Part shown: one piece after another, positions 1 through 34,245 of the stretch | Layout of the letters: each line of letters opens with the position of its first letter | How positions within the stretch are numbered: the first letter of the stretch is position 1 | IMG/VR virus record: IMGVR_UViG_3300042562_001170 | Span: 1-34,245 of that record | Source: a virus | Reading direction: 5' to 3' (one strand) | Length of the DNA: 34,245 nt | The notes under the pieces: generated by a model | Database searches by the model: none | Told to the model about the DNA's origin: nothing | What the model saw: only the letters and a program-made list of their open reading frames with translations | Made by a program: the position numbers and the translations under genes

Positions 1-155
1 TGATCTAGGCATTCTTCGTAGGCGTGTTGCAGTCTCGCCCGCAATTCTAGATCGTTTTGCGCGAGCGTCATTCCATACTTGGCAATGCCGATCCGCTGCC
101 GTGCCGCGATGTCCGCGCAGACCTGGGCTTCGATGCCGGTTGGTTGATCGTTCAT
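1..155 (-). CDS. Phage protein resembling dNTP pyrophosphohydrolase-like family (partial, C-terminus off left edge)
   Basis: Reading the minus strand from the ATG at 155 gives an uninterrupted frame to the window edge (51 codons). The visible protein has the pattern ADIAARQRIGIAKYG followed by LRARLQHAYEECLD. This matches a phage family I know as short helical proteins with an ARQxxGxxKYG...LQHAYEExLD signature, sometimes annotated as nucleotide pyrophosphohydrolase-like; catalysis is not shown here. The start overlaps the stop of the 34-aa gene upstream by an ATGA junction, so it is the last visible gene of the leftward operon. The family is fairly sure; the biochemical role is not. Confidence 0.7.
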   Translation of the reverse strand, partial: MNDQPTGIEAQVCADIAARQRIGIAKYGMTLAQNDLELRARLQHAYEECLD

Positions 156-256
156 GGTTTTTTGCGTTCGATGTGGCTCAGGATTCTGAATATCAGATTA
201 GCGAGCCGTGGATGGCCGGCCAGGATCACGGCTAGGGATCGGGATAGGTGACTCAT
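152..256 (-). CDS. Small hypothetical protein (34 aa)
   Basis: A minus-strand ATG at 256 opens a 34-residue frame that is too short for many gene callers. Both ends are coupled: its ATGA overlaps the stop of the 107-aa gene, and its own stop overlaps the start of the next gene, again by ATGA. The predicted peptide begins MSHLSRSLAVILAGHP, is mildly hydrophobic and ends with basic residues. I do not recognise it; the support is the perfect double translational coupling. Confidence 0.5.
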   Translation of the reverse strand: MSHLSRSLAVILAGHPRLANLIFRILSHIERKKP

Positions 257-576
257 GGCTCGTGCTTAAAATCGACGATCACTCGCGCCATTTGAACTGC
301 CGTCTTGACCGGCTTCGCCTTCTTGCCGTTCGCGCCGGCCAGCATTCCGTGCCCGCCGCGACCGTTGTCCCACAGCCACCAGTCAAGCCAGCCGTCCGGG
401 TCGATGATTTGCACGGCGTCTTCAAATGCGCCCCAGATGGATTCGTGCAGCTCGCCCTCGGTGTCCATGCACCCGGCCTTGATCGCTGCGTTGCAGGCAT
501 CGTCTAAGCGATTGTATGAGGCTGTCAGGGTTTCGATGATGCCTTGCCAGTGTTTGATTTGTTTTGTGCGGTTCAT
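253..576 (-). CDS. Conserved-looking phage hypothetical protein (107 aa)
   Basis: The frame starts at the ATG at 576 and ends at the TGA at 253. The N-terminal half is helical and polar (KQIKHWQGIIETLTASYNRLDDAC), the middle is Trp and Asp rich (DPDGWLDWWLWDN), and a Gly-rich segment follows. I see no catalytic motif. It lies 56 nt downstream of the helicase-methyltransferase gene on the same strand and is coupled by ATGA to the next small gene, so it is probably co-transcribed with them. The long plus-strand ORFs over it are shadows. Function unknown. Confidence 0.65.
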   Translation of the reverse strand: MNRTKQIKHWQGIIETLTASYNRLDDACNAAIKAGCMDTEGELHESIWGAFEDAVQIIDPDGWLDWWLWDNGRGGHGMLAGANGKKAKPVKTAVQMARVIVDFKHEP

Positions 577-632
577 TTTGTTTGATGGGTAAGCGAGCAG
601 TTTCTCGACATGCTCAGGTCGGCATGGGGAAA

Positions 633-2846
633 TCAGAGCAGCGTCAACTGCGACTTGGCGTTTGCGAGGTTTTGCGAAGCTTGGTTGAAATACGATTCTT
701 TTAGCTCACTGCCGGTGAACTTACGGCCAAGCTCAAGCGACATCACGCCTTCGCTTCCGATGCCGGTAAACGGCGAATAAACCAAATCGCCAGGATTTGA
801 CCACAGCGTCACGGCTCGTTCGATGACATCGAGCTGGAGAGGGCAAAGGTGTTTTTCGTCGGAGGGGCATCGAGCGGCCCTCACGTTAAGGACGTTAGTT
901 TGCCGAATGTCCATCCAAACGGGAGAAGCCCACTGCTGCCACTGATCCAACGGGAAATCCTCGCGGGAATGCGTCACCGGGTTCTCCTTCATTTCCTCGG
1001 GATCACCCCACTTGCGGAAGATCATCAGATACTCCGCCATGCCGGTGCGCGTGTATTTCGAGTTGCCGCGAAGCTGCTTGTAAAGCAAGCCTTGCGCTTT
1101 TGTCCGCTGCATCTCAATCACGGGGTCTTTCCAGATTGTAACCTCGGCATGGTAAGCCCATCCAAGCTCAACGTGGGCGCGGATGATTTCACCCCGAAAG
1201 TCTCGCATCCCCGCCTTGCCGTCCCGGTTCGTGTAGTTCACGAGGTTCTTGCAATGCACAGCGGAAAGGCAACCGGGTTTTGTGATTCTCATCTTTTCAG
1301 CGATCAGGAACTTGTAATGCTCCATAAACTCCGCGTCATTGGAACAATTCCCCATGTCCTGCGCATCGGCGCTGTAGATGTAGAGCGAGGCGAACGGCGG
1401 CGAGTAGATTGAAAAGTCAATCGAGTTGTCGGCTAGCGACCGCGCGTAGCGGACGCAATCAGCATTGGCCACCGTCCACCCGTCGCCCGTTTTTGTAGTA
1501 ATGTCAGTTTTCATTGTCAGTTGTTTGTCGTCTTCGTTTCTCAGGTATTTTGCAGCTTGTTTCATCGCGACCTGCATTTTCCGGTGAGCGTCAATCTTCG
1601 TGTTGACCACGGAAAGAATGCTTTGCTCATTCGGACCTTGGATCACCCATGCCGTAACCGGGAGCTTTTGACCGAATCGGTAGGACCGGCGAAGCGCCTG
1701 GTAGAACTCCTCGAATGAGTAGGTCAACCCGACGAAAACCACCGTGCTGCAATGCTGCCAGTTCAGGCCGTGGCCTGCGATCCCTGGCTTGGTGATGATG
1801 ACCCGTGACAAGCCGGTCGTGAACGATTCCAGCTTGGACTCCTTTTGCGCCGAGGTGTCACTACCCCGAACCTCAATGGCTTCCGGGATCAACCTTTGCA
1901 GCTCGTCCGCTTCGTAATTCGTGTTGCACCAAACAATAACCGGCCCGTCAGTGCATGCCACAATGCGCGCGGCTTCCTTGCATCGAGCCGGGCAGGAAAT
2001 CCGCATCTCCCTGTGAATCGTCGTAGCGTTCAGTTCCGGGTTGCGGAAAAGCTCGCCGTCGTCAGCGCCTTCCGTTTCGTCAATTTCAACGAAAACCGGA
2101 GTCATGGTGAGTTGAGGAAGGACGTAAGCCGATCCGTCAAAGCCGATATCTTCAGGGTTGGAAACGCAAGCGGCCCAACCCGAAACCCATTCCCAAAAGT
2201 CAGCCTCCGCGTGGCCCTTGAGTCGGTAGCTGCCAAAGTTCATCGTGTCGTTGATGAACCAGCGGGAAAGCATCTCATTCGACGGCATCACCCCAAGGAA
2301 CTCGGCGTGCTGGCCAAACTCCATGAAGTCATTGGGCGCTGGCGTAGCAGTGCAACAGAGCCGGTAGGGATGATGGGCGAAAGTATCAGTCAGGAGCTTT
2401 CGGGTCTTTCCGGTGAAGTTCTTGAGGATTGAGCTTTCATCAAGCACGACTCCGACAAATTGCGAAGCGTCGAAGTGTTCCAGCTTTTCGTAATTGGTGA
2501 CGAAGATTCCGCTGCCTGCGCATTCGTCCTGGTCTTTGACCACCTTGGCGGCAATTCCAAACTTCGTCGCTTCCTTCATCGTCTGATGAGCGACGGCGAG
2601 CGGAGTGAGGATCAACACCATGCCGCCCGTGTGCATCGCTACCTGATGCGCCCACTCGAGCTGCTGGAGGGTTTTCCCAAGCCCGCAATCCTCGAATAAG
2701 GCAGCGCGTCCTTGCTTGACCGCCCACTTGACGACGTGAGCCTGCCAGTCGAAAAGAGGCGCGGTGATTGGCAGCGGGTCAAAGCCTTGAGACTTTGCCT
2801 TGCGGCCCTTGGTTTTAACGAAGTCGTCGTAAGTGGTATTTGTCAT
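633..2846 (-). CDS. Fused SNF2/DEAD-like helicase and amino-DNA methyltransferase (737 aa)
   Basis: Two enzymes sit in one frame. Residues 1-440 form a superfamily 2 helicase: GLGKT Walker A at 55-59, DESS box at 136-139, TATP at 166-169 and the arginine-finger motif RRSYRFGQ at 386-393. Residues 445-737 form a DNA amino-methyltransferase: SPPF catalytic motif at 482-485 and AdoMet motif FTGIG at 693-697. Motif IV before motif I is the beta-class order, and SPPF is most typical of N4-cytosine enzymes, though N6-adenine cannot be excluded. Met445 sits where a free-standing methyltransferase would begin, suggesting fusion of two neighbouring genes. No nuclease domain is visible, so it looks like a modification or anti-restriction protein rather than a restriction enzyme. 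It leads a minus-strand operon opposite to the rest of the window. Confidence 0.9.
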   Translation of the reverse strand: MTNTTYDDFVKTKGRKAKSQGFDPLPITAPLFDWQAHVVKWAVKQGRAALFEDCGLGKTLQQLEWAHQVAMHTGGMVLILTPLAVAHQTMKEATKFGIAAKVVKDQDECAGSGIFVTNYEKLEHFDASQFVGVVLDESSILKNFTGKTRKLLTDTFAHHPYRLCCTATPAPNDFMEFGQHAEFLGVMPSNEMLSRWFINDTMNFGSYRLKGHAEADFWEWVSGWAACVSNPEDIGFDGSAYVLPQLTMTPVFVEIDETEGADDGELFRNPELNATTIHREMRISCPARCKEAARIVACTDGPVIVWCNTNYEADELQRLIPEAIEVRGSDTSAQKESKLESFTTGLSRVIITKPGIAGHGLNWQHCSTVVFVGLTYSFEEFYQALRRSYRFGQKLPVTAWVIQGPNEQSILSVVNTKIDAHRKMQVAMKQAAKYLRNEDDKQLTMKTDITTKTGDGWTVANADCVRYARSLADNSIDFSIYSPPFASLYIYSADAQDMGNCSNDAEFMEHYKFLIAEKMRITKPGCLSAVHCKNLVNYTNRDGKAGMRDFRGEIIRAHVELGWAYHAEVTIWKDPVIEMQRTKAQGLLYKQLRGNSKYTRTGMAEYLMIFRKWGDPEEMKENPVTHSREDFPLDQWQQWASPVWMDIRQTNVLNVRAARCPSDEKHLCPLQLDVIERAVTLWSNPGDLVYSPFTGIGSEGVMSLELGRKFTGSELKESYFNQASQNLANAKSQLTLL

Positions 2847-3079
2847 GCGCCGGACTCGCTACCCCGCTGCCGGTCCCGCCTCAACAAAAAAGGCGCATCC
2901 CGCAAAAATAAACCTGACGAAAAAACTTGCCAGCCGTGCCGCCTTTACGAGCTGTAAGCCTCGCTAGCCCGTCAAGTTTTTCCCGCTGTATGACACAACT
3001 ATTTTTGACGCTTTTTCTCGTCAAGCGAGCCGGTCGGGGGGATTGTGCGGCTGTCAACCGACACCAACCAAACGACACC
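2847..3079. promoter_or_regulatory. Divergent intergenic control region with inverted repeats
   Basis: This 233-bp gap separates the leftward methyltransferase operon from the rightward early genes. It contains TTGACG (3005-3010) facing CGTCAA (3019-3024), a perfect 6-bp inverted repeat with an 8-bp spacer, and GAAAAAACTTG (2919-2929) facing CAAGTTTTTC (2973-2982). A further CGTCAA lies at 2970-2975. On the minus strand the TTGACG at 3024-3019 lies 17 bp from TAGTTG (3001-2996), a possible promoter for the leftward operon. I found no convincing plus-strand -10. No regulator gene lies beside it. Confidence 0.4.
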
Positions 3080-3316
3080 ATGACCACTATCCGCCGCAAC
3101 TCTAAAGCCATCCGCGAGATCCTTTTGGCTGGCTACACCGCTAAAGCTTACTCGCTCGACAACGGATTTTCAGGCGAGTCTTGCGCCCTTGAATGGGTAC
3201 GAGGTCACTATGACCGGCTTCCGTTCGCCAAGGCTTCCAAGCACGGCGAGCGCGTGACGATCAGCATTCACGGCAATCTCTGGTATGAGCTGACGCCTGA
3301 GCTTGTGAACGCCTAA
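3080..3316 (+). CDS. Hypothetical early phage protein (78 aa)
   Basis: I chose the ATG at 3080 rather than the upstream in-frame start, because the extra N-terminus would be encoded by the inverted-repeat control region and looks non-coding. The protein begins MTTIRRNSKAIREILLAGY, a helical, basic segment, and ends with a short beta-looking stretch (HGERVTISIHGNLWYEL). I do not recognise a family. It is the first gene of the rightward early region. Its TAA stop lies inside a GCCTAAC heptamer that forms one arm of an inverted repeat. Confidence 0.65.
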   Translation: MTTIRRNSKAIREILLAGYTAKAYSLDNGFSGESCALEWVRGHYDRLPFAKASKHGERVTISIHGNLWYELTPELVNA

Positions 3317-3354
3317 CCTTTCCCGCCCCGCCAGCCGGTGACTTGTCGTTAGGT
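3311..3354 (+). repeat. attC-like inverted repeat with consensus core heptamers
   Basis: GCCTAAC (3311-3317) fits the attC R'' consensus RYYYAAC, and GTTAGGT (3348-3354) fits the R' consensus GTTRRRY; the two arms are complementary at six of seven positions. As in many integron cassettes, the preceding gene's stop codon lies inside R''. ACTTGT just before R' is shared with sites further right. The inner L-box pairing is weak and the element is short at 44 bp, so it may be a degenerate site or an ordinary hairpin. Confidence 0.35.
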
Positions 3355-3388
3355 AACGGCGAGCGGCGGCGGGGAACCACTCATTACC

Positions 3389-3556
3389 ATGACACCAACC
3401 CAGATCGCAAACCTTGAGGCAGTCCTGCTCATGCTAGCCAGAGACTACAAAAACGCCTCGCCAACCGCGTCCGCCGCATATGCCAACGCCGCCTCACTCC
3501 TTATTGAGGCCGCTAGCAAGCCACGCCGCACCCGGCGCAAACTCACCACGCCATGA
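3389..3556 (+). CDS. Small helical hypothetical protein (55 aa)
   Basis: The ATG at 3389 opens a 55-codon frame ending at a TGA that overlaps the next ATG (ATGA). The protein is Ala-rich and helical with a basic tail (KPRRTRRKL). No family is recognised. The ATGA chain through the next three genes supports it as real. Confidence 0.5.
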   Translation: MTPTQIANLEAVLLMLARDYKNASPTASAAYANAASLLIEAASKPRRTRRKLTTP

Positions 3557-3648
3557 GCATCCTGGCCGCCGGCTTTGTCTGGGCTGGTTTGTCCATCCTC
3601 GCCCTTGTCGCCTTCAACCTTCTTTCCCGATCCAACTCTCACCGATGA
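3553..3648 (+). CDS. Tiny single-pass membrane protein (31 aa)
   Basis: A 31-codon frame is coupled at both ends by ATGA overlaps. Nearly the whole peptide is one hydrophobic segment (ILAAGFVWAGLSILALVAF) followed by a short polar tail. It is a likely one-helix membrane peptide; phages often carry such peptides, but nothing in the sequence assigns a role. Confidence 0.5.
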   Translation: MSILAAGFVWAGLSILALVAFNLLSRSNSHR

Positions 3649-3878
3649 AAACGCCGATCACCGATGCCGCCGAGTTCCCGGCTCACCAAGCCACCCGCTT
3701 CCACTACGGCGAAGACCCACTGGTTGACGCTTCGCTTGCCCGCCTGCTTGAGGCCGACCGCGCCGCGCTGATGGACGCTTTATGCGAAATCCACATCCTT
3801 TCCCATGATTACAGCGGAGAGGGATCTATTGCGCTAAAAGCCATTGAAGCCGCCCGGGCCAACTTTCCAAACGCATGA
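3645..3878 (+). CDS. Hypothetical early protein (77 aa)
   Basis: The ATG at 3645 is coupled to the preceding stop by ATGA; the longer upstream reading is the shadow of two smaller genes. The N-terminus MKTPITDAAEF belongs to the loose group of phage proteins opening with a (T)PxTDAA motif, also seen in this window at 8229 and 10538. The rest is helical. Function unknown. It is coupled by ATGA to the ParB-like gene. Confidence 0.55.
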   Translation: MKTPITDAAEFPAHQATRFHYGEDPLVDASLARLLEADRAALMDALCEIHILSHDYSGEGSIALKAIEAARANFPNA

Positions 3879-4663
3879 AACACCACGAATACGCCAACCT
3901 GTTCCCGATGCTCCCAGACGCGGAGCTTCAGTCTCTTGCTGCCGACATTGCAGCGAATGGGCTTCAAACTCCAATTACCACGCTGGACGACATGATCCTA
4001 GACGGTCGCAACCGGCACCGCGCCTGCGAGATTGCCGGGGTCGATCCTACCTTTGAAGAATACCTCGGCGGCGATCCGCTGGGATTCGTGGTGTCCCACA
4101 ACTTGCACCGCCGCCACCTGACCAATGGGCAGCGGTCCATGATCGCGGCGAGGCTGGCGGATTTGAAGCATGGGACCAACCGGCACAATCTAGATGCACC
4201 AATTGGTGCATCTAGCCCCGAAGGCAAGACCCGCGACGAAGCCGCCGCCCAAATGAAGATTGGCCGAAGCAGCTTGGACCGTGCCAAGAAAGTTCAGCGC
4301 GATGGCATCCCTGAGTTGGTGCAAGCCGTCGATTCGGGCGAGATTTCCGTTAATGCCGCGTGGGGGGTTTCGAGTCTTCCCGCAGATGAGCAAGCCGCCG
4401 CCCTCGCTGATGGTGTTAAAGCGGTGAAAGCCAAGGGGAAGAAGGCCAGGGAAGCAGCAAAGAAGCCGGGACAGGGAAAGCCTCAAGCGCAACCTGAATC
4501 CAAACCTGCCCGCAAATCAGCGGTTCCCTCTAAGGAAGAAATTCTCAAAGACCAGCGGCGGGTGTTGGGCAACTTGAAGGCGGCATGGTCCGCAGCGCCA
4601 ACCGCTATTCGCGAGGAATTCCTTGCGTGGGTTGAGGCCACAAAGATTTCTACGAACGCGTGA
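3875..4663 (+). CDS. ParB-like N-terminal domain DNA-binding protein (262 aa)
   Basis: Residues about 1-75 show the ParB/sulfiredoxin-type fold signature: ANLFPMLPDAELQSLAADI, then GLQTPI, then the DGRNRHRAC motif typical of ParB-like phage and plasmid proteins. A helix-turn-helix-like segment follows (TRDEAAAQMKIGRSSLDRAKKV), and a basic Lys/Ala-rich linker precedes a C-terminal helical part. Such proteins bind DNA and act in partition or gene regulation; some ParB-fold proteins use a nucleotide. The gene is coupled by ATGA to its predecessor. It contains a 26-bp perfect palindrome at 4190-4215, a candidate binding site for its own product. Confidence 0.8.
   Translation: MKHHEYANLFPMLPDAELQSLAADIAANGLQTPITTLDDMILDGRNRHRACEIAGVDPTFEEYLGGDPLGFVVSHNLHRRHLTNGQRSMIAARLADLKHGTNRHNLDAPIGASSPEGKTRDEAAAQMKIGRSSLDRAKKVQRDGIPELVQAVDSGEISVNAAWGVSSLPADEQAAALADGVKAVKAKGKKAREAAKKPGQGKPQAQPESKPARKSAVPSKEEILKDQRRVLGNLKAAWSAAPTAIREEFLAWVEATKISTNA
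4190..4215. repeat. 26-bp perfect palindrome inside the ParB-like gene
   Basis: The left half CTAGATGCACCAA and the right half TTGGTGCATCTAG are exact reverse complements with no spacer. The stretch codes for LDAPIGAS, so part of the symmetry could come from coding an Ala-Pro-Ile-Gly-Ala run, but the flanking CTAGATG/CATCTAG symmetry exceeds what those codons require. Candidate operator or parS-like site. Confidence 0.75.
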
Positions 4664-4691
4664 TTTTAGAAGCACTACACCAAATAACAAA

Positions 4692-5465
4692 ATGAAACGA
4701 GACACAAGAAGCCTGTTTAAGATCGAATGGAAAACACCGCAGCAACTGGTGGTGAAAATTACTCCTGAGGACGCCGAGAAGATTCTGGCAAACTACAACC
4801 ACGGAAACCGCCTATTGCGCGGCGGTGGCGCGAGATACATCGCGCTTCAAATCCGGGCCGGGGAATGGGTCGAGGATCACCCGCAGCCCATTTGCTTTTC
4901 TAAGCAAGGGGTGCTTCTTGATGGGCAACATCGGATTGCCGGGATCGCGATGGCGAAAGAAGAGGTATGGGCCTCCGTCCGGTTTGGGGTTGATCCAAGT
5001 GTTATGAAGTATTTAGACACTGGAATCACCAGGTCGTTATGCGACCGTGTTCAATTTGTTCAAAACACTAACGTTAACAAGAATATCGCGTCCATGGTGT
5101 CGAAGCGGTATCAAATGACGGTCAAGGGTAAGCCTAGCCCCGAATCAGCTCTTTCCATCTATTACGAGATGGAAGATTCTTATCGGACTATTGCAGAGCT
5201 TAGAAAAACAAACCGGTTCCTTGCGACCTCAATTGTCGCCCTTGCCTTCGCGGACTACCATAGCCGTTACGGTCAAGAGGCGCTGGAAATGTATTGTGAG
5301 CTTTTCAAAATCTCTACTACTTGCCAGCCCATTCAGGCGCTAAAGAACTACCTGACGACAACGAAGATGGTAGGCACAACCCAGTATCCATACATCGTTT
5401 CCGCTTGCCTTGCCAACCATGAGGGCCGCGAAGTCAAAGTTCTCCGGGCTGCGTCTTGGCGTTAA
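4692..5465 (+). CDS. ParB/sulfiredoxin-fold-like phage protein (257 aa)
   Basis: The ATG at 4692 was chosen over an in-frame start inside the previous gene. The N-terminal third has the layout KTPQQLVVKITPEDAEKIL...ARYIALQIRAGEW, then LLDGQHRIAGI, then VDPSVMKYLDTGITRSLCDR. This family of phage and plasmid proteins carries a ParB/Srx-like DGQHR motif followed by a helical domain around a (D)TGxxRSLxDR motif. Role is uncertain; nucleic-acid binding is the usual guess. It is separated by 28 nt from the ParB-like gene, and the centre of the gene is visibly more AT-rich than its neighbours. Confidence 0.7.
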   Translation: MKRDTRSLFKIEWKTPQQLVVKITPEDAEKILANYNHGNRLLRGGGARYIALQIRAGEWVEDHPQPICFSKQGVLLDGQHRIAGIAMAKEEVWASVRFGVDPSVMKYLDTGITRSLCDRVQFVQNTNVNKNIASMVSKRYQMTVKGKPSPESALSIYYEMEDSYRTIAELRKTNRFLATSIVALAFADYHSRYGQEALEMYCELFKISTTCQPIQALKNYLTTTKMVGTTQYPYIVSACLANHEGREVKVLRAASWR

Positions 5466-5488
5466 TTTCGAGTATTGCAAAAAGCCAA

Positions 5489-5734
5489 ATGAACCTAACC
5501 ATAACCAACCCGCCAGTCGTCGAAACCGATCCGCTGGTAATTGTCCGAACCTCGTTGCCAACCGACGCCAAATACGACTCCGAAACCAAACGTTACAACG
5601 GCAAGCTTGCCCGCGTGAACGTCCGGAACGGCTACGATCTTGCGCTGATCAAAATGTTGCGCTACGGAATCGACTACTTTGCGCCCGCCAATGGCGACGG
5701 AATCCTTGTTAACCCTGACCTACTCAAACGATGA
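5489..5734 (+). CDS. Hypothetical early protein (81 aa)
   Basis: I chose the ATG at 5489; a TTG at 5456 would overlap the previous gene. The protein is beta-looking at the N-terminus (NLTITNPPVVETDPLVIV) and then has a basic, mixed segment (GYDLALIKMLRYGIDYF). No family is recognised. The stop is coupled by ATGA to the next gene. Confidence 0.6.
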   Translation: MNLTITNPPVVETDPLVIVRTSLPTDAKYDSETKRYNGKLARVNVRNGYDLALIKMLRYGIDYFAPANGDGILVNPDLLKR

Positions 5735-5889
5735 AGACTAAAAAGAAATACCCGAACAACGGTCCGTCATTACAAGCCCAGAAATGGATGGAGCGTCCAC
5801 GCTTTTACCGCGCCGAACTGTTGGCTTATTTTAAGTCGGCCACCCATGTCACCCGCCCTGAAACCCGCGCAATCCTTGATTTGCCATGA
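5731..5889 (+). CDS. Small basic hypothetical protein (52 aa)
   Basis: This 52-residue frame is coupled at both ends by ATGA overlaps. It is strongly basic at the start (MKTKKKYPNNG) and contains FYRAELLAYFKSATHVTRPETRAIL, a helical segment that could be DNA-binding. No family recognised. Confidence 0.5.
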   Translation: MKTKKKYPNNGPSLQAQKWMERPRFYRAELLAYFKSATHVTRPETRAILDLP

Positions 5890-6116
5890 CCTACCAAGAA
5901 GCCGCCACACACCTACTGGCATCCGCAACCTACCGCATGTCGATGCCCGAGCGATCCGCCTGCGAGGCGATCCAAGCTGGTAACAACGACGACGAAAGCT
6001 GCCGCGTGATGCGCCAACTCATGACTGAGTTTGCCCGCGAGCTTGCCGCTGCCCGACCAATCGAGCCGGTCGCGCCAATCGAGACCGCTGACCAGGAGGG
6101 CGCTGCATTGCTATGA
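5886..6116 (+). CDS. Hypothetical early protein (76 aa)
   Basis: Coupled by ATGA at both ends. The first two thirds are helical (MTYQEAATHLLASATYRM, then MRQLMTEFARELAAAR); the tail is Pro/Glu-rich. No motif or family recognised. Confidence 0.55.
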   Translation: MTYQEAATHLLASATYRMSMPERSACEAIQAGNNDDESCRVMRQLMTEFARELAAARPIEPVAPIETADQEGAALL

Positions 6117-6277
6117 CCTCCGACGCAACCCGAACCGCCAGTGCCATCGCCCTTGTCTTGTGCGTCGTAACCTTCGTGATCCTGCTCGCCACCGGATGCC
6201 GGGATTTCGAGGGCTACGTTGCCGTTTGCCTCCTTGCCGTAATGGCAATCTTTGTCGGATCAACCTCCGATGCGTAA
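6113..6277 (+). CDS. Small two-helix membrane protein (54 aa)
   Basis: This 54-residue frame is coupled to the preceding gene by ATGA. It has two hydrophobic segments, IALVLCVVTFVILLATG and VAVCLLAVMAIFVG, joined by a short polar loop (CRDFEGY). The topology resembles small class II holins, but its position in the early region and the lack of a neighbouring lysin argue against calling it one. A Cys after the first helix (ATGC) could also suggest lipoprotein-like processing, though the charged N-terminus is atypical. Confidence 0.55.
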   Translation: MTSDATRTASAIALVLCVVTFVILLATGCRDFEGYVAVCLLAVMAIFVGSTSDA

Positions 6278-6431
6278 CACTTTCCTATGTGGGGAACCGG
6301 GCGGCATGTGCCACGTCGTTTTTCATCCGTTGAGGGTGGGATTGCTTACGACAGCCCGGAAACTTTCCAGCGCCCTTGATGCCGTCCCTTGTGGGAGACA
6401 GCACGGCACAAGGGCAACCTTTTCTGATACC
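6278..6431. other. Gene-free 154-bp gap with several inverted repeats
   Basis: No convincing small gene lies here. The gap holds GGCATGTGCC (a palindrome), a CCCTTGT...ACAAGGG inverted repeat overlapping a TGCCGT...ACGGCA repeat just before the next gene, and CTTTCC...GGGGAACC at its left end. The latter resembles the CTTTCCC...GGGGAACC pair flanking the gap at 3317-3388. It may be a structured leader for the gene at 6432. Confidence 0.35.
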
Positions 6432-6710
6432 ATGACAACCAACACACGAGAACTACTCGCCGCAAACGAAGCTTTGCGCGCCGAATATCCAACCGCTTGC
6501 ATCGTTGATGCCGCGATGGATTGCAAGGGATTCAAGCTGACCGTCATCCCGGCCAGCATCCATGAAGATAGCCAGGTCGGCAGAGGCGCAACCGTCGAGG
6601 ATGCAATGGCTGACCTCCGCGCCAAGTTCATCGCAAACGATCCGGTCGCAAAGATCCGCAAGCAGGCCGAAGAACTCGGCTATGGGCTTTTGAAGCTCCC
6701 GCAAGACTAA
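6432..6710 (+). CDS. Hypothetical early protein (92 aa)
   Basis: The ATG at 6432 is preferred because the upstream in-frame extension would cover the structured gap. The protein has a helical N-terminus (TRELLAANEALRAEYP), a central beta-looking part (CKGFKLTVIPAS) and helical segments at the C-terminus. No family is recognised. It ends 12 nt before the next gene. Confidence 0.6.
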   Translation: MTTNTRELLAANEALRAEYPTACIVDAAMDCKGFKLTVIPASIHEDSQVGRGATVEDAMADLRAKFIANDPVAKIRKQAEELGYGLLKLPQD

Positions 6711-6722
6711 CCAACGAACAGC

Positions 6723-7121
6723 ATGAAATCAGAAACATTCGACGGCAAAGTCGGCCAGATGAAGACCAAATCGAACTGGCTCGCGTCCGAGGACTTCCTT
6801 GGGATTGGCGATGTCACGCTAACCATTGAAGCGATCAAGAAGCACACCGACGTTCCTATGGATGCGGGCCGGGTTGAAAAGGAACTGTTCGCGGTTCATT
6901 TCGCCGGATCTCCAAAGGGGATGATCCTCAACGCCACGAATCGCAAGTCACTCTCGGCATCATTCGGGGCCGATACGAAGAGGTGGATCGGGCAGAAAGT
7001 GACGCTCTACGTTGCTGATGGGATCAGGAAACCCGGTGGCAAATCCGGCGAGACGACAACCGGACTGCGCATTCGTCCGATTGTCGGCAACAATCCGCTG
7101 CTGAATGGAGGTGGCGCATGA
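6723..7121 (+). CDS. Conserved phage protein of early/recombination clusters (132 aa)
   Basis: The body reads SNWLASEDFLGIGDVTLTI...LFAVHFAGSPKGMILNATNRKSLSASFG...WIGQKVTLYVADG. I recognise the overall pattern from phage proteins of about 120-150 aa that often lie next to exonuclease and annealing genes. They show a ...KPLVLNxTNxxxI...WxGKxVxLY layout and a predicted beta-rich fold. No catalytic residues are evident. Here the PD-(D/E)XK nuclease gene follows one gene downstream, in keeping with that context. ATGA coupling to the next gene. Confidence 0.6.
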   Translation: MKSETFDGKVGQMKTKSNWLASEDFLGIGDVTLTIEAIKKHTDVPMDAGRVEKELFAVHFAGSPKGMILNATNRKSLSASFGADTKRWIGQKVTLYVADGIRKPGGKSGETTTGLRIRPIVGNNPLLNGGGA

Positions 7122-7366
7122 GCGAGGCAATCGACGGAGAACCGGCATTCCCAGTGCCCGTGGGTGAACGCGAATTCTGGGATCGCGAGGAAAACGGAAG
7201 CCCTAATGGCATGAGCCTTCGCGACTACTTCGCGGCGGCGGCTTTGCAGGGGGTTATTGCCCACATTATCAGCGTGGGAAATTCGAACGGCAGCGCGCTG
7301 AGGTATGCCGAGTGCGCATACGAATACGCCGACGCCATGCTCGTGGCAAGAAAGGAGGGCGCATGA
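7118..7366 (+). CDS. Hypothetical phage protein with GMSLRDYFAAAAL motif (82 aa)
   Basis: The protein carries GMSLRDYFAAAALQGVI in the middle and AYEYADAMLVARKEG at its end. That layout is common in small phage and prophage proteins of unknown function. It is coupled by ATGA on both sides, sitting directly before the nuclease gene, and a GGAG-containing stretch near its end could serve as the SD for that gene. Confidence 0.65.
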   Translation: MSEAIDGEPAFPVPVGEREFWDREENGSPNGMSLRDYFAAAALQGVIAHIISVGNSNGSALRYAECAYEYADAMLVARKEGA

Positions 7367-8232
7367 CCTGGCCCGCAATCGGAATCCACCGGGACATTAA
7401 CCCGACCGACTATTTCGCGCTCAGCCACCTCGACGGCGCGGTCGTCCGATCGAACTCGACGCTGAAGGCATTCGACCAAGATCCGGCGCTTTTCCATGCC
7501 GGCCACCGGAAGTCGCCAACCAAAGCGATGACAGCCGGGAGCCTGTTCGACTGCCTGCTGACGAGTCCCGCCCGGTTTGGCGACGAGTTCATCGTCTCGC
7601 CCTTCGACGAGTTTCGAAGCTCAGAATCCAAACAGTGGCGCGACGAGCAGACGAAGACCGTCATCAAGCAATCCGACCTCGACCTAGCGGTTGAGTCGAT
7701 CAAAGCGATTCAATCCGACCCGCGCTGGCTGGCGATCACGGCCGGCGATTGCGGATTCCAGGTTGCGATGCGGGCCGACATCGACGGCAAGCCATTTAAA
7801 GCGTTGATGGACGTTCTGCCAGACAAGGACGGCGCATTCGGTGACGCCATCGTGGACATCAAGCGATTCGGCAGCATGGACACACTCAAGGAGGTGTTGC
7901 GGAACTGCGAAAAGTTCCAATACAACTATCAAGGCGGGCTTTACCGGGGCATAGCGCGACTGCTTGGCGAAAAGCGGAATCGTTATCTGCTCTACATCGT
8001 CCCGACTAACCCGCCAATCACGCCGTGCCTGATTGAGCTTGGCGAGAACATGCTTGCAACCGGCGCACATGCCATCTTGCGGATGAGTCAGCGGATGGCG
8101 GAATGCGAGGCGAGCGGAATCTGGCCGGGGCGATTCGATGGCATCAAGCGGGTTGACCAGGCGGAAGAGGGATGGGGATGGAAGGAAGTTGAAACCGAAT
8201 TGGAAGAATGCGATGGAAAGGAGTCAGCATGA
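7363..8232 (+). CDS. PD-(D/E)XK exonuclease, RecE/Cas4-like (289 aa)
   Basis: The start at 7363 is the ATG of an ATGA overlap and is preceded by AAGGAGGGC, one of the few good Shine-Dalgarno sequences in the window. Residues 40-65 (GHRKSPTKAMTAGSLFDCLL) match the GxxxHxxLL-type first motif of the PDDEXK_1/RecE family, although the His is replaced by Asp. The core is ALMDVLPDKDG...DAIVDIKRF, giving Asp...Asp-x-Lys. The following FQYNYQGGLYRGI carries the Q-x3-Y motif. Such nucleases degrade DNA ends for recombination or replication. I see no annealing partner such as Erf or RecT beside it. Confidence 0.8.
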   Translation: MTWPAIGIHRDINPTDYFALSHLDGAVVRSNSTLKAFDQDPALFHAGHRKSPTKAMTAGSLFDCLLTSPARFGDEFIVSPFDEFRSSESKQWRDEQTKTVIKQSDLDLAVESIKAIQSDPRWLAITAGDCGFQVAMRADIDGKPFKALMDVLPDKDGAFGDAIVDIKRFGSMDTLKEVLRNCEKFQYNYQGGLYRGIARLLGEKRNRYLLYIVPTNPPITPCLIELGENMLATGAHAILRMSQRMAECEASGIWPGRFDGIKRVDQAEEGWGWKEVETELEECDGKESA

Positions 8233-8474
8233 GTGACCGACCAACACCGGAGACAGACGCCGCAACGCTTAACAAGTGGCAAGATAGCTGTCCGCTTCAA
8301 GTGGTGCCGAAATCACTTGCGGTTTCGCTTGAGCGCCAGCGCGACGAGCTGCTGGAGGCGCTTTTTGCCATCGACGAACGATTCATTGATGGCTGCGACA
8401 CTTACGACGACTGGCAATTCATGGGGCAAACTGCCCGAGCCGCCATCGTCGCCGGGAAAGGAGGCGAGGGATGA
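8229..8474 (+). CDS. Hypothetical protein of the TPETDA group (81 aa)
   Basis: It begins MSDRPTPETDAATLNKW and later has VSLERQRDELLEALFAI, the layout of small phage proteins opening with TPxTDA followed by a short coiled coil. Coupled by ATGA to the nuclease gene, with AAAGGAG before the start. Function unknown. Confidence 0.6.
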   Translation: MSDRPTPETDAATLNKWQDSCPLQVVPKSLAVSLERQRDELLEALFAIDERFIDGCDTYDDWQFMGQTARAAIVAGKGGEG

Positions 8475-8698
8475 TCGAGCAAGAAACATACTTCGACGGG
8501 CTAGTCGGCAAGCGCGTCATCGTCATTTGGCGCGATCAAAGCAGCGACTGGATCGCCTTTCGACTTCTTTGGGAGGACTGCGGCAACGTGAAATTGCAAG
8601 GCGTGGCTTCACCGGACGGAAGCATGCACGACGGCAGTTGTGTGATTTGCCCAGTTAGTGACATCCGGGACATCATCGAGTGGAAGGAGGTTCCATGA
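8471..8698 (+). CDS. Hypothetical small beta-rich protein (75 aa)
   Basis: The protein alternates short beta-looking segments (GKRVIVIWRDQSSDWIAFRLLW, VKLQGVASPDG) and has two Cys near CVICPVSDI. No family is recognised. ATGA couplings on both sides and a GGAGGCGAGGG purine stretch before the start support it. Confidence 0.6.
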   Translation: MIEQETYFDGLVGKRVIVIWRDQSSDWIAFRLLWEDCGNVKLQGVASPDGSMHDGSCVICPVSDIRDIIEWKEVP

Positions 8699-8964
8699 CC
8701 CTCTGGGCCAAACGAACAGACGGCAACCACGCCGAGATCCGGCAGGCTATGCGCGATGCCGGGTCGGAAGTCGAAGACCTATCCGGCAGCGGCAAGGGGA
8801 TGCCTGATACGCTCGTTTGGACTCCCCACACCGGGCTGATGCTCGTCGAGATTAAGATGCCAAAAGGCACACTCACGGCGCACCAGGTGCGATTCCATGC
8901 GAGGTTCCCAGTTCACATCGTGCGATCCGTGGATGATGCGATAGAACTTATCAAGAACACCTAG
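8695..8964 (+). CDS. VRR-NUC-type nuclease (89 aa)
   Basis: The ATG at 8695 follows GGAGG and is ATGA-coupled. The fold signature is complete: GNHAEIRQAMRDAGSEVEDL, then GKGMPDTLVW (PD of the PD-(D/E)XK core), then LMLVEIKMPKGTLTAHQVRFH (ExK plus the Q helix) and a final VHIVRSVDDAIELI. This matches stand-alone viral VRR-NUC domains of about 90-110 aa, proposed to act as Holliday-junction or structure-specific nucleases. The stop codon lies inside the left arm of an attC-like repeat. Confidence 0.8.
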   Translation: MTLWAKRTDGNHAEIRQAMRDAGSEVEDLSGSGKGMPDTLVWTPHTGLMLVEIKMPKGTLTAHQVRFHARFPVHIVRSVDDAIELIKNT

Positions 8965-9079
8965 CGCAGGCATCGCCGGAGACGGCACAGAAAACTTATG
9001 AGCAAAAATCAAGACCCCGAGGCGGCGGAAACCGTCCCAACAACGAGCGTCCCGGCGGTTGATCTGCCGCGACTTGTTC
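8955..9079 (+). repeat. attC-like site candidate overlapping the VRR-NUC stop codon
   Basis: GAAC (8955-8958) pairs with GTTC (9076-9079). CGCAGGC (8965-8971) pairs with GCCGCG (9066-9071) over six base pairs with one extrahelical A. The two boxes are separated by unpaired spacers of 6 and 4 nt. This is the R-spacer-L arrangement of attC sites, with a long apical loop of 94 nt. ACTTGTT at the right end is shared with the sites at 9754 and 10212. As the long loop makes chance pairing easy, this is the weaker of the candidates. Confidence 0.3.
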
Positions 9080-9357
9080 GCTTGTCGCGTTACCAAAAGA
9101 TGCCGGATGACGGATGCGGGGAATGGATCGGAGCACCGAACAATGGGGGCGATGTTGGTGATATGCTCGACATCGTGGGGGAACTCAACGGGCTGATTAT
9201 CGCACTCCACGACGCTATCAATCGACCAAAGGGAGTTGTCCCGAAATCTGCCGAGCGATTCTATCAAGCGAACAGCCCGATCACCGGCGCAACAGCGTCC
9301 GGTGCATCCCAGAGTTCTAACCGGCCACCTTGTTCTCTGAATTTCCGAAAGCCATGA
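8998..9357 (+). CDS. Hypothetical early protein with repeat-encoded tail (119 aa)
   Basis: Two starts are possible: the ATG at 8998 (119 aa) and the ATG at 9100 (85 aa). The shorter form begins MPDDGCGEWIGAPNNGG just after the ACTTGTTCG motif and may be the true protein, as the first 34 codons lie within the repeat-like region. The middle has a helical segment (MLDIVGELNGLIIALHDAIN). The last 30 residues (ITGATASGASQSSN) are encoded by the repeat at 9268-9322 and resemble the tail of the unrelated protein at 10305. Function unknown; ATGA coupling to the next gene. Confidence 0.5.
   Translation: MSKNQDPEAAETVPTTSVPAVDLPRLVRLSRYQKMPDDGCGEWIGAPNNGGDVGDMLDIVGELNGLIIALHDAINRPKGVVPKSAERFYQANSPITGATASGASQSSNRPPCSLNFRKP
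9268..9322 (+). repeat. 54-bp repeat, copy 1, with attC-like fold
   Basis: Positions 9269-9322 match 10474-10527 at 48 of 54 aligned positions. The fold is strikingly attC-like: GAAC (9270-9273) pairs with GTTC (9314-9317); there is a 5-nt unpaired spacer on each side; GATCACCGG (9279-9287) pairs with CCGGTGCATC (9299-9308) through nine base pairs with a single extrahelical C; and the apical loop is 11 nt. Similarity between the two copies ends right after the GTTCTAACC, as expected if recombination joins different downstream DNA there. The element covers the 3' end of one ORF. Confidence 0.6.
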
Positions 9358-9563
9358 AAGACAAAGATATAACCAATGCCGAAGCTCACGGCTTCGCGTC
9401 ACTTAAATGGCACGCCGCCGAAAAAGGCGACATCGAAGCCGCTCTTGAAATGCAGAAGGCGGAAACCGAATCGCTCTGCCGACTGGCGGGGATGATCGAG
9501 CAACCAGACCCAGAAGATCCAACTAAAGCAGCCGACTGGTGGAAACCTGAAACCGAACAATGA
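9354..9563 (+). CDS. Hypothetical early protein (69 aa)
   Basis: The ATG at 9354 overlaps the preceding stop (ATGA). The protein is helical with an ankyrin-like or TPR-like look (ITNAEAHGFASLKWHAAEKG, then IEAALEMQKAE) and ends acidic with DWWKPETEQ. No family assigned. ATGA coupling to the following gene. Confidence 0.55.
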   Translation: MKDKDITNAEAHGFASLKWHAAEKGDIEAALEMQKAETESLCRLAGMIEQPDPEDPTKAADWWKPETEQ

Positions 9564-9802
9564 AACCGACCAGAGAAAAGCCGATATTAAAAGAAACTTC
9601 GCCATGCTTGTATGCGTGCTCATGCGGCTGGAAGGGTCCCCGATATGCGACTTGGGTGAAGCGTGGGAGCCGCGACCTGCTTTTCTGCGGTGGATGCCGA
9701 GAATCATCAATGGACCGGAAAGCTTTCATCGAACACTGCGCCAGTGATTTGCAGAACGCAATAGGTGAGGCACGGCGAGATAAGACGCCGCCTCAAGAAT
9801 AG
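9560..9802 (+). CDS. Putative zinc-ribbon small protein (80 aa)
   Basis: Four to five cysteines are arranged as CLYACSCGW and, about 24 residues later, FCGGCRE. That is a plausible zinc-binding ribbon with two CxC/CxxC-type knuckles. The C-terminal 18 residues (NAIGEARRDKTPPQE) are encoded within the repeat at 9754-9837, so the original protein may have ended earlier. Function unknown. Confidence 0.55.
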   Translation: MKPTREKPILKETSPCLYACSCGWKGPRYATWVKRGSRDLLFCGGCRESSMDRKAFIEHCASDLQNAIGEARRDKTPPQE

Positions 9803-9837
9803 ACTTTCCCGCCGTTGCCTCGACCGACTTGTTAGCC
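9754..9837 (+). repeat. attC-like repeat of second type, copy 1
   Basis: AAC (9755-9757) pairs with GTT of GTTAGCC (9831-9837). A 6-nt and a 5-nt spacer follow. GGTGAGGC (9764-9771) pairs with GCCTCGACC (9817-9825) by eight base pairs with one extrahelical G. The apical part contains a CGGCG...CGCCG hairpin. The first 21 bp from 9755 are identical to 10216-10236, and GACTTGTTAG at the right end resembles the common right end of environmental attC sites. It spans the end of one small gene and the leader of the next. Confidence 0.55.
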
Positions 9838-9868
9838 GTTTGGGTGACGCGGAAACCACAACAAACAT

Positions 9869-10174
9869 ATGGAAAACAAACAAGAACCGCTGGACACCGT
9901 TGGAGAAACTAAGCAATTCCGCAAAGACCTCGATGGGGTCTTGCAGAGGCTGAAAATCTCCAGCCATCCAACGAACCCGCACCAATACGCCCGCGCCAGC
10001 CGCGAGCGGTCAATCGCCGTCACGAAACTGCAAGAAGCCATTATGTGGCTTGGCATGGACTTGAAGGCTATCAACGAGGAATCGCCATCCGATGCGACGG
10101 CGAACCCTTACCCGCAGAGCTACAATCCAGAGTCTCCGGTGATCGAACCGACGGCAGACGGATTGAAGCTGTAA
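9869..10174 (+). CDS. Conserved phage protein, possible Acb2/Tad1-like (101 aa)
   Basis: The central helix ASRERSIAVTKLQEAIMWLG carries an R-S-x-A-x-T-K-L-x-E-A-x-M-W pattern. This reminds me of the small helical anti-defence sponge family Acb2/Tad1, which binds cyclic nucleotide signals of CBASS and Thoeris. The C-terminus (NPYPQSYNPES, then IEPTADGLKL) is characteristic of a conserved phage group of about 100 aa that I have seen without a function. The N-terminal part, including QFRKDLDGVLQRL, is also helical. The link to Acb2 is a pattern match only. The gene lies between two attC-like repeats. Confidence 0.5.
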   Translation: MENKQEPLDTVGETKQFRKDLDGVLQRLKISSHPTNPHQYARASRERSIAVTKLQEAIMWLGMDLKAINEESPSDATANPYPQSYNPESPVIEPTADGLKL

Positions 10175-10184
10175 CCACCAACCA

Positions 10185-10215
10185 AGCCGGAGAGCGGGTC
10201 TTCCATTCTCCGGCT
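10185..10215 (+). repeat. 9-bp stem hairpin after the 101-aa gene
   Basis: AGCCGGAGA (10185-10193) and TCTCCGGCT (10207-10215) are exact complements with a 13-nt loop. No T-run follows, so it is not a standard terminator. Its right arm leads directly into GGCTAAC, the left box of the next attC-like repeat. Confidence 0.6.
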
Positions 10216-10296
10216 AACGCAATAGGTGAGGCACGGGCGGACAGCGCCACCTCGCCAATAAGCTTACACGCCGTTCCATCCGCCTACTTGTTCGAA
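10212..10296 (+). repeat. attC-like repeat of second type, copy 2
   Basis: GGCTAAC (10212-10218) and GTTCGAA (10290-10296) form the outer boxes; the left box is the exact complement of GTTAGCC at the right end of copy 1. The GCAATA spacer and GGTGAGGC box (10225-10232) are identical to copy 1. The inner right box (about 10276-10284) pairs with it less well, with two mismatches, one extrahelical base and a wobble. The right 22 bp aligns without gaps to copy 1. It lies between two genes. Confidence 0.5.
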
Positions 10297-10304
10297 TTCT
10301 TATC

Positions 10305-10541
10305 ATGAACCTACCAAGACACGACGACCTAGAAAATCCGCCCGATTTTTGCGAACTTCGGGACGATTACTGGCAGCTATGGGATCAACTCAAAGCGGCG
10401 GAAATCAAGATGGCTAAAATCGCAGAATATATCTCCCCGATGGAACATGGACATCCCGATAATCTTTTCTTGTCGAACAGTTCGATCAACGGCGCAACGG
10501 CGTCCTGTGCATCCAAGAGTTCTAACCACGAAACGACGTGA
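10305..10541 (+). CDS. Hypothetical early protein with repeat-encoded tail (78 aa)
   Basis: The first 53 residues are charged and helical (DFCELRDDYWQLWDQLKAAEIKM). From about residue 57 the sequence NSSINGATASCASKSSN is encoded by the repeat at 10474-10527. It parallels the tail of the protein at 8998 although the two N-terminal parts are unrelated. This pattern is what a cassette-type junction would give. Function unknown; GTGA coupling to the next gene. Confidence 0.5.
   Translation: MNLPRHDDLENPPDFCELRDDYWQLWDQLKAAEIKMAKIAEYISPMEHGHPDNLFLSNSSINGATASCASKSSNHETT
10474..10527 (+). repeat. 54-bp repeat, copy 2
   Basis: It aligns without gaps to 9269-9322 with six mismatches. GAAC/GTTC and the two 5-nt spacers are kept; the inner stem carries a tandem mismatch, so the fold is weaker than in copy 1. 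The left side also forms a local TCGAAC-A-GTTCGA palindrome. Similarity stops just after GTTCTAACC. Confidence 0.6.
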
Positions 10542-11182
10542 CACCGACCCCAAGAACCGACGCAGCAATCGCCGCCTCTGACGGCCAGTGGAGCTTCACG
10601 CTTCGAGACCTCGCGCAGGAGCTGGAGCGCGAGCTTGCTGTCTGGAAGCACGAGGCGAAGCGGCTGGAGGCCGAGCTGGAGACTTTCGACGAGCAGGCCA
10701 TCATCTGGTGGTGCGAGTATCAAGACCTGAAGGTGAAGGCCCGCGAGCTTCAAGAAACACGCTCGGACCTCGAGTTCCGGCGCGGCCTTTACAAGCTCCA
10801 AGCTGACAGAGTCGAAAGGCTCGAGCGCGAGCTTGCTGAATCCACTGAATCACTCGATTTTCAGACGCAACTAAACCGCGAGGTAATCGAGCTGGAAAAA
10901 AAGACGCTGGGCGAGCGGAACGACGCGAGGAAGGAGCTTGAGCAAATCAAGGCTATCCTTGCTGACCCGGTAGCCGTCCACCTCAACATGATGCGCGGGA
11001 CGATTGCTTGGACACCGGCGAACCTGCGCCACTTGTTAGGCGATACCGGCGACGCAAGGGCGGAACTAGCCAGCCTGAAAGCCACGATAGCCGACCCTGA
11101 CGAGGTGGAGCTTGCGATGATCCGTGGCGAAATCGCGATTCCGAACCGGGTAGGGTTTGATTACATCATCGGGAACACATGA
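10538..11182 (+). CDS. Coiled-coil protein of the TPRTDAA group (214 aa)
   Basis: The GTG at 10538 overlaps the previous TGA (GTGA), and the resulting N-terminus MTPTPRTDAAIAASDG is the standard opening of this phage group, which supports the GTG start. Residues about 22-140 form long heptad-like coiled coils rich in Leu, Glu and Arg (LAQELERELAVWKHEAKRLE, RVERLERELAES). The C-terminal part contains two related segments, AILADPVAVHLNMMRGTI and ATIADPDEVELAMIRGEI, apparently an internal duplication. Function unknown. An 87-bp gap precedes the replication module. Confidence 0.7.
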   Translation: MTPTPRTDAAIAASDGQWSFTLRDLAQELERELAVWKHEAKRLEAELETFDEQAIIWWCEYQDLKVKARELQETRSDLEFRRGLYKLQADRVERLERELAESTESLDFQTQLNREVIELEKKTLGERNDARKELEQIKAILADPVAVHLNMMRGTIAWTPANLRHLLGDTGDARAELASLKATIADPDEVELAMIRGEIAIPNRVGFDYIIGNT

Positions 11183-11269
11183 AACTCCTCGTCCCACGCG
11201 TGGCAACCTGTGAACACCGTGTGAATTGATTGCACTTCCCTTGTAACGGAAAAAACGCAAAGTAACGCC

Positions 11270-12013
11270 ATGTCGTATACAAAACTGTTTTCATCAATTG
11301 TAACGTCCACGATTTGGACGGAAGACGCCAAAACCTGCAAAGTTTGGGTGACGATGCTCGCCATCGCCAACAAACACGGCGAGGTTCAAGCGTCTATCCC
11401 CGGCCTTGCTCAGATTGCCGGATTACCACTCGACGACACGGAAGCCGCGATTGAGAAGTTTCTATCCCCCGATAAATACAGCCGCACGCCAGACGATCAG
11501 GGGCGCAGGATCGAAAAGATCGAAGGCGGCTGGCTTCTTTTGAATCACGCTAAATACAGGGCGATGGCATCAAAGGACGAAGAGAAAGCGTCTTCCGCGA
11601 AACGGCAATCGGCGTTCCGTGATCGTCAGAAGCGTAACGCAAGCGTAACGCCTAGTAACGGTTCCGTAACGGTCAGTAACGATGCCGTAACGGGAAACAG
11701 GGACATAGCAGAAGCAGAAGCAGAAGCAGAAGCATTTAAGAAAAAAACTAAGGCGCGAGGAACGATCGAGGAAGTCGTCGAATTCTCCAAATCCATCGGA
11801 CTCCCGGAATCAGATGGTGAATACCTTTTTCACAAGTGGGAGGGTAACGGGTGGACGAACGGAGGGTCACCGGTGAAGAATTGGAAAGCCACAATTCGAA
11901 GCTGGGTCAAAGGCAAGTTCCTCCCCAGCCAGAAAGCACCCGCCGAAAAGCCAGGATCTTCCAAATCCTACTTGTCCTCCGTCAACGGCTACAACGAACG
12001 AACCGATTTTTGA
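11270..12013 (+). CDS. Phage replication initiator, lambda O-like (247 aa)
   Basis: The N-terminus (MSYTKLFSSIVTSTIW, then KVWVTMLAIANKHGEV) is the winged-helix opening seen in many phage replication proteins that combine an origin-binding N-terminal domain with a C-terminal loader-interacting part. The middle (residues about 100-160) is low-complexity and includes AEAEAEAEA. This is where the DNA carries six phased GTAACG repeats followed by an A-rich tract. The C-terminal 85 residues (ESDGEYLFHKWEGNGWTNGG) resemble the C-terminal segment of phage DnaD/O-type proteins. The helicase loader gene follows 3 nt later, as lambda P follows O. Three more GTAACG copies flank the start. Confidence 0.8.
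   Translation: MSYTKLFSSIVTSTIWTEDAKTCKVWVTMLAIANKHGEVQASIPGLAQIAGLPLDDTEAAIEKFLSPDKYSRTPDDQGRRIEKIEGGWLLLNHAKYRAMASKDEEKASSAKRQSAFRDRQKRNASVTPSNGSVTVSNDAVTGNRDIAEAEAEAEAFKKKTKARGTIEEVVEFSKSIGLPESDGEYLFHKWEGNGWTNGGSPVKNWKATIRSWVKGKFLPSQKAPAEKPGSSKSYLSSVNGYNERTDF
11634..11755 (+). other. Candidate replication origin: six phased GTAACG iterons plus A-rich tract
   Basis: GTAACG occurs at 11634, 11645, 11655, 11666, 11676 and 11687, so spacings alternate 11, 10, 11, 10, 11 bp, which is one helical turn on average. These distances are not multiples of three, so protein coding does not explain them. A 6-bp tandem repeat GCAGAA (four copies, 11708-11731) and an A/T-rich stretch (about 11732-11752) follow, in the place of a DNA-unwinding element. 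Further GTAACG copies lie at 11243, 11262, 11300 and 11844. The arrangement parallels the lambda origin inside gene O. Confidence 0.8.
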
Positions 12014-12016
12014 CCC

Positions 12017-12727
12017 ATGAACCACGAATCTAAAGCCGACCCGCTCACCATCATGAATCGAATCCTTGCGGAGTTCGACGAACTGCAGGAAGCTCCAGCA
12101 GAATCTCCTCCAAAGGCATCGGCGGCAGTCCGACCGGCAAATGCACTGTCATCGCGCCACGGATGGCCTGAGCGGGTTATCCGCGCCCAAGGAGAGCCGG
12201 AAGGCGGTGAATGGATGGCAGCTTTCGCTTTAGCCGCTCCGGTCATTGAGCGCGGAGGAATTGCCGTCTTCCACGGATTGCGCGGAACCGGCAAAACCCG
12301 CATGGCTGGCGAGATTGCGCAGAAAGTCCCGTTTCCCTACGACTACAAGCGGCATGGAACGCCAATCGGAACCCCCGTGGAGAAAGCTAGAACGGCGGCA
12401 TACAGGACCGCCATGTCGTTCTTCACGGAAATCCGCGCGAGCTACGCCAAGAACTCCGAAACGACTGAGAAGCAGGTTGTAGAGGCGCTGGAGGCTCACG
12501 GGCTACTCGTCATTGACGAACTGCAGGAACGTGGCGCGACAGCCTTCGAGGACCGATTGCTCACCCACCTCATCGACAAGCGATACGGTGCGATGCTGCC
12601 GACGATATTGATTTCCAATCAGACAAAGGCCCAGCTTTTCGAGAGCATCAGCCCGAGCATCGCTGACCGCATCGCGGAAACCGGAATCAGGATCGAGTTC
12701 AACTGGAAATCTTACCGCAGACCATGA
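12017..12727 (+). CDS. DnaC/IstB-like helicase loader ATPase (236 aa)
   Basis: Walker A is GLRGTGKT at residues 87-94, Walker B is LLVIDEL at 163-169, and a sensor-like ILISNQT occurs near 198-203. The C-terminus SIADRIAETGIRIEFNW carries the arginine-finger-type ending of DnaC-like AAA+ loaders. The N-terminal 80 residues are probably the helicase- or initiator-binding part. Lacking a primase or helicase gene in the window, the phage presumably recruits the host DnaB. The gene directly follows the initiator gene and overlaps the next start by ATGA. Confidence 0.85.
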   Translation: MNHESKADPLTIMNRILAEFDELQEAPAESPPKASAAVRPANALSSRHGWPERVIRAQGEPEGGEWMAAFALAAPVIERGGIAVFHGLRGTGKTRMAGEIAQKVPFPYDYKRHGTPIGTPVEKARTAAYRTAMSFFTEIRASYAKNSETTEKQVVEALEAHGLLVIDELQERGATAFEDRLLTHLIDKRYGAMLPTILISNQTKAQLFESISPSIADRIAETGIRIEFNWKSYRRP

Positions 12728-13038
12728 CCACCCCCGCCCAGATCATCGAGGCCGTCCACCAAGCCACTGGGGCCGAACCCGACGAGATCATCTCGAAATC
12801 CCGCCGCCACTCCGTCCTGTTCCCGCGCTACATCGTGCTACTCCTCCTCAGGCAGTCCCGACCGTTCTTTTCCGAGATCGAGCTGGGCCAGTTGATCGGC
12901 ATCGAAGGGCACGGCTCGACCCGCCACGCACTCGGCAAGGCTAATGAGCTACTCGACCAAGATCAGCATTTCCAGATCGCGCACAGCAAGGCGACGGCGA
13001 TTCTGGGGGATTCTTTCCCTACAGCCGCAAGCGATTGA
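12724..13038 (+). CDS. DnaA domain IV-like DNA-binding protein (104 aa)
   Basis: The protein consists almost only of a fold like the C-terminal DNA-binding domain of DnaA. It has SKSRRHSVLFPRYIVLLLLRQSRPFFSEIELGQLIG (helix, loop and helix) followed by GHGSTRHALGKANELLDQD, the counterpart of the DnaA signature helix (GRDHSTVLHA). The AAA+ part is missing. It could bind host or phage DnaA-box-like sites, helping replication or interfering with host initiation. ATGA-coupled to the helicase loader gene. Confidence 0.75.
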   Translation: MTTPAQIIEAVHQATGAEPDEIISKSRRHSVLFPRYIVLLLLRQSRPFFSEIELGQLIGIEGHGSTRHALGKANELLDQDQHFQIAHSKATAILGDSFPTAASD

Positions 13039-13058
13039 ACGATTTATTGCAAAATGTC

Positions 13059-13086
13059 TTGCGGGTTTCAAGGGGTTTGCTAGGTT
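13059..13086 (+). promoter_or_regulatory. Candidate promoter TTGCGG-N16-TAGGTT
   Basis: A -35-like TTGCGG (13059-13064) and a -10-like TAGGTT (13081-13086) are spaced by 16 bp. The -10 ends six bases before the ATG at 13093, the same geometry as the late elements at 24264 and 31915, which would give a leaderless or nearly leaderless message. Confidence 0.35.
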
Positions 13087-13092
13087 CTGTCC

Positions 13093-13215
13093 ATGAGCAA
13101 CACGAACACCGCCATGGACCAACTTAACTTCATCATCCTTACCTTCCCAACCAAAAAACAAAAACCAACACCTCAACGCTGCGGCCCACGAGGCCAATTC
13201 ATCAAACAAAAATAA
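13093..13215 (+). CDS. Small basic hypothetical protein (40 aa)
   Basis: This 40-codon frame fills the gap after the DnaA-like gene. It is basic, with a hydrophobic start (LNFIILTFPTKK) and the tail RCGPRGQFIKQK; GPRGxFI-like tails occur in small phage DNA-binding proteins, though I do not claim the link. It has a plausible promoter in front and a CCCC-TTCG-GGGG hairpin behind. Confidence 0.4.
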   Translation: MSNTNTAMDQLNFIILTFPTKKQKPTPQRCGPRGQFIKQK

Positions 13216-13219
13216 CCCA

Positions 13220-13233
13220 TCCCCTTCGGGGGA
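13220..13233 (+). other. Small TTCG-tetraloop hairpin
   Basis: A five-base-pair stem TCCCC/GGGGA closed by TTCG lies between the 40-aa gene and the next start. There is no T-run behind it, so it is more likely an mRNA-stabilising or processing hairpin than a terminator. Confidence 0.4.
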
Positions 13234-13257
13234 GTAAACCAATCAAAACACCAAGCG

Positions 13258-13494
13258 ATGAAAATGGGAAAAAAGGAAATGGCAAAGTGGAACCATTTTG
13301 GAGACATCCACGCCATGGGTAAATCCGTTCCTCAAGGATGGTTCGGGACCTTGCTGTTGTCCAAGTGGATGCACGCAGGGTTGGTGCGCACTGTCCGCTT
13401 TTGGGAAGACAGTGTGGAAATTTCCGCTGGGAAAATTCGCGAATGGAACATGGGCGAAATCATCGCAACGGAAAAAGGATTGGAGATCCTATAA
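13258..13494 (+). CDS. Hypothetical protein (78 aa)
   Basis: It begins MKMGKKEMAKWNHFGDIH and ends EWNMGEIIATEKGLEIL. The last segment resembles the wing of a small winged-helix protein, and the middle (GWFGTLLLSKWMHAGLVRTV) could be a helix-turn-helix. This is only structural guesswork; no family is recognised. Confidence 0.6.
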   Translation: MKMGKKEMAKWNHFGDIHAMGKSVPQGWFGTLLLSKWMHAGLVRTVRFWEDSVEISAGKIREWNMGEIIATEKGLEIL

Positions 13495-13554
13495 AGCATT
13501 ACCCGCCGCGCCCAGTTCAATCCCCGGCGTTTATGTGCCGCTCATGTGCAAAAA

Positions 13555-13755
13555 ATGAAACAACCGATTAAACCCACCCACGGCGGCAAACGCCCAGGCG
13601 CAGGACGCAAGCCGGGAAACCCGCGCCAGTCCTTGTCAATCCGCATCAGCGAGCCAGCGATGGCTAGGCTGGAGCAACTCCGCGAGTCTACCGGCATCAG
13701 CGCCGGGAAGCTGGTGGAGGCGATGATTCTCAACCAACCGAAACCAACACCATAA
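13555..13755 (+). CDS. Small AT-hook/ribbon-helix-helix-like protein (66 aa)
   Basis: I chose the ATG at 13555; a GTG at 13546 would add three residues. The N-terminus has the THGGKRPGAGRKPGN motif, a Gly-Arg-Pro hook common in phage and plasmid DNA-binding proteins. A ribbon-helix-helix-like segment follows (SLSIRISEPAMARLEQLRES, then GKLVEAMIL). Likely a DNA-binding regulator or host-interaction protein. Its TAA overlaps the ATG of the SSB-like gene. Confidence 0.7.
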   Translation: MKQPIKPTHGGKRPGAGRKPGNPRQSLSIRISEPAMARLEQLRESTGISAGKLVEAMILNQPKPTP

Positions 13756-14081
13756 TGGCTAAGAAAATATACGATGCCGTCGCAACAGTCGGAACCTACA
13801 AGGACCGCAACGGCGAGGAAAAGAAGCGATACGTCAACGTCGGGAGCGTTTTCGAGAACGACAAAGGGCAGTTATCCCTGAAGCTAGACTCGGTGCCGGT
13901 CGGCAATGAGTGGAGCGGATGGGTCAGCTTTTTCGAGCCGAAAGAGCGCGATGGACAGCAACGGCAGGGACCGGGCCGCGATGTATCCGCGCAGGAAGCC
14001 ACGCGGAAAATGCACGGGAGCGAGGCTAGGACGACGGCGGGCCAACCAGATGATTCTGACGAATCGACCATCCCGTTCTAG
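13755..14081 (+). CDS. SSB-like protein with DxxIPF acidic tail (108 aa)
   Basis: The first 65 residues (KKIYDAVATVGTYKDRNGEE, KKRYVNVGSVFENDKGQLSL, VPVGNEWSGWVSFFEP) form a beta-rich region of OB-fold type known from many phages. A flexible Gly/Gln linker and the acidic end DDSDESTIPF follow. An acidic tail ending in (I)PF is the hallmark of bacterial SSB proteins, used to contact helicases and recombinases. It therefore probably binds single-stranded DNA in the phage replication module. The overlap with the preceding gene is by one base. Confidence 0.65.
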   Translation: MAKKIYDAVATVGTYKDRNGEEKKRYVNVGSVFENDKGQLSLKLDSVPVGNEWSGWVSFFEPKERDGQQRQGPGRDVSAQEATRKMHGSEARTTAGQPDDSDESTIPF

Positions 14082-14084
14082 CCC

Positions 14085-14330
14085 ATGACAGCCACACTAC
14101 AAGCGGCGGAAATCATCCGCGATGCACTACGACAAGCAGCGAGGGAGTGCGACTGCAAGCCCAGCGAGGCGCTCAGGGCGAAGATCGGGAACAAGGCGGC
14201 GATATCGGCGCGGAACATAGCTGTCAGGCTGGCTTACGATCAGGGCATTCCTAGGTCGATGCTTGCCGAGGCTTTCAACCGATCAATTAAGACGATTGGC
14301 GACGCCTTGCTGATGAGTCGGCGCGACTGA
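14085..14330 (+). CDS. Second DnaA domain IV/Trp-repressor-like helix-turn-helix protein (81 aa)
   Basis: Residues 38-75 read ISARNIAVRLAYDQGIP, RSMLAEAFNRSIKTIGDAL. The A-R-x-I-A-x-x-L-A plus second-helix pattern is that of the DnaA C-terminal domain, and of TrpR-like helix-turn-helix domains. The N-terminus is helical. It closes the replication operon and is followed by a strong terminator. Together with the gene at 12724 it makes two such small proteins in one operon. Confidence 0.6.
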   Translation: MTATLQAAEIIRDALRQAARECDCKPSEALRAKIGNKAAISARNIAVRLAYDQGIPRSMLAEAFNRSIKTIGDALLMSRRD

Positions 14331-14346
14331 GGTTGTCGCTTAATCC

Positions 14347-14377
14347 AGCCCGCTCCTTAACCGGGGCGGGCTTTTTT
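14347..14377 (+). terminator. Rho-independent terminator of the replication operon
   Basis: AGCCCGC (14347-14353) pairs with GCGGGCT (14366-14372), with further inner pairs, and a run of six T ends at 14377. It lies 16 nt after the stop of the helix-turn-helix gene. Confidence 0.9.
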
Positions 14378-14466
14378 GTGTCGGGGTGGCAACAGGCACA
14401 GGACTGGTGCCTTTAAAGGATAGCTATAAGGGATGCTGTTAGGTCAAGCCCGAAATCACCGAGGCA

Positions 14467-15111
14467 TCATGCCTGCTCGTAAAGACCCAGATCGGCATTG
14501 GTCTTGGCGAACTCACCGAAGAGTTCCTTCACTCTTGCGTCATAGGCGCGGGCCGCATCTTCCTCCACAGCGAAGGTGCCGAGGTATACGTTTATTGCCC
14601 TGCCTTCCTCCGTGACGCGAACTCCGGCGCGCCATTTGCCTTTCGTGGAGCTGGCATAGACGCCCTTGAACTGGGATGCCCCGGACACCTTGGACTGGTT
14701 CCGCATGTTGCCGTGATGGTCACAGATGCGGAGGTTGCAACGACGATTGTCTGATGTGTCGCCATTGATGTGATCCACGCCGAACCGGAAGCCTTCTCTC
14801 GAAAGTCCTTCGACGCCCCCTTTGACCCCCACCATAACAATGCGATGGACCGCCCCGCCTGTTGTTTGGCACTTAGCCATGCGGCTTGCTTTTGCGTATC
14901 CTAAACCATTACAACAAAAAGGAGTCATTTTCATCGATTCCCAATCGTCGGAATTCAGTCTAAACCTCCATCCTTTACGGGTGGAAACGACAACCACCAT
15001 TCCATTTTCCTCTTCGTCGAAATACGAGGCGAGAACATGATTATGTTTCGGAACCAAATGGCGCTTCAGGGGATTTGAGAAACTTTGGACAAGGTGTTGG
15101 ATTGGATTCAT
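14467..15111 (-). CDS. HNH homing-type endonuclease with AP2 domain (214 aa)
   Basis: I chose the ATG at 15111 because the extra 30 residues upstream are low-complexity. The HNH core is VHRIVM...FRFGVDHINGDTSD, NRRCNLRICDHHGNMRN, with the expected His, Asn and His residues. An AP2 DNA-binding domain follows (FKGVYASSTKGKWRAGVRV, YLGTFAVEEDAARAYDARV). This domain pair is typical of free-standing phage homing endonucleases, which nick or cut a specific site and spread the gene. It is on the opposite strand to its neighbours, lies directly after a terminator, and its 5' half is more AT-rich, all of which suggest a later insertion. Confidence 0.9.
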   Translation of the reverse strand: MNPIQHLVQSFSNPLKRHLVPKHNHVLASYFDEEENGMVVVVSTRKGWRFRLNSDDWESMKMTPFCCNGLGYAKASRMAKCQTTGGAVHRIVMVGVKGGVEGLSREGFRFGVDHINGDTSDNRRCNLRICDHHGNMRNQSKVSGASQFKGVYASSTKGKWRAGVRVTEEGRAINVYLGTFAVEEDAARAYDARVKELFGEFAKTNADLGLYEQA

Positions 15112-15657
15112 CACGGAAAAAATAAACAGTAGCAGACTCAGTTTTTCAACTCCGAAATTTTTTTCCCAAAAACCCTCGCCCTCCCCTCGACACCTCCCCA
15201 CCCCCCTGGTTCAGTTTCAGCCCCCCAATTGTCGGGATAGGCTCAAACGCACTTGGTTTGCATTTGCGGTCAGGCTGCTAATGCACTCAATTTGCGTTTT
15301 CCTGGGTCGGGTCGGCTCATGTCTGCCGATGGCCAGGCATTCACCTAGGTGCGATGGAATAGCGGGTGGGACATGACCGGGACCGCTAAACGGTGGCCAG
15401 GCGTTGCCGATCTTCCGGCCATTGTCGCTCGAGCCGTCGCTCGAGCCGTCGCTCGTCCCATCGATTACCAGGGAGGCGAGCGCTTGAGGATGACAGCTGG
15501 AAAGCACGACCGGAAAACATGCGCCCCCACGGCTCCGCTTGCGATGTATTCCGGGATCGTGCAAAAATATTTGCGCTTTCCTCTTGATTTCCGCGCGGCA
15601 GGAATCATGGTGCATCCATCGGCAGGCGATAAAGCCTCCCGCAATTAAACGATAACG
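15112..15657. other. 546-bp stretch without a convincing gene
   Basis: The stretch between the HNH start and the Gp88-like gene has ORFs on both strands (99 and 150 codons) but neither looks like protein. It contains a pyrimidine-rich tract (about 15168-15225), several TTTGC words (15250-15300, 15560) and a 12-bp tandem repeat GTCGCTCGAGCC at 15424, 15436 and partly 15448. It presumably carries the promoter of the HNH gene or of the gene at 15658, but I could not fix one. Confidence 0.5.
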
Positions 15658-16374
15658 ATGAAAAAACACGATTGGAAACCCTCGCTTGGCGAGTTCTCAA
15701 AAGCACTCCCTGGATCCGTCGCCGTGAATTTCAGTGAATCCGGCGGTGAAAATTGCTCTAGCACGTGCCAAGCTTTGAAACTTGGCGTTTGTTACGCCGT
15801 GCACGCGGAAAAGATGAAGCCTAGTGTACAGAAATCAGGGGAAAGGAAACGCGAGCTAGGATTTTCCGCCCTTTGCAGAGCGTACCGCGCTCAAATCCTC
15901 CGCCGGGTGGCCAAGGGTGAGACGATCCCTTGGTTGCGCATTTCCACTTTCGGATCCGTGCCAAACAGGCCACTCACCGGAGAAGAAGTTGGCGCTTTTG
16001 TGGATTTGATCCGATCTGTCCCCGCCGAGACTCCAATTCACTTTCCCGTTGAAAGCAAGGCAAAGGCCGAACGATTTCGTGCTTTAGCTCATGCCCACGG
16101 GTTGCGCTATGTGGTGCGGGAGTCGTGCCAATCGACCGAGAGCATGCTTAAGTCAAACGATGCAGGGTTGCCATCGTCGCGCATTGTTTATGCTGGAAAG
16201 ACGAAAAAAGAGCGGCTCGCCAATGCGGTCCGATTGGCGAAAAGTCTGAAAAGTGCCCGTGTTTGTCCCGCGATTGCGTCAACCATCAATCGCCGATTAA
16301 ATCCCATCAAATGCGGTCAGTGTAATTTCTGCGCACGTCCTGACATCGCGACCATCCTTTACCCTCAACACTAA
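15658..16374 (+). CDS. Gp88-like cysteine-rich phage protein (238 aa)
   Basis: The pattern is that of the phage Gp88 family. Near the N-terminus is NFSESGGENCSSTCQALKLG, VCYAVHAEK with three Cys; a central beta/alpha part (WLRISTFGSVPNRPLT, then IHFPVESKAKAERFRAL) follows. A C-terminal cluster RVCPAIAS...IKCGQCNFCA adds four Cys. The Cys clusters suggest a metal or Fe-S site, and the core resembles a TIM-barrel-like layout. Related mycobacteriophage proteins have no established function that I know of. It is followed 12 nt later by an XRE regulator. Confidence 0.7.
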   Translation: MKKHDWKPSLGEFSKALPGSVAVNFSESGGENCSSTCQALKLGVCYAVHAEKMKPSVQKSGERKRELGFSALCRAYRAQILRRVAKGETIPWLRISTFGSVPNRPLTGEEVGAFVDLIRSVPAETPIHFPVESKAKAERFRALAHAHGLRYVVRESCQSTESMLKSNDAGLPSSRIVYAGKTKKERLANAVRLAKSLKSARVCPAIASTINRRLNPIKCGQCNFCARPDIATILYPQH

Positions 16375-16386
16375 ACCATCGGACCC

Positions 16387-16605
16387 ATGAAAGAAATCAG
16401 ACTTAACCCACCCCTTACCTTGTGGCGTCTTGCCCTTGGAATCACCCAAGAAGCCCTTGCCAGGCGCTTAGGCGTCACCCGTCAAACGATCTCGAACTGG
16501 GAACGCGGGGAGGTGCCACCGGTGGCCATGCTGGCCATGCAAACAATTGAACGCACGATTGCCAGCCCGGAAAAGACGCGGGCCGAGGAAAGTGGGAAGA
16601 TCTAA
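16387..16605 (+). CDS. XRE-family helix-turn-helix regulator (72 aa)
   Basis: The helix-turn-helix is complete: TLWRLALGITQEALARRLGV, TRQTISNWERGEVPP. It is a small one-domain Cro/CI-type protein without an obvious effector or dimerisation domain. It lies in a short operon with the Gp88-like gene, upstream of the head operon and its repeat-rich control region, and could regulate late transcription. No integrase or second repressor is visible, so lysogeny control is not demonstrated. Confidence 0.8.
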   Translation: MKEIRLNPPLTLWRLALGITQEALARRLGVTRQTISNWERGEVPPVAMLAMQTIERTIASPEKTRAEESGKI

Positions 16606-16624
16606 ACGCCAACCATCAAATCAA

Positions 16625-16948
16625 ATGAACAACACCGAAAAAAATACAGCCCGCGCGCTTTCACTGGCCGACGCTATGGCCATCGCCTTGAACGCGCTTG
16701 GCGAGCCCTTCCCTTTTGTGCGCGATTGCGTGCGGGCCGGCCAGCATCCTCAAGCGCTTGTGGATTCCATGCGCGAAAGGCTGGCTGATCTGATGCATCA
16801 AGACGCGATGGATTGGATTCTGTCATGTGACTGGCCAGATACTGATGAGTACGAGATCCGTAACATGTCAGACCTCGAATGCCTCGCCGCCGTGGAATGC
16901 CATTACCAGGGCGGGATTCCAGCCTTCGCTATGGCAATGGACATCTAG
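16625..16948 (+). CDS. Hypothetical acidic helical protein (107 aa)
   Basis: The ATG at 16625 avoids overlapping the XRE gene. The protein is helical: SLADAMAIALNALGEPFPFV, ALVDSMRERLADLMHQD, then an Asp/Glu-rich segment (WPDTDEYEIRNMSDLE) and a C-terminal Cys/His segment (CLAAVECHYQGG). No family recognised. It is the last gene before the second strong terminator. Confidence 0.6.
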   Translation: MNNTEKNTARALSLADAMAIALNALGEPFPFVRDCVRAGQHPQALVDSMRERLADLMHQDAMDWILSCDWPDTDEYEIRNMSDLECLAAVECHYQGGIPAFAMAMDI

Positions 16949-16963
16949 GACAACCCACTCCAT

Positions 16964-16998
16964 AAGCCCCGTTTGCCACGTGCAAGCGGGGCTTTTTT
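16964..16998 (+). terminator. Rho-independent terminator
   Basis: AAGCCCCG (16964-16971) pairs with CGGGGCTT (16987-16994), with an additional inner TTGC/GCAA pairing, followed by a run of six T to 16998. It lies 15 nt after the preceding stop and separates the early/middle genes from the late head operon. Confidence 0.9.
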
Positions 16999-17019
16999 GC
17001 GTCCAGGCATCAGCATGAT

Positions 17020-17088
17020 GCGAGCGGGGAGGATTGCCAACTACCGAGTGGCAAGCGGGAGCATGGCGGGGAGGTGCAAGCGGGGAGG
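17020..17088 (+). repeat. G-rich direct repeats GC(A/G)AGCGGGGAGG
   Basis: Copies start at 17020 (GCGAGCGGGGAGG), 17051 (GCAAGCGGGAG) and 17076 (GCAAGCGGGGAGG), with a partial copy GGCGGGGAGG near 17065. The right arm of the terminator (16982) carries the same GCAAGCGGGG. Spacings are 31 and 25 bp. The ORF over this stretch looks non-coding. Confidence 0.6.
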
Positions 17089-17145
17089 AAATGCGCCCGA
17101 ACTTATGCCTTCAAAGGGTAACCACGCGACGACTCGAAAGGTCAA

Positions 17146-17399
17146 GCGCAAATTTTATGCAATTGCATTGGACATCAAATGTCCATTTGTTGCGCCTTCT
17201 ATCTTATCTTATGCAATTGGCGGGTGAAGCTATCCACGCGATATCCGATATGCTATCCACCCCCGGCTAAGGAGTCTCCTCAGCGATAAGATAGGTCGGG
17301 GGTTCGGACGACTTGGGATAAGATTGCGTGCCACCATTTGTCACTTTGGCACGCAAAGCTCTTGATACCGCAACTGAAGTGCGTTAGTGGTGCTTTGCG
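17146..17399. promoter_or_regulatory. Repeat-dense region before the terminase genes (candidate cos/pac or late control site)
   Basis: Side by side lie ATGCAATTGCAT (17157-17168, perfect palindrome) and TGGACAT-CAA-ATGTCCA (17169-17185). TTATGCAATTG recurs at 17209. GATAAGAT occurs at 17285 and 17317 and inverted at 17201. GCTATCCAC occurs at about 17229 and 17252. ACCCCCG (17259-17265) faces CGGGGGT (17297-17303). GCGTGCC (17326-17332) faces GGCACGC (17348-17354), and CGCAAAGC (17352-17359) faces GCTTTGCG (17392-17399), which touches the start codon. Phages often place packaging sites next to the small terminase gene; the exact role here is not shown. Confidence 0.5.
17362..17390 (+). promoter_or_regulatory. 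Candidate late promoter TTGATA-N17-TAGTGG
   Basis: TTGATA (17362-17367) and TAGTGG (17385-17390) are spaced by 17 bp and lie inside the loop of the hairpin that ends at the terminase start. The -10 match is poor. If used, the message would start at or very near the ATG at 17400. Confidence 0.3.
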
Positions 17400-18011
17400 A
17401 TGCCAATAAGAGACTTCAGCGACGAGGAACTAGGATTCCTCTACCGCTTGCCGAATGGGACTCTCCGGGGACTCAAGAGCAAAGGTTGCGACGTAACCGA
17501 CGCGAGAAGCGTAGTCGGGGCGATCAGGAAATCCACGCGGAAGCCCGATGAATGGCGTGAGTTCTTTGAGGGTGAAGACGAAACCTCCCACGAATACTGG
17601 AAGAAAGAGGAGACGCGGGAGAAAGTGAAGAAGCTCCAGTTGTCGAACTCACTGGCAGAGGGCGAGCAATACAAGCGCGAGGATGTGGACGCGGCGAAGA
17701 TGGCGCTCGGTTCCGCGTTCAAGCTTTCGCTCATGGAGGCGAAGGCAACGCTTCCGCCACAGCTAACCGGACTCACCGAGGCTGAGATCGAGAAGGTGTT
17801 GGACGACATTTTCCGTAATACGCTTGAGAATATGAGCGACCTGCAATCCCAGCTTTGGACCCAAATCAGAGATAAATATGCAAGAAGCGACGACAATGGA
17901 CCGGATACTGAGCAAGGCGGCAGCGGGGATGCGGCCAAACCCGGATCAAACCGTAAGCCAGTGGTGCCACGAAAACGTAAGGCTGGTGCAGGGTCTAGCC
18001 CCGAATCTTGA
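17400..18011 (+). CDS. Terminase small subunit (203 aa)
   Basis: Position and layout identify it. The N-terminus (PIRDFSDEELGFLYRLPN, LRGLKSKGCDV) looks like a small DNA-binding domain; a long charged helical region follows (REKVKKLQLSNSLAEGEQYK, REDVDAAKMALGSAFKLSL), as in Nu1-type small terminases. A basic, low-complexity tail closes the protein (KPVVPRKRKAGAG). It would recognise the phage packaging site, probably the repeats just upstream, and hand DNA to the large subunit. The last 134 bp overlap the start of the large subunit gene in another frame, and its disordered tail fits that double coding. Confidence 0.75.
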   Translation: MPIRDFSDEELGFLYRLPNGTLRGLKSKGCDVTDARSVVGAIRKSTRKPDEWREFFEGEDETSHEYWKKEETREKVKKLQLSNSLAEGEQYKREDVDAAKMALGSAFKLSLMEAKATLPPQLTGLTEAEIEKVLDDIFRNTLENMSDLQSQLWTQIRDKYARSDDNGPDTEQGGSGDAAKPGSNRKPVVPRKRKAGAGSSPES

Positions 18012-19662
18012 CATCGATCTCGCGCCCCACATGAGGGAGCCTCTTGATGCGGCGGGCGACAACGCCATTCGCAAGCTGCACTACATGTGGCCGCCTGGCA
18101 GCGGAAAGACAACGGCAATTGAGGGCATGATCCAATGGCGCATTGTTGTCTCGCCGTCAAACGTGCTGTTGGTAGGCCAGAAGGACGAAACGGCTGGACT
18201 CTGGGCGGAAACCCGGCTTCACCCGTCGTTCAAGAAGTCGGATGCCATGCGCCCGTTCATGCCTGAGAACCGGCATCAGAACCGCAAGACCACGGTGGTT
18301 TTCCCTCACGGGATTTACTTGGATATCTGCGGACCCTCGATGACGAACTTGCAGGAGAAGTCGATGCCGTGGGTAATTCTGGAGGAGGCGTGGCAGCTAT
18401 CTGACAATTACCCTGGCCGCATGAAAGAAGCCGAGGCGCGAACCCACGACAAATGGAACAGCAAGGTGTTCTACATCGGTCAAGGTGGAAACTCGCACGC
18501 AGAAGGGGCTGCTGATGACAACGACTCGGAGACGGATCTCTACCGGGAATGGAAAAAGACCGACCAGCGGGAGTTTCACTTTGAATGCGCCTCTTGTTCG
18601 ACGGTCCAGAAATACTTCTGGAATCAGCTCAAGTGGGAAAAGCAGACCCTGCCAGACGGGTCCATTGACTGGGACAAGACGGCGGAAACGATCTACTACC
18701 AATGCTCTAATCAGGACTGTAAGGCGGAATACAAGGACACATCGGTCCAACGCAGGAAGCTCGCAAAGACCGGTCGCTACATCGCGACCAACCAGCATTC
18801 AGTCAAAGGGCATGTCGGATTTCATTGCAACGTGCTGGCGATCTGGCGAATCCCCTGGCTGAAAGCCGTGATGGAATGGGAGGAGGCGCAGGACGCCAAG
18901 GCAAGAGGCGATCTGTCGCTACTTCAAATCTTCGTGAAGAAGCGGCTCGCGGAGTTCTGGAAGCCGTCACAGTTCGACCCGCCTGCCGAGTTGATTTCCG
19001 GCGGCTACAAGATCGATGACTACGCGGACGGCAGGCTGATCGACAACGAGGCTGACCGATGCATGTGCATGGACGTTCAGCAGAACTCGCTTTGGTTTAC
19101 GATTCGGGCTTGCGACTCTGAAGGAAACTCAAAGCAGTTGAATTGCGGGCAGCTTCTCACTTTCGAGGAGGCTGAAGAGATGCGGCAGCGTTACCAAGTG
19201 CGCGAGAGGTGCGTGATGGTCGATGCCCAGTATCGCCGTGACTACGTCTACCAGCAATGCTCCAAGTTTGGCTGGACAGCTTACCACGGAGTCCAGCAGG
19301 ACAGCTTCCCGATCCCTACGGCGAGCGGAATCGTCAAGGCTCCCTATTCTCGGATTCAGTCGGGGCAGTCCGGTGGAGGGTTGAAAATGTCATTCCTGAA
19401 CCTATGCGTGAACCCGATCAAGGATGTTCTCGCGGACCTTCGGGCTGGGCGGTTGGGGCGATGGGAGTTCCCGGACGACGTTTGTCCCGACTTCAAGCAG
19501 CACATGAACTCCGAGCGAAAGGTTTCGATTGTCGCAGGCCGGGACAACCGACAGGTGCAAATCTGGCAGCGAATCGGAAAGAAGGACAATCACCTCCTGG
19601 ACACTGAAATGGCAGCAACCGGCTTCATGATGATGAGGGGCCACATCAAGGCCAAGGAGTAA
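17878..19662 (+). CDS. terL: Terminase large subunit, GpA-type (594 aa)
   Basis: The packaging ATPase has Walker A PPGSGKT at residues 72-78 and Walker B-like PWVILEEAW at 164-172. A zinc-ribbon-like segment (CASCS...CSNQDC) follows, typical of GpA-type enzymes. The nuclease part includes CMDVQQNSLWFTI and VMVDAQYRRDYVY, Asp-containing strands of the RNase H-like fold. The length is close to lambda GpA (641 aa). The start could be 17878 or the ATG at 17896 (MDRILSKAAAG); both lie inside the small subunit gene. It translocates DNA into proheads and cuts genome ends. Confidence 0.93.
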   Translation: MQEATTMDRILSKAAAGMRPNPDQTVSQWCHENVRLVQGLAPNLDIDLAPHMREPLDAAGDNAIRKLHYMWPPGSGKTTAIEGMIQWRIVVSPSNVLLVGQKDETAGLWAETRLHPSFKKSDAMRPFMPENRHQNRKTTVVFPHGIYLDICGPSMTNLQEKSMPWVILEEAWQLSDNYPGRMKEAEARTHDKWNSKVFYIGQGGNSHAEGAADDNDSETDLYREWKKTDQREFHFECASCSTVQKYFWNQLKWEKQTLPDGSIDWDKTAETIYYQCSNQDCKAEYKDTSVQRRKLAKTGRYIATNQHSVKGHVGFHCNVLAIWRIPWLKAVMEWEEAQDAKARGDLSLLQIFVKKRLAEFWKPSQFDPPAELISGGYKIDDYADGRLIDNEADRCMCMDVQQNSLWFTIRACDSEGNSKQLNCGQLLTFEEAEEMRQRYQVRERCVMVDAQYRRDYVYQQCSKFGWTAYHGVQQDSFPIPTASGIVKAPYSRIQSGQSGGGLKMSFLNLCVNPIKDVLADLRAGRLGRWEFPDDVCPDFKQHMNSERKVSIVAGRDNRQVQIWQRIGKKDNHLLDTEMAATGFMMMRGHIKAKE

Positions 19663-19672
19663 ATTTCAGCTC

Positions 19673-19701
19673 TTGCAACTTGCTTGCGTTTGTAATTTAC
19701 T
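19673..19701 (+). promoter_or_regulatory. Candidate promoter TTGCAA-N17-TTTACT before the gpW-like gene
   Basis: TTGCAA (19673-19678) is followed after 17 bp by TTTACT (19696-19701), and the ATG is at 19709. The same TTGCAA spacing to a start codon (29-31 bp) occurs at 24264 and 31915, and GCGTTTG is shared with the 24264 copy. Confidence 0.4.
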
Positions 19702-19708
19702 ACACCGC

Positions 19709-19987
19709 ATGGCAGACATTGTAAGGCTTGCGCAGGTTTTCCATGACCGTGCGAAGGGGGATGCGGTGCTTACTGCCGCGCTCAAGACGCATTACGATAC
19801 ACTTGCCGACGCGATCATGTCTGGCGCGACCAGCGGCACAATCGTGACGGGCGGAAAGAACGGCGTGAACTACACGACGCGGATCGACACCAGCACGACC
19901 GACCGGTTGAACGCGATGAACTTGGCACTCAGGGGTTTGGATACCGGAATCCGGCCAAGTCGAACCTACCACGCACGCTTCTGCTAA
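19709..19987 (+). CDS. gpW-like head-tail joining protein (92 aa)
   Basis: The ATG at 19709 was chosen over an upstream in-frame codon that would lie in the putative promoter. The position between large terminase and portal, the small size, and the layout of two helices (VFHDRAKGDAVLTAALKTHY, DRLNAMNLALRGLDTG) around a beta hairpin (SGTIVTGGKNGVNYTTRI) all fit the gpW family. These are small proteins that stop up the portal after packaging. The C-terminal RPSRTY segment parallels the basic end of gpW. Confidence 0.65.
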   Translation: MADIVRLAQVFHDRAKGDAVLTAALKTHYDTLADAIMSGATSGTIVTGGKNGVNYTTRIDTSTTDRLNAMNLALRGLDTGIRPSRTYHARFC

Positions 19988-19991
19988 CCCT

Positions 19992-21524
19992 ATGATCGTT
20001 GACGCTAACGGAAACCCGGCAACACCCTACCGCCGCTTCTCTCACGGAAGCGAGGCGAACTCCAATGCGCGGCCTTGGCAACCGACCCGGCTGGACGACA
20101 TTGAAAAGCTCATCACCCCCTACGACAGGCAAACCTTGGTTTCCGTGTCGCGGTCGATCATCGAGAACTTCGGGCCGATCAAAGGTGCCATCCGCCAGAT
20201 CGCCATGTTCTCCGTGGGCGACGCGTGGAAGCCGAAGAACGCATCCACCTCCGAACGGTGGAGGAAAAAGGCGGAACGCGTTGTAAGGGAGGAGTTCTGC
20301 CCGATTGCCGACATCCGGGGCGGTGGCCGGGGATTCACGGACATCCTGTACCATTCGTCGATCCTCCTCGACCGCGACGGCGAGGTTTTCATCCTTCTGA
20401 CGGAGCATGACAGCGGCTACCCAGCACTGCAAGTGGTCCCGTCCCACCGGATTCGGTCCAGCTACCTTAATGGGTCAAGCGTGACCCAAGAGGTGGTTCA
20501 AGAGGGACCATACGCGGGCGGCATGATCCTCGACGGGGTGATTTGCAACAAGCGGGGAACAGTCATCGCCTACCGATACATGGAGGATGACAAGACCAGC
20601 TTCAAGGACATCCCGGCCACATCGATGATCCATTGCTTTGAGTCGGATTACCCCGAGAGCAAGCGTGGCTACCCATCGATCACGCACGGACTAAACGACA
20701 TTCGGGACTCGATGCAGTCGCACGAATGGGAGCGGCTTAACATGCTGATCCGTTCTTCCATCGCGCTCATTGAGTCCAACGAAAGCGGAGTTCCTGACGA
20801 CGGGATGCCTGGCAATCACTTCGCGGGAAGCTCAAGCGTGTCAGAAGAGAGAGGCACGACCGTCCGGTATATGGAGGGTGGCGCGGTCAAGCATTTCAGA
20901 GCCGGAACCGGAAGCAAGATCGACGTTCTCAAGCATGAGAACCCTGGCAATATGTGGAGCGACTACAACGACCGCATGATTCGCATGACGCTCTCCGGTA
21001 TCCCTTGGCCGGTTGCCATGGTTTGGTCGGCCACAGGCCAAGGAACGGCAGAAAGAAAGGAGATCGAGCTTGCCCGCCGCACGGTTAAAGACCGGCAGGC
21101 ATCGCTTCGCGTTCTCGCCAAGCGGTGTATTGGATACGCCACCCAGAAGCTCAAGAAGCTTGGGCGGATCGGCGAGTCTGAAGACTGGTGGAGATGGGAT
21201 TTCAATATGCCTCCCGTCATCACCATTGACGACGGCAGGATTTCAAAGGCCATGCTGGAACTCTGGCGGGCCGGGGTAATTTCCGACGAGGACATTCTAT
21301 CCGACCTCGGCAAGGACGAGGAGGACTACTGGCCGCGAAAGTTCGACAATGCCGTCAAGAAGGAGCAGGCGTTTGAGGCGGCCCAGCAGAAGGGCGGGGT
21401 GACGCTCGATCCTCGCTACAAGGGCATGTTTACCGCCAATGACATGAATCCGTCGATGCAATCGCGCCCGCCGGAAGATCAGGAATCAACCGAAGCCGAA
21501 GAAACCCAAGAGGAAGATGCCTGA
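19992..21524 (+). CDS. Portal protein, lambda B-type (510 aa)
   Basis: The lambda-type portal is recognisable from RPWQPTRLDDIEKLI, TLVSVSRSIIENFGPIKGAI, then LQVVPSHRIRS, MIHCFESDYPESKRGYPSIT and WPVAMVWSATGQGTAERKEI. The central ALIESNESG and GTGSKIDVLKHENPG segments also fit. The length is near that of lambda gpB (533 aa). The protein forms the dodecameric ring at the head vertex through which DNA passes. The acidic tail (EDQESTEAEETQEEDA) ends in an 8-bp overlap with the protease gene. No Shine-Dalgarno sequence precedes the ATG. Confidence 0.93.
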   Translation: MIVDANGNPATPYRRFSHGSEANSNARPWQPTRLDDIEKLITPYDRQTLVSVSRSIIENFGPIKGAIRQIAMFSVGDAWKPKNASTSERWRKKAERVVREEFCPIADIRGGGRGFTDILYHSSILLDRDGEVFILLTEHDSGYPALQVVPSHRIRSSYLNGSSVTQEVVQEGPYAGGMILDGVICNKRGTVIAYRYMEDDKTSFKDIPATSMIHCFESDYPESKRGYPSITHGLNDIRDSMQSHEWERLNMLIRSSIALIESNESGVPDDGMPGNHFAGSSSVSEERGTTVRYMEGGAVKHFRAGTGSKIDVLKHENPGNMWSDYNDRMIRMTLSGIPWPVAMVWSATGQGTAERKEIELARRTVKDRQASLRVLAKRCIGYATQKLKKLGRIGESEDWWRWDFNMPPVITIDDGRISKAMLELWRAGVISDEDILSDLGKDEEDYWPRKFDNAVKKEQAFEAAQQKGGVTLDPRYKGMFTANDMNPSMQSRPPEDQESTEAEETQEEDA

Positions 21525-22992
21525 CGAGAACTACCCCAACGAAGGCATGATTGCCGAGGCTAAACGCGGCCTTGAGTGGCGGCGTGAATACGGTCGTGGC
21601 GGCACTGGAATCGGCGTGGCACGCGCTAGAGACATTTCCCGTCGCGCCAATCTTTCGGACGACACGATCCGCAGAATGCACAGCTATTTCTCGCGCCACG
21701 AGGTGGACAAGAAGGGGCAGGGCTTCTCCCCCGGTGAGGATGGCTACCCATCCGCTGGGCGCATCGCGTGGGCGCTGTGGGGTGGCGATCCAGGCCAAAC
21801 ATGGGCAGCCGCTTGGGTGCGCCGAAACGAATCTGAAAACTCAACAAATGCAACGACTATGAATCTGATCCAGATTGAAAACAGGACCGGAAAGGTGAAG
21901 CTGAACGATGCGGTGACGCCGTGGAGTTCTGACGACCTGATCGGTGAAATTGAAAAGCTCTACGGAGCGAAAGCAGTAGCCGAAAACCTGCGCATTGGCG
22001 AGTTCACGGCTAAGGCTGACGACGCTTTGGAGACGCTGGAAATCGAGATCAACAGCCCAGGCGGCAGCGTTCTCGACGGGTATCGCGTTTACCACTCCCT
22101 GATGGGGATGCGGGAGCGCGGTGTTCGCGTCATCGCAACCGGCAACGGCATCGTCGCCAGTATGGCATCCGTGATCTTCATGGCGGCAGACGAGCGCCGG
22201 ATCACGCAAGGCTCGCGGATCATGATTCACGAAGCGCAGCAGGTTGTCGCTGGAGACTCCGGCGACCATGCGCGAGCCGCTAAGATCCTCGACGAAATGA
22301 GCGACGAGATCGCTGGGATCTACGCGGGCGTTACCGGCGCGGGCAAAGACGAGATGCGCGAACTGATGAAGAAGGAGACTTGGATGGGCGCAGCGGAAGC
22401 GGTGGAGCGCAAGTTTGCCGATTCCATCGTTGGAAAATCCCCGATTGACAAAAACGCAAATAAATTGCAAAAGCAAAGCACTAACGAAATGAGCATTCTC
22501 GACCGACTACTTCCAAACGGAGAGCTTCAGGCGAAGCTCGACTTTGCCAACGGCGAGCTTATCGCCAAAGACTCCGAAATCCAAAGCCTCACTGCGAAGC
22601 TTACCGAAGCAGATCACCTGCTCGCTTCCGCAATCGACGAGGTCGAAGAGTTCAAGGCTAAAGCGGAAAGCTCAGAGTCTCTCTGCAAGGCCGAAGCAGA
22701 TGCCCACAACGCAACCAAGCAGGAGCTTGAAGCCGCGAAAGCACCGGAGTCGGTGATCAAGGCCATCGAGTCCGCAGTTGAAGACGAGGAAAACGAAGAC
22801 TGCCCAATCAAGGAGGCGGTCAACAAGCTCGTCACCAACCGAATCGTCGCATCCGGGCATCCTCCCCTTGATATTCAAAAGGCGGAACAAGAGGAATCCA
22901 AGGCGACCACCATTTCCCGCGCTTCCTTCAACAATCTTTCTCACCCGAAGCGAAATGCATTCATCCGCGAAGGCGGGAAAATCACCGAATAA
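21517..22992 (+). CDS. Prohead protease, ClpP-like (S14/S49 group), with N-terminal domain and C-terminal scaffold (491 aa)
   Basis: Three parts can be seen. Residues 1-105 form a small domain (IAEAKRGLEWRREYGRGGTG, IRRMHSYFSRHEVD, AGRIAWALWGGD) that often accompanies phage head proteases. Residues 115-310 form a ClpP-type protease: INSPGGSV, the catalytic Ser in VASMAS (Ser215) and His in MIHEA (His238). The usual third residue, Asp, appears replaced by Thr in KKETWM. Residues 325-491 are a charged coiled coil, the scaffold. Internal Met115 and Met325 mark where free-standing proteins would begin. The enzyme matures the prohead and removes the scaffold. Confidence 0.9.
   Translation: MPDENYPNEGMIAEAKRGLEWRREYGRGGTGIGVARARDISRRANLSDDTIRRMHSYFSRHEVDKKGQGFSPGEDGYPSAGRIAWALWGGDPGQTWAAAWVRRNESENSTNATTMNLIQIENRTGKVKLNDAVTPWSSDDLIGEIEKLYGAKAVAENLRIGEFTAKADDALETLEIEINSPGGSVLDGYRVYHSLMGMRERGVRVIATGNGIVASMASVIFMAADERRITQGSRIMIHEAQQVVAGDSGDHARAAKILDEMSDEIAGIYAGVTGAGKDEMRELMKKETWMGAAEAVERKFADSIVGKSPIDKNANKLQKQSTNEMSILDRLLPNGELQAKLDFANGELIAKDSEIQSLTAKLTEADHLLASAIDEVEEFKAKAESSESLCKAEADAHNATKQELEAAKAPESVIKAIESAVEDEENEDCPIKEAVNKLVTNRIVASGHPPLDIQKAEQEESKATTISRASFNNLSHPKRNAFIREGGKITE
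22489..22992 (+). CDS. Nested scaffold protein by internal start (167 aa)
   Basis: The in-frame ATG at 22489 would yield the C-terminal third of the protease as a separate protein, as lambda Nu3 is made within gene C. The protein is a long coiled coil (LQAKLDFANGELIAKDSEIQ, EVEEFKAKAESSESLCKAEA) with a C-terminal basic segment (NNLSHPKRNAFIREGGKI) suitable for coat binding. The DNA before it is AT-rich, with TTGCAA at 22465-22470, unlike its surroundings, as would suit an internal initiation site. No SD is seen. Confidence 0.55.
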   Translation: MSILDRLLPNGELQAKLDFANGELIAKDSEIQSLTAKLTEADHLLASAIDEVEEFKAKAESSESLCKAEADAHNATKQELEAAKAPESVIKAIESAVEDEENEDCPIKEAVNKLVTNRIVASGHPPLDIQKAEQEESKATTISRASFNNLSHPKRNAFIREGGKITE

Positions 22993-23015
22993 CCAACTCT
23001 CAAACCTAGACCATT

Positions 23016-24188
23016 ATGGCCAACGACATCTCACTCACCGGACTGACCGAAGTCCTCTATCAAGCCCGCGACATCGTCGCAAGGGAACCGACCGGCTTCG
23101 CCCAGGGCGTTATCGTCAACGGCGGATCTGAAGGCGTATCCTCTGGTGGAAGCGTCATCTCGATGCGAACCACCGAGCCGACGCTGGAAACCAGCTACAC
23201 CCCGGCGATGACCCCGCCTGACGCGGCTGACATCACGACCAGCGCCGAAACCCTGTCGCTTTCGCTCTACGCTGGCGCAAGCATCCCCCTCAAGGGCGAG
23301 CAGTGGGCGCAACTTGCCAACACGGTCGGCGCTGAAGCCGCCTTGCAGGCTCTCTACGCTCAGGCGATCCGCAAGATGATCAATCAGGTGGAAGCCTCGA
23401 TTGCAACCGTCGCCTACCAGAACTCCAGCCGTGCTGTTGGAGCCGCTGGAACCACTCCGTTCTCGGCCAACTTTGAAGTCCTGTCGGACCTCTACCGCAT
23501 CCTTGAGGACAACGGCACCCCGATGTCTGACGGAATGCTGTCCTGCGTGCTGAACACCGCCGCTGCCGCCAACCTGCGCAAGCGGTCGAGTCTAACCAAC
23601 GTCGGCGATGCTGGCACCGATGCCACCCTTCGCCGGGGCGAGTTGCTCAACCTGTTCAACATGTCGATCCGCTCCAGTGCGGGAGTCCAGTCCCACACGA
23701 AGGGTGCTGGCACCGGCTACCTGATCAACAACGGCAACGTCGCGGTCGGCTCCACCACCCTCACTGTTGACGGTGGAACGGTGAACAGCACCGGCATCAA
23801 GGCCGGTGATGTCATCACGGTGGCCGACGATCCGAGCGCCGGTGCCTACGTCGTCAAGACCGGACTCACTGCCGCCTCTGGCAGCTTGGTGATCAACCAG
23901 CCTGGCTTGCGCGGTCTGATCGTCAACGACAAGGCCGTTACCGTTGGTAATAGCTATGCTGGCAATGTCGCATTCCACAAGAACGCGATTGAGCTTGCGA
24001 TGCGTCCGCCCGCCCAGCCACCCGGCGGAGATGCTGGCGAGGAGATCGCCACGCTGTTCGACGAGCGCACCGGCTTGTCGTTCTCCGCACGCCTCTACAA
24101 GGGCTACGGGATGAGCCAGATCAAGCTGATGTCCTTCTACGGCGTCAAGGCTTGGAAGCCAGAGTTCATCGCTACCCTGATGGGCTAA
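23016..24188 (+). CDS. Major capsid protein, P22 coat-type (390 aa)
   Basis: The P22 gp5-type coat is indicated by the start MANDISLTGLTEVLYQARDI and the segment LYAGASIPLKGEQWAQLAN. An inserted beta domain (VAVGSTTLTVDGGTVNST, GIKAGDVITVADDPS) lies at the place of the P22 I-domain. The ending AFHKNAIELAMRPP, then FDERTGLSFSARLYKGYGMS is the conserved C-terminal part of this family. It forms the HK97-fold shell. The gene stands between scaffold and a terminator hairpin and would be the most abundantly made product. No SD sequence precedes the ATG. Confidence 0.9.
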   Translation: MANDISLTGLTEVLYQARDIVAREPTGFAQGVIVNGGSEGVSSGGSVISMRTTEPTLETSYTPAMTPPDAADITTSAETLSLSLYAGASIPLKGEQWAQLANTVGAEAALQALYAQAIRKMINQVEASIATVAYQNSSRAVGAAGTTPFSANFEVLSDLYRILEDNGTPMSDGMLSCVLNTAAAANLRKRSSLTNVGDAGTDATLRRGELLNLFNMSIRSSAGVQSHTKGAGTGYLINNGNVAVGSTTLTVDGGTVNSTGIKAGDVITVADDPSAGAYVVKTGLTAASGSLVINQPGLRGLIVNDKAVTVGNSYAGNVAFHKNAIELAMRPPAQPPGGDAGEEIATLFDERTGLSFSARLYKGYGMSQIKLMSFYGVKAWKPEFIATLMG

Positions 24189-24213
24189 GTTTTTCTTGGT
24201 GTGTTCATGGTAG

Positions 24214-24248
24214 GGGGCTGGGGAGAAATCCTCAGCCCCTTAGCTTTG
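24214..24248 (+). terminator. Hairpin terminator/attenuator after the coat gene
   Basis: GGGGCTGGGGA (24214-24224) pairs with TCCTCAGCCCC (24229-24239) through eleven pairs, one of them G-T, closed by a GAAA tetraloop. The following TTAGCTTTG is only weakly T-rich, so read-through is likely. It would raise capsid mRNA relative to the tail genes. Confidence 0.75.
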
Positions 24249-24255
24249 CAAGTAA

Positions 24256-24292
24256 TTTGCGTTTGCAATAATTTTGCGTTTGCGATATTAGC
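24256..24292 (+). promoter_or_regulatory. Candidate tail-operon promoter with 11-bp direct repeat
   Basis: TTTGCGTTTGC occurs at 24256-24266 and 24273-24283, 17 bp apart. Overlapping it, TTGCAA (24264-24269) lies 17 bp before TATTAG (24287-24292), which ends five bases before the ATG at 24298. The geometry predicts a leaderless message. The repeat could alternatively be an activator site. Confidence 0.5.
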
Positions 24293-24297
24293 AAGGC

Positions 24298-24624
24298 ATG
24301 TCCGAACTGGATACCTTCATGCGCGGTTGCGCTGTCATCGCTGATCCGGTGATGGGCGAGGACACGCTGGTTCTGGACAACGGAGTGTCATTCAAGGGTA
24401 TATGGTCCGGCGTTTCGTCGATGACTCAGGCGGAAGATGGCGGGCCAATGCTCGACGTTGATGCCTCGATCTGCGGAACACTTGGAACCGGTATTACCCG
24501 GCAACAGCTTATCGGCAAGGTCGGCACGGCGAAGGGCGAGCGTTTCCGCGTGATGAATGCGGACATCGGTGAGGTATTTACTACAATCTTCTTGGTTCAC
24601 GCATCCCAGTTTACGAAGCGATGA
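24298..24624 (+). CDS. Head-tail connector-type protein (108 aa)
   Basis: It is the first gene after the coat terminator, where lambda has FII and related stopper proteins, and its size is right (FII is 117 aa). The protein is beta-rich (CAVIADPVMGEDTLVLDNGV, FKGIWSGVSS; FRVMNADIGEVFTTIFLVH). The ending resembles the FII/stopper-type layout in which a final strand follows an Asp-Gly-type turn. The assignment rests mainly on position. ATGA overlap with the next gene. Confidence 0.55.
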   Translation: MSELDTFMRGCAVIADPVMGEDTLVLDNGVSFKGIWSGVSSMTQAEDGGPMLDVDASICGTLGTGITRQQLIGKVGTAKGERFRVMNADIGEVFTTIFLVHASQFTKR

Positions 24625-25541
24625 TCACGTTCAACGACACCAGATTGCAGAAAAGGGTGAAGGCGTTTAACGATAACGTCGCGAAGACCCTTGGGCAGGA
24701 CATGGCGCTGACCGCAAAACGGGCGTGCTTCTACGCGATGGAATACACGCTTCCTGTGTCATCGAAGGCAAAGGCATGGCCCATGGAGCCGATGTTGCAA
24801 CGCATCGACGACGACGTAAAAAAAGCGTATCCATCTACCGATGATCCGAGATGGGGTGCGAGCGCATACCAACTGATCCAAGATGCCTACAAAAAGGAGA
24901 AGGCGGATGCCTTCTTGGCAGCGTTTTTCGGCAAGCCTCGCGCATTGTCAAAACTTGGAATCGGTTCCAGCGAGGAGCAAGCTGCCAAATACGAAGCCGT
25001 CCCCGACCCTAAGGTCATGGTTTCAAAGATGAGGAAGGTGCCGAAGAAAACCAGCAACGAGGCATACGCCGCGCTTCGCAACAAGTATACCGTCAAGCGC
25101 AATGGGGCGCTGCGACTCGCAGCCAATACCCCGCCGCTCGCGCTTGTGGAAAGCTCCAGGCGGAATGCTTTTGCAGCAAAACGCAAGAAGACGGCAGGAC
25201 TCGCGAAGGCGAGTTGGTATGCCGCGTTCTCCAAGCTGATGACGAAGGGTGGGCAGCGGAACTACACGAAAGCCAAATCGGAAGAAGGACGCTTCGTGTG
25301 GCCGAAGGAATGCCGCCGCCTTCAGAACCTTTTCGGTGCTGGGATTGGTAATGCTTTTGTCTCGACGACCGGTGCATACGGCAGGGCTGAAATCTCATCT
25401 TCAGTTAGATACATTGAAGAAGCTTTCCCATACCACCTTCAAAATGCTGCCATCAAGCAGACGAAGAATGCCATGCGGATCATCTTTGAGCTTCGCTACA
25501 AGAACCGAAAAAACATGGAGGTAATGCTAACGGCAGCATGA
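24621..25541 (+). CDS. Tail completion/minor tail protein, Z/gp10-like by position (306 aa)
   Basis: This basic, helical protein starts MITFNDTRLQKRVKAFNDNV, like the HK97 gp10/lambda Z group of tail completion proteins, and stands where that gene is expected. The middle holds many Lys/Arg/Ala-rich segments. The end (YIEEAFPYHLQNAAIKQTKN, AMRIIFELRYKNRKNM) is helical. At 306 aa it is longer than Z (192 aa), so it may contain an extra domain. ATGA overlaps on both sides. Confidence 0.5.
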   Translation: MITFNDTRLQKRVKAFNDNVAKTLGQDMALTAKRACFYAMEYTLPVSSKAKAWPMEPMLQRIDDDVKKAYPSTDDPRWGASAYQLIQDAYKKEKADAFLAAFFGKPRALSKLGIGSSEEQAAKYEAVPDPKVMVSKMRKVPKKTSNEAYAALRNKYTVKRNGALRLAANTPPLALVESSRRNAFAAKRKKTAGLAKASWYAAFSKLMTKGGQRNYTKAKSEEGRFVWPKECRRLQNLFGAGIGNAFVSTTGAYGRAEISSSVRYIEEAFPYHLQNAAIKQTKNAMRIIFELRYKNRKNMEVMLTAA

Positions 25542-25993
25542 CAATCACCGACCGAATTTCCACGGCTCTTGTCGAAGTGATCGGCAACCTCACGCTTCCC
25601 GGCGACCCTGTCGTGACGGGGCAGATTGAGCTTGCCGAGAACGAAGAGGAAAACGTCCGCGTCATCGTGGCTGCAACCAACGCAAATCTGCGATCCCCTC
25701 TACTTCCAGGCAACTACGACATCATTGGCGAGGTAACCATCTTCAAGACCATCGACCAACAGGACGATCAAGCGGAAGATCTCAAAGGAGACTTCCGCGA
25801 GCTTTGTGATGCCTTGGAGGAAATCATCGGAATGAAGCCGATCATGCGGACTTTCTTGGAATCCGCCGACCCGCAGCTCCACATTTATTCGTGGACCCTC
25901 ACCGGACAGGAATCTTTCATGCAATCCCGCGCAATGGGCGCAAAATTCACTTGGACGGCATACGCCCGACAAGACCCACACAATCCCAACTGA
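25538..25993 (+). CDS. Tail terminator-like protein, U-type (151 aa)
   Basis: By position it corresponds to lambda U. The layout, an N-terminal helix (MTITDRISTALVEVIGNL), a beta part with VRVIVAATNANLR, the strand GNYDIIGEVTIFK, then a helix FRELCDALEEIIG and final strands (LHIYSWTLTGQE), is that of tail terminator proteins. These cap the tail tube at its final length and join it to the head. No distinct motif exists for the family, so this is a positional and fold-level call. Confidence 0.6.
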   Translation: MTITDRISTALVEVIGNLTLPGDPVVTGQIELAENEEENVRVIVAATNANLRSPLLPGNYDIIGEVTIFKTIDQQDDQAEDLKGDFRELCDALEEIIGMKPIMRTFLESADPQLHIYSWTLTGQESFMQSRAMGAKFTWTAYARQDPHNPN

Positions 25994-26001
25994 CCAAAAT
26001 T

Positions 26002-26379
26002 ATGCCTGCTACCGTTATTGGAACAATCAACTTCGGCCTTTCCGCTGAAACCGGGCTTTTCGCAGAGTCCGTTAGCTTCGACCCCACCGTCCAGGAACGC
26101 TACATCGCGGATCAGGACGGCGATCATGTTGCTGGCGCTCTTTTCGGGGCTTCCGCAACCTTCTCTATTGAAGGCGCGTTCTCCACCTCCGGCTCCCCCA
26201 CTTGGACACTTGGCGGCCAGCTGACCATTGCCAACGCCCCAACATGGTCTGCATTCTTTAATACCTACAGCACTGGCGGGCGGGTGATCCTTACCAGCGC
26301 GAGCGTGGGCAAGGGGAACGAAACGGAAGAGCGCAGAACCCTCGGTGGCGTATTCAAGCCATTCATGACTGCGATCTAA
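26002..26379 (+). CDS. Tail tube (major tail) protein candidate (125 aa)
   Basis: The ATG at 26002 is chosen, since an upstream in-frame start would overlap the terminator gene by more than 100 bp. The protein is short and beta-rich (VIGTINFGLSAETGLFAESV, SATFSIEGAFSTSGSPTWTL, GRVILTSASVGKGNE). It lies exactly between the terminator-like gene and the chaperone pair, where the tube gene is expected. Small tube proteins of 120-200 aa are common. No signature motif to confirm. Confidence 0.6.
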   Translation: MPATVIGTINFGLSAETGLFAESVSFDPTVQERYIADQDGDHVAGALFGASATFSIEGAFSTSGSPTWTLGGQLTIANAPTWSAFFNTYSTGGRVILTSASVGKGNETEERRTLGGVFKPFMTAI

Positions 26380-26404
26380 GCCTCACAACCAATAATAGAA
26401 TAAA

Positions 26405-26791
26405 ATGTCATCCTTCATCCACGGGACCAATACTTCCGACATTCGCCTTGTATCGGCGCTCACCGCAATGGGCGTGCCTTGCGACGAGAATCACGCAACG
26501 GTTGCCGCTGGCGATGTTCGCTTGTGGCGGATTGGCGAAGTGTCGAACTGCGGGAAATACAAGACAGCGGAACTCATCATCTTCTGGCGGGATTCGCAGT
26601 TCCACGTTCGCAACCCGAATCATCCGTTCGCCTACGTTAAGGCGGCACTCTGGAATCACAAGATGATCGTTGAGGCCGTGAAGAAGGATCGGAAGCTTGT
26701 GATGATCCGCAAGGGTGACTCCATCGCCTTCCTTCACCCGGACTGCTCGTCGGAGACGGAGCGGAAGATTCTCAGCCAATTCAACCAATAA
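26405..26791 (+). CDS. Hypothetical tail-region protein (128 aa)
   Basis: Found between tube and chaperone genes. It contains VRLWRIGEVSNCGKYKTAEL, IIFWRDSQFHVRNPNHPFAYV and a C-terminal DSIAFLHPDCSSETERKIL. The fold seems alpha/beta. I do not recognise it. It is preceded by the AT-rich leader ATAATAGAATAAA and separated from the next gene by only one base. Confidence 0.6.
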   Translation: MSSFIHGTNTSDIRLVSALTAMGVPCDENHATVAAGDVRLWRIGEVSNCGKYKTAELIIFWRDSQFHVRNPNHPFAYVKAALWNHKMIVEAVKKDRKLVMIRKGDSIAFLHPDCSSETERKILSQFNQ

Positions 26792-26792
26792 T

Positions 26793-27146
26793 ATGACACG
26801 ACAAGACGCACTTGGAGACGCGATCCTCCGCGAACCTCACCCTGTTTACGGCAAGCTGACCTACGGGCGCTTCAGTCGCATCCAGAACCTCACCCGCGAA
26901 CTTCCGGAAGGTGACTCCGCTTTGGCGAATGGCATCGCGTGGGTTATCTGCACCCGCGACAAGAGCAACCCGGAACTGGTTGCCGCCCTTGCCGCTTCAG
27001 ACCCGCGTGAAGCTCTCCGCGACATTTTCGAGGAGGGAATGCACGCGACCGAAGCTCAGCCGTTCCTGGCATGGTTCAACGCGGAAATCGGAGCTGTTGA
27101 CGCGGCATCGACCACCGCCAAGGAAGACACCTCGCCGGGAAAGTAA
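26793..27146 (+). CDS. Tail assembly chaperone, G-type (117 aa)
   Basis: The gene lies directly upstream of the tape measure with a second overlapping frame, the hallmark of the lambda G/GT pair. The protein is acidic and helical (GKLTYGRFSRIQNLTRELPE, DPREALRDIFEEGMHATEAQ) with a Ser/Thr/Lys tail. The zero frame ends at TAA directly behind the slippery heptamer G GGA AAG (27137-27143). It guides polymerisation of the tube around the tape measure and does not enter the virion. Confidence 0.8.
   Translation: MTRQDALGDAILREPHPVYGKLTYGRFSRIQNLTRELPEGDSALANGIAWVICTRDKSNPELVAALAASDPREALRDIFEEGMHATEAQPFLAWFNAEIGAVDAASTTAKEDTSPGK
27137..27143 (+). other. Programmed -1 frameshift slippery site G GGA AAG
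   Basis: The heptamer fits X XXY YYZ in the zero frame (codons GGA AAG) and is the same heptamer used in lambda G-GT. The stop codon TAA follows immediately. Slipping back by one base continues into a long open frame to 27421. Confidence 0.85.
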
Positions 27147-27421
27147 GAAGAAGACCATCGACATGCTACCCGCACTTCCTAGCCACCTGGTGCCACCAAC
27201 TGTATCTCGCCAACGGGATTCAGCGGGACGAAGCCTTGTGGGGGATCTCCATGTCGGAAGGATTTCAACTGATTCACGCATACCTCGTTTTCGAGGGGAT
27301 TCCCCGCAAGTGGACAAACCCGCAGTTTGGCGAGATGGATCTCGACCTACAGAACTGGCGGGAACGCGCAAAGTCCTTGGATGACGAACCGGAAGACGAC
27401 GACGAAACCCTAGCAATCTGA
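27143..27421 (+). CDS. T extension of the tail assembly chaperone, reached by -1 frameshift (92 aa)
   Basis: In the -1 frame the reading VRRRPSTCYPHFLATWCHQL, YLANGIQRDEALWGISMSEG is protein-like and runs without a stop to 27421, so G and T would fuse into a 209-aa GT product. The later part (HAYLVFEGIPRKWTNPQFGE) is followed by an acidic tail (EPEDDDETLAI). Starting translation at the internal ATG (27236) would cut off the conserved-looking first part. In lambda, GT binds the tape measure through T; the next gene here is the tape measure. Confidence 0.8.
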   Translation, partial: VRRRPSTCYPHFLATWCHQLYLANGIQRDEALWGISMSEGFQLIHAYLVFEGIPRKWTNPQFGEMDLDLQNWRERAKSLDDEPEDDDETLAI

Positions 27422-27425
27422 CACC

Positions 27426-28868
27426 ATGGCCGCAGATGTAAGCATTACGATGGAAGCCCAGAACAAGGGCGTGATTCAAGCGATGGACCAGGTCGGCAAG
27501 AAAGCCGATCAACTCAATCGCAAGACTCAGGCAATGGGCGGCGGCAGTCAGCGACAGGGTGGATACACGCAGGGGATGGGTGTGCTGGAAGTCTCCCGCG
27601 CCATCGAGGATGCTCAATACGGCATTCGCGGGGTGCTGAACAACATCCCCGGCATCATTCAGTCATTCGGCGGAAGCATGGGGCTTGCCGGTGTTATTTC
27701 GATCACAGCAGTCGCCCTTTCGTTATTCGGCAAAGCCTTGCTTGAAGCCGCAACCGGAATGGACATGGCTGCTGAAAAAGCAGCTTACCTTGAAGCTAGG
27801 ACGAACAAGATGGCTGAGGGGTTAGCGGGAATCCGGGAAAAAGCAGCGAGTGCCAAGCTTGCAAAGGAAATCTCCGCAGCATCCCTCGCCGCCGAGGAGT
27901 TCGTGTCAATCTTTGTGGGGTTTAATCCAAACCCCGAAAGCGCGTTTGAAATCGGGCAAGACAAGATCGAAGAAGCCAGAAGCGCGGCTGATCGACTCGC
28001 TCAGATGAACGAAGAACTGAACAAGCTTCGCGGGGTCGGCGGCGGCGGAAACCCGATAGACATTGGAGTTTCAAGAGCGGAAGAAGACGCCAAGGCGCTT
28101 GAAACTTTGGTCAATGATTTATCTGACCGAGGCGGGGTTCTCGGGTCGATGCTTTCTGCGGGAGAAGGAAACCCAGTCGCGGCGGCAACTAGTGAAATCG
28201 AGAGAATGAATCTCGAAATCGCCAAGACGGAAGCCATCATTGCGGGATCAGACGCGGAGATGAAATCGCTTGAGGAGCAAGCTAAGTCGATGGGCATTAC
28301 GGTTAAGCAATACCTGACCGACCTTGCCGACATGGCAATCAGGGGTCTTGGTAGCGGCGATGCTCTCGACGAGCTGAAACGTCGAGCTAACGCATCCGGC
28401 CCAGAAGCGGAAATCGCGATCAAGAAGTCAAACGCTGAAAGCGAGCTTCGCGACCAAGAGAAACGCAAAAAGATTCTTGAGGATCAGCTGACGATTCTCA
28501 AAGCGCAATCAGACGACGTTGCCAAGCAGAAGGAACTCCGAGACAAGGAAATCGCCGCAAACCAGAAATCACTTGAAGATGCAAAGCGGCGTCTTGAGTC
28601 AGCGCAGGCAGAACTCGCCACGCAGAAAGCCCTGCTCGAAAAGCGCAAGGAGATCGAAGCCGCGAAGCTGGAAGCGAATATCAAAGGAAACCTAGAGGGC
28701 TTCCGCGTTAACCCGTCCGACATGCTTTCCTCTTCCGGCAGGATCGGCGGCAGCGTCAAGGAATACAGCAGCGCGGTTGCGACCGTGAACTACCAGCGGG
28801 AAACGCTTGCTCAACTTAAGAAAATCGCCAGCAACACCGGGAAGGGCAAACCTTTAACTTACGCATAA
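27426..28868 (+). CDS. Tape measure protein (480 aa)
   Basis: The position after G/GT and the composition are diagnostic. The start contains ADVSITMEAQNKGVIQAMDQ, a hydrophobic stretch follows around residues 85-115 (IIQSFGGSMGLAGVISITAV, ALSLFGKALLEA), and long Ala/Glu/Lys/Gln coiled coils fill the rest (ELRDQEKRKKILEDQLTILK; RRLESAQAELATQKALLEKR). It sets tail length and later helps DNA entry. At 480 residues it is short; at about 1.5 angstrom per residue the tail would be some 70 nm. Confidence 0.85.
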   Translation: MAADVSITMEAQNKGVIQAMDQVGKKADQLNRKTQAMGGGSQRQGGYTQGMGVLEVSRAIEDAQYGIRGVLNNIPGIIQSFGGSMGLAGVISITAVALSLFGKALLEAATGMDMAAEKAAYLEARTNKMAEGLAGIREKAASAKLAKEISAASLAAEEFVSIFVGFNPNPESAFEIGQDKIEEARSAADRLAQMNEELNKLRGVGGGGNPIDIGVSRAEEDAKALETLVNDLSDRGGVLGSMLSAGEGNPVAAATSEIERMNLEIAKTEAIIAGSDAEMKSLEEQAKSMGITVKQYLTDLADMAIRGLGSGDALDELKRRANASGPEAEIAIKKSNAESELRDQEKRKKILEDQLTILKAQSDDVAKQKELRDKEIAANQKSLEDAKRRLESAQAELATQKALLEKRKEIEAAKLEANIKGNLEGFRVNPSDMLSSSGRIGGSVKEYSSAVATVNYQRETLAQLKKIASNTGKGKPLTYA

Positions 28869-28869
28869 T

Positions 28870-29775
28870 ATGGCTCGCACCACCTACGGAATCACGACCA
28901 GCGCAATCACTTGGGAGCAAACCAAGTCGGACATCAGCGTCAACGAGACGGGCCTTGCGGAGATCAGCGTTGAGGGTGCCGTGAACTCTCGCGGCATCGG
29001 GATGGAAGCGGCGATTGAGCTGATCCCGTCTTCGCTTCCAAGTGGGGCAAACGGGCCGATTGGTGCCTGCTCGAAATACGCCGGGGCCAAGCTCTCGACG
29101 AAGGGCGCGATGTATGAGGACGGCACTTGGCAGATCAAGGCCACCTACACCAAGAGCGTCTCGCTGACCGCGACATACGACGAGGATGGTGGGGAGCAAT
29201 CGGATGACGACCGATACGAACGGCGGGTGGTGGTTGCCGAGGAGCCGATAATGACGCACCCGGTTGCCATGTTGTTTCCGACCAAGGAGAAAAACAAGCT
29301 GGCCAACCTTCTTGCCAATAATGTTGAGGCGAATCTTAATTACGATCCGGCTGTAGAGGCTAATAATAAAGAGTTCGTCACCCTCAACGCCCAGACGGGG
29401 GAGATGGATGTAAAGGTGGAGTTTGGGGAGCTTGAGGTCACCAAGGGCGATGTGACAGCCTCCCCGCTTGATTACGCTAGACTGATCAAGGCCGGAATCA
29501 TCACATACCAACGCAAGACGGTTCGCCACACTCGTTCCGTTTCCCGGAACAAGCCAGCGGCAAACGCGGATTACAAGCAGGTCGGCACAATCGTCGCATC
29601 GCCGCCAGGAGCGCCAAGTCTGGCATCTGGATACCAGTGGATGCTCACCGGCATTATTGACACCTCTTCCAACGATGAAAGCTGGAGTACTAGCTACGAA
29701 TACGAAGCATCCGCCGCTGGCGGATTCTTGGGAGTGATCTACAAGGGAGGAAACCAGACGACGGACCCCGCATAA
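28870..29775 (+). CDS. Distal tail protein, unassigned (301 aa)
   Basis: It starts one base after the tape measure stop in the context TAATATGG. The protein is beta-rich with many Thr/Ser/Val segments (TTYGITTSAITWEQTKSDIS, AKLSTKGAMYEDGTWQIKAT, YTKSVSLTATYDEDGG). The latter part has YQWMLTGIIDTSSNDESWST, ending Gly-rich. In lambda M and L occupy this place, but I see no motif linking it to either. A tail-tip or baseplate role is an inference from position. Confidence 0.6.
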   Translation: MARTTYGITTSAITWEQTKSDISVNETGLAEISVEGAVNSRGIGMEAAIELIPSSLPSGANGPIGACSKYAGAKLSTKGAMYEDGTWQIKATYTKSVSLTATYDEDGGEQSDDDRYERRVVVAEEPIMTHPVAMLFPTKEKNKLANLLANNVEANLNYDPAVEANNKEFVTLNAQTGEMDVKVEFGELEVTKGDVTASPLDYARLIKAGIITYQRKTVRHTRSVSRNKPAANADYKQVGTIVASPPGAPSLASGYQWMLTGIIDTSSNDESWSTSYEYEASAAGGFLGVIYKGGNQTTDPA

Positions 29776-29776
29776 T

Positions 29777-31072
29777 ATGGCAAACAGCTTCACCAGACCA
29801 CCCCGCGTAGTCGGAGGAAACAAACAAACGATTTCCGCTAAGGATTTCAACGCGCTGTCTCGTGCCATCGAGGAGCTTCAAAACACGATCAGCCCATCAT
29901 CCCCCAAATCGAAGCGGAGGAATGCGCAGCTTGATCCATTCTGGGCGACTATTTCGCAAGTGGAAGGAAGCGACCCCGCGACCTACGAAGTCAGCGTTAA
30001 GCTCGGCTATCTCAGCTACCAGAGCAACACGCCTGCCGCGCAAGCTTCAGACTTGGGGACGACCGGTTGGATCGTCCCGACCATCGCTGGCGTTTCGATG
30101 GAACCGCCCGTGCCGCAAACTGATCCGCCAACGGAGATTCCCAAGCTCCCGCTTCCCGATGTCGAGTCATGGGTTTACCTCCGCGTTAAGACCGACTCTG
30201 ACGGATTCCCGAAAGACGGAGAGGTAACAGTCGAAGCATTCGACGAGGCGCAGGAGTCCATCCACCACATCCGCCTGTCCCCCGAAAGCGACGAGGAAGA
30301 AGGCGACTACTTCTTTCTCATCCTCAAGACCAAATCGGACGGAGGCACACCAGCTCGCCCCGTTGCCGAAAGGCGAATCACCGGCAACCGCGAGATGCCG
30401 AACCAGCTCATCGAGATTCTCAACCTAGGTGAAGAAAGCGAGGCTGGCCGGCAGGAGCTTTACAAGGGTTACGACGTAGCTCTCGACAAGCACGACTTGC
30501 GGACGGTCTTGCAGCAGCAGACCCTCGGCGTGCCGATCATCGAGCCGCTGGCTGCCGAAGTTCCTGCGGTCCCGCCCGTAGTGGTTGACGGAACGGTTGT
30601 AACCCCTGGCACACCGGCAATCCCGCCCGAAGAACCCGGCGATTACATCCGCTGGAGGACGGTCGATGGCCGGACATCGGGGAGCGAGGGAAAGTCATCA
30701 AAGCAGATTGAAGTCCGCGAGCGGCAGCAGGAATTGCCTGGGCAACCGGGGAAAACGAAGAAGGTTGTTGAGGTTGTTGGAAATGATTTCCGCGTAGATG
30801 AGGCAGATATAGGCAGATTTTCTATTCTCGTTGAGGACGGGCTTGTTGTCTCGCTTACGCCTATTGAGCAAACCGGAAAAAACCTCAACCTTTCAATCTA
30901 TTACCTCGACGTTTCAAGTTTGATTTCTGGAGGGACTTGGACATGGGCACCATCCCTAAAGCAAAAGCTTTATTGGAGGAATGGGCTTTATGTCGGCAAT
31001 GCTAATCCAGACGTTGGCGGAATTCCCCCAGCTGGACTCGTCGAGCAGGATCTTTTCGAGCTTACACCATAA
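29777..31072 (+). CDS. Tail-tip/baseplate-associated protein, unassigned (431 aa)
   Basis: It follows its neighbour by one base (TAATATGG again). The N-terminus (GGNKQTISAKDFNALSRAIE) is helical. The middle is beta-rich with Pro-rich linkers (PPVPQTDPPTEIPKLPLPDV; PAVPPVVVDGTVVTPGTPAI), and a final domain starts about residue 335 (GNDFRVDEADIGRFSILVED). The last 300 bp are visibly more AT-rich than the rest, suggesting a separately acquired C-terminal module. Typical of structural proteins at the tail end; function not recognised. Confidence 0.6.
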   Translation: MANSFTRPPRVVGGNKQTISAKDFNALSRAIEELQNTISPSSPKSKRRNAQLDPFWATISQVEGSDPATYEVSVKLGYLSYQSNTPAAQASDLGTTGWIVPTIAGVSMEPPVPQTDPPTEIPKLPLPDVESWVYLRVKTDSDGFPKDGEVTVEAFDEAQESIHHIRLSPESDEEEGDYFFLILKTKSDGGTPARPVAERRITGNREMPNQLIEILNLGEESEAGRQELYKGYDVALDKHDLRTVLQQQTLGVPIIEPLAAEVPAVPPVVVDGTVVTPGTPAIPPEEPGDYIRWRTVDGRTSGSEGKSSKQIEVRERQQELPGQPGKTKKVVEVVGNDFRVDEADIGRFSILVEDGLVVSLTPIEQTGKNLNLSIYYLDVSSLISGGTWTWAPSLKQKLYWRNGLYVGNANPDVGGIPPAGLVEQDLFELTP

Positions 31073-31084
31073 TCATTTACAATC

Positions 31085-31876
31085 ATGGCCTCACGAAACC
31101 ACGCATCAATCTACGGCCTTGTGGCCACCGAAACCGAAGCAAGCACCGGATTCACCGGGACCGTCGGCAATCAAGCGCGCGCATCCATGCCGCTTGCCGA
31201 TGTCGCCTATGAGATCAACATCGCCTTCGACGGCAGCGGAGACGCGGTGACGATCAACCTCGACAACGGGACCGCGACTGGCGATGTGGCGGGAGTCCAA
31301 GCAACCGGGACAATCACATTCACCGCTGCGCCTGTTGCAGACGAAACGATCACCGTCAACGCCATCGTCTACACCTTCAAGGCGTCGGCATCGACCGCAA
31401 CCCAGATCACCATCGGAGCCAACGTAACCGCAACGGCGAGCAACGCAGCCAGCAAGATTGAGCTAAACGATCCCGCTGTTAATGCCGTTTCGGTTGCTGG
31501 CGTCGTCACGATTTCCGCCGCAAACACGGGAACCTACGGGAACGCAATCACGCTCACGGAAGCCGCGACCAACACCTCGGTTAGCGGCAGCGGCACCTTA
31601 ACCGGCGGCATCAACAAAGTCGTGATCACCGGCGACGGCGTGGACGCTTTAGGCGATGCTATCCCGACCTGCTCGGCCATCCACGGCGTCCAAGTGACCT
31701 GCACCAGCGGATCGGTAACGGCAGTCATCACCACCATCGTCAAGGACACCGTGAGCGTCAGCAACGGCTTCCAGACTTGGAGCGTGCCAGGCCGCACTGA
31801 CCTGCTTGAAAACCTCGTCATCACCAGCGCAGCGGTCAACACCGTCGCCAAGGTGATCGTTAGGGCGCGTGACTGA
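31085..31876 (+). CDS. Repetitive beta-domain tail protein (263 aa)
   Basis: Residues about 75-180 carry a module common in phage fibre and tail proteins: ETITVNAIVYTFKASAST, ATQITIGANVTATASNAAS, then VVTISAANTGTYGNAITLTE with GSGTLTGGIN at the end. The N-terminus begins MASRNHASIYGLVATETEAS. Likely surface-exposed, possibly an adhesin or decoration of the tail tip. It has a short leader (CATTTACAATC) and is separated by 73 nt from the next gene, which has its own promoter-like element. Confidence 0.65.
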   Translation: MASRNHASIYGLVATETEASTGFTGTVGNQARASMPLADVAYEINIAFDGSGDAVTINLDNGTATGDVAGVQATGTITFTAAPVADETITVNAIVYTFKASASTATQITIGANVTATASNAASKIELNDPAVNAVSVAGVVTISAANTGTYGNAITLTEAATNTSVSGSGTLTGGINKVVITGDGVDALGDAIPTCSAIHGVQVTCTSGSVTAVITTIVKDTVSVSNGFQTWSVPGRTDLLENLVITSAAVNTVAKVIVRARD

Positions 31877-31914
31877 TTTTGACACCGCCCAAAAGCAAAG
31901 GCTGGAATCCATCC

Positions 31915-31943
31915 TTGCAAACGCAACCCGATTACAATAGTAA
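31915..31943 (+). promoter_or_regulatory. Candidate promoter TTGCAA-N17-TAGTAA
   Basis: TTGCAA (31915-31920) is followed after 17 bp by TAGTAA (31938-31943); the ATG at 31950 starts six bases later. The spacing to the start codon equals that at 24264 within one base. AAACGCAA beside it is the complement of the TTGCGTTT word seen in the other late elements. Confidence 0.45.
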
Positions 31944-31949
31944 AACGCC

Positions 31950-32798
31950 ATGGCAATCACCGCAAATTCCGCCCGCGCCTACACCGGATTGCAGGCCAAC
32001 GCAGAGCCTACAAGCGAGGGGACGACCGGCACGCTGAGTATCGGGCAGGGAGCGACCGTGACGACGCTACCAACCTCGACACAGGCCGTTGTTTTGGCTG
32101 TGGAGGTGGACTCAACTTACACCGTTGCAATTGACCTCACCACATTGATTCCAACGATCACCGGGGCGGGCGTCAACCAGGTCGAGACGGCGACCGCAGC
32201 GGGGACGATCACGGCGAGCGGCAACGCGACAGTTATCGTGACTGGCGATGACATCGCCGGAAGCCCGCTGACCGTTTCCGTTGCGGTTCTCAACACCGAC
32301 ACGGCATCGGCGTGGGCGCAAAAAGTGCGAACCGCGCTTGGTGCCGTTTCAGCAATTACCTCGCTCTACACGGTCGGCGGATCGACAACGGCAATCACGT
32401 TGACCCGTATTGTCAAACGCTACAACGACTCGACGCTCAACATCAGCCTCAACAACGGCACATGCACCGGCATCACTCCAGCTTTGACCAGCGTCAGCAC
32501 GACGCCGGGAATCAACCCTGCGAAATGCTCGCGGATCAGCGGAACGACTTACGACGGAGATGATTTTGAGGGAGTCGCATTAGAAGACGCAAACGATTTT
32601 CAAGCTTTTGCCGCAAGAGCCACGATAGGAGGCGCGGAAATTTCTACTTTGAAATTCCAAGACGAAATTGCATCTGGAGAAATAATTCAGAAATCAACGA
32701 CTCAAGTGGCGCTTACATCGATTAGCAGCGGTGACGACATTACGTTTACTGGAATTGGATCGTATGGAAAAACAATCGTCACACTTTTCTTTAACTGA
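31950..32798 (+). CDS. Repetitive beta-domain tail protein (282 aa)
   Basis: The middle carries another fibre-type module: GTITASGNATVIVTGDDIAG, SPLTVSVAVLNTDTASAWAQ, KVRTALGAVSAITSLYTVGG and NDSTLNISLNNGTCTGITPA. The C-terminal 80 residues (ALEDANDFQAFAARATIGGA) are encoded by clearly more AT-rich DNA than the rest. Probably part of the tail tip or fibre complex. It overlaps the next gene by one base (TGATG). Confidence 0.65.
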   Translation: MAITANSARAYTGLQANAEPTSEGTTGTLSIGQGATVTTLPTSTQAVVLAVEVDSTYTVAIDLTTLIPTITGAGVNQVETATAAGTITASGNATVIVTGDDIAGSPLTVSVAVLNTDTASAWAQKVRTALGAVSAITSLYTVGGSTTAITLTRIVKRYNDSTLNISLNNGTCTGITPALTSVSTTPGINPAKCSRISGTTYDGDDFEGVALEDANDFQAFAARATIGGAEISTLKFQDEIASGEIIQKSTTQVALTSISSGDDITFTGIGSYGKTIVTLFFN

Positions 32799-33145
32799 TG
32801 ACGCCCGCATTCTTCACCCTGCCGGAAGCCAAGACGGACAAGACCTGGGACGGCCTGACCGCTTCCCTGTCATCTGACGGCACCACGTTTGACGACAACC
32901 TCGCGTCCGTGAAGATGACGTTCAAGCTGGCCGGCGTCGAGTCGCTCACCCTGACAAGCGCAGCGTCGCAAATCACCATCACCGACGCCAACGCGTGGCA
33001 GTTTTACGTCAATCCAATCTCCCGCCTCACCCTCGCCGCTGGAGTCCATTCGTGGGCGATTGAGACAACATCGAGCGCATCGCCCGCGAGCATCCAAGAT
33101 TACATGGTCGGAACCATCACCGTCAAAGCCGACTCGACACCATGA
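32798..33145 (+). CDS. Small baseplate-type beta protein (115 aa)
   Basis: The layout, DKTWDGLTASLSSDGTTFDD, then ASVKMTFKLAGVESLTLTSA, then WAIETTSSASPASIQDYMVG and a final TITVKADSTP, is that of the small beta-sandwich proteins (BppU-N-like) placed before fibre genes in many siphophages. These attach fibres to the baseplate. Coupled by TGATG and ATGA to its neighbours. Confidence 0.55.
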   Translation: MTPAFFTLPEAKTDKTWDGLTASLSSDGTTFDDNLASVKMTFKLAGVESLTLTSAASQITITDANAWQFYVNPISRLTLAAGVHSWAIETTSSASPASIQDYMVGTITVKADSTP

Positions 33146-34245
33146 GCGACTACGACCTAATCAACGGCGAGATCATCAACGTGACAATCACGGTTGACGA
33201 GGAAACCGTAACTGGAATTATCAACACCGCAGCGCGTGGACCGGCTGGCGCTGATGGTGGCGGGACGAACAGTATCACCTCAGCCACGACCAGCGACGGC
33301 ACCGCCAACCTCTCGCTGTCCAACGTCACGACGGCGACGGCGACTATTACAGGGATGTCTGTTGCTCCGACAGCCGCGACGACCACCTCGACGACTCAGC
33401 TCGCAACAACGGCCTTCGTGCAGCAGGAGCTTGCGTCGGGAGTCGCGGTGGCGAAGAACCTTGAGTTCTTGGCCCACAACGGCACCGGCGTAACCATCAC
33501 GAAAGGCTCCATCGTTTACATCAACGGAGCGGTCAGCGGCAATCCTCGCATCACGCTCGGGCAGGCAAACAACAACACCAACTCGGCGCGAACGATTGGC
33601 TTCGCAAAGGCAGACATTGCGAACGGCGCGAACGGGTTCGTCATCAGCGAAGGCGAGCTTGAGAATGTCAGGACGGCTGACGCAGATGGGATCATCGGCG
33701 CGGGCAATCAGATCTACCTATCTCCGACAACTCCAGGCGCGTTCACCAGGACCGAGCCTTCCGCCCCAAATCATCTCGTCTACGTCGGCGTCATCACTCG
33801 GGCCAGCACCGGTGTAAATTTGGACGGCAGGATTCTGGTTGGCATCCAGAACGGATACGAACTGAACGAGATTCACGATGTCGCGATCTCCTCGCCTGCC
33901 GCGAAGCAGGTGATCAAGCGCAACGCGGGCAACACGCTTTGGATCAATGAAGCCATTGTCAGTGCCGACGTGTCCGACGCGACCAGCGCAGCGACGGCGA
34001 ACAGGCTGGTGCTGCGGGATGCAAGTGGCGGGACAAATTTTGCGGGCACAGCCATCTTCAACGAGACGCAGATTAGCACTCTCTTTTTCGAGGATTACCA
34101 GGCCTCGGTTGGCGCGACCTTTACCTACAGCGGCACCAGCGCGTCGGACCACCGCATCGCCCTCGGCGCAGGCACGACCGGCGCGGAGCTGTTTGGGGCG
34201 GCGACTCAGAAATCTGCAAACGAGACAATCGGACGGATTACTAAA
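33142..34245 (+). CDS. Tail fibre protein (partial, runs off right edge)
   Basis: From the ATG at 33142 (ATGA overlap) the frame is open for 368 codons to the window end. A short N-terminal attachment part (MSDYDLINGEIINVTITVDE) leads to a collagen-like remnant GPAGADGG and Thr/Ala-rich segments. It continues with a domain common in phage fibres: GSIVYINGAVSGNPRITLGQ, ARTIGFAKADIANGANGFVI, ending PNHLVYVGVITRAS. A later segment (ISTLFFEDYQASVGATFTYS) starts another beta region. Probably the receptor-binding fibre; the tip is outside the window. Confidence 0.8.
   Translation, partial: MSDYDLINGEIINVTITVDEETVTGIINTAARGPAGADGGGTNSITSATTSDGTANLSLSNVTTATATITGMSVAPTAATTTSTTQLATTAFVQQELASGVAVAKNLEFLAHNGTGVTITKGSIVYINGAVSGNPRITLGQANNNTNSARTIGFAKADIANGANGFVISEGELENVRTADADGIIGAGNQIYLSPTTPGAFTRTEPSAPNHLVYVGVITRASTGVNLDGRILVGIQNGYELNEIHDVAISSPAAKQVIKRNAGNTLWINEAIVSADVSDATSAATANRLVLRDASGGTNFAGTAIFNETQISTLFFEDYQASVGATFTYSGTSASDHRIALGAGTTGAELFGAATQKSANETIGRITK

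Follow-up and report, generated by a model that had tools for sequence, protein, structure and literature searches.

Positions 11634–11749 of the viral DNA analysed here probably form a replication origin that lies within its own initiator gene, and an Arg-rich helix encoded just upstream probably reads the repeated word of that origin, GTAACG. This reading comes from sequence comparison. The DNA is a 34,245-bp stretch from an IMG/VR virus record and is referred to below as the window. An earlier note, made from the letters alone, had proposed a lambda-like origin inside an initiator gene, and the proposal is well supported by a synonymous-codon test, the alternating reading frames of the repeats, their phasing kept in relatives, copies of the word in non-coding DNA and a DnaC-like helicase loader. 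The features concerned are collected in Table 1.

Table 1. Positions in the window of the proposed origin's components and neighboring genes, with the basis for each
Feature	Positions	Strand	Basis
Non-coding GTAACG, −27 from ATG, candidate operator	11243..11248	+	word search; upstream copies in relatives
Non-coding GTAACG, −8 from ATG, candidate operator	11262..11267	+	word search; upstream copies in relatives
Proposed replication initiator gene, 247 aa	11270..12013	+	ORF; N-domain relatives; C-domain match; AF2 model
GTAACG coding V-T of conserved IVTSTIW	11300..11305	+	word search
Codons of predicted long helix, aa 93–124, after winged helix	11546..11641	+	AF2, pLDDT about 68–84 in helix
Codons of putative reader motif R112-Q-S-A-F-R117 (class R[QV]xx[HFYW][RK])	11603..11620	+	motif–word association; cassette exchange
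Six GTAACG iterons, spaced 11,10,11,10,11 bp	11634..11692	+	exact word search; arrays in relatives
Locally weak duplex (tract and A-rich ATTTAAGAAAAAAACTAA), candidate unwinding zone	11700..11749	+	duplex stability
CAGAAG six-bp tandem tract, begins 16 bp past last iteron	11709..11734	+	tandem-repeat finding
DnaC-like helicase loader gene	12017..12727	+	PHROG 50, E = 2.4e-29; PHROG 3277, E = 2.7e-21
Small protein resembling DnaA C-terminal DNA-binding domain	12724..13038	+	PF08299, E = 2.2e-7

Phased GTAACG repeats in the proposed initiator gene

The earlier note had listed six exact copies of GTAACG on the + strand, starting at 11634, 11645, 11655, 11666, 11676 and 11687, and both the copies and their 11- and 10-bp steps are precisely as it gave them. 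The whole window contains 18 copies of the word. Dinucleotide shuffles of the window give an expectation of 7.4, and none of 100 shuffles reached 18. Ten of the 18 are situated on one strand inside 11243–11849. When all hexamers in the 34,245 bp are considered, GTAACG (with its reverse complement) is the sole one that shows three or more copies in 10/11 alternation.

The array was compared with what the encoded protein would permit, by keeping the protein fixed and drawing codons from the usage of the window. In 200,000 draws the segment 11634–11692 never contained six copies, and the maximum was four. Multiplied together, the synonymous probabilities of the six copies come to 2.4e-9, a value this low because the array relies on the rare codons GTA for Val and AGT for Ser. 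The copies alternate between frame 0, where the word encodes V-T, and frame +1, where it encodes x-N-x. The third reading frame contains the stop TAA, thus the 11/10 alternation is the only spacing of approximately 10.5 bp that is open to a coding sequence. It had been claimed that the spacing breaks codon periodicity and that selection therefore acts on DNA. The second part stands, on the synonymous-codon test, the frame alternation, the non-coding copies and the phasing kept in relatives; the first needs amending, as the frame returns at every second copy (21 bp = 7 codons). Repeated sites within the coding sequence of an initiator, selected as DNA, are a mark of the lambda O type of arrangement and are found here. 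Since the mean distance between iterons equals one turn of the helix, proteins bound to them would share one face of the DNA.

Four more copies of the word, beyond the six and absent from the earlier note, are found nearby, at 11243, 11262, 11300 and 11844. The first two precede the start codon, and −8 is the commonest upstream position of the word in the family; early in-gene copies resembling that at 11300 are found in a few relatives. GTAACG is present upstream of the start codon in 35 of 52 GTAACG genes versus 4 of 32 genes with other words. These other words show upstream copies as well, e.g. TGTCCC in L150 and L188 and GTCACG in L183 and L191, in both cases at about 10-bp steps. The occurrence of a gene's own word in non-coding upstream DNA favors recognition in trans and hints that the initiator regulates its own gene. 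In L318 and L329, which carry the reader motif, GTAACG copies precede the start by 90–160 bp, as though the array had been relocated to outside the gene.

A GCAGAA tandem repeat and an A-rich stretch had been reported to follow the array, and both are present, the tract occupying 11707–11734. A CAGANN tract is found in 91 of 137 relatives gathered by the N-terminal domain, most commonly at a distance of 16 bp from the last iteron. It is translated as AEAEAE in 84 relatives and as QKQKQK in seven; because it is read in two frames, the tract is apparently selected as DNA. Duplex weakness at 11700 is at the 98.5th percentile of the 50-bp windows of the record, and the site is outside the 12 weakest of the window. 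In the family, mean duplex stability is lowest 20–70 bp past the last iteron.

The initiator, its neighbors and its relatives

The proposed initiator consists of a predicted winged-helix N-terminal domain, a long Arg-rich helix, a linker encoded by the iterons and a C-terminal domain of the HKWEGNGW type. The protein has no Pfam or NCBIfam assignment, and its C-terminal part matches PHROG 15768 (E = 6e-12). In the AlphaFold2 model of amino acids 1–129 (mean pLDDT 84 overall), a winged-helix-like fold leads into a single long helix that bears the motif. A Foldseek search with the model matched winged-helix proteins, none below E = 0.001. The C-terminal domain alone is common to L004–L007, which have no array, and the N-domain relatives L001–L003 carry one; thus the array goes with the N-terminal part of the protein.

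A helicase loader is encoded adjacent to the initiator, as in the lambda O type of arrangement. The gene that follows it encodes a small DnaA-domain-like protein whose PF08299 score, 31.2 bits, is just under the cut-off of 31.5, and which is a possible replication accessory. In L004 a similar 104 aa open reading frame (3290–3604) is also found after the loader.

Rfam and tRNA scans of the entire window gave no match. At 633–2846 (− strand) there is a 737 aa open reading frame that by eye combines a helicase-like N-terminal part with a DNA-methyltransferase-like C-terminal part. Another, at 14467–15201 (− strand) with its neighbors on the opposite strand, resembles by eye a homing endonuclease of the HNH/AP2 type. 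A perfect 12-bp tandem repeat, GTCGCTCGAGCC, is present in 2.7 copies at 15424–15455, and a 17-bp tandem repeat, TTTGCAATAATTTTGCG, lies between structural genes at 24245–24287 and is AT-rich relative to its surroundings.

Relatives were gathered by the N-terminal domain alone, which avoids selection on the word, and amount to 137 non-redundant genes. Direct tblastn with the N-domain found no relatives among annotated phages, nor did a contig scan with the single protein; an alignment query did find them. At the same place in the gene, 52 of the 137 carry GTAACG. Another 32 carry other words, i.e. GTCACG, GTCAAC, TGTCCC, GTCAATG, GTGACG, GTAAGCC, GTAATG or words of the CTAACG type; 31 have weak or unclassified repeats, and 22 have no phased repeat by the criterion used. 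Up to 10 copies are found inside a gene. The first 36 genes that lack a GTAACG array contain 211 hexamer pairs at a lag of 10/11, compared with 10 (maximum 28) in synonymous shuffles; thus a change of word leaves the phasing intact. The N-domain of L134 matches that of the window at 84% over 110 aa, but the Arg-rich segment and the array are both missing and the frame ends early.

The IMG/VR collection was scanned with the pattern GTAACG-N5-GTAACG-N4-GTAACG. At least 120 stretches contain it, against three for the shuffled hexamer GCAATG at the same spacing. Among the matches listed, most of those inspected fall in initiator-like phage genes in which the copies alternate in frame; the N-domains of these genes differ and include PF09681 in Firmicutes-type proteins. 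A control with GTAACG at 15/15 spacing, which coding permits, gave 81 stretches, and these are mostly single-frame repeats of structural or low-complexity proteins. Thus frame alternation, not the mere presence of a repeat, is the distinguishing mark.

These comparisons qualify three statements of the earlier note. It had called the repeat different from that of lambda and very tight, which is right, although with at least 120 such stretches in IMG/VR the repeat is not peculiar to this phage. It had proposed conserved spacing in relatives as a check; 10/11 phasing does persist across words, but Firmicutes relatives usually show 12,11,10. It had named relatives with the same protein and no repeats as the refuting case, and most N-domain relatives have an array, often of another word, while 22 of the 137 have none.

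Several other arrangements of words were seen. A scan for phased TGTCCC gave 100 stretches, many of them antisense or in short frames, and in L361, L367, L368 and similar contigs TGTCCC arrays of opposite orientation face each other about 60–70 bp apart. In Listeria phage A118, the linker of the replication gene (gp49, L130:8609–9541) holds ACAACG repeats at intervals of about 12 bp, and ACAACG may be another such word. The Firmicutes phages L529, L530, L533, L537, L539 and L541 have inverted word pairs, e.g. GTAACGTTAC or GTCACGTGAC, which suggests that binding in these phages has two-fold symmetry.

The Arg-rich motif and the iteron word

For the association of motif and word, the Arg-rich segments were aligned without gaps after the N-domain. 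The motif R[QV]xx[HFYW][RK], which was defined after inspecting the data, is found just before the array in 53 of 55 GTAACG/GTAATG genes versus 3 of 29 genes with other words (p = 3.6e-16, ignoring relatedness). Genes with TGTCCC show R-K-x-R-Y-R in the Arg-rich segment, in those with GTAAGCC the first Arg of the motif is replaced by Ala, and the aromatic residue is absent in five of six GTCACG genes. The N-domain tree offers only six well-supported independent pairs; the motif goes in the same direction in 4.3 and in the opposite direction in 0.1 of these, and the median sign-test p is 0.125, not significant.

Proteins picked by the DNA pattern alone have the motif at most 24 aa before the first iteron in 67 of 81 cases, and control windows of such proteins contain it in 17 of 3243 (0.5%). 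A separate sample consisted of 17 annotated Firmicutes phages chosen by N-domain: two or more copies of GTAACG are present in eight of nine with the motif versus one of eight without (Fisher p = 0.003). RKQKQR is found in two annotated phages with GTCACG, and RKQRQR occurs with GTCACG in L195, on the other backbone. Where a gene had been assigned no word, GTAACG is found nearby in 15 of 20 with the motif versus 7 of 32 without. The motif is found without an array in L322, L331 and L542, and a GTAACG array with a non-fitting motif in L179, L310 and L539.

One natural pair shows an exchange. L147, with ten copies of GTAACG, and L138, with TGTCCC, are identical in the first approximately 97 residues. 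Their DNA is near-identical over roughly the first 309 nucleotides of the gene, and becomes so again at the CAGAAG tract. What differs is the block of approximately 160 bp between, which holds an Arg-rich segment and the array and has been replaced (L147 versus L138/L142). Thus in this pair motif and array are exchanged together.

The proposed origin, its alternatives and its counterparts

In the proposed origin, the initiator would bind each iteron by way of the helix around R112–R117, with the winged-helix domain helping, and one protein would be placed at each helical turn along the array. The row of bound initiators would then open the adjoining CAGANN/A-rich zone. The gene order suggests that the C-terminal domain may hand over to the DnaC-like loader, which would load the host helicase. 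The copies at −27 and −8 may let the initiator regulate its own gene. Because the reader codons adjoin the sites, a single exchange of approximately 160 bp changes both, and specificity could be exchanged in cassette form. As the earlier note predicted, initiators may assemble cooperatively or as a filament on the array. Cumulative GC-skew, which had been put forward as a check of the origin, is flat in the window and uninformative.

The array could instead be an operator for autoregulation, with replication starting elsewhere. Own-word copies upstream of the start in many relatives fit such a role, as do L318 and L329, where the array is apparently upstream of the gene instead of inside it. 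However, up to 10 copies deep in the gene, together with a tract at fixed distance and a candidate unwinding zone of weak duplex, correspond to the lambda arrangement (PMC7466680), and the next gene is a helicase loader, so an operator alone appears unlikely. That the winged helix sets site specificity and the Arg-rich motif is merely correlated is likewise improbable. Such domains commonly bind DNA, and N-domain columns 38, 40 and 17 also associate with word class. But the N-domains of L147 and L138 are identical over 97 compared residues, yet their words and Arg-rich segments differ; the motif also pairs with GTAACG on an N-domain of a different Pfam family, PF09681, and RKQ[KR]QR pairs with GTCACG on both backbones.

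Recognition of the repeats by a host DNA-binding protein, and not by a phage protein, has a general precedent in the host factors used at some plasmid and phage origins, and nothing direct in its favor. It is very improbable here, as changes of word go along with changes in residues of the phage protein itself, and word and residues are exchanged jointly. The region does encode RNASVTPSNGSVTVSNDAVTG and then AEAEAEAEA, as would a linker of repetitive, low-complexity protein sequence that has no role at the DNA level. A protein-only repeat of this kind is, however, ruled out by the synonymous-codon test, by the two-frame reading of both array and tract and by the non-coding copies, and the change of word with phasing kept also stands against it; its probability is negligible.

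As an origin within the initiator gene, the region has several counterparts. In lambda, P is the helicase loader and is encoded next to O. The window resembles lambda O/ori-lambda and the Stx phages in that the iterons are inside the initiator gene and the loader partner is encoded next. Lambda iterons lie in the middle of the gene beside an AT-rich unwinding zone; there are four in lambda and six in Stx phages, they are longer and each is an inverted repeat, and the zone is strongly AT-rich (PMC7466680). The window instead has a CAGANN tract and six direct repeats of 6 bp that are spaced by one helical turn, and its protein gave no match to the O-protein families of Pfam, NCBIfam and PHROG.

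Phage_rep_org_N (PF09681) genes of Firmicutes phages share with the window the gene layout and GTAACG after the same Arg-rich motif, and a linker with direct repeats after the N-domain, as in these genes, is present. Their spacing is usually 12,11,10, and the tract is GATATA/GAAGAA-like, unlike that of the window. The note to the related TIGR01714 is reported to say that the low-complexity region reflects DNA direct repeats able to act as an origin. For PF09681 itself, the published description reads 'N-terminal phage replisome organizer, origin of phage replication' (PMC3764933). The window protein shows no match to PF09681 at E up to 1 (family cut-off 23.3 bits), and its relative L147 scores 11.5 bits (E = 0.3). 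Lactococcus phage TP901-1 Rep (orf13) also has repeats inside the rep gene, which Ostergaard and coworkers are said to have found in 2001 to be essential for replication. These are units of approximately 15 bp (ACTAAATACTAATAT...) without GTAACG, in a different protein. TP901-1 and A118 were considered as GTAACG carriers and rejected, as the word is absent from both and A118 gp49 has ACAACG.

PLE RepA_N/ori of Vibrio cholerae satellites is a case in which the DNA-binding domain and the iterons covary and swap as a module, and replication takes place only with matched initiator–ori pairs (PMC8263062). The PLE ori is intergenic with iterons of approximately 30 bp, whereas in the window the putative reader codons lie beside the sites within a single gene.

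An analogy may also be drawn with eukaryotic bZIP proteins. NFIL3 contacts bases of a TTAC/GTAA half-site through N83, A86, A87, S90 and R91, i.e. i, i+3, i+4, i+7 and i+8 (PMC10941009). By analogy, positions 11, 14, 15, 18 and 19 of the phage segment would share this contact register, and the word contains GTAA. When positions are ranked by how strongly they associate with the word, 11, 14 and 15 stand near the top, but so do 10 and 17. No PDB sequence matched the reader segment or the family profile beyond chance in a search for bZIP homology. Unlike NFIL3 or Pap1/Yap, the phage protein displays no apparent leucine zipper, the codons past its helix being those of the array linker; its iterons are direct repeats and its helix is joined to a winged helix, and the likeness is offered as analogy and hypothesis only. 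We put forward tentatively, and at less than even odds, a fuller reading in which a single bZIP-like helix reads the word by a simple residue–base code, carried in one exchangeable cassette of approximately 160 bp on several unrelated N-domains and in phages of several bacterial phyla, and convergent with eukaryotic bZIP. Under that code, an aromatic versus a non-aromatic residue at motif position 5 would correspond to A versus C at base 3, and Arg to Ala at motif position 1 to GTAACG versus GTAAGCC.

Origins inside initiator genes are already known (lambda O, PMC7466680; PF09681, PMC3764933), as is the swapping of matched initiator and origin in PLE satellites (PMC8263062). The literature outside subscription journals gave no description of the word family, the 11/10 coding solution or the reader–word association; the apparent reader–word code and the cassette swapping look new. 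They touch on an old problem, i.e. how an initiator and its origin change partners without losing function when a change in only one of them should be lethal. In these genes the codons that probably read the sites adjoin them, and both can move in a single exchange; the L147/L138 pair is a ready-made experiment on such a change of partners. If the association of motif and word is causal, the location of the origin and its word would be predictable from the protein for many uncharacterised phages, and so would the replication compatibility of phages that share a cell.
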